Of a DNA stretch of 44,153 nt, positions 1 to 44,153 are shown piece after piece (the first letter of the stretch is position 1; the number at the start of each line of letters is the position of its first letter). Position numbers and translations under genes: made by a program. Under the pieces are notes generated by a model. The model made no database searches, was not told where the DNA came from, and worked only from the letters and a program-made list of their open reading frames with translations. The stretch comes from Patescibacteria group bacterium (GTDB lineage: Bacteria > Patescibacteriota > Patescibacteriia > 2-12-FULL-60-25): NCBI GenBank assembly GCA_018830865.1, contig JAHJRN010000035.1, forward strand, positions 1 through 44,153, in the 5' to 3' direction.

Positions 1-1
1 A

Positions 2-140
2 CCGTCTTTCGAGCCGAACAGTACGGGCAAATGGGGCAATACATCCCCAATTACAGGCGGTATTTCTATCTTCAATGCAAATGCGAGGCTACAGGCAGCG
101 ACGAAACGGGGTTTTCATCAACCAAAATCCGAACAGAGCG
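2..140. repeat. Left copy of 139-bp inverted terminal repeat
   Basis: This segment is the exact reverse complement of 44015-44153. Identity stops at the inner edges (base 141 is g, while base 44014 would have to be c). No gene is seen in it. Seen directly: a perfect 139-bp inverted repeat at the two window ends. Inference: either a repeat present in opposite orientations where assembly stopped, or a real terminal repeat. The length is close to large assembler k-mer sizes, which favours an assembly boundary. Confidence 0.97.
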
Positions 141-224
141 GACCTGTCAGGAGCTTGACAGGCGGGGAAAAACGTGACACGGTGGCGGCATCAAGGCTCT
201 TTTCGATACGAAAGGGACAGGACG

Positions 225-560
225 ATGGACAGGACGGAGCGGACGGAAGGACAGGACGATTTTCTCCGGATTTCGGCGCAGGAGGTGGCGTACGCCGCGT
301 TCCATGCGCTGCCGGACGGCATACTTACCTTCAGGGCGCAGCTCGCGCTTTTCTCGGGTCTTATGTTCCGGACGCATGGCTACCGCGTGCGCCTCCGCGT
401 ATCGCGCGACATCCTGGCGCTCGACGACGAGCAAGCGGCAGCGCTGCTCGCGCTCATCCGCGGATGCGGATACGCCCTGCACATCCCGAGGGATCCCGAT
501 TTCGCCGCGCAGGCGGTCGCCCGGGAAGCCCGGGCCCATCGTTTTCCCCGCACGTCCTGA
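225..560 (+). CDS. Small orphan protein, 111 aa
   Basis: I do not recognise this protein. It begins MDRTERTEGQDDFLRIS and has a mixed, plausible globular composition with a hydrophobic stretch near residues 35-55 and alanine-rich helices toward the C terminus. The start at 225 is preceded by a weak purine-rich Shine-Dalgarno (AAAGGGA, 211-217); an in-frame ATG at 174 is the alternative. A clean intrinsic terminator at 592-617 on the same strand supports a transcript ending here. It stands alone, upstream of the independently promoted GGDEF gene. No signal peptide or known motif is seen. A larger reading frame on the same strand, continuous with the GGDEF gene, overlaps it but is out of phase and has low-complexity composition. 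Confidence 0.55.
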   Translation: MDRTERTEGQDDFLRISAQEVAYAAFHALPDGILTFRAQLALFSGLMFRTHGYRVRLRVSRDILALDDEQAAALLALIRGCGYALHIPRDPDFAAQAVAREARAHRFPRTS

Positions 561-591
561 CCGTCTTCCGTCCCGGTCCATCTCCTTCATC

Positions 592-617
592 CAAGCCCAC
601 CCGGGGCTTGTTTCGTT
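592..617 (+). terminator. Intrinsic terminator
   Basis: Seven-bp stem CAAGCCC / GGGCTTG (592-598, 604-610), loop ACCCG, then TTTCGTT. It ends the small 225-560 gene and sits directly before the -10 of the next gene. Confidence 0.7.
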
Positions 618-618
618 A

Positions 619-627
619 TGCTATCCT
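619..627 (+). promoter_or_regulatory. Extended -10 promoter (TGC-TATCCT)
   Basis: TGC followed by TATCCT at 622-627. The predicted transcription start, about 7 nt downstream, falls on or next to the ATG at 634, so the GGDEF mRNA should be leaderless. No convincing -35 is visible. Confidence 0.6.
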
Positions 628-633
628 ATGCGT

Positions 634-3024
634 ATGAGCTCGAACGAGAAGGTACCCGTGTCCGAACGGAAGGCTCATCGCATTGCGATGGGGGGAAAGG
701 GGTCGTTCATGCTGGATGATTTGGTCGGAGAGCGGTTGAAAGCGGCAGCCCGTGTTGAGGCCGAGGCTGAAGGGACGGAAGCGCACGACGTCGCGGCGAT
801 ACGGGAGAACATCGCGGCGAAGCGCGTCGACCTGTTCTATTGGGAACATGATTCGACAGGCGCATTGAAGCGCGACCGGTTTGGGCGCGACCTGTCCAAA
901 GACATGCGTGGACGGGCGTGGGAACGGGACGCGGAGGGAAAACTCCTGAAGGGACCGGAGGACGAACGTGCACATGTCCTGCTCGTGAACATGGGCGACC
1001 TCGATCGGCTGAATGCCGTCAGCGACCACTCGCTCGGCGACGCCGGACTTCGGCGTTCGGCTGAATGTATCGAGATGTCGATTCGCGAGGTCCTCTCAGG
1101 ACGTCCAGAGTTCAAGGACGAGCGACGTCTCGCCGACGCATACGACATCTATCGGTATTCCGGCAACGACTTCGCCGTGTCGCTCCGCGGCGTGGACGAG
1201 GACGACGCCGATGAGATCATGCGCCGCGTTTCGATGGAGCCCGTGGAGGTGCCGGGAGGGGGCGATCCGGTCCCGCTCGTCGCGAGCCGCGCTTCGCGCA
1301 GCGACGGCATCGGACACCTGAACGCGTTGACGGAAACCCCGGAGGAGGCAGGACTGTCGACCGAGATGGTCCTCATCTCGACCATGCTCGAACAGGCGCA
1401 GGTCGTGAACGACGCGCGCAAGACTGAGGATCGGGCGAACCGTATGGCGGAAAAGGTGCTACTCGTGGAAGAGGGAAAGATGTCGGAAGATGAGGCGAGG
1501 AAGCTCTACGATTCATTCTTCAAGAAGTCCCTTGGCGGTGCGTTCCGACCAGCCGGAACGATGGATGATATCGGGTTCGAGGGATTCCGGGCTCTGGTCA
1601 ATGAACAGCGCGGGAGCCGCGAGGTCTACCTCCCGACACGATGGACGCACGAAGCGTCGGAGCGCTCGCTCGACGCCGCTTGCGACGCCCTGCACGAACG
1701 TCGCGTGCTCGGGCGGTCCATCGACCATGCGTTGGCGGCGAAGATCGCGGAGACGGCCCTGTCGCCGGTGCGTATCGCCGAGCGGACGGTCGAGTTCGGG
1801 TCGCCTTCGTCGTCGCGTCGCGGCGAGGAGACGGTCGCCCAGGAGACATCACTCGATGGGACGCGCGGCATGATGGCCATCAAGGCGGTCGGGGCGTCGC
1901 GGGACGCGGCCGAGGCCAAGCGCGGCGCAGGAGACCGTGAGGCGGCCGAGGCGGATCTCGCACAGGTGGCGTATGAAATCGAATGCGCGAAACGGGACAT
2001 GCGGACCGGCCTGTACCAACGCGGCATGTATTTCAGGACGATGGAATCCGCGATGAAGGAGGGGAAACCTCTCGCGACCGTCGCTATCGATATGGCGTTC
2101 CTCAAGTATTTCGACAAGGAAGGCGGCGTGGGCGCTGGTGACCTCGCTATCAAGAAGGCTGTCTCTGTGTTGGCGTCGGTCGCGGAGACGTTCACGAAGG
2201 GCGTCATCGCGGTCGAGGCACACCGCTTAGGTGGGGACGAGTTCGCGTTGACCGTCGTGGGCGGGGACGAGAAGACGGTCAAGGACATCCGGGATGCGAT
2301 CAAGAAGACGGCGGAAGACGCGGGTAGCGTCCCACCCCAGCGCGGCGCGACCGAGGCATATCGCCCGGAGCCTCTTCAGTTCAACACAGGTGTCCGGATC
2401 ATGCCGGATCAGGAAACCTTTCGGAAGGAGCTTCAGGCGATGGACATCCCCCTCAAGAAGACGGGGACGCGCGGCGAACAGAATGAGCTTGCGGACTACT
2501 TCGTCCGCATGGCCGACAAGGAGGTCGAGATCGAGAAGGCGGTCAGCCGCATCGCGCTTCTCGTGGGTCAACTGAACGAGGTCGGGAACGACCCGACGCA
2601 CCCGAACGTGAAGACGCTGCTGAAGTATTCGTCGAAGGCGATCTTCGGTGATGAGGCCTCGGTCGTCAGATTCGCGCAGCGCGCCACGGCCGAGGCGGAG
2701 GGATTATCCGCGCTGATGGGGGAGATCCATCGGTTCGTGAAGGAGCGGATCGACGAACGGAACCTGAAGAACGACGACTACGAGACCTCGTTGGACCGGG
2801 TCCTCGAGGACGCGGTACGCATCCGCTACTACGAGTCCCGCATTAGGGAACTTGAGGACCGCATCATGGGCCTGGAAGCTGAAAACAGAAAACGGGGCGA
2901 CTCCGTGGAAATATACCGTCGTCAGGCGGAGTCGGCCCGGATGGAGCGCGATACGCTCCTCGAGCTCCGGACGGCCATCGCCGGGTCTGCAGCGCCTCCG
3001 TCCACACGTCCGGAAGCCGCGTGA
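634..3024 (+). CDS. Tandem GGDEF-domain protein with C-terminal coiled coil
   Basis: This 796-aa protein carries two GGDEF-like domains. The first spans about residues 113-205 and has a degenerate signature SGNDF (176-180) in place of GGDEF. The second begins near residue 455 and has an intact LGGDEF (GGDEF at 533-537), preceded by an IDMAFLKYFD-type segment like the metal-binding region of diguanylate cyclases. No RxxD inhibitory site is seen before the second motif. About 60 charged heptad-like residues near the C terminus (around 725-785) predict a coiled coil. No membrane segment or signal peptide is present, so it is probably cytoplasmic. Family knowledge: GGDEF domains make cyclic di-GMP from two GTP as dimers. 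Inference: the first domain is a pseudo-domain and the coiled coil may drive dimerisation. The ATG at 634 is chosen because of the -10 at 622-627; 628 is the alternative. Confidence 0.85.
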   Translation: MSSNEKVPVSERKAHRIAMGGKGSFMLDDLVGERLKAAARVEAEAEGTEAHDVAAIRENIAAKRVDLFYWEHDSTGALKRDRFGRDLSKDMRGRAWERDAEGKLLKGPEDERAHVLLVNMGDLDRLNAVSDHSLGDAGLRRSAECIEMSIREVLSGRPEFKDERRLADAYDIYRYSGNDFAVSLRGVDEDDADEIMRRVSMEPVEVPGGGDPVPLVASRASRSDGIGHLNALTETPEEAGLSTEMVLISTMLEQAQVVNDARKTEDRANRMAEKVLLVEEGKMSEDEARKLYDSFFKKSLGGAFRPAGTMDDIGFEGFRALVNEQRGSREVYLPTRWTHEASERSLDAACDALHERRVLGRSIDHALAAKIAETALSPVRIAERTVEFGSPSSSRRGEETVAQETSLDGTRGMMAIKAVGASRDAAEAKRGAGDREAAEADLAQVAYEIECAKRDMRTGLYQRGMYFRTMESAMKEGKPLATVAIDMAFLKYFDKEGGVGAGDLAIKKAVSVLASVAETFTKGVIAVEAHRLGGDEFALTVVGGDEKTVKDIRDAIKKTAEDAGSVPPQRGATEAYRPEPLQFNTGVRIMPDQETFRKELQAMDIPLKKTGTRGEQNELADYFVRMADKEVEIEKAVSRIALLVGQLNEVGNDPTHPNVKTLLKYSSKAIFGDEASVVRFAQRATAEAEGLSALMGEIHRFVKERIDERNLKNDDYETSLDRVLEDAVRIRYYESRIRELEDRIMGLEAENRKRGDSVEIYRRQAESARMERDTLLELRTAIAGSAAPPSTRPEAA

Positions 3025-3026
3025 TG

Positions 3027-3035
3027 TGCTATACT
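3027..3035 (+). promoter_or_regulatory. Extended -10 promoter (TGC-TATACT)
   Basis: TGC plus TATACT (3030-3035) lies just after the GGDEF stop and 18 bp before the ATG at 3054. The matching -35 is poor, typical of an extended -10 promoter. Confidence 0.6.
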
Positions 3036-3053
3036 TACGGCGTCTGTTGACGT

Positions 3054-4274
3054 ATGCCTATCAGGAATCCACGCCGTATCGATATCCGGCCGTCCGCGGC
3101 CTTTCCGCCGCCCCCAACATCCCCGCGTATGTATCGGACCATTGCCTTCACGTTCTTCGGATTGACCGTCCTCGTCGTCGCGGCCGTCGTGTGGATGTTT
3201 TCGGTGCGCGCGTCGGTGCGGGTGCAGGTCATGCGTGATCCAGTGTCGGTCGAGACAGGTATCGAGATCGCCAAAAGCCCGGAACAAGGGCAGCTTCAGG
3301 GTCGCGTCGTCGAACACGTCTCCGACAGCATCCAGGAATTCACGGTCAAGGAACGGACGGAGGAGGCCTCTCCCGTCGTCGCGACGACCACGGGGCGCGT
3401 GCGCATCACGAATCGCTATTCCAAAGAACAACCCCTTATTCGGACGACACGCCTGCTGACGTCGGATGGGAAGCAGTTCCGCATCGATGCGACCGTCACG
3501 GTCCCCGCTGGGGGATCGGTCGAGGTGAGCGCGTATTCTGACGTGCCGGGCAATGCCTCCTTGATCAAGACAGGGACGGCCTTCAGCATCCCGGGGCTGT
3601 GGATCGACCTGCGAAAACTCATCACCGCCGAGGCGTTAACGGACTTCACGGGAGTGAAGAGCGCCTCCAGTAAGATCGTGTCGGAACAGGATATCGCGGA
3701 CGCGCAGGCGGAACTTGAGATAAATCTCTTGGAGCAGGCAAAGCAGACGCTCGCGGCCGAGGCGTCCATCACGCAGGAGATGTTGGCGGATCCGTGTCCG
3801 GTCGGACAGGGCTGTTGGGACGCTATCTATCTCGTATCGAGCATCGAACGGAAGAGCAATGCGACGCCCGGTCAGGTCACCGATACGTTCCTCGCGCAGG
3901 TGAAGGTGAAGGTCACGGCCGTCTTCTTCCCGCGGACCGACATGGAGGCGCTCGTGCGGACCAAACTGAAAGAACGTATTCCGGAAGGGCGTGACCTCGT
4001 GGATTTCGACTCCAGCCGCGTCCTGTATCGTCTTGAACAGGCGGATACCGGCGTTGAGACGGCACGCGTGGTCGTGAAAGCGGACGCGATGTCTCGGCTC
4101 ACGTCGTCGAATCCGGCGTTGCGACCCGAAGCGCTCGTCAGCATGTCCGTGGACGCGGCGAAGCAGAAGCTCTCGGCCGTGGACGGCGTGGAGTTCGTGG
4201 AAATCACGCTCCGTCCGTCATGGGCACGGAAACTGCCGGGGCAGAAGGACAAGATCGACATGACCATCGAGTGA
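3054..4274 (+). CDS. Baseplate J-like single-pass membrane protein
   Basis: The protein has 406 aa. A short proline-rich N-terminal tail (residues 1-25) is followed by one transmembrane helix (about 28-50) and a long extracytoplasmic region. Around residues 113-165 it has a pattern of the type TGRVRITN...TRLLTSDGKQFR...VTVPAGGSVEV, which I recognise from proteins annotated as baseplate J/gp47-like in Patescibacteria. In phages, baseplate J proteins form contractile-tail baseplates, but no other tail gene is present here, so a phage role is not supported. Inference: a cell-surface beta-rich protein. It has its own promoter (3027-3035), and the thrS promoter begins 4 bp after its stop. No catalytic motif is seen. 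Confidence 0.7.
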   Translation: MPIRNPRRIDIRPSAAFPPPPTSPRMYRTIAFTFFGLTVLVVAAVVWMFSVRASVRVQVMRDPVSVETGIEIAKSPEQGQLQGRVVEHVSDSIQEFTVKERTEEASPVVATTTGRVRITNRYSKEQPLIRTTRLLTSDGKQFRIDATVTVPAGGSVEVSAYSDVPGNASLIKTGTAFSIPGLWIDLRKLITAEALTDFTGVKSASSKIVSEQDIADAQAELEINLLEQAKQTLAAEASITQEMLADPCPVGQGCWDAIYLVSSIERKSNATPGQVTDTFLAQVKVKVTAVFFPRTDMEALVRTKLKERIPEGRDLVDFDSSRVLYRLEQADTGVETARVVVKADAMSRLTSSNPALRPEALVSMSVDAAKQKLSAVDGVEFVEITLRPSWARKLPGQKDKIDMTIE

Positions 4275-4278
4275 GAAG

Positions 4279-4307
4279 TTGACGGTCCTGCGGTCGGGAC
4301 GTATCCT
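4279..4307 (+). promoter_or_regulatory. Promoter of the T-box/thrS transcript
   Basis: TTGACG (4279-4284), exact 17-bp spacer, TATCCT (4302-4307). The predicted start is near 4314, giving a leader of about 145 nt up to the regulated terminator. Confidence 0.8.
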
Positions 4308-4313
4308 TTCTCT

Positions 4314-4459
4314 GCTGGACTCACCAACCAGTCGCAGTCAGAACCGAAGATAAGAGCGTTCCGGCACGTGTCGGAGAAGCCGGGTGGAACCGCTCCGACG
4401 TGACGTCGGAGCCCCGACGCATCGTCCTTCGTCAGGACGGCCCGTCGGGTATTTTTATT
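4314..4459 (+). ncRNA. Miniature T-box riboswitch (threonine) with regulated terminator
   Basis: The T-box core GGGTGGAACCGC lies at 4382-4393. An antiterminator is visible: CGGG (4381-4384), bulge TGGAACC (4385-4391), a 9-bp stem GCTCCGACG / CGTCGGAGC (4392-4400, 4404-4412), then CCCG (4413-4416) pairing back to CGGG. The same CCCG begins the competing terminator CCCGACG / CGTCGGG (4413-4419, 4443-4449) with U-rich tail 4450-4459. UGGA pairs with the UCCA ends of both tRNA-Thr genes in this window. Upstream there is only one small hairpin (4312-4337) whose loop holds ACC at 4323-4325 followed by A, a codon read by tRNA-Thr(GGU), and a second small hairpin CCGGC/GTCGG (4361-4374). Known for T-boxes: uncharged tRNA stabilises the antiterminator and turns on the synthetase gene. 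The specifier assignment is inference; the rest is visible. Confidence 0.88.
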
Positions 4460-4470
4460 CAAATCAAACC

Positions 4471-4573
4471 TGTCGTTGCGAGCGGAGTACGACGGAGCGC
4501 GGCAACCTTACCGAAATCCTTCGATCGGAGAGTCAGGGTAAGATTGCTTCGTCATCGAATTCCTCGCAACGAC
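4471..4573. repeat. Palindromic REP-like element in the thrS leader
   Basis: Outer arms TGTCGTTGCGAG (4471-4482) and CTCGCAACGAC (4563-4573) are inverted, with inner complementary pieces (CAACCTTACC near 4510, GGGTAAGATTG near 4537). It resembles the dispersed GTCATTGCGAG-type palindromes common in bacterial genomes. It lies between the T-box terminator and the thrS start codon, so it is part of the read-through mRNA. Confidence 0.7.
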
Positions 4574-4587
4574 GATTTAATACATAT

Positions 4588-6375
4588 ATGTCCTACCCCA
4601 TCGAGACCATGCGGCACAGCGCCGCGCACGTCATGGCCGCGGCTATCCAGAAGCTGTTCCCGGACGTTAAGTTCGGCGTCGGTCCGGCAATCGAACACGG
4701 GTTCTACTACGACATCGACATCGGACGGGCTGTCACGCCTGAGGACCTGAAGGCCATCGAGAAGGGGATGTGGCACATCGTGAATCAGGATGCGGAGTTC
4801 GTGCGGGAGGAGATGTCGCTCGACGAGGCCGTCTCCTTGTTCGAGAAACTGAACCAACCGTATAAGGTCGAGCTGTTGAAGGATTTGAAGGAGAAGGGGA
4901 CGACCAGGTTCGGCGCAGAGGAGGCGGGGGACGTCGACCCGGCGAATACGGAACGGGCGACGGTCTATCGGACGGGGACGTTCACGGACCTGTGCCGAGG
5001 GCCGCATGTCAGCCATGCGAAGGAAGTCGGCGCGTGGAAGATCATGAAATCCGCAGGCGCATATTGGCGGGGGAACCAGGAGAATCCTCAGATGCAGCGT
5101 ATTTATGGTGTATGTTTTGCGACGCAAGAAGAGCTTGCTGCGCATCTTGTCATGCTCGAAGAGGCGAAGAAACGGGATCATAAGGTCCTCGGTCCGGCGC
5201 TCGATCTCTTTACGTTTTCGGACCTCGTCGGCCCGGGCCTACCGCTTTGGACGCCGCGCGGGACCATCCTGCGCGACACGTTGGACGCGTACGTCTGGGA
5301 GTTGCGCCACGCGAAGGGGTATGAGCGCGTCGAGATCCCGCACATCACCAAGAAGGAGCTCTACGAGACGAGCGGCCACTGGGCCAAGTTCAAGGACGAG
5401 CTGTTCCGCATCGTGACGCGCGAGGGGCATGAGTTCGCCATGAAGCCCATGAACTGTCCGCACCACACGCAGATCTACGCGCGACGGCAATGGAGCTACC
5501 GTGAACTGCCGCAGCGGTACGCTAATACCACGATGTGTTATCGCGATGAGCAGACGGGCGAACTCTCCGGCCTGTCACGCGCCCGCAGCTTCACGCAGGA
5601 CGATGCACACGTGTTCTGCCGAATGAGCCAGGTCAAGGAGGAGTTCCTCAAGATCTGGGACGTCATCCATACGTTCTACGGGACGTTCGGATTCTCGCTG
5701 ACGGTTCGCGTTTCCTTGCATGACCCGGCGCATCCTGACAAGTATCTTGGCGACCCGGCGCGATGGCAGGATGCTGAGGGTGTTCTCCGTGAAATCGTGA
5801 AGGGGCAGGGCACCGAGGCGTTCGAAGCCGTGGGCGAAGCCGCATTCTACGGGCCGAAACTCGACTTCATGGCGAAAGATTCGCTCGGACGCGAGTGGCA
5901 GGTCGCGACCATCCAGCTCGACATGAACATGCCTGAACGGTTCGACCTCTCGTGCATCAACGAACAAGGCGAGGCGGAGCGCATCGTGATGATCCATGCG
6001 GCCATCATGGGGTCCATCGAGCGGTTCCTCTCCATCGCCATCGAGCACTATGCCGGCGCGTTCCCGCTCTGGCTCGCGCCGGAACAGGTCCGGCTTCTTC
6101 CTGTCGCGGACCGACATGTCGAATTCGGCGAGGCGCTCGCGACGGAATTGCGGGAGAAGGGGCTGCGTGTCGAGGTGGACGCGAGCGCCGAGTCCATCCC
6201 GAAGAAGGTCCGCAACGCGGAACATCTCAAAATCCCGGTCATGCTCGTGGTCGGTGATAAGGAGGCGGGCGGCGAGGCCTTGGCGGTCCGTCGCTATGGC
6301 ATCAAGGACCAGACGACGCAATCGAAAGACGAGCTCGTCGCGGGTCTGCTCGAGGAGATCCGGTCGAGGAAATAG
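4588..6375 (+). CDS. thrS: Threonine--tRNA ligase (no TGS domain)
   Basis: The enzyme charges tRNA-Thr with threonine using ATP. It has 595 aa, whereas many bacterial ThrRS are around 640; the N-terminal TGS domain is missing because the editing-domain motif HSAAH is already at residues 10-14. The second editing motif CRGPH is present (DLCRGPHV). Catalytic-core signatures follow: PMNCPHH (zinc-ligand Cys near residue 290), RSFTQDDAH (motif 2) and GSIERF (motif 3), then an anticodon-binding domain to the end. The start at 4588 gives the standard MRHSAAHVMAAA beginning; the frame is open further upstream but runs through the T-box and repeat and is not protein-like. Expression is predicted to be induced by uncharged tRNA-Thr through the T-box at 4314-4459. 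No Shine-Dalgarno is seen before the ATG. Confidence 0.97.
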   Translation: MSYPIETMRHSAAHVMAAAIQKLFPDVKFGVGPAIEHGFYYDIDIGRAVTPEDLKAIEKGMWHIVNQDAEFVREEMSLDEAVSLFEKLNQPYKVELLKDLKEKGTTRFGAEEAGDVDPANTERATVYRTGTFTDLCRGPHVSHAKEVGAWKIMKSAGAYWRGNQENPQMQRIYGVCFATQEELAAHLVMLEEAKKRDHKVLGPALDLFTFSDLVGPGLPLWTPRGTILRDTLDAYVWELRHAKGYERVEIPHITKKELYETSGHWAKFKDELFRIVTREGHEFAMKPMNCPHHTQIYARRQWSYRELPQRYANTTMCYRDEQTGELSGLSRARSFTQDDAHVFCRMSQVKEEFLKIWDVIHTFYGTFGFSLTVRVSLHDPAHPDKYLGDPARWQDAEGVLREIVKGQGTEAFEAVGEAAFYGPKLDFMAKDSLGREWQVATIQLDMNMPERFDLSCINEQGEAERIVMIHAAIMGSIERFLSIAIEHYAGAFPLWLAPEQVRLLPVADRHVEFGEALATELREKGLRVEVDASAESIPKKVRNAEHLKIPVMLVVGDKEAGGEALAVRRYGIKDQTTQSKDELVAGLLEEIRSRK

Positions 6376-6454
6376 GTTTTGACTCTTCCTTCTGGCGCTC
6401 CCAAACCACGACGGATGGATGTGACGGAAGAGGAAAGATTCCTCGATCGCAATC

Positions 6455-7756
6455 TTACGCCGCGAAGTTCGGATTGTTGCGCCGCTCCTGTTGTTTGACG
6501 TGCGCTTGTCGGATTTTGACGCTTTCAATGCCCTTCGCGTATGTCCGATGCGCGATCGAGGATTCGAACAAGGGATTCCCGCTGACGCCGATCGTCGCCG
6601 CAAGACCTCGGACCCGTTCCTCCTCTTTGTTGGCGGCGTCGATGTCTCCACGTTCCCGCTTGGCAATGACGTTCGCGACGGCGAACGTGAGGGCCTCCAA
6701 GGGCTTCGGCTGCGGGACATAGCGCTGAGCTTCCGCGGTGAGATACATGCTGGTGCCCGGATGATCCCCGACCTTGTCGCGGATGAGGTCGACGAACTGG
6801 TCATGCGCCGGGACAAGTTCGTAGGCCCGCTTTTGCGTCATCATCTCGGCCATCGTACGTTCGTGTTCTTCCTTCACGCCCCTCGGGAGCTTGGAGAATG
6901 TTGCCGTGTATGTCGACCCGTCGTCCGCAGCGTCTTTGCCGAAGTCTGGATCGTAATGGGGGAGCTTCCGTTTCGTCTGGACGGCCGAAGAGACTTCCCG
7001 TTCGAGGTCGGAGAGGTCGACATCCGTTTCCGGGATGGTGTCCGGTTCTTCCTTCATGAGGTCCGAAATGTCCATGTCGATTTCCTCCGGACTCTTCATG
7101 TCTTCGTTCTGAGGAAGGAGACCGAGCACCTCGCTCATCTTCACGACTTTATCCAGATAGCGTGCAGCCTTTTCCTTGTCGTCCCTCATGAGCGCCTCAC
7201 GATAGGTCGCGAGGGTGAAGATGTAGGTGGTGGCCTGGTCCGGCGTGACATGTCGCCCTTTCGCTTCGGGCATGAAGAAATTCTTCGATTCGCTCGTGAG
7301 GATCAGCGACGCCATCGGGTCTTCCGCCGCGATGAGCTTCGCGTGGTTCCATAGATGATATGCGTTCGGGATGAGTTCCTGCGCCTTCGCGATGGTCATG
7401 TCGTTCGTCTCCATCTGTTCCGCCACGGCCCTACGCGCCCGTACCTCCGTGGCGATGCCGGCGTTGATGTCCGAGAGGTCGACATCCGTTTCCGGCGCGG
7501 GTTCGAAATCCGAAAAATCGACGTCGATATCTTTCCGTAGGACCTCGTCGTGAGGGATGGTCGGGACGTGTTTCTTCCGAAGCTTCTTCCTGATCTCGAC
7601 GATGGCGGCGTCGGTTTTCGTCCTGTCTTCTTTCCCATTATTCCCGAGCGGGATGGGAAATGATGGACGTCCGGAGGGGGCGGCGCGTTTCAGCGTCGGC
7701 GCATCCTGCGGCACCTCCATCTTTCTTGCGGCGTTACCTTCGAATTTCGGTGACAT
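6455..7756 (-). CDS. Lineage-specific hypothetical with two internal module repeats
   Basis: I do not recognise this 433-aa charged, soluble protein; it has no signal peptide or membrane segment. It contains the same module twice. Each copy opens with a PETDVDLSD acidic motif, then a helix with AxELxP (QELIPNAYHL; YELVPAHDQF), a SLILTSES / SMYLTAEA strand-like piece and a long helical tail ending in a GL or GV turn. Another acidic copy (DVDFSDFEPAPETDVD) lies near residues 80-95. The neighbouring gene (7828-9576) has a related stretch beginning EALTQKRASEIW. The start at 7756 (MSPKFEG) is chosen because a promoter (TTGTTC, 17 bp, TATCCT) places transcription start about 3 nt upstream; seven codons further upstream another start codon is possible. 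Confidence 0.75.
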   Translation of the reverse strand: MSPKFEGNAARKMEVPQDAPTLKRAAPSGRPSFPIPLGNNGKEDRTKTDAAIVEIRKKLRKKHVPTIPHDEVLRKDIDVDFSDFEPAPETDVDLSDINAGIATEVRARRAVAEQMETNDMTIAKAQELIPNAYHLWNHAKLIAAEDPMASLILTSESKNFFMPEAKGRHVTPDQATTYIFTLATYREALMRDDKEKAARYLDKVVKMSEVLGLLPQNEDMKSPEEIDMDISDLMKEEPDTIPETDVDLSDLEREVSSAVQTKRKLPHYDPDFGKDAADDGSTYTATFSKLPRGVKEEHERTMAEMMTQKRAYELVPAHDQFVDLIRDKVGDHPGTSMYLTAEAQRYVPQPKPLEALTFAVANVIAKRERGDIDAANKEEERVRGLAATIGVSGNPLFESSIAHRTYAKGIESVKIRQAHVKQQERRNNPNFAA

Positions 7757-7765
7757 AGTGTGGAT

Positions 7766-7794
7766 AGGATACCGCACCCGCCTATCACGAACAA
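7766..7794 (-). promoter_or_regulatory. Promoter for the 7756-6455 gene
   Basis: On the minus strand: TTGTTC (7794-7789), 17-bp spacer, TATCCT (7771-7766). The predicted start lies about 3 nt before the ATG. The -35 overlaps the U-tract of the terminator of the preceding minus-strand gene. Confidence 0.6.
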
Positions 7795-7811
7795 CGCCCA
7801 GTGAGGGGCGT
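7788..7811 (-). terminator. Intrinsic terminator after the 9576-7828 gene
   Basis: On the minus strand, stem ACGCCC / GGGCGT (7811-7805, 7799-7794) with a short loop, followed by TTGTT. The tail doubles as the -35 of the next gene. Confidence 0.55.
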
Positions 7812-7827
7812 GTGGTTCGGACGGCCG

Positions 7828-9576
7828 TCAGGCCGCTTCCTGTATCGGTGGCTTGGGTCGTTTCGGAAGGAATCGTTCGGCGACAGGCTTCCGTTGTTTC
7901 TTCTTCTTTCCAGGCACGAACCGATCGGCAATGGGCTTCAGTGGCTTGATCTTGAAGAGGACCTCATTCAGGTGGTCGACGTGCTTCTGTTCCTTCGCGA
8001 TGAGCTTCGTGTCTGTCCCTCGAAGGGCTTCGTTCAGCCGCGCGACGGCATCGATGTAGACGTCGTCGAGCGAGCCCGGCTTGATGGACTTGGATTCCGC
8101 CGCCATGACGCGTACGGCCTCCGCATTGCCCTTGAGGGCACGATTGACGCGGGCTCTCATGTCCATCTCTTCCGTGATTTCTAGCGGAGCCGCCTGTTCC
8201 ATGGCCGGCCGCTCATGGAGCGTGCCCTTCGTCCTCGAACGTCCCACTGGACGTACGGGCAGACCGGTCACGCCGCTGACGACCTGTGCCAATTCCTCAC
8301 GCGCCCGACTCGGGCCGCCGAGAGACCGTGTACGCGTGAGCCGGCTCTTACTGTCCCCGAGCAGCGGGTCGATTCCCTCAGGAAAATCGAGCTCCTTGTT
8401 CATCTTTTTGAGCATCGTTCCGTATTCCTTGATGCCACCCTTCAGGTTGTTGCCCATAGCATCAGCGTACCGTGCGGCTGTGATGACGTACTCCTCGGCC
8501 GTGAAGGAATATCCGTCGGGGTTTTCGCTCTGCATCAGCTTCATTTGGTCGTTGACCGTTTCCCAGATTTCCGACGCACGTTTTTGCGTGAGAGCCTCCA
8601 TCGCGAAGTCGCGATTCTTCTGGGTTTTCCCCTCGAGCGCCTTCATACGCATCGCCTCGTCTTCCGCGGCCACCTCCTGTCGTTCGGCGCGTATTTCCGG
8701 TGTTTCGCGTATGTGCGCTTCATGCGCCCTTTTGGTGTCCGCGGTCCATTCGCTTCGGTCTTTCGTAGCCTTCGCATCGCGCCAGCGCGTATACAACGAA
8801 TCCTGGCCCGTGAGATGCGAAAGGGAATTCATCAGACGGAACTTGAGGCCTTTCCAGCCTCCGCCTCCCATGAGTTCTTCAGGATGCATGCCGTATTTCG
8901 CCTGGATTTCATGCTCGAGCTGCTTCGTCGTGTCCGTTGCAAGTTCTCCGGGGGCTATCAGTATTTTCTCGACCGCATGTACGCCTGTTCCAAATTTCAG
9001 TTCGGCGAGAGCTCTGGGCGCTTCCATCTGGCTGGCGCGAACCGCATCCTGGACTTCCTCGATAGCCTTGAAGTTTTCATTCATGAGATCCGACGTCCGG
9101 AACGTGTCGGTTGGGACGAGGCGCATCTCGCGGTTGAGGTCCTCAAGATCATCACGTTTGTCCGCAAGCCGTTCGCCCCACTCGTCCATGTCCTCATCCG
9201 TCATTTTCTTCGATTCGAGGGCGCTCTTGAATTCCTGGATGAGCAGACGAGCCGTATCGCGCGCATGGCCGGACTTGAACATGAGCCGATCGCGCGTCGG
9301 ACCGAGTGTCTTGCGGATTCTCTCGACGTTTTCGTTGATGCGCGCGTCCTCTTCCGCGATGCGCGCCTCTTTTTCCGCCCGTCGTTGCATCACTTCCGCC
9401 CTGATGGGGGGTTTTATGCGTTTTTCTGATTCTGGTTTTTTGGAGATGATCCGTTCTGCAGACTCCTTCCGGTGGGAGTCGGAGACGACTTCGATTTCTT
9501 CCGGTCTCAGTTCCATCACGTCTTCTTCCTGCGGTTCCGGTTGGAGGGCACGAGCTGTGTTTTCGAATCGTGACAT
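7828..9576 (-). CDS. Lineage-specific hypothetical, helical and highly charged
   Basis: I do not recognise this 582-aa protein. It is rich in E, K, R and D with long predicted helices (for example the MQRRAEKEARIAEEDARI region near 65-85) and a basic lysine/arginine/proline-rich C-terminal tail (KKKKQRKPVAERF, then LPKRPKPP). No signal peptide or TM helix is seen. A stretch around EALTQKRASEIWETVNDQM followed by SFTAEEYVITAARYADAM matches in layout the duplicated module of the adjacent 6455-7756 gene (EMMTQKRAYELVP...YLTAEAQRYV), suggesting related proteins. The ATG at 9576 is preferred over an upstream TTG two codons earlier. An extended -10 lies about 27 nt upstream. Inference only: the basic tail could bind nucleic acid or membrane. 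Confidence 0.7.
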   Translation of the reverse strand: MSRFENTARALQPEPQEEDVMELRPEEIEVVSDSHRKESAERIISKKPESEKRIKPPIRAEVMQRRAEKEARIAEEDARINENVERIRKTLGPTRDRLMFKSGHARDTARLLIQEFKSALESKKMTDEDMDEWGERLADKRDDLEDLNREMRLVPTDTFRTSDLMNENFKAIEEVQDAVRASQMEAPRALAELKFGTGVHAVEKILIAPGELATDTTKQLEHEIQAKYGMHPEELMGGGGWKGLKFRLMNSLSHLTGQDSLYTRWRDAKATKDRSEWTADTKRAHEAHIRETPEIRAERQEVAAEDEAMRMKALEGKTQKNRDFAMEALTQKRASEIWETVNDQMKLMQSENPDGYSFTAEEYVITAARYADAMGNNLKGGIKEYGTMLKKMNKELDFPEGIDPLLGDSKSRLTRTRSLGGPSRAREELAQVVSGVTGLPVRPVGRSRTKGTLHERPAMEQAAPLEITEEMDMRARVNRALKGNAEAVRVMAAESKSIKPGSLDDVYIDAVARLNEALRGTDTKLIAKEQKHVDHLNEVLFKIKPLKPIADRFVPGKKKKQRKPVAERFLPKRPKPPIQEAA

Positions 9577-9603
9577 ATGCAAAATGTATTTTGTTCGTGA
9601 GGG

Positions 9604-9612
9604 AGTATACCA
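9604..9612 (-). promoter_or_regulatory. Extended -10 promoter (TGG-TATACT)
   Basis: Minus strand TGG (9612-9610) and TATACT (9609-9604), just beyond the rplT-side terminator and about 20 nt before the likely mRNA start codon at 9576. Confidence 0.6.
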
Positions 9613-9630
9613 TCATTTTGCGAGGATAAC

Positions 9631-9654
9631 GAAAAAATCCCGTCAGACGGGACT
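9631..9654 (-). terminator. Intrinsic terminator of the infC-rpmI-rplT transcript
   Basis: Minus strand: TCCCGT / ACGGGA stem (9652-9647, 9643-9638) with a 3-nt loop, followed by six T residues. It closes the ribosomal-protein operon. Confidence 0.8.
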
Positions 9655-9679
9655 CCTTCGTGTGGATATCTTTTTTCGA

Positions 9680-10018
9680 TCAGCCTTTGACGATTTTCGC
9701 GAACACGGCGGGGTAGTCGCGACCGATCTCGGAAAGGACCTTTCGATCGAGGACGATCTTCCGTTTTTTGAGGTCGCCCATGAGCTTGGAGAACGTGGTG
9801 CCGATCTCTCGCGCGGCGGCGTTGATGCGGATTTGCTGGAGGCCGCGGTTGTCGCGCTTCTTCAGCTTACGTCCGACATACGCCTGCGCGCCGGATTTGG
9901 TGGCCGCGACCTTGGCGACCGTCAGCTTGGACTTGCGGCCCCACATCATGCCCTTGGTCCGGGCGAGGATGTTCTTGCGACGCTTGATATGATGCGTTCC
10001 GCGCTTGACTCGAGGCAT
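9680..10018 (-). CDS. rplT: 50S ribosomal protein L20 (bL20)
   Basis: The 112-aa sequence starts MPRVKRGTHHIKRRKNIL and contains the conserved YVGRKLKKRDNRGLQQIRINAAAR stretch, diagnostic of bL20. The protein binds 23S rRNA early in 50S assembly. It is the last gene of the infC-rpmI-rplT set, 32 bp after rpmI, and is followed by a strong terminator (9631-9654). Length is normal for the family. No Shine-Dalgarno is seen before the ATG. In other bacteria L20 autoregulates this operon; no such site is evident here. Confidence 0.97.
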   Translation of the reverse strand: MPRVKRGTHHIKRRKNILARTKGMMWGRKSKLTVAKVAATKSGAQAYVGRKLKKRDNRGLQQIRINAAAREIGTTFSKLMGDLKKRKIVLDRKVLSEIGRDYPAVFAKIVKG

Positions 10019-10050
10019 ATCAGATACGGTGAATGGCTAGGTGTCGATGA

Positions 10051-10248
10051 TTAGGAATGTGGCATGAGCTTCTTGATGCTTTTCACGTACTGTGCGGGCG
10101 CGGACTGGTCGCGGCGCTTCTTGCGCGTGATCTTCCCGGCGTCGCGGGCGTTGAAGTGGTTCTGGCCGCCGTGGAGCTTGAGGAGCTTCCCGGTCTTGGT
10201 GACATGGAAGCGCTTGGCGACCGTCTTATTCGTCTTCTGCTTAGGCAT
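10051..10248 (-). CDS. rpmI: 50S ribosomal protein L35 (bL35)
   Basis: The 65-aa basic protein starts MPKQKTNKTVAKRFHVTKTGKLL and has HFNARDAGKITRKKRR in the middle, the recognisable bL35 core. It lies between infC (37 bp upstream) and rplT (32 bp downstream) in the widespread infC-rpmI-rplT order, so it is presumably co-transcribed with both. Length is normal. The gaps contain no obvious Shine-Dalgarno site. Confidence 0.96.
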   Translation of the reverse strand: MPKQKTNKTVAKRFHVTKTGKLLKLHGGQNHFNARDAGKITRKKRRDQSAPAQYVKSIKKLMPHS

Positions 10249-10285
10249 ATGATGAGCGGGTAGCTAGTAGCTGGTAGTTGGAGGG

Positions 10286-10840
10286 TTAGGCTTTGCGGCC
10301 GACGATGGCGGAGACGTTGCCGCCTTGGCGCTTCGCCTCCTGCTCGGTGTAGAGCTCGTACGTCTGTCCGATGATGTCGATGAAATCCTTGATGCGCTGG
10401 AGCGCGATGTCGCCGTGCGCCTTCTCGCGGCCGCGGAGGAAGATCTCGATCTTCAGCTTCTGGCCTTCCTTCAGGAAATCGAGTGCCTGCTCCTTTCGGA
10501 CATCCTGGTCATGCGTGCCCATCTTGACCGAGAGGCGGATGCCTTTGACCTCGACCTTCTTGGCGTGCGCCTTCTGTTGGCGCGTCTCCTTGTCCTTCTG
10601 GTATTTGAATGCGCCGTAGTCGAGGATCTTGCAGACGGGCGGGTTCTCCTTGGGGGAGACCTCGACGAGGTCGAACTCCCGTTCGCGTGCGAGCGCGATG
10701 GCGTCGCCGGTCTTCAGGACACCAAGGAATTTGCCTTCGTCGTCAATCACACGCACCTCCGGTACGTTGATCTGCTCGTTGCTGCGATACAGCTGGCTTT
10801 GCGGCTTGGGAGGCGGCCGACGCCGGTAATGGATGCGCAT
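10286..10840 (-). CDS. infC: Translation initiation factor IF-3
   Basis: IF-3 binds the 30S subunit, checks start-codon/initiator tRNA pairing and prevents premature 50S joining. The 184-aa protein has an N domain with RSNEQINVPEVRVIDDEG, the linker region FKYQKDKETRQQKAHAKK and a C domain with KGIRLSVKMGTHDQDVR and IFLRGREK. The N terminus is extended and arginine/proline-rich (MRIHYRRRPPP). The start codon is ATG, not the rare AUU used for IF-3 autoregulation in enterobacteria. The ATG at 10840 lies only 16 nt after the encoded CCA end of tmRNA (10857), with no terminator or promoter visible between, so infC appears to be transcribed as the 3' part of an ssrA transcript. Confidence 0.96.
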   Translation of the reverse strand: MRIHYRRRPPPKPQSQLYRSNEQINVPEVRVIDDEGKFLGVLKTGDAIALAREREFDLVEVSPKENPPVCKILDYGAFKYQKDKETRQQKAHAKKVEVKGIRLSVKMGTHDQDVRKEQALDFLKEGQKLKIEIFLRGREKAHGDIALQRIKDFIDIIGQTYELYTEQEAKRQGGNVSAIVGRKA

Positions 10841-10856
10841 TGGTGGTGGGTTTGGA

Positions 10857-11254
10857 TGGTGGAGATGGGGGGAATCGCACCCCCGTCCGATCCGTCACGA
10901 GCCGCAGGGTCTTCACAGGCTTGGTCCGCTGCTGGGATCTCGGCGCGGGGTGGACGAGCGGACGAGAACCCCGTGCCTACATATCCAGCCTGTCAGCCGG
11001 CGCGGGATATGAGCGCACCGGACTCGAGCCCGAACGATGACGATCCGATCCGCAAGGTCGGGCCGCGAAGCGGGGGATCGTGACGATCGCTTACGCGAGC
11101 GCCATTGCAGGTGCGGAGACACGGAACGCCGAAGCGAACGTGTTCTGTACCTTGTTCAAGACGTTGGCAGTTGTCTTGCATGGGACGGTTTTACGAGGTG
11201 TCCCGGCTCGGCCTGCGTCTGCGGATGTAAGGACCGTCGAAGCTGATCATCCCC
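10857..11254 (-). ncRNA. ssrA: Transfer-messenger RNA (tmRNA)
   Basis: The 5' end GGGGATGATCAGCTTCGACGG (11254 downward) and 3' end GGTGCGATTCCCCCC...CATCTCC-ACCA (ending 10857) form the tRNA-like acceptor: GGGGATG pairs with CATCTCC with one G-U. The CCA is encoded. The T-arm GGGGGTGCGATTCCCCCC is evident. The tag reading frame lies at 11168-11091. With SmpB it rescues stalled ribosomes by trans-translation. smpB lies 71 bp upstream on the same strand and infC starts 16 nt downstream. Total 398 nt, within the usual range for one-piece tmRNA. Confidence 0.95.
11091..11168 (-). other. tmRNA tag-peptide reading frame (25 aa, ends ALA)
   Basis: From the resume codon GCC at 11168 the frame reads ANVLNKVQNT..., ends ...APAMALA and stops at TAA (11093-11091): 25 codons. 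The start is inferred from the usual Ala resume codon and the in-frame stop followed by a stem. The C terminus is ALA rather than the common LAA or ALAA, but still small and hydrophobic as expected for a degradation tag. Confidence 0.75.
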
Positions 11255-11325
11255 GGGTTCGTGGGGCATGGATCGTCAGGATCTGACGCTCGACGCCCCA
11301 TGTTCCGTGTTTCACGATAGCCGTT

Positions 11326-11766
11326 CTACGGCATCTCGCGACGGGCGTCGCGGTCGATGTCCCGTTCCTTCAGTTTTTCGCGCTTATCGTAGGATTTTCG
11401 TCCTCGACAGAGCCCGAAAGAGAGCTTGATACGGCGCCCGCGAGGATACAACGAAAAGGGGACGAGCGTCAAGCCTTTCTGCTGGGTTTTCCCGAACAAA
11501 CTCTCGAGTTCAGGCCGGCGCAGGAGGACCTTCCGGTCGCGGTCCGTATCGTAACCCCCGAGGGGGCCGGCTTTTTGGTATCGCGAGATGTGGGCTCCGG
11601 TGAGCCAGAGCTCGGCCCCGCGGAACGTGAGATAGGCTCCGGTTAGCTTGGCGCCACCGTTCCGGACGGATTTGACCTCATGGCCGAGCAATTCCAACCC
11701 GCCCTCATAGGATTCGAGGGTCTCATAGTCGTGCCGTGCCTTCCGGTTCTGGGAGAAATCCGCCAT
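11326..11766 (-). CDS. smpB: SsrA-binding protein SmpB
   Basis: SmpB binds the tRNA-like domain of tmRNA and mimics the missing anticodon arm in the ribosomal A site. The 146-aa protein has the family signatures NRKARHDYETLESYEGGLELLGHEVKSVR, then GAYLTFRGAELWLTGAHISRY, LTLVPFSLYPRGRRIKLSFGLCRGRK and a basic C-terminal tail with YDKREKLKERD. It lies directly upstream of ssrA, so the two partners are probably co-expressed. A TACCCT -10 candidate (11779-11774 on minus) would start the mRNA almost at the ATG. The gene is divergent from the AI-2E permease at 11820 across a 53-bp intergenic stretch. Confidence 0.97.
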   Translation of the reverse strand: MADFSQNRKARHDYETLESYEGGLELLGHEVKSVRNGGAKLTGAYLTFRGAELWLTGAHISRYQKAGPLGGYDTDRDRKVLLRRPELESLFGKTQQKGLTLVPFSLYPRGRRIKLSFGLCRGRKSYDKREKLKERDIDRDARREMP

Positions 11767-11797
11767 GTCGAGGAGGGTACCGTATCGGGGTGCCGCA

Positions 11798-11806
11798 TGC
11801 TAGACT
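11798..11806 (+). promoter_or_regulatory. Extended -10 promoter (TGC-TAGACT)
   Basis: TGC-TAGACT at 11798-11806, about 13 bp before the ATG at 11820, so the predicted leader is only a few nucleotides. It lies back to back with the putative smpB promoter. Confidence 0.55.
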
Positions 11807-11819
11807 CCAAGAAATATCT

Positions 11820-12857
11820 ATGGCCACTTCCACGGAACGTTCCGTGACCATCAGGACGAGCACCGTTCTGAAGGTCATCGCCATCCTCCTCGCGGTCGGA
11901 TTCGTATGGATCCTCCGCGACATCTTCGCGCTGCTGCTGGTCGCGTTGTTCCTCGCGGGACTCATGCATCCGGCGGTGCGCTGGGCCGCACGACACCGGA
12001 TCCCGAAGACGTTGATGGTCCTCGGTATCTACTTGCTTTCGTTCTCCGGCATGGCGCTCGTCCTGACGCTCGTCATCCCGACGTTCACGCACGAGGTCGT
12101 GAACATCACGCAGCGCATCGGGTCGCAGCTCACCGCGCTCACGCAATATGCGCAGAGCCTTCGGGAGTTCAGCGAGCTGCACGGCCTGTCGGACAACCTT
12201 TCCGCGGGCATCTCGTCCCTCCTGAACCAGTTCGGTACGGCGGCATCCTTGGCTGCGGCGACGATCTCCAACATCTTCGGCGGCATCGCCGGCCTCATTA
12301 TCGTGCTCGTCATGGCGTTCTATATGATGGTGGAGGACAAGGAGGCCGCCCGCGTGTTCAGGAATTTCGTGCCGGAACAGCACCAGGCGTTCATCGCGGA
12401 CATCCTGACGCAGGTCGAGACGAAGATCGGCGGATGGCTTCGAGGTCAGCTCCTCCTCTCTCTCGCGATTGCCATGCTCTATTACATCGGCCTGCTCGTC
12501 ATCGGCGTGCCCGGCCCGTTGCCGCTCGCGCTGTTCGCCGGTTTCGCGGAATTCATTCCGTATCTCGGTCCCATCATCGCCGGCATTCCCATCATCATGG
12601 TCGCGCTCAGCGATTCCACGGCGAAGGCCCTGCTCGCCGCGGCGCTTATGATCGTCATCCAGCAGGTGGAGAACCAGATTCTCGTCCCCAAGGTCATGCA
12701 GCGCACCGTCGGGCTGAACCCGCTCGTGAGCATCGTCGCGGTCCTCATCGGCGCACAGCTCTTCGGCATCATGGGTGTCCTGCTCGCCATCCCGTTCGCG
12801 ACGGCGCTCTCGGTGCTCCTCACCGAGCTTTATAAGTACCGTCAGGATAAGGTATGA
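11820..12857 (+). CDS. AI-2E family (UPF0118) transporter-like membrane protein
   Basis: The 345-aa protein has the AI-2E/PerM family layout: paired N-terminal TM helices (about 15-50 and 60-85), a long amphipathic middle section with LTQYAQSLREFSELHGL, and a C-terminal multi-TM block with the family-typical FIPYLGPIIAGIPI and QQVENQILVPKVMQRTVGLNPLVSI. Members export autoinducer-2 or act as ion antiporters; many have no known substrate. It is at the membrane. The next gene overlaps by 4 bp (ATGA), suggesting translational coupling into a three-gene unit (11820-14328). Start chosen from the promoter at 11798-11806. Confidence 0.9.
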   Translation: MATSTERSVTIRTSTVLKVIAILLAVGFVWILRDIFALLLVALFLAGLMHPAVRWAARHRIPKTLMVLGIYLLSFSGMALVLTLVIPTFTHEVVNITQRIGSQLTALTQYAQSLREFSELHGLSDNLSAGISSLLNQFGTAASLAAATISNIFGGIAGLIIVLVMAFYMMVEDKEAARVFRNFVPEQHQAFIADILTQVETKIGGWLRGQLLLSLAIAMLYYIGLLVIGVPGPLPLALFAGFAEFIPYLGPIIAGIPIIMVALSDSTAKALLAAALMIVIQQVENQILVPKVMQRTVGLNPLVSIVAVLIGAQLFGIMGVLLAIPFATALSVLLTELYKYRQDKV

Positions 12858-13570
12858 CCAACATCCCCGTTGCCGCGCCTCCGGCACCGCCGTCGCCGAA
12901 ACAGGCACCGCCGACCGTGAAGCCGGCCAAGCCCATCGTGGGGAAAAATCTCTTGAGCGTCCTTGCCGTCATCGCCGGCATCATCCTGGCCACTCTCCTT
13001 CTCCTCGCGTTCGCGGTCGCGAAGACCGGCATCGTCGAGGTCCCGGTTTTTTCGCGGTTCTACCATGGGCCGGAAGCGGTGCGGGCCGTGACGCCGACGC
13101 CGATGACGGCCGATGCGTTCCGGGTGCTCGTGAGTAGCCGGCTCATCTCGAAGGCGGCGCAAGGATTGAGGCCGCCATATACCGTCCGCGTGACGGAAGG
13201 TGAACTGACAGGCGGTCTTGGGGCCGTCATCGGCGTCGCGTTGCGGGACGAATCATGGAAGGTGTCGGAGGCCCAAATCGCCGTGACGCCGGAGTTCCTC
13301 GAATTCCTCGGGAAGTTCGAGTGGGGAGTGTTCCATGTGGATACGCGGATTCGGTTCACGGCCATCGTCGAGAAGGGAGGTGTCCGGTTCGAGCCGACCG
13401 ATATCCGTTTCGGCGACTATCCCATCCACCCGTCGTTCGCCCGTTCCATCGCAGGTATCGTCTTTTCCCGTGACCTCGGGACGTGGATCCTGACGTTCGG
13501 CGACGGCATGCTGGAGCAGGCGACCCTCGTCGACGGCGCGGTCGACATCGTCGCGTCCCCGAATCCATGA
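12854..13570 (+). CDS. Single-pass membrane hypothetical
   Basis: The 238-aa protein has a proline/alanine-rich cytoplasmic N terminus (about 1-30), one strong TM helix near 34-56 (LLSVLAVIAGIILATLLLLAF) and a roughly 180-residue extracytoplasmic domain with alternating strand-like segments. I do not recognise the domain. It overlaps the AI-2E gene by 4 bp upstream and the next membrane gene by 4 bp downstream, so all three are probably translated from one mRNA and may act together at the membrane. No catalytic residues are identifiable. Confidence 0.8.
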   Translation: MTNIPVAAPPAPPSPKQAPPTVKPAKPIVGKNLLSVLAVIAGIILATLLLLAFAVAKTGIVEVPVFSRFYHGPEAVRAVTPTPMTADAFRVLVSSRLISKAAQGLRPPYTVRVTEGELTGGLGAVIGVALRDESWKVSEAQIAVTPEFLEFLGKFEWGVFHVDTRIRFTAIVEKGGVRFEPTDIRFGDYPIHPSFARSIAGIVFSRDLGTWILTFGDGMLEQATLVDGAVDIVASPNP

Positions 13571-14328
13571 TCGTCATCCTTCGGATCCTGCCGGCTGTCG
13601 CCGCCCTCGTCGTCGCCGTTTCGTTTTCGGTCCAGCTTCGCACGCCGCTGCAGTACCCGTGGCTTGCGACCATCGGCGTCTGCGCGTTTCTGGTCGCGAC
13701 GCTCGCCATCTCGTGGGGCCGTGTCCGGTTCGTCGACATGCTCGAGAAGATGACGCCGACGTCCATCCTCATTCTCGCGCTCGGGTTCGCGATGCTTTTG
13801 GCGGAAGGGAGCGGTTCCAAGATCGCAATCGTCGTCTTGGCCGGTTTCACGGCCTTCGTCTCGCTCGAGTTGTTGTTCCTGCTCGCTTTCAATCCCACGC
13901 GATATCCCGTCCACGGGCTCTCGCGCGTCAACATCGCCTACGTCCCGATCGCGATTTGGTACGTGGCGTGCACGTCCGCAGGGATGCTCATCTTCCTGCA
14001 CATGGACCGCCTGTGGCACATCCTCATCATGGTCCTGCTTGGAACGATCCTGTTCCGTACGACCGGGCATCCGCAAGCGTCGTGGAAAGAAAATGCCACC
14101 TGGAGCGCGGTCGGCGCACTCGTCGGTGGGCATGTCGGCCTGCTCGGCATCATGTTGCCGGTCAGCATGCCCGTACAGGGATTCGTCGCCGCATTCCTCC
14201 TTTCGGCCGCGTTGCGCGTACGGCGGTATCGATATGACCCGAAGCCGTCTGTCCGCCAAGGGTGGATTGAGGCGGTCGCCGGTGCCGTCGCGCTCGTCGC
14301 GGTGCTCACGACAGGGAAGTGGTTGTGA
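13567..14328 (+). CDS. Polytopic membrane hypothetical
   Basis: The 253-aa protein is almost entirely hydrophobic, with about seven to eight predicted TM helices (first near residues 2-22, last near 235-252). I do not recognise a family. The start MIVILRILPAV overlaps the upstream stop (ATGA at 13567-13570), matching the coupling between the two genes before it. Charged loops are short. Longer in-frame extension to 13483 is arginine-rich and unlikely to be real. Inference: a membrane component co-expressed with the AI-2E-like permease. Confidence 0.78.
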   Translation: MIVILRILPAVAALVVAVSFSVQLRTPLQYPWLATIGVCAFLVATLAISWGRVRFVDMLEKMTPTSILILALGFAMLLAEGSGSKIAIVVLAGFTAFVSLELLFLLAFNPTRYPVHGLSRVNIAYVPIAIWYVACTSAGMLIFLHMDRLWHILIMVLLGTILFRTTGHPQASWKENATWSAVGALVGGHVGLLGIMLPVSMPVQGFVAAFLLSAALRVRRYRYDPKPSVRQGWIEAVAGAVALVAVLTTGKWL

Positions 14329-14339
14329 TTTTTCATATT

Positions 14340-14368
14340 CTTCCTTTTTGCCACATCGCAAAAGGAAG
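14340..14368. other. Hairpin after the membrane operon
   Basis: Arms CTTCCTTTTTGC and GCAAAAGGAAG around a CACATC loop. There is no following T-tract on either strand, so it may be a processing or stability hairpin rather than a classic terminator. Confidence 0.5.
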
Positions 14369-14380
14369 CGAAAAAGGATG

Positions 14381-14463
14381 TTGGGGGCGGAAGAACTCGC
14401 TCAACGCGCAGGATATCGAGGAGATGCCTGCGCTATATCGCTCAAACAGGCTGGCGCCCCCAA
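14381..14463 (+). ncRNA. Candidate structured RNA element upstream of the HtrA-like gene
   Basis: An 83-nt stretch closes with a perfect 9-bp helix TTGGGGGCG / CGCCCCCAA (14381-14389, 14455-14463) and contains an inner 7-bp helix GCGCAGG / CCTGCGC (14406-14412, 14427-14433). The two side strands both carry CGCTCAA. I cannot match it to a known riboswitch, SRP RNA or ribozyme. It could be a small RNA, an attenuator for the gene at 14524, or a palindromic repeat. Strand is assumed from the downstream gene. Confidence 0.4.
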
Positions 14464-14523
14464 ACCCCGACCGACGAGGGCAGAAAGCGACTCCGCATAT
14501 TGAATCACCTATCGATTCAGGAT

Positions 14524-15723
14524 ATGATGGCACGTATCAAGACTATGAAGAATCTTCCGTGGTGGACCATCGGCAGGACCGCGGCTTTGTTGGCGTTGGC
14601 AGCCGTAGCCGGCGCGTTGTCCGGTGCCGCCGCGGCGTTCATCATCGTCCCGCTCGACCTTCAGACGACCGCGACGGTCGAGTCGACCTCCACGGTCGAG
14701 CTCGTCGTGCCGACCACGACGGTCGCGGAACCCTCGCTCGTCCATTTGGAGCCGAGGATTTCGTCTCCTATTCTCCCCGCGCAGTTCGTCTTGCGCCGTG
14801 CGAGTCCGGTCGTGGCCATCTACCGCAAGGCGCGTGGGACGACCTTGGACGAACGTGCTCTCACGGAGGATCGGCTGCTCGGGCAGGCCGTCGCCCTCAC
14901 GTCCGACGGATGGCTCGTGACGGCCGCGTCGGTCGTCGGATCCCTTCCGCTCGCGGACCTGACGGCATGGGTCAACGGCAAGGCGTATGCGGTCACGGGC
15001 GGCGTCGCGGACCAGGTGAACGGAACGGTCTTTCTCAAGCTTGAGGCCTCGAACCTGACAACACCGGCATTCGGGCACGTCTCGGACCTTATCCCGGGTT
15101 CCGAGCTCTGGATTGAACGTCGCGCCTCATCCTTCTCGCCATCGCTCGTGACGGTCCGGTCGGACGGCATGCCGTCCACGGAACCGCTATCGAGCGAAGT
15201 CGCGGCGCGGCGTATCCTCGCGTATGGCATGACGCAGGAAGGAGATGAAGGCGCGCCGGCATGGGATGCGCGTGGCGCCTTGCTCGGCGTCATCGAGAGC
15301 CAGCCCGATCAGACCATTCGTATCGTTCCCGCCTCCAGCATCGCGAGTTCCTTCGCGTCGCTCTTGAGCCAAGGTACCATCCGGCACGCCGTCCTCGGCG
15401 TGCGGGCCGTAGATCTGGCGGTCCTGCGTATCGACGGCGACCGAGGAACGCTTCCCCTGACCGGTGCGCTGTTGAAGGACGACAGGAAAGCCGGTAAGCC
15501 CGCCGTCACCAAGGATTCTCCCGCAGCGAAGGCGGGTCTCCGCTCCGGCGACGTGATTCTCGCCATCGAGCGTGATACACTAAATGGCACCGCGGACCTT
15601 GGCGAAATCCTTTCGGAATATCTCCCGGGAACGCACGCGACCCTGCGCGTCCTCCGCGACGGTATCGAACTCGACGTCCCCGTGGATTTTGAGACGGCCG
15701 TCACGGGCGTCATCCTCAAATAG
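14524..15723 (+). CDS. HtrA-like protein with PDZ domain, catalytic triad lost
   Basis: The protein (about 399 aa) has an N-terminal membrane anchor (near residues 16-42), a trypsin-like fold region and a C-terminal PDZ domain (about residues 290-390, with KAGLRSGDVILAIERDTLNG). Family knowledge: HtrA/DegP serine proteases use His, Asp and Ser. Here the usual TNAHVV is TAASVV, the DLAVLKV segment is NGTVFLKLEA, and GNSGGP is GDEGAPAWD, so all three catalytic residues are replaced. It is therefore probably a non-proteolytic binding or scaffold protein outside the membrane. The ATG at 14524 is chosen; 14527, 14548 or an upstream TTG at 14500 are possible. The Wzz-like gene follows 1 bp after the stop. 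Confidence 0.8.
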   Translation: MMARIKTMKNLPWWTIGRTAALLALAAVAGALSGAAAAFIIVPLDLQTTATVESTSTVELVVPTTTVAEPSLVHLEPRISSPILPAQFVLRRASPVVAIYRKARGTTLDERALTEDRLLGQAVALTSDGWLVTAASVVGSLPLADLTAWVNGKAYAVTGGVADQVNGTVFLKLEASNLTTPAFGHVSDLIPGSELWIERRASSFSPSLVTVRSDGMPSTEPLSSEVAARRILAYGMTQEGDEGAPAWDARGALLGVIESQPDQTIRIVPASSIASSFASLLSQGTIRHAVLGVRAVDLAVLRIDGDRGTLPLTGALLKDDRKAGKPAVTKDSPAAKAGLRSGDVILAIERDTLNGTADLGEILSEYLPGTHATLRVLRDGIELDVPVDFETAVTGVILK

Positions 15724-15724
15724 C

Positions 15725-16333
15725 ATGTCCTCCCCGAACCTTGTCCGTCTCTTCGTCCGCTCTTGGCGGCTCGTGACGCTCGCGACCCTGCTTTGTCTCG
15801 TGCTCGCGTTGGGATTCTCGCTCGTCCAACCGTTGCGCTATTCGTCGAGCGTCCGTCTTCTCATCACGCACACGAACGTGACCGGCCTCGATCCGTACAC
15901 GGCCGTGAAATCCACGGAGCGCATCGCGCAGAATCTCTCCGAGATCGTCTTTACGTCGAGCTTCTTCAACGGGGTGATGGCGAGCGGCGATGTGGATACG
16001 ACGTATTTTTCCACGGATGAGATTACGAAGCGCAAGGAGTGGCGGGACACCGTCGAGACGACGGTCTCGGCCGGGACCGGCATCATGACCGTCACGGCGT
16101 TCCACCCGAAACGCGATCAGGCCACGGCGCTTGCCGTCCGCGTCTCCAAGGAGATGTCGGCCCAAGCCCCTGATTTCTTTGGCTATTCGGTCCGTGTCCA
16201 GATTATCGACGACCCCCTTCCGTCCCGATTCTTCGCCAAACCCGATTTCCTGCAGAACGGCTTATTTGGCGCGATATTCGGCTGTCTGATCGCCTCCGCA
16301 TGGGTCTTAGGGCGCCGCCGGCAGACCATCTAA
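15725..16333 (+). CDS. Wzz-like chain-length / polysaccharide co-polymerase protein
   Basis: The 202-aa protein has two TM helices, near residues 12-35 and 175-195, flanking an extracytoplasmic helical domain. Before the second helix is a DDPLPSRFFAKPD proline-rich segment, the usual mark of Wzz/capsule co-polymerases. There is no cytoplasmic tyrosine kinase domain. Family knowledge: these proteins set the length of surface polysaccharides together with a polymerase. It starts one base after the HtrA-like stop, so the two form an operon and may act together at the cell surface. No polymerase or glycosyltransferase gene is adjacent. Confidence 0.75.
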   Translation: MSSPNLVRLFVRSWRLVTLATLLCLVLALGFSLVQPLRYSSSVRLLITHTNVTGLDPYTAVKSTERIAQNLSEIVFTSSFFNGVMASGDVDTTYFSTDEITKRKEWRDTVETTVSAGTGIMTVTAFHPKRDQATALAVRVSKEMSAQAPDFFGYSVRVQIIDDPLPSRFFAKPDFLQNGLFGAIFGCLIASAWVLGRRRQTI

Positions 16334-16351
16334 CACCTCCTCCTCTTAGAG

Positions 16352-16413
16352 GTAGGGGCGCATGGCAATGCGCCCTCCGGCAGGTATGAGGGAGCATTGC
16401 CATGCGCCCCTAC
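16352..16413. repeat. Palindromic repeat (GTAGGGGCGCATGG type)
   Basis: Perfect 20-bp arms at 16352-16371 and 16394-16413 (GTAGGGGCGCATGGCAATGC and its complement), extended inward by CCCTC/GAGGG after one mismatch. It looks like a small MITE- or REP-like hairpin element and marks the left edge of the secreted-protein island. Confidence 0.85.
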
Positions 16414-16441
16414 GTGATGTATCTGGATGGTAGGGTATAAG

Positions 16442-16467
16442 AAAATCCTCGTAAAAGCGGGTTTTTT
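16442..16467 (+). terminator. Probable intrinsic terminator
   Basis: AAAATCC (16442-16448) can pair with GGGTTTT (16459-16465) and is followed by more T. Probably ends the 14524-16333 transcript. Confidence 0.5.
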
Positions 16468-16496
16468 GCGTTTTGGGCAGGTCGTGGTTAGATGCC

Positions 16497-16525
16497 TTGA
16501 CAGGATACGTCATTTATGGTATGTT
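16497..16525 (+). promoter_or_regulatory. Strong promoter of the secreted-protein island
   Basis: TTGACA (16497-16502), 17 bp, TATGTT (16520-16525) preceded by TGG. The predicted start is near 16532, leaving a leader of about 225 nt, far longer than for most genes here. Confidence 0.75.
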
Positions 16526-16531
16526 TCGACG

Positions 16532-16757
16532 TTCCTTACTGGGTGATTCATTGGGGTTTTGAGGCCGTTCCGTCGCGGTTTGGGGGTATTCCTCCTTTCC
16601 CAAGTCGCATGCGGGACGGCTCCAGACCCTCAGAGGTCTCGGCCATGGCAGATGGTCTGCCCTCTGGAAACAACAGTCAGTTGACCTTTGAGAGTAAAAG
16701 ACGACAAGTCAGTCAACCGCTACTGCGGTCCTGACTGGGCCGCGTTGGGAGAAAACG
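16532..16757 (+). promoter_or_regulatory. Long structured 5' leader
   Basis: Hairpins include AGACC/AGGTCT (near 16625-16640), GGCAGA/TCTGCC (near 16647-16661) and a two-part stem GTCAG-TCAA-CCGC / GCGG-TC-CTGAC (near 16709-16735) just before the Shine-Dalgarno GGGAG (16747-16751). No known riboswitch motif is recognised. It could stabilise the mRNA or regulate translation. Confidence 0.5.
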
Positions 16758-17918
16758 ATGGCAAGCAAGACCAAACTGTTCGTTTCGATGATCGTGTCCC
16801 TCACCTGCCTCGTATGGGCCCCTTTGGTCCTCGCGGCACCAGCAGCCGGGACCTCCGGGATCTCCTCGGACGACGAGGCGTCCGAATGCACCTGCAGCGA
16901 GGAGTTGGACGCGCTCGAGAAGATCGTGAACCAGTGTTGCGATCAGAAGGAGGCTCCCGCACCGGAACCGGTCGAGAAGCAGAAGCCCATCGAGTTCGTC
17001 ACCATGTGTGGCGTCGGGACGAAGCAGTACGAGGCGGCCGACAAGAAGAACGTCAAGCAGGTGTATGACTCACCGTGCGAATGCACGCATCCCGAGTTCA
17101 CGACCGACGTCAGCCGCATCGGCGGGTACGCCGGTCATCAGGTCATCAAGTGCGTCGTCACGGAGCGGGCATTCCTTGCCCTCATCGATCGCGTCAAGGC
17201 ACTTGAGGGGAAGGACGTCTACTCCAAGGCGGAGATCGACGCGATGATCGCGAAGATCTGGGATGAGCTCGCGAAGTTCCGCAAGGGGCTGAACATCCTC
17301 ATCGAGAGGTTCGACGCCCTCGAGTCTCGAGTCAAGAACCTCGAGGACCGCGTGACGACGCTTGAGGAAAATGACGTCGTCCAGGACGGGCGGCTCGATG
17401 ACCTCGAGGCCCAGCACTGGGTAGACCTCCTCATCGGCGTCGGCGGGACGCTCGGCTACCGGGATGGCACCCTTGCGGGTGACGGCCATCTCGTCGCGAT
17501 GATGATCGCGAATGTCCACGAGTACATCGGCGTCATCGCCGAGGGACAAGTGGGCATCCAAGGCGGGGAGACGCTCGTCGGCGTCGGGACTCGTGCCGGT
17601 GGCGGCATCGGCATGACGGTCAACGTCGACGGTGCGCCGGCCAAGCATCGTATCGCCCTCGAGGTCGCGGTCTACCAAGACAACGACGTGCAGGCGAACG
17701 ACGCAACCGGCCAGGAGCGCGGCTTCCTGGTCGGTCCGAAGGCCCGATACATCGCTCAGCCTCTCCCCTGGCTCGGCATCTCGCCGTACCTCGGCCTTGG
17801 CTGGGGTGCCGTCGGCCACGACATCGAAGGTGGTGGATACGACGTCCGGGACGGGTTCCAGTTCTATGGAGGACTGGACATCCTGTTCGGAGGCGGGGTC
17901 GCTCCCAAGAGCGAGTAA
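16758..17918 (+). CDS. Secreted coiled-coil protein with beta-barrel-like C terminus
   Basis: The 386-aa protein has a clear signal peptide (residues 1-26, ending LVLAAPAAG). Next comes a cysteine-rich segment (SECTCSEELDALEKIVNQCC; further Cys at MCGVG, CECTHP and IKCVV), then a long coiled coil (about 135-220, ALESRVKNLEDRVTTLEENDVVQDGRLDDLE). The last 160 residues alternate short glycine/aromatic strands (IGVGGTLGYRDG, IGVIAEGQVGIQGG, ISPYLGLGWGAVGHD, FQFYGGLDILFGGG), like an outer-membrane beta-barrel. That is unexpected if the host is a monoderm Patescibacterium. A good Shine-Dalgarno (GGGAG, 6-nt spacing) and a long leader set it apart from neighbouring housekeeping genes. I do not recognise a named family. 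Possible horizontal transfer. Confidence 0.8.
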   Translation: MASKTKLFVSMIVSLTCLVWAPLVLAAPAAGTSGISSDDEASECTCSEELDALEKIVNQCCDQKEAPAPEPVEKQKPIEFVTMCGVGTKQYEAADKKNVKQVYDSPCECTHPEFTTDVSRIGGYAGHQVIKCVVTERAFLALIDRVKALEGKDVYSKAEIDAMIAKIWDELAKFRKGLNILIERFDALESRVKNLEDRVTTLEENDVVQDGRLDDLEAQHWVDLLIGVGGTLGYRDGTLAGDGHLVAMMIANVHEYIGVIAEGQVGIQGGETLVGVGTRAGGGIGMTVNVDGAPAKHRIALEVAVYQDNDVQANDATGQERGFLVGPKARYIAQPLPWLGISPYLGLGWGAVGHDIEGGGYDVRDGFQFYGGLDILFGGGVAPKSE

Positions 17919-17963
17919 GCACTTTATCCTTCGTCGACTTGGGTCGACGTACCTCAACCCGTT

Positions 17964-17997
17964 CCCGACATCCTCGCGAAAGCTGGAGGATGTCGGG
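17964..17997 (+). terminator. Perfect 12-bp hairpin after the barrel-like gene
   Basis: CCCGACATCCTC / GAGGATGTCGGG with a 10-nt loop. There is no T-tract, so it may be a 3' stability hairpin or a weak terminator. Confidence 0.45.
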
Positions 17998-18029
17998 TAC
18001 TCACTCGAGTCGATCAGCGTCCGCTGACC

Positions 18030-18090
18030 GGTTCAAGTGGGTGAAGCTCGTGCTGTTACGAGTTTTCACAGGTACTTTCACACCTGAACC
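18030..18090 (+). promoter_or_regulatory. Nested hairpin in the leader of the MopE-like gene
   Basis: Outer arms GGTTCA / TGAACC (18030-18035, 18085-18090) enclose GTGAAGCTCGT / ACGAGTTTTCAC (near 18041-18069). The region lies 67 nt upstream of the 18157 start. No clear promoter is seen, so it may belong to the same transcript as the upstream gene. Confidence 0.4.
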
Positions 18091-18156
18091 CAGAAATGTC
18101 AGATAAACGTCCTACAAGGATTCGTCCGCGCTTCAGGCGGGCGAGAACGGAGAGCC

Positions 18157-19125
<969 letters not shown>

Positions 19126-19166
19126 AGCCCTCAACTCGGTCGGCATCGCTCGCCGCCCCTTAACCT

Positions 19167-19209
19167 ACACCCCCTACCACACAGCTCGTGGTCAGGGGGT
19201 GTTTCTTTT
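19167..19209 (+). terminator. Strong intrinsic terminator
   Basis: ACACCCCCT / AGGGGGTGT (19167-19175, 19194-19202), with inner CCAC/GTGG pairing, then TTCTTTT. It closes the secreted island. Confidence 0.9.
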
Positions 19210-19217
19210 GGTACCCT
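19209..19217 (+). promoter_or_regulatory. Extended -10 promoter (TGG-TACCCT)
   Basis: TGG-TACCCT at 19209-19217. A start 7 nt downstream coincides with the ATG at 19225, so the mRNA is predicted leaderless. It directly abuts the preceding terminator tail. Confidence 0.55.
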
Positions 19218-19224
19218 TCCGGCC

Positions 19225-20166
19225 ATGTCGAACGTCGGATTGGGCGAGGGGATCGCCGGCCATGCGACCATCCTCCGTATTCTCGGGATGTGGTTGGACC
19301 ATCCGCGTCATGGGTATGTCTTCTATGGCATGCCGCATCTCGGCAAACGGACGGTCGCAGAGCGGTTCGTGGGTGCGTTGTTGGGCGTCGGATATCCATT
19401 GCCGGACGTGCACGCCGACCTCCTGATGCTCGTGCCGGAGGAGGGGAAGGTACAGGTGTCGGTGGAGCGCGTCCGCAAGGTCCGTGGGCGTCTCGCGGAG
19501 CATCCGATGGTCGCGCCGCGCGTCGTCACGTTCGTGCCGGAGGCGGAACGGTTGAATGAGGAAGGATGGAACGCGCTGCTGAAGGTCATGGAGGAGCCGC
19601 CTGCCGGCGCCGTGTTCGTGTTCGTCGCGAACGACATCTCACGCTTGCCGGCCACGGTGATGAGCCGGTTGACGCCCATCCCGTTCGGGACGGTCCCGGC
19701 CGCGGACATCGTCGCGGAGCTCGTCCGTCGGGGCGTTCCGGAGGCGGAGGCACGTCGTCGCGCCACGGAATGCCGCGGCCGGCCGGGGCTTGCGTTCGAA
19801 CCGGAAGAGCGCGACGAGTCGGACGTGAAACGCTACCTCTCCGCGACGAAGCTCGGTGAACGGCTCGCCGTCGTCGACCGCCTGTCGGTCGCGTGCGAAA
19901 GCTCTGAGGAGCCGCGGACCGCGTGGATAGCGGCGCTCGAGACGTGGGGCGAGGCCTGCCGTCGCGCGCTCCCGGATCTCGGCCCCACGGCCATCGTCGC
20001 GGCAGAAGGCGTCATCACCGCACGCCGATTCGTTGGCGGACCGATTTCGCCGCGTGTCCCGCTCGAGGCCGCCGCTCTTCGTCTCGCCGCTGCACGACCG
20101 CTCGCCGGCCTCTTCCCGTCGCACGTGCCACGCGCCCTTCCGGCCGTTTTCCCATCGCGCTCGTGA
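19225..20166 (+). CDS. holB: DNA polymerase III delta'-like clamp-loader subunit
   Basis: The 313-aa protein has the delta'/AAA+ clamp-loader layout: GYVFYGMPHLGKRTVAERF near residues 30-50 (a P-loop position with an altered sequence, as is common in delta'), VSVERVRKVRGRLAEHP, VTFVPEAERLNEEGWNALLKVMEEPP and ANDISRLPATVMSRLTPIPF. These last two are the sensor and SRC-like regions in recognisable form (here MSRLTP). Delta' is part of the complex that loads the sliding clamp onto DNA. The C-terminal third is helical and poorly conserved. It stands alone, with a leaderless promoter at 19209-19217 and no Shine-Dalgarno. Confidence 0.85.
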   Translation: MSNVGLGEGIAGHATILRILGMWLDHPRHGYVFYGMPHLGKRTVAERFVGALLGVGYPLPDVHADLLMLVPEEGKVQVSVERVRKVRGRLAEHPMVAPRVVTFVPEAERLNEEGWNALLKVMEEPPAGAVFVFVANDISRLPATVMSRLTPIPFGTVPAADIVAELVRRGVPEAEARRRATECRGRPGLAFEPEERDESDVKRYLSATKLGERLAVVDRLSVACESSEEPRTAWIAALETWGEACRRALPDLGPTAIVAAEGVITARRFVGGPISPRVPLEAAALRLAAARPLAGLFPSHVPRALPAVFPSRS

Positions 20167-20189
20167 CGCCGTCCACTTCCTTTTCTCTC

Positions 20190-20288
20190 TGTCATTCCGA
20201 CCGAGGAGGCTCTGCGACGAGCGGAGGAAACCCTTCATGCATGATCCTGAAGCGTTCCCTCGGCTCGTCGGACTCGCTCGGGATGACA
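20190..20288. repeat. Palindromic repeat (TGTCATTCCGA type)
   Basis: Arms TGTCATTCCGA (20190-20200) and TCGGGATGACA (20278-20288) are inverted, with further imperfect complementarity inside (ACGAGCGGAGG / CCTCGGCTCGT). It resembles the dispersed GTCATTCCGAGGAG-type elements of many genomes. Confidence 0.75.
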
Positions 20289-20409
20289 GGGAGGAAGATG
20301 ACTCGCTCGGGATGACAGGGAGGAAGATGACTCGCTCGGGATGACAGGGAGGAAGATGACTCGCTCGGGATGACAGGGAGGAAGATGACTCGCCCGGGAT
20401 GACATAAGG
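20272..20409. repeat. 29-bp tandem repeat array, 4 perfect copies plus partial
   Basis: The unit ACTCGCTCGGGATGACAGGG + AGGAAGATG is repeated without spacers at 20272, 20301, 20330 and 20359, with a diverged partial copy from 20388. Each unit contains the right arm (TCGGGATGACA) of the adjacent palindrome, so the array looks like local amplification of that arm. Together with the palindrome it fills the 326-bp gap between holB and the next gene. Confidence 0.95.
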
Positions 20410-20460
20410 GGGCTTTTATTCCGACTGGCCGCGTTCGGACGGGCGCGGATGCCGCGGCTC

Positions 20461-20469
20461 TGGTATACT
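20461..20469 (+). promoter_or_regulatory. Extended -10 promoter (TGG-TATACT)
   Basis: TGG-TATACT at 20461-20469, 23 bp before the ATG at 20493. Confidence 0.65.
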
Positions 20470-20492
20470 TCGGTGCATCCCATCACCGACAT

Positions 20493-21563
20493 ATGAAGAA
20501 CATGCACATGCGCCTTGCGCTCCCGTTCCTTGCGGTCGTCCTCTTCGGCCAAGGATGCTTTGGCGGGACAAGCTCGACATCGACCGGCCCGGACGGCGGC
20601 GTATGGAAGACGACCGACCGCGGTATGACGTGGGCGAATAAGCGTGCGCTCGTCACGGGCGCCAAGATCACTGCGGACGCGGCCACCTTCTCGGTCGTGA
20701 CCATGGCCATGGACCCCCAGGATTCCTCATCCCTCTATGTCGGCACGGCAGAACACGGTCTCGCGTATTCCCTCGACGGAGGCGATTCGTGGCAGCGTGG
20801 CAAGTCGCTCAACACCGGACGTATCAACGCCATCGCCGTGGATTCCAAGAACAAGTGTACGGTCTACGCCGCGAGCGCGAACAGGATCTACAAGACCGAG
20901 ACGTGCGGGCGCGACTGGGCGACGGTCTTCGTGGACCCGCGGACCGACAAGTCCTTCACCCAGCTCATCGTGGACTGGTACAACCCGACGACGCTATACG
21001 CCGGCACCTCGGAAGGCGACATCTTCAAGTCCATCAACGCCGGTGTCTCGTGGCAGGCGGCCACGCGCATCGAGGGGACGCCCATCTCCGCCATCGTCAT
21101 GGACCCGCGCGATTCGCGTCTCGTCTATGTCGGCACGCAAGGCGACGGCATCTGGCTCACCAAGGACGGCGGCAACACGTGGCTGCAGGTCAAGAAGCAG
21201 TTCGGCGACGAATTCCGCGACGCGCGACGTGTGACGCGCATCGTCCTCGATCCCAAGACTCCGGACATGCTGTACGTCGTGTCCAAGTACGGCATCATCG
21301 TGTCGCAGGACCAGGGCGAGACGTGGAAGGCGTTGAGCCTGACCGCGCCGCCGGGGACCATCACCATCCTCGCGATGGCCGTGGATCCGACCGACAGCAA
21401 AAAACTCGTCTATACCAGCCCGACCACCATCACGACTTCGGATGACGGCGGCGTGACATGGACCTCTAAGAAGCTCCCGACCACGCGGCAGGGCGCGTTC
21501 CTGCTTACGGACCCGAAGGACGGCGGAACCCTCTATCTTGGGACTATCCCACAGAAACAATAA
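20493..21563 (+). CDS. Lipoprotein with BNR/sortilin-type beta-propeller repeats
   Basis: The 356-aa protein has a lipoprotein signal with LFGQGC (Cys22). The mature part is made of repeated units of about 45-50 residues containing S/T-x-D-x-G-x-T/S-W (VWKTTDRGMTWANK, YSLDGGDSWQRG, FKSINAGVSWQAA, WLTKDGGNTWLQV, IVSQDQGETWKAL, TTSDDGGVTWTSK). Between them are MDPxDSxxLYVGT segments. This is the BNR / VPS10-sortilin / YCF48-like propeller pattern. Such proteins are usually extracellular binding or assembly factors; the ligand is unknown here. No Shine-Dalgarno is evident. The hairpin beyond its stop is oriented to terminate the opposing gene. Confidence 0.88.
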   Translation: MKNMHMRLALPFLAVVLFGQGCFGGTSSTSTGPDGGVWKTTDRGMTWANKRALVTGAKITADAATFSVVTMAMDPQDSSSLYVGTAEHGLAYSLDGGDSWQRGKSLNTGRINAIAVDSKNKCTVYAASANRIYKTETCGRDWATVFVDPRTDKSFTQLIVDWYNPTTLYAGTSEGDIFKSINAGVSWQAATRIEGTPISAIVMDPRDSRLVYVGTQGDGIWLTKDGGNTWLQVKKQFGDEFRDARRVTRIVLDPKTPDMLYVVSKYGIIVSQDQGETWKALSLTAPPGTITILAMAVDPTDSKKLVYTSPTTITTSDDGGVTWTSKKLPTTRQGAFLLTDPKDGGTLYLGTIPQKQ

Positions 21564-21584
21564 AAAGACGCCGAGAGCGGCGTC
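21562..21584 (-). terminator. Intrinsic terminator of the small minus-strand gene
   Basis: Stem GACGCCG / CGGCGTC (21567-21573, 21578-21584). Read on the minus strand it is followed by TTTTT, so it ends the 21846-21616 transcript. Confidence 0.75.
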
Positions 21585-21615
21585 AGAGAGGAGAGCGTCG
21601 TTGGCGTCGACGTTC

Positions 21616-21846
21616 CTATTTGAGGGTGAAGAGAGTGTAGTCGTAGGTACAGCCACATCCCCTCGGTTCGGAGATGTGTTGACGTTCGACGACACCCCTG
21701 TTTTCCAGGTCGTCCAAGACCCTCAGTTCGGGTTCGTCGTCATGAGCCCCTCCCCTGTATCTGGAGTAACTGTATTCGATTTTGCTTCTTTCTTCGAGTT
21801 TCCTGACGACTGCCGCTCGTTCCTGTCGTGTCGTGCCATTTCCCAT
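21616..21846 (-). CDS. Small orphan protein, 76 aa
   Basis: I do not recognise it. It begins MGNGTTRQERAAVVRKLEERSKIEY and ends in a short aromatic/Cys segment (CGCTYDYTLFTLK); the middle is charged with DDEPELRVLDDLENRGVVER, suggesting a small winged-helix or helical fold (inference). Support for reality: a Shine-Dalgarno GGGAG about 9 nt upstream of the ATG, a promoter TTGACC-17-TACCAT at 21927-21899, and a dedicated terminator at 21562-21584. A longer version starting at 21900 or 21996 is possible but lacks a ribosome-binding site and would begin upstream of the predicted transcript. Confidence 0.6.
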   Translation of the reverse strand: MGNGTTRQERAAVVRKLEERSKIEYSYSRYRGGAHDDEPELRVLDDLENRGVVERQHISEPRGCGCTYDYTLFTLK

Positions 21847-21898
21847 GTGAGTAGACTCCCGTTGTTTGTAAGGTCCGACGGACCGATTCCTGATATCC

Positions 21899-21927
21899 AT
21901 GGTAGGTTTGGACGGATAGGCGGTCAA
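21899..21927 (-). promoter_or_regulatory. Promoter for the 21846-21616 gene
   Basis: Minus strand TTGACC (21927-21922), 17 bp, TACCAT (21904-21899). It gives a leader of about 45 nt carrying the Shine-Dalgarno site. Confidence 0.6.
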
Positions 21928-22118
21928 TCTGTTTGGATGAGTGTCGATTCGTCCCGTATTCATTGACGATTGTATCCGATGGGACGTGAATGGCATTCGG
22001 TGTAATTATTTATCTGACGATTTCGTTCACTTTCGGACATCGTGTCGATATTTCTGACGTCAAGATACCTTGACGCGAGGGACGATGTCCGGTAGGGATG
22101 GTATCGGAGGAATACAGC

Positions 22119-22817
22119 ATGCCTGGCCTGAACCTTTCACATATCACGCATCTATTGGTGACCGATGCCGAGCGGCTTCGGAACGGCAATCCGAGCATCG
22201 CCCCGGGCCTGGAACACCTTCTAGCGAAGGCGGAATCGCCGGAGACGCCGGAGCGGGCTCTCTTACGACAGGGTCAGAAGCTGTGGGCACGTGGGTTTGG
22301 TCGGGCGCTCGGCTATCCGACGCTTAACGCGTATCGTGAGTCCCTCCCGATGCCAAAAACACCGCCACGCCGCATCTCGAAACGGTTCCCGATACCGCTC
22401 CTCGTCGAGGCGCGTGTCGGTCTCATCGATACCTGTCGGCTCGCGGGGCTCCTGTACGACGGGAGCGAGGAGACGTTTGTCGCGTATGACAAGCGACGGA
22501 AGACGATCACCTCTCCGTATTGGATTCGTCTGCAGGACGGTCGGATGCATCGGGGACGGTCGGCGCGGGAATGCCGAAAGCGCTTCGCGCGTGACGAGGT
22601 CGGATTGACGGCGTTCGAGGGTGTAGCCCTCTATCTTCAGGATCCGACCGTGGTTGAACGCTTTTTCGTCGATCTTCCAGGCTCCGTCCATCGGAGGAAC
22701 CCGGATAGCGAGGCGTTCCTCGGTGAGTGGGACGGCATTCCCGGGCTCTACTGGGCCTGGAACGACCATCCTCATCCCGAATGCGGTTCCGCCTCGCGTT
22801 GGCGGTCGCGTCGATGA
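22119..22817 (+). CDS. Orphan protein with strong Shine-Dalgarno, 232 aa
   Basis: I do not recognise a family. It begins MPGLNLSHITHLLVTDAERL. A middle part has IPLLVEARVGLIDTCRLAGLLYDGSEETFVAYD, and later come SPYWIRLQDG and VALYLQDPTVVERFFVDLPGS. The ending ...GEWDGIPGLYWAWNDHPHPECGSASR has Trp/His/Cys clusters. It looks globular and cytoplasmic. The start at 22119 is fixed by GGAGGA 7 nt upstream, the best Shine-Dalgarno in the window; an ATG at 22098 lies before that site. The gene has its own terminator (22823-22851) and stands divergently from the 76-aa minus gene. The 272 bp between them hold the minus-strand promoter and AT-richer sequence but no other gene I can support. Confidence 0.75.
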   Translation: MPGLNLSHITHLLVTDAERLRNGNPSIAPGLEHLLAKAESPETPERALLRQGQKLWARGFGRALGYPTLNAYRESLPMPKTPPRRISKRFPIPLLVEARVGLIDTCRLAGLLYDGSEETFVAYDKRRKTITSPYWIRLQDGRMHRGRSARECRKRFARDEVGLTAFEGVALYLQDPTVVERFFVDLPGSVHRRNPDSEAFLGEWDGIPGLYWAWNDHPHPECGSASRWRSRR

Positions 22818-22822
22818 TGTCT

Positions 22823-22851
22823 GACCCGTCCGTTTGGGCGGGTCTTGTTTT
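22823..22851 (+). terminator. Intrinsic terminator
   Basis: Stem GACCCG / CGGGTC (22823-22828, 22839-22844) then TTGTTTT. It directly precedes the frr promoter. Confidence 0.8.
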
Positions 22852-22860
22852 GCTCGGGGT

Positions 22861-22889
22861 TTGACGGGAACGCCGAAAAATGGCAAAAT
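22861..22889 (+). promoter_or_regulatory. Promoter of frr
   Basis: TTGACG (22861-22866), 17 bp, CAAAAT (22884-22889) preceded by TGG. The predicted leader to the ATG at 22909 is about 13 nt with no Shine-Dalgarno. Confidence 0.65.
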
Positions 22890-22908
22890 TGCACGTACAT
22901 TCTTTTCT

Positions 22909-23463
22909 ATGGCAAATCCCATCGACGCTGCGCGTCCCGAGTTCGACCAGGTCATCGAGCATCTCAAGAAAGAGCTCCAGAATATCCGTTCCGGCCGCGC
23001 ACACGCCTCCATGGTGGAGGACCTGCCGGTGGAGGCGTATGGTAGCTCCATGACGCTGAAGGGCGTCGCGTCCATCACGGTGCCTGACGCGAAGACCATC
23101 CAGATCGAGCCGTGGGACAAGAACCTCGTGAAGGACGTGGAGAAAGCCATCCAGTCCTCGGCGCTTGGGTTGAATCCGAACACGGCTGGGACGATCATCC
23201 GGCTCGTGATGCCGCCCATGACCGAGGAGAACCGCAAGAACCTCGTGAAGATCGTGGGGCAGAAGGCAGAACTCGCGCGCATCAGTATCCGCACCATCCG
23301 CGAGAGCACGCGCGACGATATCGCGAAGGAGGAAGATGCGAAGCTCATCGGCGAGGACGAGAAGTTCCGGTTGCAGGAGACGCTCGATAAGGTCGTCGCT
23401 GAGCTGAACGCGGTCATCGAGAAGATCGCCAAGGAGAAGGAAGAGGAAATCATGAAGATCTGA
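22909..23463 (+). CDS. frr: Ribosome recycling factor
   Basis: RRF, with EF-G, splits post-termination ribosomes. The 184-aa sequence has the family core IRSGRAHASMVEDLPVEAYGSSMTLKGVASITVPDAKTIQIEPWDK, then LGLNPNTAGTIIRLVMPPMTEENRKNLVK and a helical C-terminal bundle ending in EKEEEIMKI. Length is typical (about 185). It is the first gene of a run (frr, glyS, M16 peptidase, tpiA, TPR) with gaps of a few bases or overlaps. The promoter at 22861-22889 favours the ATG at 22909. Confidence 0.97.
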   Translation: MANPIDAARPEFDQVIEHLKKELQNIRSGRAHASMVEDLPVEAYGSSMTLKGVASITVPDAKTIQIEPWDKNLVKDVEKAIQSSALGLNPNTAGTIIRLVMPPMTEENRKNLVKIVGQKAELARISIRTIRESTRDDIAKEEDAKLIGEDEKFRLQETLDKVVAELNAVIEKIAKEKEEEIMKI

Positions 23464-23466
23464 TGT

Positions 23467-24855
23467 ATGGCCATCACCCCTGACACGAAGATGGACCTGC
23501 TCATCTCGCTCTGCAAACGGCGAGGTTTTATCTTTCCCGGGTCCGAGATCTACGGTGGTTTCGCGAATTCCTGGGACTACGGGCCATACGGCGCGCAGTT
23601 GAAGAAGAATATTCGCGACGCGTGGTGGGATCGGTTCGTGCTCCGGCGCGGCGACGTCGTCGGCGTCGATACGCCCATCATCATGAACCCGAAGGCTTGG
23701 GAGGCGTCGGGACACATCGCGACATTCACGGATCCGCTCGTAGACTGCAAGAAGTGCAAACGTCGGTTCCGCGCGGACCATCTCCTCGAGGCGAAAGCCG
23801 CGGAGCCCGGGTACGACAAGGAAAAGCCGGTGGACCTCGTGGGCATGGCCTGTCCGGAGTGTGGCGGCACATTGACCGACATCCGGTATTTCAACCTCAT
23901 GTTCAAGACGTTCGTCGGTTCGACCGAGGATACGACATCCGTGGCGTACCTGCGGCCCGAGACCGCGGGCGGCATGTTCGTGGCGTGGAAGAACGTCCGC
24001 GACACCATGCGCAAGCGCCTGCCGTTCGGCATCGCACAGACCGGCAAGGCGTTCCGTAACGAAATCACGCCCGGCAACTTCATCTTCCGCACACGCGAGT
24101 TCGAGCAAATGGAAATCGAGTATCTCTGCCGTCCCGAGGACGCGCCGAAGGCGTTTGAAGCGTGGCTCGGCGAGATGAAGGCGTGGGTCACGGACGTGTT
24201 GAAGCTCGACCCGTCGCACGTCGTCTATCGTGAGATCGAGGACGCGGACCGCGCGTTCTATTCGGCGCGGACCGTGGACATCGAGTACATGTATCCGTTC
24301 GGCACGAAGGAGCTCTACGGCATCGCGAACCGCACGGACTACGACCTCAGCAGGCATCAGGAATATTCAAAGGAAGACCTCCGTTATCTCGATCCGGAGA
24401 CAGGGGAGCATATCTTACCCTTCGTCATCGAGCCGACCTGGGGGTTGGACCGTAGCGTCCTCGCGGTGCTCGCCGAGCATCTCGACATCGATGACGCGCC
24501 GACGGCCGACGAGGGCGACGCCGAGCCCCGCATGGTCCTCCGCTTGCCGCCACTCCTCTCGCCCGTCAAGGCCGCCGTTCTTCCGTTGCAGAAGAAAGGC
24601 GGGTTGTCCGAGGAAGCGCATGCCCTTGCGGACCGGCTCCGTTCGGAAGGCATCGCGGTCGAATACGACGAATCCGGTTCCATCGGCAAGCGGTACCGCC
24701 GGCAGGATGAGATCGGCACGCCGTGGTGCATCACGGTCGACGCACAAACGCCCGAGGACAAGACCGCGACGGTGCGCGACCGCGACGCCATGACCCAGGA
24801 GCGCATCCCTATCGCGGACATCGCCGCGTGGATCGCTGAACGATTACGGACATGA
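23467..24855 (+). CDS. glyS: Glycine--tRNA ligase (homodimeric type)
   Basis: The enzyme charges tRNA-Gly. The 462-aa class II synthetase of the alpha-2 type begins with LLISLCKRRGFIFPGSEIYGGFANSWDYGPYGAQLKKNIR. A zinc-ribbon-like insertion has CKKC (near residue 93) and CPEC (near residue 132). Motif 2 (FRNEITPGNFIFRTREFEQMEIEY) and motif 3 (IEPTWGLDRSVLAVL) are intact, followed by an anticodon-binding domain. Unlike thrS it has no T-box: only 3 bp separate it from frr. Its stop overlaps the M16 start by 4 bp (24852-24855). Confidence 0.97.
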   Translation: MAITPDTKMDLLISLCKRRGFIFPGSEIYGGFANSWDYGPYGAQLKKNIRDAWWDRFVLRRGDVVGVDTPIIMNPKAWEASGHIATFTDPLVDCKKCKRRFRADHLLEAKAAEPGYDKEKPVDLVGMACPECGGTLTDIRYFNLMFKTFVGSTEDTTSVAYLRPETAGGMFVAWKNVRDTMRKRLPFGIAQTGKAFRNEITPGNFIFRTREFEQMEIEYLCRPEDAPKAFEAWLGEMKAWVTDVLKLDPSHVVYREIEDADRAFYSARTVDIEYMYPFGTKELYGIANRTDYDLSRHQEYSKEDLRYLDPETGEHILPFVIEPTWGLDRSVLAVLAEHLDIDDAPTADEGDAEPRMVLRLPPLLSPVKAAVLPLQKKGGLSEEAHALADRLRSEGIAVEYDESGSIGKRYRRQDEIGTPWCITVDAQTPEDKTATVRDRDAMTQERIPIADIAAWIAERLRT

Positions 24856-26132
24856 CACGACCACACCCACGCAAGCTCAAGAACGGGATGACCGCCGTCC
24901 TCGTCCCCCAGAAAGGGGCGACGTCGATGACCATCTTCGTGATGGTGCGCGTCGGTGCGCGGTACGAGTCGCGCGAGACGAACGGCGCGTCGCATTTCAT
25001 CGAGCACCTGATGTTCAAGGGCACCAAGCGTCGGCCCACCACCAAGATCCTCACGCAGACCATCGATCGGTACGGCGCGGAATTCAATGCCTACACGGGC
25101 AAGGACCTTACGGCGTACTACATGAAGATGGCGGCTGAAAGGACGGAGCTCGCCATCGACATGCTGCACGACATGCTGTTCCATTCGCTGTACGATCCAA
25201 AGGAGATCGACCGCGAGCGTGGCGTCATCGTCGAGGAAATCAACATGTACGAGGATAATCCGCGTATGCATCTGGAAGAGATCCTCGAGAGCTCGCTGTT
25301 CCCGTCCTCGACGCTCGGGTGGAGCATTGCCGGGCCCCGCGAGACCATCCGGAGCATCACGCGCGAGCAGCTCATCGCGTATCGGGACGCCTACTACATC
25401 CCGTCCCGCATGTCGGTCGTCGTCGCCGGGAAGATCGTGCCGGGCGTGATGACGATGCTCGAGAGGACGTTCGGAAGCGTGCCGGAGCCTCGGAAGGCCG
25501 CTGATCGCCCGTTCGAGCCCTTCCTTATCCCAGTGAAGCTCAAGGAACCCATCGCGCATCAGAAGAAGGAGACCGAACAGGTCCAGCTCGCGTTCGGGTT
25601 CCACGGCCTGCACTTGAAGCACGCGGATGTGCCGGCCGCGACCCTGCTCGGCTCCATCCTCGGCGGGACCATGTCGTCGCGTCTCTTCATCGAAATCCGC
25701 GAGCGCCGCGGACTCTGCTACTCCATCCGCGCGAGCCATGAGCCTCTCGAGGATACAGGGGCCTTCACGGTGGCCGCCGGTCTCGACCGTACGCGGCTGA
25801 AGGAAGCTATCGCCGCCATCCTGCACGAGCTCAAGAAGACGACGAAGACCCTCGTGGACGCGGATGAGCTCCGTCGTGCCAAGGACAACCTGCGTGGCCG
25901 CATCATGCTCTCGTTCGAGAATTCGGCGGTACAGGCAGAGTGGTTCGGCAGGCAGTGGGCGTTCCTCGGGGTGCTCGAGACGCCGGAGGAGAAGCTCCGT
26001 CGCATCGAGAAGGTCACGCCCGCGCAGATCCGGCGCGTTGCCAGCGCGATCTTCCGTCCCGAGCGGATGGCTACGGCCGTCATCGGTCCCTTCACCAAAC
26101 CTTCGATTCGATCCATGTTGACTTGGTCATGA
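24852..26132 (+). CDS. M16 family zinc metallopeptidase (pitrilysin-like)
   Basis: The 426-aa protein has the inverted zinc motif HFIEH (His48, Glu51, His52) followed by the downstream glutamate in RGVIVEEINMYEDNPRMH, so the active site is intact. The C-terminal half has the second pitrilysin-like domain with LGGTMSSRLFIEIRERRGLCYSIRA, which forms the substrate-binding wall. No signal peptide is seen, so it is probably cytoplasmic, processing small peptides. It overlaps glyS by 4 bp upstream and tpiA by 4 bp downstream (ATGA), indicating translational coupling. Confidence 0.93.
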   Translation: MTRPHPRKLKNGMTAVLVPQKGATSMTIFVMVRVGARYESRETNGASHFIEHLMFKGTKRRPTTKILTQTIDRYGAEFNAYTGKDLTAYYMKMAAERTELAIDMLHDMLFHSLYDPKEIDRERGVIVEEINMYEDNPRMHLEEILESSLFPSSTLGWSIAGPRETIRSITREQLIAYRDAYYIPSRMSVVVAGKIVPGVMTMLERTFGSVPEPRKAADRPFEPFLIPVKLKEPIAHQKKETEQVQLAFGFHGLHLKHADVPAATLLGSILGGTMSSRLFIEIRERRGLCYSIRASHEPLEDTGAFTVAAGLDRTRLKEAIAAILHELKKTTKTLVDADELRRAKDNLRGRIMLSFENSAVQAEWFGRQWAFLGVLETPEEKLRRIEKVTPAQIRRVASAIFRPERMATAVIGPFTKPSIRSMLTWS

Positions 26133-26893
26133 ACGATATGAAGAAACTCATCGTCGCCAATTGGAAGATGCATTACGGACCCGTGAAGGCGGGTGGATGG
26201 ATCCGTGCGTTCCGCCGCGAGCGGCTCCCGAAGGAGCTTGACGTCGCGGTCGCGGTCCCGTTCGTGTCGCTTGCCGCGGTCCGTGCCTCGCTCGGCCGCG
26301 CGTCCATCCCAGCCCTCGCGGCGCAGGACGCGTTTTGGGCGGAATCCGGTGCCTATACAGGCGAGATTGCACCGTCCATGCTCGCAGAATTCGGAGTCTC
26401 GGCATGCCTCGTCGGGCACAGCGAACGACGTCTGCACCTCGGGGAGACGGACGAAATGATCGGAAAAAAAGCGGTCGCGCTGCAGAAGGCCGGCATCAGT
26501 CCTGTGATTTGCGTCGGCGAGACCGAGATGCAACGGAAACGGGGACAGGCGAACAGGACCGTCCGGACGCAGCTCCAGGCGGCCTTGAAAGGTTTGAAGG
26601 GCGATGGACGCGCACCGGTCGTCATCGCTTACGAACCGGTTTGGGCCATCGGCAGCGGCCGTCCCTGCTCGCCCCTCGACGCCAAACAGATGCACGACGT
26701 CATCCGCCCAGTCCTGACCAAAGCGTTTGGCGCGACGTCGGAGGCAATCCGCATCATCTACGGAGGGTCTGTGGACGTGCGGAACATCGGCGAATACATG
26801 ACCACGACCGGCATCGACGGCGCGCTCGTCGGTGGAGCCTCGCTCGATCCACGCGACTTCGGCTTGCTCTGCCGCGCGGCGGTACCCTCCTGA
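26129..26893 (+). CDS. tpiA: Triosephosphate isomerase
   Basis: The enzyme interconverts dihydroxyacetone phosphate and glyceraldehyde 3-phosphate in glycolysis. The 254-aa protein has the N-terminal substrate site IVANWKMH (Asn11, Lys13), the catalytic His in VGHSERR (His97), the catalytic Glu in IAYEPVWAIGSG (Glu169), then the phosphate-gripping regions IIYGGSVD and GALVGGASL. Length is normal. The start at 26129 overlaps the M16 stop (ATGA); an ATG three codons later (MKKLIVANW) would also fit. It is embedded among translation and proteolysis genes rather than with other glycolytic genes. Confidence 0.96.
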   Translation: MNDMKKLIVANWKMHYGPVKAGGWIRAFRRERLPKELDVAVAVPFVSLAAVRASLGRASIPALAAQDAFWAESGAYTGEIAPSMLAEFGVSACLVGHSERRLHLGETDEMIGKKAVALQKAGISPVICVGETEMQRKRGQANRTVRTQLQAALKGLKGDGRAPVVIAYEPVWAIGSGRPCSPLDAKQMHDVIRPVLTKAFGATSEAIRIIYGGSVDVRNIGEYMTTTGIDGALVGGASLDPRDFGLLCRAAVPS

Positions 26894-26905
26894 CGATCCG
26901 ACATC

Positions 26906-27790
26906 ATGCTGTACTGGATCGCGTTCCCCGTCGCGTTCGTGTCCGTCATCGTCTTGACGGTCGTTCTTGGGCGTCATTGGAAGGAAATCCGCCTCCTCGA
27001 TCCGACGTCCATCAAGGAAGAGCGTATGCGTCAGGTCCGGGAGAAGATCATCGTACAGCGGTTCGAAAGGGTCCGTGCCCATACGCTCGCGCCCCTCTCG
27101 ACGGTCGTCAAGCGTGGCGCGCTGCTCGGCAAGACCGCCTTCCATGCCGCGTACATCAAACTCATCCAACTCGACCGGTTCTATAGGCAGGCGAAATCGC
27201 CGCTCGCGCATATGGCGCCGTCGGTACAGGACCGGATCCGTGGGCTTATCGAAGAGGCTCGCTCGCTCGCCCGCGACCTCAAGTGGGCGGATGCCGAGCG
27301 ACGGTATCTCGAGGTCCTTTCCATCGATACCCGCAACATCGACGCATACAAAGGACTCGGGATGCTCTATCTGAAGCAGAAACTCTATCCGCAGGCGAAG
27401 GAGACGTTCGAGTTCCTTATGAAGATTCAGAAGGCGGATGACGCCTGTTTTTCCGGGATGGCGGAGATTGCGGAAGCGGAAGGCGACGCCGCGACGGCCG
27501 AAGTCATGCGCACCAAGGCCCTGGAGGACCAGCCACGTTCGCCGACGCGACATGCGGAACTCGCGTCCTTCTTTCTCGAACGCGGAGAGCCCGGAAAGGC
27601 CTGGCCGCTCGCCAAGCGCGCGGCGGACCTGGAACCGAAGAGCGCCAAGTACCTCGTGACCGCCATCGAGGCGGCTATCGCCATGGGGAACCAGACGGAA
27701 GCTCGACGCCGATTCGACAAGCTGCGCCTCCTGTCGACGGACCAACCACGTCTGCAGTCGCTGAAGGAGCGGATCGACGCGTTGGCATAA
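26906..27790 (+). CDS. Membrane-anchored TPR protein
   Basis: The 294-aa protein starts with one TM helix (residues 2-22), followed by a basic cytoplasmic stretch (about 25-100). TPR-like helical pairs fill the rest: LARDLKWADAERRYLEVLSIDTRNIDAYKGLGMLYLKQKLYPQAKETFEFLMKIQ is two clear units, and at least two weaker ones follow to the end. TPR domains mediate protein-protein contacts; the partner is unknown. It follows tpiA by 12 bp and ends the frr-glyS-M16-tpiA transcript, 4 bp before the tRNA promoter. Confidence 0.85.
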   Translation: MLYWIAFPVAFVSVIVLTVVLGRHWKEIRLLDPTSIKEERMRQVREKIIVQRFERVRAHTLAPLSTVVKRGALLGKTAFHAAYIKLIQLDRFYRQAKSPLAHMAPSVQDRIRGLIEEARSLARDLKWADAERRYLEVLSIDTRNIDAYKGLGMLYLKQKLYPQAKETFEFLMKIQKADDACFSGMAEIAEAEGDAATAEVMRTKALEDQPRSPTRHAELASFFLERGEPGKAWPLAKRAADLEPKSAKYLVTAIEAAIAMGNQTEARRRFDKLRLLSTDQPRLQSLKERIDALA

Positions 27791-27794
27791 GCCT

Positions 27795-27823
27795 TTGACA
27801 GCTGGGCGGGAAACGCGTATCCT
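27795..27823 (+). promoter_or_regulatory. Consensus promoter of the tRNA/rpmG cluster
   Basis: TTGACA (27795-27800), 17 bp, TATCCT (27818-27823), the closest to consensus in the window. The predicted start is about 20 nt before tRNA-Thr. Confidence 0.85.
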
Positions 27824-27848
27824 TTCGGCGCCACCAGTCCTTCGCCAT

Positions 27849-27923
27849 GCCGGCGTAGCTCAGCGGCAGAGCAGCTGTTTTGTAAACAGCAGGTCGTCGG
27901 TTCGACCCCGACCGCCGGCTCCA
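27849..27923 (+). tRNA. tRNA-Thr(UGU)
   Basis: 75-nt cloverleaf: acceptor GCCGGCG / CGCCGGC, D stem GCTC/GAGC, anticodon stem GCTGT/ACAGC around TTTGTAA (anticodon TGT), T arm GTCGG-TTCGACC-CCGAC. The discriminator is T and CCA is encoded. The UCCA end is complementary to the UGGA of the thrS T-box. Confidence 0.96.
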
Positions 27924-27949
27924 TCCATACGAATCACCCATCATCCCCT

Positions 27950-28105
27950 ATGTCCCAAGAGACCCTGATCAAGCTCGAGTGCACGTCATGCAAACGTGTG
28001 ATGTATCATTCGACCAAGAACAAGAAGACCATCAAGGCACGCCTTGAGCTTTCGAAGTTCTGCAAGAACTGCAAGAAACACGCGCCCCACAAGGAGACCA
28101 AATAA
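27950..28105 (+). CDS. rpmG: 50S ribosomal protein L33 (bL33)
   Basis: A 51-aa basic protein beginning [20 protein letters not shown] and ending [10 protein letters not shown]. Two CxxC pairs (CTSC near residues 11-14, CKNC near 38-41) make the zinc-ribbon form of bL33. The size and the N-terminal KLEC...CK...Y pattern are typical. It sits between two tRNA-Thr genes, 26 nt after the CCA of tRNA-Thr(UGU) and 55 nt before tRNA-Thr(GGU), with no separate promoter, so its mRNA should be released by tRNA processing. Confidence 0.93.
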
Positions 28106-28160
28106 GATAAGACATGTTTTGCGGATGACGTTGCTTCGGAACGTCGTTCGCGAACGACAT

Positions 28161-28236
28161 GCCGTTGTAGCTCAGCTGGTAGAGCATCTCCATGGTAAGG
28201 AGAAGGTCACCGGTTCAATCCCGGTCAACGGCTCCA
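28161..28236 (+). tRNA. tRNA-Thr(GGU)
   Basis: 76-nt cloverleaf: acceptor GCCGTTG / CAACGGC, anticodon stem TCTCC/GGAGA around ATGGTAA (anticodon GGT), T arm CCGG-TTCAATC-CCGG. The discriminator is T with encoded CCA. It reads ACC, the candidate specifier of the thrS T-box, and its UCCA end fits the T-box UGGA. Confidence 0.96.
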
Positions 28237-28259
28237 CGGCCAGCTCAGCTGGTCACCAT

Positions 28260-28346
28260 GGGCGGTTACCGAAGCGGTCAAACGGGACAGACTGTAAATC
28301 TGTTGGCCTTGCGCCTTCCTAGGTTCGAATCCTAGACCGCCCACCA
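28260..28346 (+). tRNA. tRNA-Tyr(GUA)
   Basis: 87-nt tRNA with a long variable arm: acceptor GGGCGGT / ACCGCCC, anticodon stem ACAGA/TCTGT around CTGTAAA (anticodon GTA), discriminator A, encoded CCA. Only 23 nt separate it from tRNA-Thr(GGU). Confidence 0.96.
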
Positions 28347-28349
28347 AAA

Positions 28350-28376
28350 GAGACCCCTGCGTACGGGGTCTTTTTT
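28350..28376 (+). terminator. Intrinsic terminator of the tRNA/rpmG transcript
   Basis: AGACCCC / GGGGTCT (28351-28357, 28365-28371) followed by a run of T. Confidence 0.9.
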
Positions 28377-28422
28377 GTCCGCCTTTGCCCTTTCCGCACG
28401 TTTCCTTCACACTGACCACGAT

Positions 28423-29895
28423 ATGTCCGCGCATCGCGACTACCTGACGGCCTCAGATTTCTACCGGCTGTTTCAATGTCCGCATTGGTCGTATTACGAG
28501 CGGTTCGCGACCAAGGAGGAGCAGGCGATGCGACGGCCGGTCACCGAGGGCGAGAAACGGTTGTGGGATGGGGGTATCCAACATGAGAAGGAGGTCGTTA
28601 CGAAGCTGTTCGCCGGCACGGAGATCATCGAAGTGCCGAAGACGACGGACGCGGAGGCTGATTGCGCCGCGACCGTCGAACTCATGAAGAAGGGGGTCCT
28701 GCTCATTTATCAAGGGACGCTTACGGACGGGGATTGGACCGGCCGACCAGACCTGCTCGAACGACGCGACGGCGAATCTGTCTTTGGTCCGTGGCACTAT
28801 GTCCCTTTGGACGTGAAGAGCACGTATGCGCTCGAGAAGTATCAGAAGTTCCAGTTGACGTTCTACGCTGTCCTGCTCGAGCGCATCCAGAAGCGGTTCC
28901 CGGCTACGCAGGAGGTCATCAACGCGCATGGGGATCGCCTGCCGTTCCAGGCCGTCGAAATGCTCAAGGAGTTCGAGGAGACGGTGGTGGAGCTTGAGCG
29001 GATCCGAGCGGGGGAGATACCCGACCCGGTTCTCCGGAAGAGCTGTTTCGACGTCGGGCCATGGGGAAAACTCTGCGAACGGCTCGCGACGTCGACCGAT
29101 GACATTGCCCAGCTCTTTAACGTCAACGTTCCGAAACTGCGCGCGCTCCGAGATTTGGGCGTTCGGACCGTCGCGGATGCGGCGGAGATGGATCCGGCGA
29201 CGCTCGCGGGCACGTTGCCGGGGTTGACGCTTCACGGCCTCGAGGTCGTGAAGCTGCAGGCTCGTTCCCTGAAGGACCGGCAGGTCTTCGTCCGCGAACC
29301 CGTCGTGTTGCCGACCGCTCCGCTCGAGATCCATTTTGACATCGAGAGTGACCCGCCGAGCGGCATGGACTACCTGTATGGCATCTTCACGCGCGACGGT
29401 GGGACGGAAACATATCTTCCGTTCGTGGCCGAGACGTCGGACGGGGAGGGGGAGATGTGGAAACGGTTCCTCGCGTGGCTCGAGACGTTGCCGCCGGAGT
29501 ATGTCGTGTTCCATTACGCTCCGTACGAGAAGGTGCGCCTTGCCGTGCTGGAAAAACGGTACGGCGGAAGTCCGTGGCTTGACCTGTTCCGCGAGCGCAT
29601 GGTCGACGTGAAGGATATCGTGTCGTCTAGCGTGGTCTTTCCCTTATATTTCTATGGCCTTAAATACGTCGCGCCGTTCCTCGGGTTCTCCTGGACCGGC
29701 GACGTGAAGGGCGGTGCCCAGTCCGTGGATGTCTACGAACGCTATCTCGAGACCAAGGACCGTGCCCTGCTCGACGCCATCATCCAGTACAACGAGGACG
29801 ACGTCCGTGCGACGGCGGTCCTGACGGACTGGATGAGGGTCTACGCGACGGAACGGACGAGCTACGACGAGCCGTATCCGTGGGTTCACTTCTGA
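28423..29895 (+). CDS. TM0106-family RecB-like nuclease
   Basis: The 490-aa protein has an N-terminal Cas4/RecB-like region (YLTASDFYRLFQCPHWSYYERF; GRPDLLERRDG; VPLDVKSTYALEKYQKFQLTFYAVLLE; the GRPD and DVKS elements form the PD-(D/E)xK-type core). A helix-hairpin-helix-like spacer follows (near 225-265), then a C-terminal RNase H-like exonuclease domain starting LEIHFDIESDPPSGMDYLYG and ending with YNEDDVRATAVLTDWM. This is the TM0106 arrangement, a DNA repair/recombination nuclease of uncertain function. No CRISPR array or cas genes are nearby, so a Cas4 role is not supported. The RecB-type Cys residues for an Fe-S cluster are only partly evident (CPHW near residue 17, CFDVGPWGKLC). It overlaps the convergent YibE/F gene by 10 bp. 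Confidence 0.85.
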   Translation: MSAHRDYLTASDFYRLFQCPHWSYYERFATKEEQAMRRPVTEGEKRLWDGGIQHEKEVVTKLFAGTEIIEVPKTTDAEADCAATVELMKKGVLLIYQGTLTDGDWTGRPDLLERRDGESVFGPWHYVPLDVKSTYALEKYQKFQLTFYAVLLERIQKRFPATQEVINAHGDRLPFQAVEMLKEFEETVVELERIRAGEIPDPVLRKSCFDVGPWGKLCERLATSTDDIAQLFNVNVPKLRALRDLGVRTVADAAEMDPATLAGTLPGLTLHGLEVVKLQARSLKDRQVFVREPVVLPTAPLEIHFDIESDPPSGMDYLYGIFTRDGGTETYLPFVAETSDGEGEMWKRFLAWLETLPPEYVVFHYAPYEKVRLAVLEKRYGGSPWLDLFRERMVDVKDIVSSSVVFPLYFYGLKYVAPFLGFSWTGDVKGGAQSVDVYERYLETKDRALLDAIIQYNEDDVRATAVLTDWMRVYATERTSYDEPYPWVHF

Positions 29896-31169
29896 CTCTG
29901 TCGCCAGCCTCCGAGGCGGCGTGTCGGCGTTGCATCGGACGTCATGACGGTCGGTCGGGCGCATGCGAGCGCCGCGAGGATGGCTGTGATGGGGACCGTG
30001 AAGACGAGGCCGATGGTGCCGGCGAGGGAGCGGATGATTTCGTCCGTGACCGCATCGAAGTTGAGGAACTTCAGCCAAGAACCACCGAATTGCGAGTAGA
30101 GGAGGAGCGTGGAGAGCGACGCGCCGACGTAGGCGAAGATGAGGGTGTTGGCCATGGCACCCATATGGTCGCGGCCGATGACCATACCTGAGCGGAACAG
30201 GTCCCTGAACCCGAGGCGCGGATTGGCGCGGGCGATTTCGGTGGTTCCGGATGCGATGGAGACCGCGACATCCTCGACCACGCCCATGGCCGCAATGATG
30301 ACGCCGGCGAACATGAGGCCGCGCGGGTCGAGCAGGGGATTCTTGGAGAAGAACAGCCGATCTTCTTCGCTCGCGAGCCCCTGCAGATGGGTCAAACCGC
30401 TGAAGACATGCGAGATCGCATACGCGACCACGACCCCACCGAGCGTACCGGCCATCGTGACCCAGGTCTTGCGGTTCCATCCCATGGTGAGGGTCGAGGC
30501 GATCGTGGTGAATGCGACCGCCAGCACCATCGCGACTGGGACCGGATTCACGCCGTGGAGGAACGAAGGGATGAGGATGAGGCCGATGAGGGCGATGGAG
30601 ATCGCGATGGAGAACGCCACCTTGAACCCCTGCCATCCCGCGAGGAGGATGAGGACGCCGACGAACAGGACGATGAGCCAGATGATGGCTCCGAGCCGGT
30701 CGAACCCTTCGATGTAGGCGAGTGGTTCCTCGCCCGAGGGGTTCGGTTGGAGGAAGACGACGATGCGGTCGCCTTGGCGCAGTTCGATGTCATATGGGTT
30801 CGACGCGAGATCGCCGAGAATGACGCGCTCCGTGCCTTTTGGGGAACCTGAGAGGAATTCGATGGTGTAGGAAGCCTTAAGGTCCGCGCCGCCATCACGC
30901 TCGACGCTCTGCTCGGTCACCTTGCGCACGATGGCGCGTTCGTACGATCCGTCACCCTGCGCTTGTGTGGCGTCATATCGCGTCGGATCCGGTTCCGGGG
31001 TAGTCGCCTGGATTTCGCCGACTGGCTCTATTCCGGACGCGCTCGATGTCGATGTCGCGCCCGCATCCTCCGTCGACGTCGCGGCGTTCGTCGGCGATAT
31101 CCAGACAAGGGCTGCCAAGAGGAAAAAAAGGATAACCCCCAAAAGAGGCCGATGGATACGTGACGTCAT
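29886..31169 (-). CDS. YibE/F-like multi-pass membrane protein
   Basis: The 427-aa protein has an N-terminal signal/TM segment (about 9-29), a Thr/Ser-rich linker (30-70), a beta-rich extracytoplasmic domain (about 75-160 with GDRIVVFLQPNPSGEE) and at least seven C-terminal TM helices. The block MFAGVIIAAMGVVEDVAVSIASGTTEI followed by MVIGRDHMGAMANTLIFAYVGASL is diagnostic of the YibE/F family. The substrate is unknown; a transport role is assumed. It is convergent with the upstream nuclease gene (10-bp overlap) and has no partner gene. The start at 31169 lies 26 bp from the tRNA-Pro promoter on the other strand. Confidence 0.88.
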   Translation of the reverse strand: MTSRIHRPLLGVILFFLLAALVWISPTNAATSTEDAGATSTSSASGIEPVGEIQATTPEPDPTRYDATQAQGDGSYERAIVRKVTEQSVERDGGADLKASYTIEFLSGSPKGTERVILGDLASNPYDIELRQGDRIVVFLQPNPSGEEPLAYIEGFDRLGAIIWLIVLFVGVLILLAGWQGFKVAFSIAISIALIGLILIPSFLHGVNPVPVAMVLAVAFTTIASTLTMGWNRKTWVTMAGTLGGVVVAYAISHVFSGLTHLQGLASEEDRLFFSKNPLLDPRGLMFAGVIIAAMGVVEDVAVSIASGTTEIARANPRLGFRDLFRSGMVIGRDHMGAMANTLIFAYVGASLSTLLLYSQFGGSWLKFLNFDAVTDEIIRSLAGTIGLVFTVPITAILAALACARPTVMTSDATPTRRLGGWRQSQK

Positions 31170-31194
31170 GCTTCCGGAGTGTAGCGCCCGACCC

Positions 31195-31223
31195 TTGCTA
31201 GTTCAAGGCTGTTTTGGTACCAT
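31195..31223 (+). promoter_or_regulatory. Promoter of tRNA-Pro
   Basis: TTGCTA (31195-31200), 17 bp, TACCAT (31218-31223) preceded by TGG. The predicted start is about 9 nt before the tRNA. Confidence 0.7.
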
Positions 31224-31238
31224 CATCCCGCTCCGAGA

Positions 31239-31314
<76 letters not shown>

Positions 31315-31320
31315 CAGGAA

Positions 31321-31344
31321 AAGACGCCGAAGGGCGTCTTTTTC
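31321..31344 (+). terminator. Intrinsic terminator of tRNA-Pro
   Basis: GACGCC / GGCGTC (31323-31328, 31333-31338) with GAAG loop, then TTTTT. Confidence 0.9.
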
Positions 31345-31352
31345 GTTGAGGT

Positions 31353-31381
31353 TTGTCATCTTTCATGCCCTCGCGTATCAT
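31353..31381 (+). promoter_or_regulatory. Promoter of the 31396 lipoprotein
   Basis: TTGTCA (31353-31358), 17 bp, TATCAT (31376-31381). The predicted leader is about 8 nt. Confidence 0.65.
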
Positions 31382-31395
31382 CGTCGTCATAAGAT

Positions 31396-31974
31396 ATGAG
31401 CCTTATTTTCACTATGTCCAGACCATCAGGTATCGCCTTCAGTCTCGTTGCCGCGTCCCTCGTCCTGTTCGGGTGGGGGTGTAATCCGTTTCAGTCGGCT
31501 CAAGACAAAATCGCTGAGAAGGTCGCCGAAGGCATGATCGAGAACGCGACCGGAGCGGACGTGGATCTAGAAGAGGGGTCCGTGACGGTCACGGATGTGG
31601 AGAGCGGCATGACGGCGTCGTATGGCGAAAACGTGAAATTGCCAGACGATTTCCCGAGCGATGTCCCGATGTATCCGGACGCGACGTTGACGGGCGTCAC
31701 CTTCTCGCGCAACGACGGCGTCAGCGGTTGGGTCACGATGACGTCGTCCGACGACGTCTCGAAGCTCGTCGCGTGGTATGCGGACGAGGCGAAGGGGAAG
31801 GGCTGGGAGTCGGACGCGAGCATGACCGTGAACGGCGCGGAATATCGCTCTTGGACCAAGGACGCGGCGACGATGACCGTGAACGTCACGAAGGCCGAGG
31901 ATTCCGACGAAGTCGGCATCATGGTGACGTATTCGAAGGAAGCTGACGATTCGAGCGACTCGTCGGAAGAGTAA
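31396..31974 (+). CDS. Small lipoprotein, 192 aa
   Basis: A lipoprotein signal ends at LFGWGC (Cys29, or Cys23 if the ATG at 31414 is used). The mature protein has an acidic segment (IENATGADVDLEEGSVTVTDVESGMTASYG) and a C-terminal domain of about 110 residues containing LPDDFPSDVPMYPDA, then SDDVSKLVAWYADEAKGKGWESD. This looks like the compact domains seen in secreted hypothetical lipoproteins where a periplasmic-type fold follows a PMYP motif. It ends in an acidic/serine tail (DDSSDSSEE). The function is unknown. It has its own promoter (31353-31381) and terminator (31988-32020). Confidence 0.82.
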   Translation: MSLIFTMSRPSGIAFSLVAASLVLFGWGCNPFQSAQDKIAEKVAEGMIENATGADVDLEEGSVTVTDVESGMTASYGENVKLPDDFPSDVPMYPDATLTGVTFSRNDGVSGWVTMTSSDDVSKLVAWYADEAKGKGWESDASMTVNGAEYRSWTKDAATMTVNVTKAEDSDEVGIMVTYSKEADDSSDSSEE

Positions 31975-31987
31975 GAGGATGATTGAA

Positions 31988-32020
31988 CTCGTCCCGATGG
32001 CATGTCGGGACGGGTTTTTC
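31988..32020 (+). terminator. Intrinsic terminator
   Basis: CGTCCCGA / TCGGGACG (31990-31997, 32005-32012), loop TGGCATG, then GGTTTTT. Ends the lipoprotein gene. Confidence 0.9.
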
Positions 32021-32029
32021 GTGTCCGCG

Positions 32030-32038
32030 TGGTATGAT
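32030..32038 (+). promoter_or_regulatory. Extended -10 promoter (TGG-TATGAT)
   Basis: TGG-TATGAT at 32030-32038. The predicted start is about 2 nt before the ATG at 32047: leaderless. Confidence 0.65.
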
Positions 32039-32046
32039 ATGGGCAT

Positions 32047-33243
32047 ATGCCATGCCCGAAAGGTTTGAAGAATGCGAAACCCGGAATGCTGACCGAACGA
32101 CGGACGCATCCGATGCGGGCTGTCTGGTCCGGTGTCGCGGCGGTACTCCTTGTCGTGCTCAGTATCCCCCTGTTCGTGGATGCTATCGAGGGGCAGACGA
32201 TGGATGCCTCGCCGCTCGGCACGCAGACGACGGCACTCGTCGCCGCGCTCGGTACGCTCGGCGAACAGGTCTCGACGCTTAGGTCCGATATCACGGCCCT
32301 CCGTTCCGCGCTCACGAGCCAGAAGGTGGGAGCATCGTCCGAATCTACGTTGAAGGAGGGGATGCCGGAATGCCTGCAGGCGTGTCGCGCGAAGCTCGCG
32401 ACGTGCCTCGGCCCTGAACCTCCGACGGCCGCGCCGGTCCGCATCACGCGCCTTATGCCGACGACGCTGTTGGCCAAGCTCGTCCCGCTCGACGCATGCC
32501 GGACGGACGCGAACACGTGCATGAACCAGTGCAGGCCGCGGACGACGACGATCCTGACCTGCGAGGATCGGTGTGCCGTCGCGCTGGGCGGATGCGTGGA
32601 CGCGGCCGGGTTGGATGCGACGAGACTCGCGGATTGCCGACGGAGCAATCAGCAATGCCTCGTGGCGGCCTGTACCCAGGCCTCACCGGATCAGGAGTCG
32701 ATGGACCGCATTCCCACGTCGAAATGCGCGGATCAGTGCCAACGGGCCCTGTCGATTTGCCGGTCGGGCGAGCAATTCGACCAGAAGGCTATCGAGGCGT
32801 GTGAGGCGTCCTTGAAGGTTTGCCTGACGACCATGTGTAGTGCTCCTGCGACGCGATTGTTGCCGATATCAGATACGGGTGCGGCCGCGATGCAACAATC
32901 GGCAGCGGGGCAGGGGACGGTCGTACCGGCCCCGACAGGCGCTGCGCCGACGGGCGCCTCATCGGGTCAGGTGTATACGGTCCAATGCGATAACGCGTGT
33001 ACGGCGACGTTCCTTTCCTGCCGGGAGATTTATGCCGCGACGCCGGAGCTTCTGCCGAAGTGTGATAACTCGTACGGTGCATGTCGCGAAGCATGTCTGA
33101 AGGGCATCGACGGCGGGTATGATACGACAGTGCCGGCGACCGACGCCGATGTGTCTCGCATCGTCATCCCGCCATCGACATCTGATGCGCCGACGACGGA
33201 CGTGGTGCCGGTCGGAACGACCCAGGACGATACAGCACAATAA
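32047..33243 (+). CDS. Cysteine-rich surface protein with mirror-symmetric Cys modules
   Basis: The 398-aa protein has a basic N terminus, one TM helix (about 25-46) and a short coiled-coil-like stretch (GTLGEQVSTLRSDITALRSAL). Outside, a cysteine motif is repeated four times: C-x3-C-x6-C, a spacer, then C-x6-C-x3or4-C. Examples are CLQACRAKLATC with CRTDANTCMNQC, CEDRCAVALGGC with CRRSNQQCLVAAC, CADQCQRALSIC with CEASLKVCLTTMC, and CDNACTATFLSC with CDNSYGACREAC. The halves are mirror images, as expected for disulfide-stapled helical hairpins. A Thr/Ala/Pro-rich tail follows the last modules. I do not recognise a named family. The function is unknown; exported disulfide formation would be needed. 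Confidence 0.8.
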   Translation: MPCPKGLKNAKPGMLTERRTHPMRAVWSGVAAVLLVVLSIPLFVDAIEGQTMDASPLGTQTTALVAALGTLGEQVSTLRSDITALRSALTSQKVGASSESTLKEGMPECLQACRAKLATCLGPEPPTAAPVRITRLMPTTLLAKLVPLDACRTDANTCMNQCRPRTTTILTCEDRCAVALGGCVDAAGLDATRLADCRRSNQQCLVAACTQASPDQESMDRIPTSKCADQCQRALSICRSGEQFDQKAIEACEASLKVCLTTMCSAPATRLLPISDTGAAAMQQSAAGQGTVVPAPTGAAPTGASSGQVYTVQCDNACTATFLSCREIYAATPELLPKCDNSYGACREACLKGIDGGYDTTVPATDADVSRIVIPPSTSDAPTTDVVPVGTTQDDTAQ

Positions 33244-33262
33244 CGAGTACCTATCGCGAACG

Positions 33263-33287
33263 ACGACCCCGCATCTTGTGGGGTCGT
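33263..33287 (+). terminator. Hairpin after the cysteine-rich gene
   Basis: ACGACCCC / GGGGTCGT (33263-33270, 33280-33287), no T-tract; a weak or partial terminator. Confidence 0.4.
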
Positions 33288-33291
33288 ATGA

Positions 33292-33320
33292 TTGACGTGG
33301 GACGCGATGGCCGATATCAT
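33292..33320 (+). promoter_or_regulatory. Promoter of uppS
   Basis: TTGACG (33292-33297), 17 bp, TATCAT (33315-33320). The predicted start is about 4 nt before the ATG at 33331. Confidence 0.75.
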
Positions 33321-33330
33321 CTTTTGTGCT

Positions 33331-34017
33331 ATGACCCCTCCCCTGAAGCATCTCGCGATTATCATGGACGGTAACCGTCGGTGGGCCAAAGAGCGTGGCC
33401 TTCTGACGCTTCAAGGCCATCGTGCCGGCTATGAGCGCATGAAGGACGTGGGGGATTGGTGCCTCGACCGCGGTATTCCGAATCTCTCGGTGTTCGCTTT
33501 TTCGACCGAGAACTGGAAGCGGAGCGAGGAAGAAGTCACGTGGCTCATGGATCTATTGGAGGAAGCATTGACCAAGGAACTCCTGACGTTTCACGAGAAG
33601 GGCGTACGGCTTCGGATCGTCGGCAGGCGCGAGGGATTGCGGCCATCCATCCTCGCGGCCATCGAACATGCGGAGGACCTCACGAAGGACAATGTACGGG
33701 CGACGTTCGCGCTATGCATCAATTACGGTGGACGTCCGGAGATCGTGGATGCCGTCAAGAAGCTCATCGAACGGGGGACGAAGATGGAGGATGTCGACGA
33801 GGAGGTCATTCAATCCGTTCTGTATTGGCCGGAGATGCCTGATCCGGACATGGTCATCCGCACGTCCGGCGAGGAGCGCATCTCCGGATTCTTGATTTGG
33901 GAGGCGGCTTACAGCGAGTTCTATTGGTGCGACAAGCATTGGCCGGATTTCGACGAGGTCGAGCTCGACAAGGCGTTGGAGGAATACGCGTCGAGACAAC
34001 GGAGATACGGGAAATAA
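33331..34017 (+). CDS. uppS: Undecaprenyl (polyprenyl) diphosphate synthase
   Basis: This cis-prenyltransferase adds isopentenyl units to farnesyl diphosphate to make the C55 carrier used in wall synthesis. The 228-aa protein has the catalytic signature HLAIIMDGNRRWAKERG (Asp13), then GHRAGYERMKDVGDWCLDRGI, NLSVFAFSTENWKRSEEEV, LCINYGGRPEIVDAV and the C-terminal DPDMVIRTSGEERISGFLIWEAAYSEFYW, all diagnostic. Length is normal. The start at 33331 is chosen because it follows the TATCAT -10 and begins at the conserved domain. Together with uppP (40367-41179, minus strand) and the wall genes it supports an undecaprenyl-based peptidoglycan pathway. It is followed by a palindromic repeat. Confidence 0.97.
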   Translation: MTPPLKHLAIIMDGNRRWAKERGLLTLQGHRAGYERMKDVGDWCLDRGIPNLSVFAFSTENWKRSEEEVTWLMDLLEEALTKELLTFHEKGVRLRIVGRREGLRPSILAAIEHAEDLTKDNVRATFALCINYGGRPEIVDAVKKLIERGTKMEDVDEEVIQSVLYWPEMPDPDMVIRTSGEERISGFLIWEAAYSEFYWCDKHWPDFDEVELDKALEEYASRQRRYGK

Positions 34018-34026
34018 TCACGGACA

Positions 34027-34094
34027 TGTCATCCTGAGTCCGACGAAGGACCTTCCGAATATTTTGAAGGTCCTTCGCTTCGCTCAGGATGACA
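34027..34094. repeat. Palindromic repeat (TGTCATCCTGAG type)
   Basis: Arms TGTCATCCTGAG (34027-34038) and CTCAGGATGACA (34083-34094) with inner GAAGGACCTTC / GAAGGTCCTTC. It is a dispersed-hairpin element of the GTCATCCTGAG type, lying between uppS and rarA. Confidence 0.8.
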
Positions 34095-34140
34095 TTGTTC
34101 GTATTGCGGAAATATTCGGCATGTTCTATTCTTGTTCCAT

Positions 34141-35403
34141 ATGAAGACGTTGTTCGATGCGTCCGCGGAGAAGCGGCGAAAACGGTTCGCACCGTTGGCG
34201 GACCGGATGCGTCCTGTGACGTTCGATGAGGTCGCGGGGCAATCCGGTCTTACGGGAACTGACGCGGTCCTGCGGAGTCTGGTCGAATCCGGCGAGGTGC
34301 CGTCCATGATCTTTTGGGGGCCGCCAGGGTGCGGCAAGACCACGCTCGCCAGGGTCATCGCGTCAGTGTCCGGCATGGAGTTCGTCCAGCTCTCGGCCGT
34401 CACGTCCGGACTGCAGGACGTCCGCCATGTCCTCAAGGAGGCCGAGATCCGTCTCGATTTCCGGTCCCTGCGGACCATTCTCTTCATCGACGAGATCCAT
34501 CGCTTCAATAAAGTACAACAGGACGCGTTTCTGCCGTGCGTGGAAGACGGCACCATCATCCTCATCGGCGCGACCACGGAGAACCCGAGTTTCGAGGTCA
34601 ACGCCGCTCTCCTGTCGAGGTGCCGTGTGTTTGTGCTCAAGAAATTGGAGCCCGACGACGTCCGGTCCGTCATCGGCGCCGCGTTGAAGGATACGGAGCG
34701 CGGGTTGGGCAAGACTCGCGTCGTCGTGCCGACGGAGGTCATGGACGAGCTCGTGACGGTCGCGGACGGGGACGCGCGGATAGCGCTGAACGCCTTGGAG
34801 CTTACCGTGAAGGCCACACCTGTCACGTCGAAGGGCGGTCCGGTCGAGCTCGATCTTGAGCGTCTCCGCGCTGCTCTCCAGCGGTCGCACTTCCTGTACG
34901 ACAAGACCGGCGAGGAGCACTACAACATCATCTCAGCGCTTCATAAGTCGTTGCGCGGGTCGGACGCGGATGCAGCACTGTATTGGCTCGGCCGCATGCT
35001 CGAGTCCGGCGAGGACCCGCTGTACGTCGCACGTCGCCTCGTCCGGTTCGCGTCCGAGGACATCGGTCTCGCGGATCCGCGGGCGCTTGAGCAGGCCGTG
35101 GCCGGATTCCAGGCCGCGCATGTCATCGGCATGCCGGAGTGTAACGTCATCCTTGCGCAGGTCGTCGCATATCTCGCACGAGCGCCTAAGTCGAACGCGC
35201 TCTACGTCGCCTACGGCAAGGTCGCGTACGACGTCCGGCGCCTGCCGAACGAACCGGTCCCGCTCCATCTTCGGAACGCGCCGACCGACCTCATGAAGGA
35301 TTTAGGGTACGGGAAGGGGTATGTCTATAACCCGAACGCGAAAGGACCAGTCCAACAGGACTATCTGCCGGAGAAGCTGAAGGGAAGGAAATATATGCTA
35401 TGA
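34141..35403 (+). CDS. rarA: Replication-associated recombination protein A (RarA/MgsA)
   Basis: An AAA+ ATPase acting at stalled replication forks. The 420-aa protein has Walker A GPPGCGKTT (about 60-68), Walker B LFIDEIHRFNKVQQDAFLP, sensor region LIGATTENPSFEVNAALLSRCRVF and the RarA-specific C-terminal part with EEHYNIISALHKSLRGSDADAALYWLGRMLESGEDP and VRFASEDIGLADPRAL. The ending GYGKGYVYNPNAKGPVQQDYLPEKLKGRKYM is typical of the family. The ATG at 34141 is preferred over a TTG at 34132. The next gene starts 7 bp after its stop. Confidence 0.97.
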   Translation: MKTLFDASAEKRRKRFAPLADRMRPVTFDEVAGQSGLTGTDAVLRSLVESGEVPSMIFWGPPGCGKTTLARVIASVSGMEFVQLSAVTSGLQDVRHVLKEAEIRLDFRSLRTILFIDEIHRFNKVQQDAFLPCVEDGTIILIGATTENPSFEVNAALLSRCRVFVLKKLEPDDVRSVIGAALKDTERGLGKTRVVVPTEVMDELVTVADGDARIALNALELTVKATPVTSKGGPVELDLERLRAALQRSHFLYDKTGEEHYNIISALHKSLRGSDADAALYWLGRMLESGEDPLYVARRLVRFASEDIGLADPRALEQAVAGFQAAHVIGMPECNVILAQVVAYLARAPKSNALYVAYGKVAYDVRRLPNEPVPLHLRNAPTDLMKDLGYGKGYVYNPNAKGPVQQDYLPEKLKGRKYML

Positions 35404-35410
35404 TTCCTCC

Positions 35411-36502
35411 ATGAAACGGGCCGTGCTCGGAGGTATTGGAGGTGCCATCATCGTGGGTATCGTCCTGTTGTGGTGGATAGGTCGGGATACGCCGGAAAAA
35501 GCCCTGCATGACGCGGTCGATCGGATTCTCGCTGCGACATCGGTCGGACAGCTGTCGCTTGAGGTGACATGGTCCGATTCGACGACGCGCGTCACCACGG
35601 GATGGAGTGCGGCCGGGCGGGTCGATCTTAAGGATCTTTCGAGACCGAAGGCCCTTGGCGTCGTCCGCGCCGCGCAGGGGGCGATGGGACCGACCGAACA
35701 AGTCGCGGATGCCATCCTCACGGACGATCGGATCGCGCTGCGGCCGAGAGAGGTCAGTCCCGATTTGCGGACACGACATCTCGAGGCGACAGGAGATGTG
35801 CAAGGCAAGCGGTTCGCTACGCTCCTGCGCGATCCGTTCTTAGATCGGACCGGTCATGCCGGGCTCATCGCGCATCAGACGGACGCCGAGATCCGGAAGG
35901 TCCTGCCGTCCGTCTCCGGCGTGTTGTCCGCCGTCTCATGGGAGCGCGTGCTTGGGACGAACGACGTCATCGTGCATGTGAAGACCGATGCGGCGTCCCT
36001 CCAGCCGTTCATGCTGGCGCTCGGGACGACATGGATCGGCGACAGCCCCACGCCGGAGGAATTGACGTGGATCGGACGGACCGCCGAGGACCTCGCGAAA
36101 GGGAGCTTCAGCATCACCATGAACCGTCGGACGCGTGTGCCTTCGCGTATCGAGGCGGAATGGCCGATTCTTGGTCCGAACGGGACGGAGATACGGAGGA
36201 TGCGTGTCTTCGTACGTCTTTCCGACCTGAACGCGCCGGTCTCCATCTCCATCCCGGCTGATGCCGAGGAAGTCACGGACGATGAAGGGAGTGCCACGAC
36301 GGGTAACGCATCGCTCCCGTCCTCGTCACTCAAGACCCTCCCTTCTTCCGCATCCTTCCCCGGGGTCGATCAGACGATGGGGGACGGCGTCACGGCGACC
36401 GGGACCTTCACGACGACGACCGGACAGTTCATCGACGAGAGCGACACGGACCTGTTTCATAAGTATCTTGAGGAACTGCGGCGATCCAGGGAGGGGCTGT
36501 AG
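35411..36502 (+). CDS. Single-pass extracytoplasmic hypothetical in the wall operon
   Basis: The 363-aa protein has a short N terminus, one TM helix (about 4-24) and a large outside domain of mixed strands (for example GQLSLEVTWSDSTTRVTTGWSAAGRVDLKDL; GSFSITMNRRTRVPSRIEAEW). A Ser/Thr-rich tail (SATTGNASLPSSSLKTLPSSAS) ends in a charged helix DTDLFHKYLEELRRSREGL. I do not recognise a family. It is 7 bp after rarA and 2 bp before the PBP gene, so it is probably co-expressed with the transpeptidase and may be a membrane-linked partner (inference). No Shine-Dalgarno is evident. Confidence 0.75.
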   Translation: MKRAVLGGIGGAIIVGIVLLWWIGRDTPEKALHDAVDRILAATSVGQLSLEVTWSDSTTRVTTGWSAAGRVDLKDLSRPKALGVVRAAQGAMGPTEQVADAILTDDRIALRPREVSPDLRTRHLEATGDVQGKRFATLLRDPFLDRTGHAGLIAHQTDAEIRKVLPSVSGVLSAVSWERVLGTNDVIVHVKTDAASLQPFMLALGTTWIGDSPTPEELTWIGRTAEDLAKGSFSITMNRRTRVPSRIEAEWPILGPNGTEIRRMRVFVRLSDLNAPVSISIPADAEEVTDDEGSATTGNASLPSSSLKTLPSSASFPGVDQTMGDGVTATGTFTTTTGQFIDESDTDLFHKYLEELRRSREGL

Positions 36503-36504
36503 GT

Positions 36505-38322
36505 ATGAAGAAATTCTCCGTGCACGGGAGCCGTTCCGATGGCCGACCCCCTGATGTCAGGTTCCGGTTTTTACTCGTGATCCTGTCTGCGCTGTTTCTC
36601 CTCATCGTCGTCCGCCTCGCAAAGCTTCAGGTCTCTGACCACGCCCTCTACGAGGCGCTCGCGTCCAATCAGCATGACCTCGAGGCCCAGCTCCTTCCGA
36701 CGCGCGGCCGCATCCTCGTCCGCGATCGCGCCGACGGGAATCTCTATCCGTTCGCGACGAACCGTGAAGCATGGATGGTCTATGCGGTCCCGAGGAACAT
36801 GGAAGATCCTATCTCGGTCGCACATGAGTTGTCCGCTGTGCTTACCATCCCGGACGTGGACATCGTCACGAAATTGACCCGCGACGTGGAGGATCCCTAC
36901 GAGGTCATCGCGAAGGACGTGAAGAAGGAATCGATCGAGCTGTTGCGCGAGAAGGGGCTGGAGGGCGTCGGATATGTCCGGACCGCGGCGCGGCTCTACC
37001 CTGAACGTGGCGTCAGCGGACAGCTTATCGGGTTCGTCGGACCGGACGAATCCGGTGCCCTTGTCGGAAAATACGGCATCGAAGGAGGCTTCGACGAACT
37101 GCTCGCCGGGACGGTCGGATCGCTCATCGCGGAGAAGGACGCGAGCGGACGCCGTCTCATCATCGGCGACAGCCGCATCCAGGAGGCCGTGGACGGATCG
37201 GACGTCGTGCTGACCATCGACCGCACCATCCAGTACGAGGCCTGCACGCGCATCAAAGCCGCCGTGGAGCGGCATTCCGCGGACATGGGGACCATCCTCG
37301 TCATGGAACCGGCGACCGGCGCCATCCTTGCGATGTGTTCCTACCCGGATTTCGATTCTGCGGAATACAACAAGGTCAAGGATCTGTCCGTGTTGAACAA
37401 CCCGGCCGTGTTCGTGGCGTATGAGCCGGGGTCCGTGTTCAAACCCGTGACCTATGCCGCCGGCATCCATGCGGAGAAGATCGGCCCGAAGACCACATAC
37501 GAAGACACGGGTGCGGAGGAGATCGACGACTTCACCATCAGGAATTCCGATGGGAAGGCATATGGCGTCCAGACCATGACACAGGCGCTCGATGAGTCGC
37601 TCAACACCGGAACTATCTTCGTCCAGCGACAGCTCGGCAAGGATCTGTTCCGGTCGTACGTGGAGGCCTTCGGGTTCGGGAAATCGACCGGCATCGAACT
37701 CTCGCCGGAAGGGAAGGGGAACATCTCCTCGCTCGAGAAGAGGGGTCAGATCTTCGCGGCGACCGGTTCGTACGGGCAAGGGCTGACGGTGACTCCCATC
37801 CAGCTCATCACGGCGTATGGCGCGCTCGCGAACGGCGGGAAGCTCATGCGGCCATATGTCGTGGAGGAGATTCGGCACCCGGATGGGGCGATTGAACGGA
37901 CCAAGCCCCAAGAGGTCGGGACGCCCATCGATCCGCGGACGTCGCGTCTGATTTCCGGCATGATGGTCTCCGTGGTGGAAAACGGGCATGGGTCGCGGGC
38001 CGGGGTCCCGGGGTATTGGGTCGCAGGCAAGACCGGGACGGCTCAAGTCGCCAAGAAGGGCAGACTCGGCTACGAGAAGGACGAGACGATCGGTTCGTTC
38101 GCGGGATACGCGCCGGCGAGCGACCCGAAATTCGTGATGCTCGTGAAGATCGACCACCCTAAGGACGTGACGTGGGCCGAATCGTCCGCTGCTCCGTTGT
38201 TCGGCGAGATGGCATCGTTCCTCTTGAAGTATATGCACGTCCCGCCCGAGCGTCCGATCGGCACGGCACCGGCTCCGGAACCCGAGATGCCGGCGGTTGC
38301 ATCCAGCGGGACCGCGATATAG
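36505..38322 (+). CDS. Class B penicillin-binding protein (PBP2/FtsI-like transpeptidase)
   Basis: Cross-links peptidoglycan during growth or division. The 605-aa protein has one TM helix (about 22-42), an N-terminal pedestal domain with LLPTRGRILVRDR and VSGQLIGFVG, and a transpeptidase domain with all three catalytic motifs: SVFK (Ser310, Lys313), SLN (365-367) and KTG (509-511). C-terminal Pro/Ala-rich tail. The FtsI or PBP2 assignment is not certain; a dimerisation segment GGFDELLAGT is PBP2/FtsI-like. It sits in the unit 35411-36505-38330 with a MurF-like ligase next, the classic wall context. Confidence 0.95.
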   Translation: MKKFSVHGSRSDGRPPDVRFRFLLVILSALFLLIVVRLAKLQVSDHALYEALASNQHDLEAQLLPTRGRILVRDRADGNLYPFATNREAWMVYAVPRNMEDPISVAHELSAVLTIPDVDIVTKLTRDVEDPYEVIAKDVKKESIELLREKGLEGVGYVRTAARLYPERGVSGQLIGFVGPDESGALVGKYGIEGGFDELLAGTVGSLIAEKDASGRRLIIGDSRIQEAVDGSDVVLTIDRTIQYEACTRIKAAVERHSADMGTILVMEPATGAILAMCSYPDFDSAEYNKVKDLSVLNNPAVFVAYEPGSVFKPVTYAAGIHAEKIGPKTTYEDTGAEEIDDFTIRNSDGKAYGVQTMTQALDESLNTGTIFVQRQLGKDLFRSYVEAFGFGKSTGIELSPEGKGNISSLEKRGQIFAATGSYGQGLTVTPIQLITAYGALANGGKLMRPYVVEEIRHPDGAIERTKPQEVGTPIDPRTSRLISGMMVSVVENGHGSRAGVPGYWVAGKTGTAQVAKKGRLGYEKDETIGSFAGYAPASDPKFVMLVKIDHPKDVTWAESSAAPLFGEMASFLLKYMHVPPERPIGTAPAPEPEMPAVASSGTAI

Positions 38323-38329
38323 GCTATAG

Positions 38330-39640
38330 ATGTCTCATATGCAGGAGATTCTTTTTAGGTTCCTCACATGGTGCGTCAGACGCGCTATTCGGCGTGAACG
38401 TCCGCAAATCGTCGCGGTCGCCGGTTCGGTCGGCAAATCGTCCACGAAGCTCGCGGTCGGCATCGCGTTGAACGACGCGGACGCTTTTTCAGGCGTGAGG
38501 ACATCAGCGAAGAACTACAACAACGAGCTGGGTGTGCCGCTCACCATCTTGGACCGCCATGCGCCGGGCCGTTCCGTCCTCGCATGGATGGGGCTCGTCG
38601 CACGGGCAAAGATGCTCGCGGTCGGGTTCGGGAAGATCGGCGCGAAGACGCTCGTGCTCGAATACGGAACGGATCATCCCGGCGACCTTCATCATCTCAT
38701 CTCCATCGCCAAGCCGGACGTGGCTGTGCTCACGGCCATCGGCGCGGAACATACCGAATTCTTCGGGTCCCTTGAGGCGGTCGCGCAGGAGGAACGTGAC
38801 ATCATCCGTGCGCTCGGACCGGACGGCATCGCTGTGCTCAATACGGACGATAGCGCCGTGTTCGCGGCCAAGGATGAGACGAGGGGGACCGTCGTGACGT
38901 TCGGCGAATCGCCGGATGCCGACGTGCGGCTCCTGTCCTATCGCGTCGTCGTCGACGGCCAGAATCCCGAATCCTCAGGGCTCGACATCCACATCAACAC
39001 CTACGGCACCAACGCGCAGTTCCGCATCACGGGCGTCTTCGGCAAGCCGCATGCGCTCGCGGTCTCAGCCGCGCTCGCGGTCGTCATCGGGTTGGACGAC
39101 GATATCCACGCGGCCATCCAGCGCCTGCGGGACCAGTATCACGGCATGATCGGGCGCACGCGTCTGATCGAAGGTATCAAGCGGACGATGCTGCTCGACG
39201 ATACGTACAACTCCTCACCGCTCGCCGCGTTGTCCGCCATCCGTGACCTGTCGGCATTCCCGGTCCAAGAGGGGAAGAAGCGCATCGCCGCGCTCGGCGA
39301 CATGCTCGAGCTCGGCACCATGTCGGAAGAAGCACATCGCGAGGTGGGCAAGGTCGTCGCCGAGGCGGGGATTGACATGCTCGTCGCTTGTGGTACACTC
39401 GCGCACGTCGTCCGGGATGCGGCCATCGGCGCGGGTATGCCGGAAGACCACGCCTTCGCCTTCGCCAAGAGCCCGGAAGCAGGTCTCTTCATCCAGGAGC
39501 GCCTGCGGGAAGGGGACGTGGTCCTCATCAAGGGGTCGCAGGGCGTGCGTATGGAAAAGATCACGAAGGAGCTCATGGCGCATCCGGAACGGGCGAAGGA
39601 GCTGCTCGTGCGGCAGTCGGACGAGTGGGAAGGGAGATAA
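38330..39640 (+). CDS. murF: MurF-like Mur ligase lacking the N-terminal domain
   Basis: MurF adds D-Ala-D-Ala to UDP-MurNAc-tripeptide using ATP. The 436-aa protein has a P-loop AGSVGKSSTK at residues 31-40, then NYNNELGVPLTIL, LVLEYGTDHPGDLHHL, LTAIGAEHTEFFGSLEAVAQEE, a DDTYNSSPLAALSAI metal/substrate loop and LGDMLELGTMSEEAH, the MurF pattern. In typical MurF the P-loop is near residue 107, so the N-terminal UDP-substrate domain is missing here. The P-loop is replaced at the front by an amphipathic ILFRFLTWCVRRAIRR stretch, and a hydrophobic insert (VLAWMGLVARAKMLAVGFG) lies after the LGVPLT strand. Possibly membrane-associated. Start 38330 (alternative 38339). tRNA-Glu begins 5 bp after the stop. 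Confidence 0.85.
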   Translation: MSHMQEILFRFLTWCVRRAIRRERPQIVAVAGSVGKSSTKLAVGIALNDADAFSGVRTSAKNYNNELGVPLTILDRHAPGRSVLAWMGLVARAKMLAVGFGKIGAKTLVLEYGTDHPGDLHHLISIAKPDVAVLTAIGAEHTEFFGSLEAVAQEERDIIRALGPDGIAVLNTDDSAVFAAKDETRGTVVTFGESPDADVRLLSYRVVVDGQNPESSGLDIHINTYGTNAQFRITGVFGKPHALAVSAALAVVIGLDDDIHAAIQRLRDQYHGMIGRTRLIEGIKRTMLLDDTYNSSPLAALSAIRDLSAFPVQEGKKRIAALGDMLELGTMSEEAHREVGKVVAEAGIDMLVACGTLAHVVRDAAIGAGMPEDHAFAFAKSPEAGLFIQERLREGDVVLIKGSQGVRMEKITKELMAHPERAKELLVRQSDEWEGR

Positions 39641-39645
39641 GGCGA

Positions 39646-39720
39646 GGCGCCTTCGTCTATCGGCTAGGACACATGGTTCTCATCCATGTAAGAGGGGTTC
39701 GACTCCCCTAGGCGCTACCA
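39646..39720 (+). tRNA. tRNA-Glu(CUC)
   Basis: 75-nt cloverleaf: acceptor GGCGCCT / AGGCGCT with a G-U first pair, anticodon stem CATGG/CCATG around TTCTCAT (anticodon CTC), T arm GAGGGG-TTCGACT-CCCCT, discriminator A, encoded CCA. It begins 5 bp after the murF stop, so it is likely processed from the murF mRNA. Confidence 0.93.
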
Positions 39721-39728
39721 AACGGAAT

Positions 39729-39757
39729 GCCACCCAACAAGGTGGCGTTTCGTTTTT
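39729..39757 (+). terminator. Intrinsic terminator of the murF/tRNA-Glu transcript
   Basis: GCCACC / GGTGGC (39729-39734, 39741-39746) followed by GTTTCGTTTTT. Confidence 0.85.
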
Positions 39758-39836
39758 GGTCTCTAGGGGAATTGAATCTTGACATCCCTGCGTTTTCCGA
39801 CGAACCTTCCTGTAGTCCTTTGAGAAAGGGGAGACC

Positions 39837-40319
39837 ATGACACGGAGCCCGGTCCGACAGGCCGATACGGGGGACGTGACCCATATTCGTCTTCCGTGCT
39901 GCAGGGGGACGCATCTCATCCGTTGGATGAGGAGCCGACTGTGCCCGATCGACATCGCCCATGAGCTCGAGGATGCCGAAATCATCATCCGTACGCATGA
40001 ACGGGGCGTCGGGTTCCAGATTCTCGTGAAACGGTTCGATGCGACCGTGAAGACCCTCGATGTCGTCGAGTGGTTCGGTGAACGTTCCTATGACGGGAGC
40101 ATGGCGGCCCTCTTCACATGGGTCCTGCTCGCGCGTCCGGTCGGGTGCTTCGCGACCATTCCGTCGGAAACGGATTTCCTCTGGAAGAGACCGGACAGGA
40201 CCGACCTGTACACGCCATGTTATCGTTCGGACGGTGCGACAGGTGAAATCTACCTCGAATCCGTGAACGGGTTTTGGTCCCACATCTGGACCTTCGTGGC
40301 CTTCCGCGCCTGCGGATGA
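39837..40319 (+). CDS. Orphan protein with strong Shine-Dalgarno, 160 aa
   Basis: I do not recognise it. It begins MTRSPVRQADTGDVTHIRLPCCRGTHLIRWMRSRLCPIDIAHEL, is globular-looking with strand-rich segments (EIIIRTHERGVGFQILVKRFDATVKTLDVVEWFGE) and ends in an aromatic cluster (GFWSHIWTFVAF). No TM or signal is seen; the early CC pair and other Cys are notable. The Shine-Dalgarno GGGGAGA lies 2-8 nt upstream. A TTGACA at 39779 may be its -35, but the -10 is poor. It has its own terminator (40334-40365). It shares the leader/Shine-Dalgarno style of the other orphan genes at 225, 21616 and 22119. Confidence 0.7.
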   Translation: MTRSPVRQADTGDVTHIRLPCCRGTHLIRWMRSRLCPIDIAHELEDAEIIIRTHERGVGFQILVKRFDATVKTLDVVEWFGERSYDGSMAALFTWVLLARPVGCFATIPSETDFLWKRPDRTDLYTPCYRSDGATGEIYLESVNGFWSHIWTFVAFRACG

Positions 40320-40333
40320 CCTTCATTCTGATT

Positions 40334-40365
40334 CGTCCCGACATGCCTTGTCGGGGCGTTTTTTT
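40334..40365 (+). terminator. Intrinsic terminator
   Basis: CGTCCCGACA / TGTCGGGGCG (40334-40343, 40349-40358) followed by seven T. It separates the orphan gene from the convergent uppP. Confidence 0.92.
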
Positions 40366-40366
40366 G

Positions 40367-41179
40367 TCATCGTGTCAGCACGACGAGGGCGACAAGCGCC
40401 GCGAGGCCGATGCGGTACCAGACGAATACCATGAGGGATTTGCGTTTGAGATAATTGAGCAACCAGCGGATGACGACGAGGCCGACGCCGAACGCGGTCA
40501 CGAAGCCGAGCGCGAGCGGAAACCATGTGATGTCCGATGGGGTCTCGGTCGCGATGTCGAGGAGTTTCTTCGCGCCGGAGCCGCCGATGACGGGGATGGA
40601 AAGGAGGAACGCGAATCTCGCCGCGGCCTCGCGGGTCAGTCCGAGAAGGAGACCGCCAGAGATGGTCGCTCCCGAACGCGAGATGCCCGGGACGAGCGCG
40701 AGCGCCTGGAACATGCCGATCCACCAGCCGCGTCCGACCGTCGGAGCCTCATCGCGTCGGGACGCATACCGTTCGGCGACGACGAAGAGCGCGCTTCCGG
40801 CCACGAGCGCGCCGGCCACGAGCAGCGCGTCACGAAAAAGGGTCTCCATCGTCTTTTCGAGCGTCAGGCCGAGGATGACGGCGGGAATGGTGCCGACGAT
40901 GAGCGCGAGGACCATGTTCCGGTCGGCTGTCGGGACCGCGGCGCCGCGTCTCGTCACGAGACGGACGGCCGCGACGATGAGACGTCCGATGTCGCGACGG
41001 AAGAAGACGATGACCGCGAGGACGGTCCCGAGTTGGAGCACCGCGTCGAACGCCAACCCGCTCGCGGTATTGATGCCGAGGATGTCACGCAGGAGGATGA
41101 GATGTCCGCTCGAGCTGACAGGCAAGAACTCCGTCGCGCCTTGGACAGCTCCGAGCAGGATGGCGTCGATGGGGGTCAT
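40367..41179 (-). CDS. uppP: Undecaprenyl-diphosphatase (UppP/BacA family)
   Basis: Removes a phosphate from undecaprenyl diphosphate to regenerate the lipid carrier for wall synthesis. The 270-aa polytopic protein has the family motifs QGATEFLPVSSSGHLIL near residues 14-30, then FDAVLQLGTVLAVIVFF and LVPGISRSGATISGGLLLGL, which hold the catalytic Glu, Ser and Arg residues. Around eight TM helices are predicted. Its start overlaps the end of the upstream lipoprotein gene by 4 bp (41176-41179), so the two are co-transcribed and likely coupled. Pairs functionally with uppS. Confidence 0.96.
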   Translation of the reverse strand: MTPIDAILLGAVQGATEFLPVSSSGHLILLRDILGINTASGLAFDAVLQLGTVLAVIVFFRRDIGRLIVAAVRLVTRRGAAVPTADRNMVLALIVGTIPAVILGLTLEKTMETLFRDALLVAGALVAGSALFVVAERYASRRDEAPTVGRGWWIGMFQALALVPGISRSGATISGGLLLGLTREAAARFAFLLSIPVIGGSGAKKLLDIATETPSDITWFPLALGFVTAFGVGLVVIRWLLNYLKRKSLMVFVWYRIGLAALVALVVLTR

Positions 41180-42552
41180 CGGGTGGCCGGTTCGATCGTG
41201 GGTTCGGTGCCAGGCGTCACTTGGACCGCATCCACAGCGGGCATGGGCATGATTTCGATGGGGCCCGAATCCTCGAACGCGTCGTCCGTCACGAGAGGGA
41301 TGATGGTGCGGTATTCCTCGGTCCGTCCGTCCGGATATGTCGCTTCGCCCGTCCCGGCGAGGGCGGGGATGAGGTAGGTCTCGTTTGTCCCTTCGCTCCA
41401 GGCGTCATACCGCATGAACACGAGGTCCAGGGTCTTGATATGCACGGAGACATTGCCGCTTTCCCAGACATAGAGCGGATTCCGACCGCCGGAGCGGAGT
41501 CGTTTCTCTGCCTCTTCCTTTGAGATAAGCGGGTATTGGGACGATTCGGCGGCGCGGTCGAGATAGATGGACCCGCCCGTGACGCTCTTGTCCGTCGGGT
41601 CGATGGAGACGTTCGCGGCGCGCCACGGCCAACCGCCCGCATCCACGAGACGTTTTCCGTCGCGTACGCCCTCGTAGACGACATTGATCTGGTATCCAGG
41701 CCACCAGCAACGGGCGATGGACGTGGTGCCGACATCCGGAGCGACGATCGCCTTCATCGCGACGGCCTCGCCGCTCCCCGACGGTTCGGACGAGACGGTC
41801 GCATCTTCCATGAGCGGCATGGGACAGCGCATGTCCCCGTCACCCCACGGCTTCTCGACGCTGCCGGTGCCGAGCGTGACGCCGCCGAATCCCTTTTGAG
41901 CGAAGAACTCGTGCGCGATGCGCAGGTATTCCGCGTCGTCGACCGTCGGAGGCTCCCGTGTCCCGTCATCTTCCCTCATCATGTCGGACCTGTTCTTCCA
42001 GAACGACACCATGTGGTTGTTCGCGTCGTAGGTCCACTGCATGCCGTCGCCGTCGATCCAGGAGACGTTCAGGTTCGTAAGATTCGCGTCCGACCCGAGG
42101 GCTTGGCTCGGGACGCCGAGATCCTGCACGAGACGTGATGCCGACGGGAGGGGCGTCAGGACGGGGTCCAGCCGGAACACGTCCCCGTCCTCGGACCAGG
42201 AAGGCGTCGGGACGTCGAGGTCATAGGTCACGGTGCCGGGGTTCGGATAGGGAGCGGGGATGGGGCGTCCGATCGCGGACGATTCTTTCGTCTGTGCGGC
42301 ATCCGTCGCCATCATGGGTGCGGCGACGGCAAGGTTGCTCCCAGCGACACCTCCTGTGCCGACAGCCCCATTCTCGGCAATCGCGGCACTGCCTAGCGAC
42401 GGAAGTTTTCCGAAGGCCTTTTTTCCGGTGATGCCCTGCGCCGGCGGTTGCGTGACGGTCGTGTCCGTCGGGACGTCGGTCTTGGTCGGACACCCTTGAC
42501 CGAGCAGCAGGGATGCGACGACGAGGGCGATGGTCGATGTGGTCATTTTCAT
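41176..42552 (-). CDS. Lipoprotein, 458 aa, function unknown
   Basis: Lipoprotein signal peptide with LLLGQGC (Cys21), then a Thr/Pro/Ala-rich linker (about 25-110) and a large C-terminal domain with strand-rich, Trp-containing segments (WIDGDGMQWTYDANNHMVSFWKNRSDM; CWWPGYQINVVYEG; IYLDRAAESSQYPLISKEEAEKRLRSGGRNPLYVWESG). The layout of repeats followed by an ISKEEAEKRL helix resembles a PepSY-like or YcdB-like secreted domain, but I cannot assign it. It is the first gene of a two-gene unit with uppP (4-bp overlap), which may link it to cell-envelope work (inference). Confidence 0.8.
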   Translation of the reverse strand: MKMTTSTIALVVASLLLGQGCPTKTDVPTDTTVTQPPAQGITGKKAFGKLPSLGSAAIAENGAVGTGGVAGSNLAVAAPMMATDAAQTKESSAIGRPIPAPYPNPGTVTYDLDVPTPSWSEDGDVFRLDPVLTPLPSASRLVQDLGVPSQALGSDANLTNLNVSWIDGDGMQWTYDANNHMVSFWKNRSDMMREDDGTREPPTVDDAEYLRIAHEFFAQKGFGGVTLGTGSVEKPWGDGDMRCPMPLMEDATVSSEPSGSGEAVAMKAIVAPDVGTTSIARCWWPGYQINVVYEGVRDGKRLVDAGGWPWRAANVSIDPTDKSVTGGSIYLDRAAESSQYPLISKEEAEKRLRSGGRNPLYVWESGNVSVHIKTLDLVFMRYDAWSEGTNETYLIPALAGTGEATYPDGRTEEYRTIIPLVTDDAFEDSGPIEIMPMPAVDAVQVTPGTEPTIEPATR

Positions 42553-42597
42553 AGGATGTGGGGGTTATGCTCCTCTAACGACCAAGACGGACGGGAA

Positions 42598-43959
42598 TTA
42601 CACGATCATCGGAAGTTTTTCGAGTTCGTACTTCTCGCCGGTCACGATGCTGTCGATGCGATAGGAGCCGTGCGTCGGCGCCTCGATGTAGCCGTTCCAG
42701 GCCATGCGCGCGAGTCCGCCGCTCTCGATCCAGTCGAAGAGCCATTCGTTGGTGTAACGCGGGTCGTTCTGCGAGACGCCGGCCCCGACCATCTTGAGCC
42801 AGACGCGGTTGAACTGTTCCTGCGAGCCGATGGAAGGCGCCATGATGATGGGAAGTCCGACCCCGGCATAGAACGACATTTCGCTCGGCTTGGTCCAGAG
42901 GATGTCGGTCTTACAGAGACGTTCCGTGAACTTGTGGAAATATGTCGGCCGATCCGGTTCCGAGTCGACGAACAGATTCCGTCCGAGCGCGCGCTTGAGG
43001 CCGGATGCCTTGATCTCGCGCACGAAATAGTCTGCGACCATCTTCTTGGTGCCGGCCTCGAGTCGGAACGTGATCTCCTCGCGGAGAAGCTGGTGCTTCA
43101 GGCTCTTCACGGCCGTCATGCCGAGAGCCTTCTGCGCGCCGGCCCCGCCGACGGAGAACATCACGGACGGCGGACGTATCTTCTTGTTGATGGAACAGGT
43201 CCCTGCGCCGAGCTCCGCGTTCAGCGTCTTGATGTATTTCGCGGAGAAGATGCCGTTCGGGTCGAGGTTGCAAAGCCGCGTCATGAGGTCTTTCTTGATG
43301 ACCGTCCCTTCCGGACCGCCGATAACCTCCTTTGGAAGCGGAAATCCCGTCAGGAAGATATTTTCGCGACGGATGCCGTAGAGACGGAGGCGTTCGGCCA
43401 CGCGGCCGTTCGGAGCGAAATACTTGATGCGGCTTCGTTTGGGATCCATGCCGACCCATGCGCGGCTCATGTCCGCGTCGCAGATGACGACGTAAATGTC
43501 GCCGGGGTAGTCGTAGATTTCGGCCGCGAACGCCGGGATGAAGAACGTGCAGATAAGCGGGAGCGGGTTTTTCGCGAGCTTGTCGATGAGATGCTTGCCG
43601 AGGCCAAGATTTTCGACCATTAGGTTCGTCTGTTTGACTTGGGCTGTCGGGGCCGAGAGGTCGCGGCGAGGATAGATGGATTCGATGCGCTGCATACGGT
43701 CCATGACCTCGAAGATGTACGGTCCGATGACCGGAAGGGGCTGGAGACGCGAGACGGCTTCATACATCCGTCGGCTTTCCTTCCAGAGCATCCGGTCCCG
43801 CTTCGGGATGCCGGGATAGTCGTTAGCGGTGATGACCCCGCCGTTTGCCGCGATGTCCCGAAGCGCATAGGCGGCGCGTTCGTGGCCGTAGCCCATGTTG
43901 ACGGATACGACGTAGGCCTTCGGATGACGGTGGTGCGGTTTAGGATGATGTTTCGGCAT
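42598..43959 (-). CDS. GT-B type glycosyltransferase (MGDG synthase-like)
   Basis: The 453-aa protein begins with a His/Pro-rich tail (MPKHHPKPHHRHPK) and then AYVVSVNMGYGHERAAYALRDIA, like the GxGH N-terminal motif of MGDG synthase / processive diacylglycerol glucosyltransferases. A middle segment NGRVAERLRLYGIRRENIFLTGFPLP and the C-terminal WTKPSEMSFYAGVGLPIIMAPSIGSQEQFN are the donor-binding half of a GT-B fold. Inference: adds sugar to a lipid or polyisoprenoid acceptor at the membrane. The acceptor and donor are not determined. The promoter TGC-TATACT (43980-43972) gives a leader of about 6 nt; no Shine-Dalgarno. It is the last gene before the right terminal repeat. Confidence 0.8.
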   Translation of the reverse strand: MPKHHPKPHHRHPKAYVVSVNMGYGHERAAYALRDIAANGGVITANDYPGIPKRDRMLWKESRRMYEAVSRLQPLPVIGPYIFEVMDRMQRIESIYPRRDLSAPTAQVKQTNLMVENLGLGKHLIDKLAKNPLPLICTFFIPAFAAEIYDYPGDIYVVICDADMSRAWVGMDPKRSRIKYFAPNGRVAERLRLYGIRRENIFLTGFPLPKEVIGGPEGTVIKKDLMTRLCNLDPNGIFSAKYIKTLNAELGAGTCSINKKIRPPSVMFSVGGAGAQKALGMTAVKSLKHQLLREEITFRLEAGTKKMVADYFVREIKASGLKRALGRNLFVDSEPDRPTYFHKFTERLCKTDILWTKPSEMSFYAGVGLPIIMAPSIGSQEQFNRVWLKMVGAGVSQNDPRYTNEWLFDWIESGGLARMAWNGYIEAPTHGSYRIDSIVTGEKYELEKLPMIV

Positions 43960-43971
43960 ATGATTGGGGTC

Positions 43972-43980
43972 AGTATAGCA
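43972..43980 (-). promoter_or_regulatory. Extended -10 promoter (TGC-TATACT)
   Basis: Minus strand TGC (43980-43978) and TATACT (43977-43972); transcription is predicted to start about 6 nt before the ATG at 43959. Confidence 0.65.
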
Positions 43981-44014
43981 GAGGGGGGTGAGGACGACAG
44001 GGTCGAGAATCTAG

Positions 44015-44153
44015 CGCTCTGTTCGGATTTTGGTTGATGAAAACCCCGTTTCGTCGCTGCCTGTAGCCTCGCATTTGCATTGAAGATAGAAATACCGCCT
44101 GTAATTGGGGATGTATTGCCCCATTTGCCCGTACTGTTCGGCTCGAAAGACGG
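44015..44153. repeat. Right copy of 139-bp inverted terminal repeat
   Basis: Exact reverse complement of 2-140. No gene is visible inside it on either strand. Confidence 0.97.

Follow-up and report, generated by a model that had tools for sequence, protein, structure and literature searches.

The leader of the threonyl-tRNA synthetase gene (thrS) in the window, by which we mean the whole analyzed stretch of 44,153 nt from a tiny-genome Patescibacterium, is very probably a transcription-attenuating T-box riboswitch for tRNA-Thr(GGU) that is reduced to a codon hairpin and an aminoacylation sensor (Table 1). A preliminary description of the sequence had proposed a minimal transcriptional T-box in front of thrS, and the proposal is borne out by the T-box core, by covariation and by loop codons that track the downstream gene in relatives. 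In T-boxes, the anticodon of an uncharged tRNA binds the specifier while the NCCA end of the same tRNA pairs with the UGGN bulge, and the antiterminator is thereby stabilized; charged tRNA cannot do this (PMC7583486). The leader in the window would read the tRNA via the anticodon and the acceptor end only. If this is true, the working rule that transcriptional T-boxes have a long elbow-binding Stem I would be overturned, and the leader would perhaps be the smallest natural RNA that tests both the identity and the charging of a tRNA. The miniature leader is also a compact part for synthetic biology, and it belongs to a group, the Patescibacteria, that relies on nutrients from its hosts and about whose gene regulation hardly anything is known.

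Elements of the thrS leader and their predicted switching

Table 1 Elements of the thrS leader, the gene behind it and the predicted ligand in the window
Feature	Position	Strand	Remark
Sigma-70-type promoter TTGACG-17-TATCCT	4279..4307	+	-35 TTGACG 4279-4284, -10 TATCCT 4302-4307
Specifier hairpin CUGG-ACUCACCAA-CCAG (reduced Stem I)	4315..4331	+	Covaries in relatives
ACC codon, followed by A, in the specifier hairpin loop	4323-4325	+	Codon tracks the gene in relatives
Linker between specifier hairpin and Stem III motif	4332..4353	+	22 nt
Stem III with flanks	4354..4378	+	GAGCG (RRRxG) 4354-4358, stem 4359-4376, AA 4377-4378; motif as in PMC7583486
Antiterminator	4381..4416	+	A1, CGGG 4381-4384 with CCCG 4413-4416; A2, 9 bp, 4392-4400 with 4404-4412
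T-box bulge UGGAACC of the antiterminator	4385-4391	+	UGGA complementary to UCCA of tRNA-Thr
T-box core CGGGUGGAACC	4381-4391	+	
Intrinsic terminator	4413..4459	+	CCCGACG 4413-4419 / CGTCGGG 4443-4449, U-rich tract 4450-4459
thrS, threonine--tRNA ligase, predicted gene under control	4588..6375	+	TIGR00418, E 8e-193
tRNA-Thr(GGU), predicted ligand	28161..28236	+	Anticodon loop AUGGUAA, 3' end UCCA

The promoter, the T-box core, the 9-bp apical antiterminator stem and a terminator sharing CCCG with the antiterminator are all located where the preliminary description had placed them, and the UGGA of the core is, as claimed there, complementary to the UCCA ends of both tRNA-Thr genes in the window. 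The specifier hairpin was retained in part: ACC followed by A stands as the codon, but the extent of 4312-4337 was replaced by 4315-4331, which is given by the relatives. The pairing GACU/AGUC, favored by a single-sequence fold, was dropped because the relatives covary at CUGG/CCAG. The long Stem I, described as missing, is indeed missing in the window, where the hairpin is only 17 nt long and begins 7 nt after the end of the -10 box. With the promoter so near, the transcript would start at the hairpin, and thus no space would be left for an elbow-binding distal Stem I. In the window's family, a TTGACN-17/18-TANNNT promoter is located upstream of the hairpin in 18 of the 22 leaders with a called hairpin, and among the 18 leaders with a recognized promoter, 15 have a distance of 6-11 nt from the end of the -10 box to the called hairpin, so the hairpin should lie near the 5' end of the RNA in this family. 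The position of Stem II is occupied by the linker, which at 22 nt, where a typical Stem II domain takes up ~70 nt, would leave no room for Stem II or a IIA/B pseudoknot, and neither an S-turn (AGUA/GAA pair) nor a pseudoknot is visible in it. The remaining T-box hallmarks are present: Stem III carries GAGCG and AA on its two sides, the specifier fits the amino acid of the gene, and the N of the UGGNACC bulge is complementary to the discriminator base.

In fold predictions, transcripts with ends from 4417 to 4446 form the antiterminator, and from 4449 onward the terminator fold is preferred, by 7.6 kcal/mol in the full leader. The two structures are mutually exclusive, with CCCG (4413-4416) common to both, and the fold switches between 4446 and 4449. 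The terminal A2 pair (4392/4412) is G-C in the window and G-U in 21 of 42 relatives; this pair, G-U in many T-boxes, has been described as a steric sensor of the amino acid. The U tract of the terminator ends 128 nt ahead of the thrS start codon (4588), and the ThrRS proteins nearest to the encoded one come from Candidatus Uhrbacteria and other Patescibacteria.

From these elements we infer the following mechanism. The 5' end of the RNA would be at, or a few nucleotides from, the small hairpin, and its loop with ACC and the following A would kiss the GGU anticodon loop as two tRNAs with complementary anticodons do. Stem III and the antiterminator would constitute the aminoacylation sensor, in which the UGGA bulge would base-pair with the 3'-terminal UCCA of tRNA-Thr that is uncharged. 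Under a shortage of threonine or ThrRS, the uncharged tRNA would span both modules and hold the antiterminator, and the polymerase would enter thrS. Charged tRNA would be unable to hold the antiterminator; CCCG would then join the terminator, and transcription would end.

Two further observations concern the window outside these elements. A 106-nt near-perfect inverted repeat (4469-4574; z -4.3 as RNA) lies between the terminator and thrS and has kin at well over ten further sites of the genome (72-85% identity); the copies suggest a MITE-like mobile repeat within the thrS leader of this genome. For the tmRNA gene (10857-11254, minus strand), ARAGORN gives an unusually long 31-residue tag (DRHDPPLRGPTLRIGSSSFGLESGALISRAG), which may reflect a mis-set frame.

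Conservation, covariation and matching of codons and tRNA ends

The core [ACGT]GGTGGAACC is found before thrS in 19 of 80 relatives. A covariance model built from seven leaders (R1), whose E-values are rough, matches the window at E 3e-22 and gives no other convincing match in the same genome. As a second T-box in this genome we rejected a perfect AGGTGGCACCACG match that has no Rfam match, no fitting hairpins and no aminoacyl-tRNA synthetase (aaRS) gene after it; one-mismatch matches to the core and weak covariance-model matches (E 0.14 and 3.7) were not accepted either. R1 matches 26 of 41 family genomes, 24 of them directly upstream of thrS. It has no match in the other 15, so the element appears often to have been lost or to have diverged too far for R1. 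Within the class, 118 of 381 genomes, in 95 of 292 genera, match at E<=1e-4, and a sample of 287 genomes from across the phylum gave 29 with a match. One family match (L134) was discarded as a false positive and L259 was discarded as having no T-box core; L126 runs off its contig. Of 80 further class matches that were read, 62 have thrS and 10 have glyS in the fetched stretch. The genes of the relatives were called mostly by similarity to one query or by reading the N-terminus, with an NCBIfam check of one example each of GlyRS, ProRS, ValRS, AspRS, an N-acetylglutamate-synthase (NAGS)-like acetyltransferase and MetK.

The comparison of related thrS leaders, on which the preliminary description had staked its proposal, came out in favor of it: many relatives have thrS leaders with the core and with compensatory changes in both hairpins. 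In the seven founding leaders, 97.5% of the cells pair, and 12 of 23 pairs contain a compensatory change. In 42 leaders fitted to R1 (alignment A3, which leans to the structure of the model it was fitted to), 95.7% pair and both partners vary in 22 of 23 pairs. This covariation was reached by none of 500 shuffles, and slid controls drop to 34-56%. Independently of the model, among 55 leaders with 47 distinct 5' flanks, the six-base flanks of C[UC]ACCAA loops pair at 5 or 6 positions in 49, compared with 13.5% when 5' and 3' flanks are swapped between leaders. Both this flank-swap test and the gene-blind codon scan described below were made without alignment A3. Stem III is followed by AA in all 105 leaders and has RRRxG beside the best stem in 75 of them, in a search that favors the motif (background 3.6%). 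A terminator overlapping the antiterminator was recognized in 48 of 80 leaders by a strict automatic scan that demands unbroken stems. The TGGNACCNC core string alone is not rare, with 8 occurrences in the window against 4.9 expected. What lies beyond chance is the recurrence of the core with the same hairpins before thrS in relatives, together with compensatory changes.

The codon in the hairpin loop follows the downstream gene. The thrS loops contain ACC in most leaders, ACG in L123, L130 and L132, ACA in L121 and ACU in L267. All ten glyS leaders contain GGC in the hairpin loop, e.g., CCAAAAG-AGAUCGGCA-CUUUUGG and CAGU-AUUGGCA-ACUG, and the proS leader L139, to which the leader L138 is identical, has the codon CCC in the loop of GGG-GUUCCCAG-CCC. 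In scans blind to the gene name, a GGC loop closed by a stem of 5 bp or more was found in 9 of 10 glyS leaders versus 12 of 95 thrS leaders (Fisher 9e-7), and ACN followed by a purine was found in 76 of 95 thrS leaders versus 17 expected from shuffles. The Thr codon alone separates the two groups weakly, being present in 4 of 10 glyS leaders. These swaps, with ACN for thrS, GGC for glyS and CCC for proS, back the earlier assignment of ACC as the specifier. The common 7-nt loop, C-U-ACC-A-A, is laid out as an anticodon loop is in tRNA, and the UACCA within it complements the UGGUA at positions 33-37 of tRNA-Thr(GGU); the 9-nt loop of the window presents ACCA to UGGU. At the other end of the tRNA, UCCA terminates all 15 distinct tRNA-Thr and the one tRNA-Gly that were found, and UGGA is present in all 105 collected thrS and glyS leaders, a set in which the class matches were picked on a TGGNACC core and the 34 others on GGTGGAACC or TGGAACC. 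The proS and valS leaders contain UGGU, and their tRNAs end with ACCA.

The search with the Rfam T-box model that the preliminary description had suggested gave a divided result. RF00230, which is calibrated on class I T-boxes with a long Stem I (gathering cut-off, 93 bits), has no match in the window up to E 10 and none in its genome, but several leaders of relatives match it below the cut-off. The miniature leaders receive 27-37 bits, and the sub-threshold matches in thrS leaders have E-values from 4e-7 to 2e-4 per genome. Because RF00230 was built without these sequences, its matches to the relatives provide independent support. A covariance model made from the leaders themselves recovers elements that Rfam overlooks.

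Likenesses to known T-boxes and alternative readings

The leader shares with the Firmicutes class I T-boxes (RF00230) the specifier codon, the RRRxG...AA motif, the UGGN bulge, the overlapping terminator, the aaRS target and the match to the discriminator base. It differs from them as follows: First, the long Stem I and its elbow-binding double T-loop motif are absent. Second, a hairpin loop, and not a side bulge, holds the codon. Third, the host is Patescibacterial. The ultrashort Stem I T-boxes of Actinobacteria (ileS; Sherwood et al. 2015, via PMC7583486) likewise have the codon in the apical loop and no elbow motif, but they are mostly translational and need a Stem II with an S-turn and a IIA/B pseudoknot, whereas the leader in the window has a terminator, no Stem II and, together with its relatives, Thr, Gly or Pro codons instead of Ile. 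Glycyl T-boxes of the B. subtilis glyQS type are also transcriptional and devoid of Stem II, but they retain a long Stem I that contacts the elbow. The long-Stem I T-boxes of related Patescibacteria have the same 3' module, some of them at thrS, and retain a distal Stem I of the AGAGAG...GGUUGAGAG type, which is absent from the window leader. As judged from the sequence, the leader is a transcriptional element that has neither the elbow-binding motif nor room for a typical Stem II. It is unusual since a long Stem I that bears the elbow-binding motif is generally needed in transcriptional T-boxes, and a truncated Stem I hardly binds tRNA when Stem II is absent (PMC7583486). These precedents weigh against the reduced T-box, as do the G-C pair at the end of A2, the lack of an RF00230 match in the window and the 15 family genomes in which R1 has no match.

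Either the loop-loop and NCCA pairings would suffice, or a third contact that we have not recognized would exist. We lean, by a little, toward the former in a general form, namely a phylum-wide group of Patescibacterial transcriptional T-boxes that work by kissing of a 7- or 9-nt codon loop and by UGGN/NCCA pairing, with no elbow contact or Stem II, in which Stem I was cut short exactly at the specifier and given codons for Thr, Gly or Pro. A T-box in which the linker, an outer helix (P1) or a protein makes a third contact in place of the elbow or Stem II is the less probable of the two, though a serious possibility. It would agree with the Actinobacterial short Stem I RNAs, which require Stem II (PMC7583486), and with the leaders across the class, which have a covarying GAUUG...CUAA outer helix and often an extra hairpin. 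The window itself argues against it, because its linker has only 22 nt, its promoter leaves almost nothing 5' of the hairpin, and no S-turn or pseudoknot is visible.

An ordinary actinobacterial ultrashort T-box acting on translation would also have a short Stem I that presents the codon in its apical loop (PMC7583486). This reading is improbable here, as an intrinsic terminator with a U tract overlaps the antiterminator, Stem II and the pseudoknot are missing, and thrS begins so far downstream (128 nt) that no ribosome-binding site would be sequestered. Even less credence goes to an operator that binds ThrRS by imitating the anticodon arm of tRNA-Thr. Such an operator mediates the autoregulation of E. 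coli thrS, and a short stem capped by 7 or 9 unpaired nucleotides before thrS does look like an anticodon arm. We reject this mimicry because the loop carries Thr codons (ACN) and not anticodons (NGU); moreover, the glyS and proS leaders carry codons of their own, and the T-box bulge and the terminator would be left unexplained. Chance resemblance, which the insignificance of the short core string in the window and its unrelated copies elsewhere in the genome might suggest, is refuted by the comparative data, in which dozens of genera have the element before thrS, its helices covarying and its codons matched to the gene; the probability of chance resemblance is negligible.

Origin and spread of the miniature form

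The reduced T-box, as we prefer to read it, probably descends from a form with a long Stem I. In the RF00230 alignment, the proS leader keeps the canonical Stem I base AAAGC-AUGAA-GGG ... CCC-UGGAGC, and the 76 RF00230 positions above it are replaced by seven nucleotides that contain the codon, a shape that truncation right at the specifier would be expected to give. The AUGAA...UGGAGC of the Stem I base (where a K-turn would lie) is kept in proS, glyS and some thrS leaders and is not recognizable in the window. Related Patescibacteria have long-Stem I T-boxes at thrS (L011, L014, L019 and L202) and elsewhere (L135, above the Rfam cut-off). The thrS leaders L011, L014, L019, L006 (identical to L255), L187, L202 and L220 resemble long-Stem I T-boxes, with a distal AGAGAG...UGAGAG and the specifier AUACCAC. 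These long-looking leaders place long and miniature forms at the same gene. Across much of the class, the hairpin lies inside an outer helix that carries a conserved GAUUG...CUAA. Class-wide thrS leaders (L187-L266) show GAUUG 5' of the hairpin and, ahead of the strand that closes the outer helix, CUAA or CCAA, which together form an internal-loop motif.

The distribution of R1 matches shows predicted tRNA-sensing attenuation to be common in Patescibacteria; we found no account of T-boxes in this group in the open-access literature, which was the scope of the search. Several leaders stand before genes other than thrS, glyS and proS. L135, L136 and L137, from the window's family, are long T-boxes by RF00230, all with UCCGUAA near the expected specifier, and precede genes that are glutamate-cysteine-ligase-like, histidinol-phosphate-aminotransferase-like and, as judged by eye, trpD-like, respectively. 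L245 is a Thr-type miniature T-box (loop UCACCAA, core UGGA) in which the first long downstream ORF is metK, not thrS. The aspS leaders L225 and L250 have a UGGC core and, as the candidate specifier in both, AAC (Asn) inside UAGAAC, as would be expected if the AspRS were non-discriminating and charged tRNA-Asn as well. At last, L247 and L251 are near-identical leaders with a UGGU core on one contig, each located before a gene for an N-acetylglutamate-synthase-like acetyltransferase.
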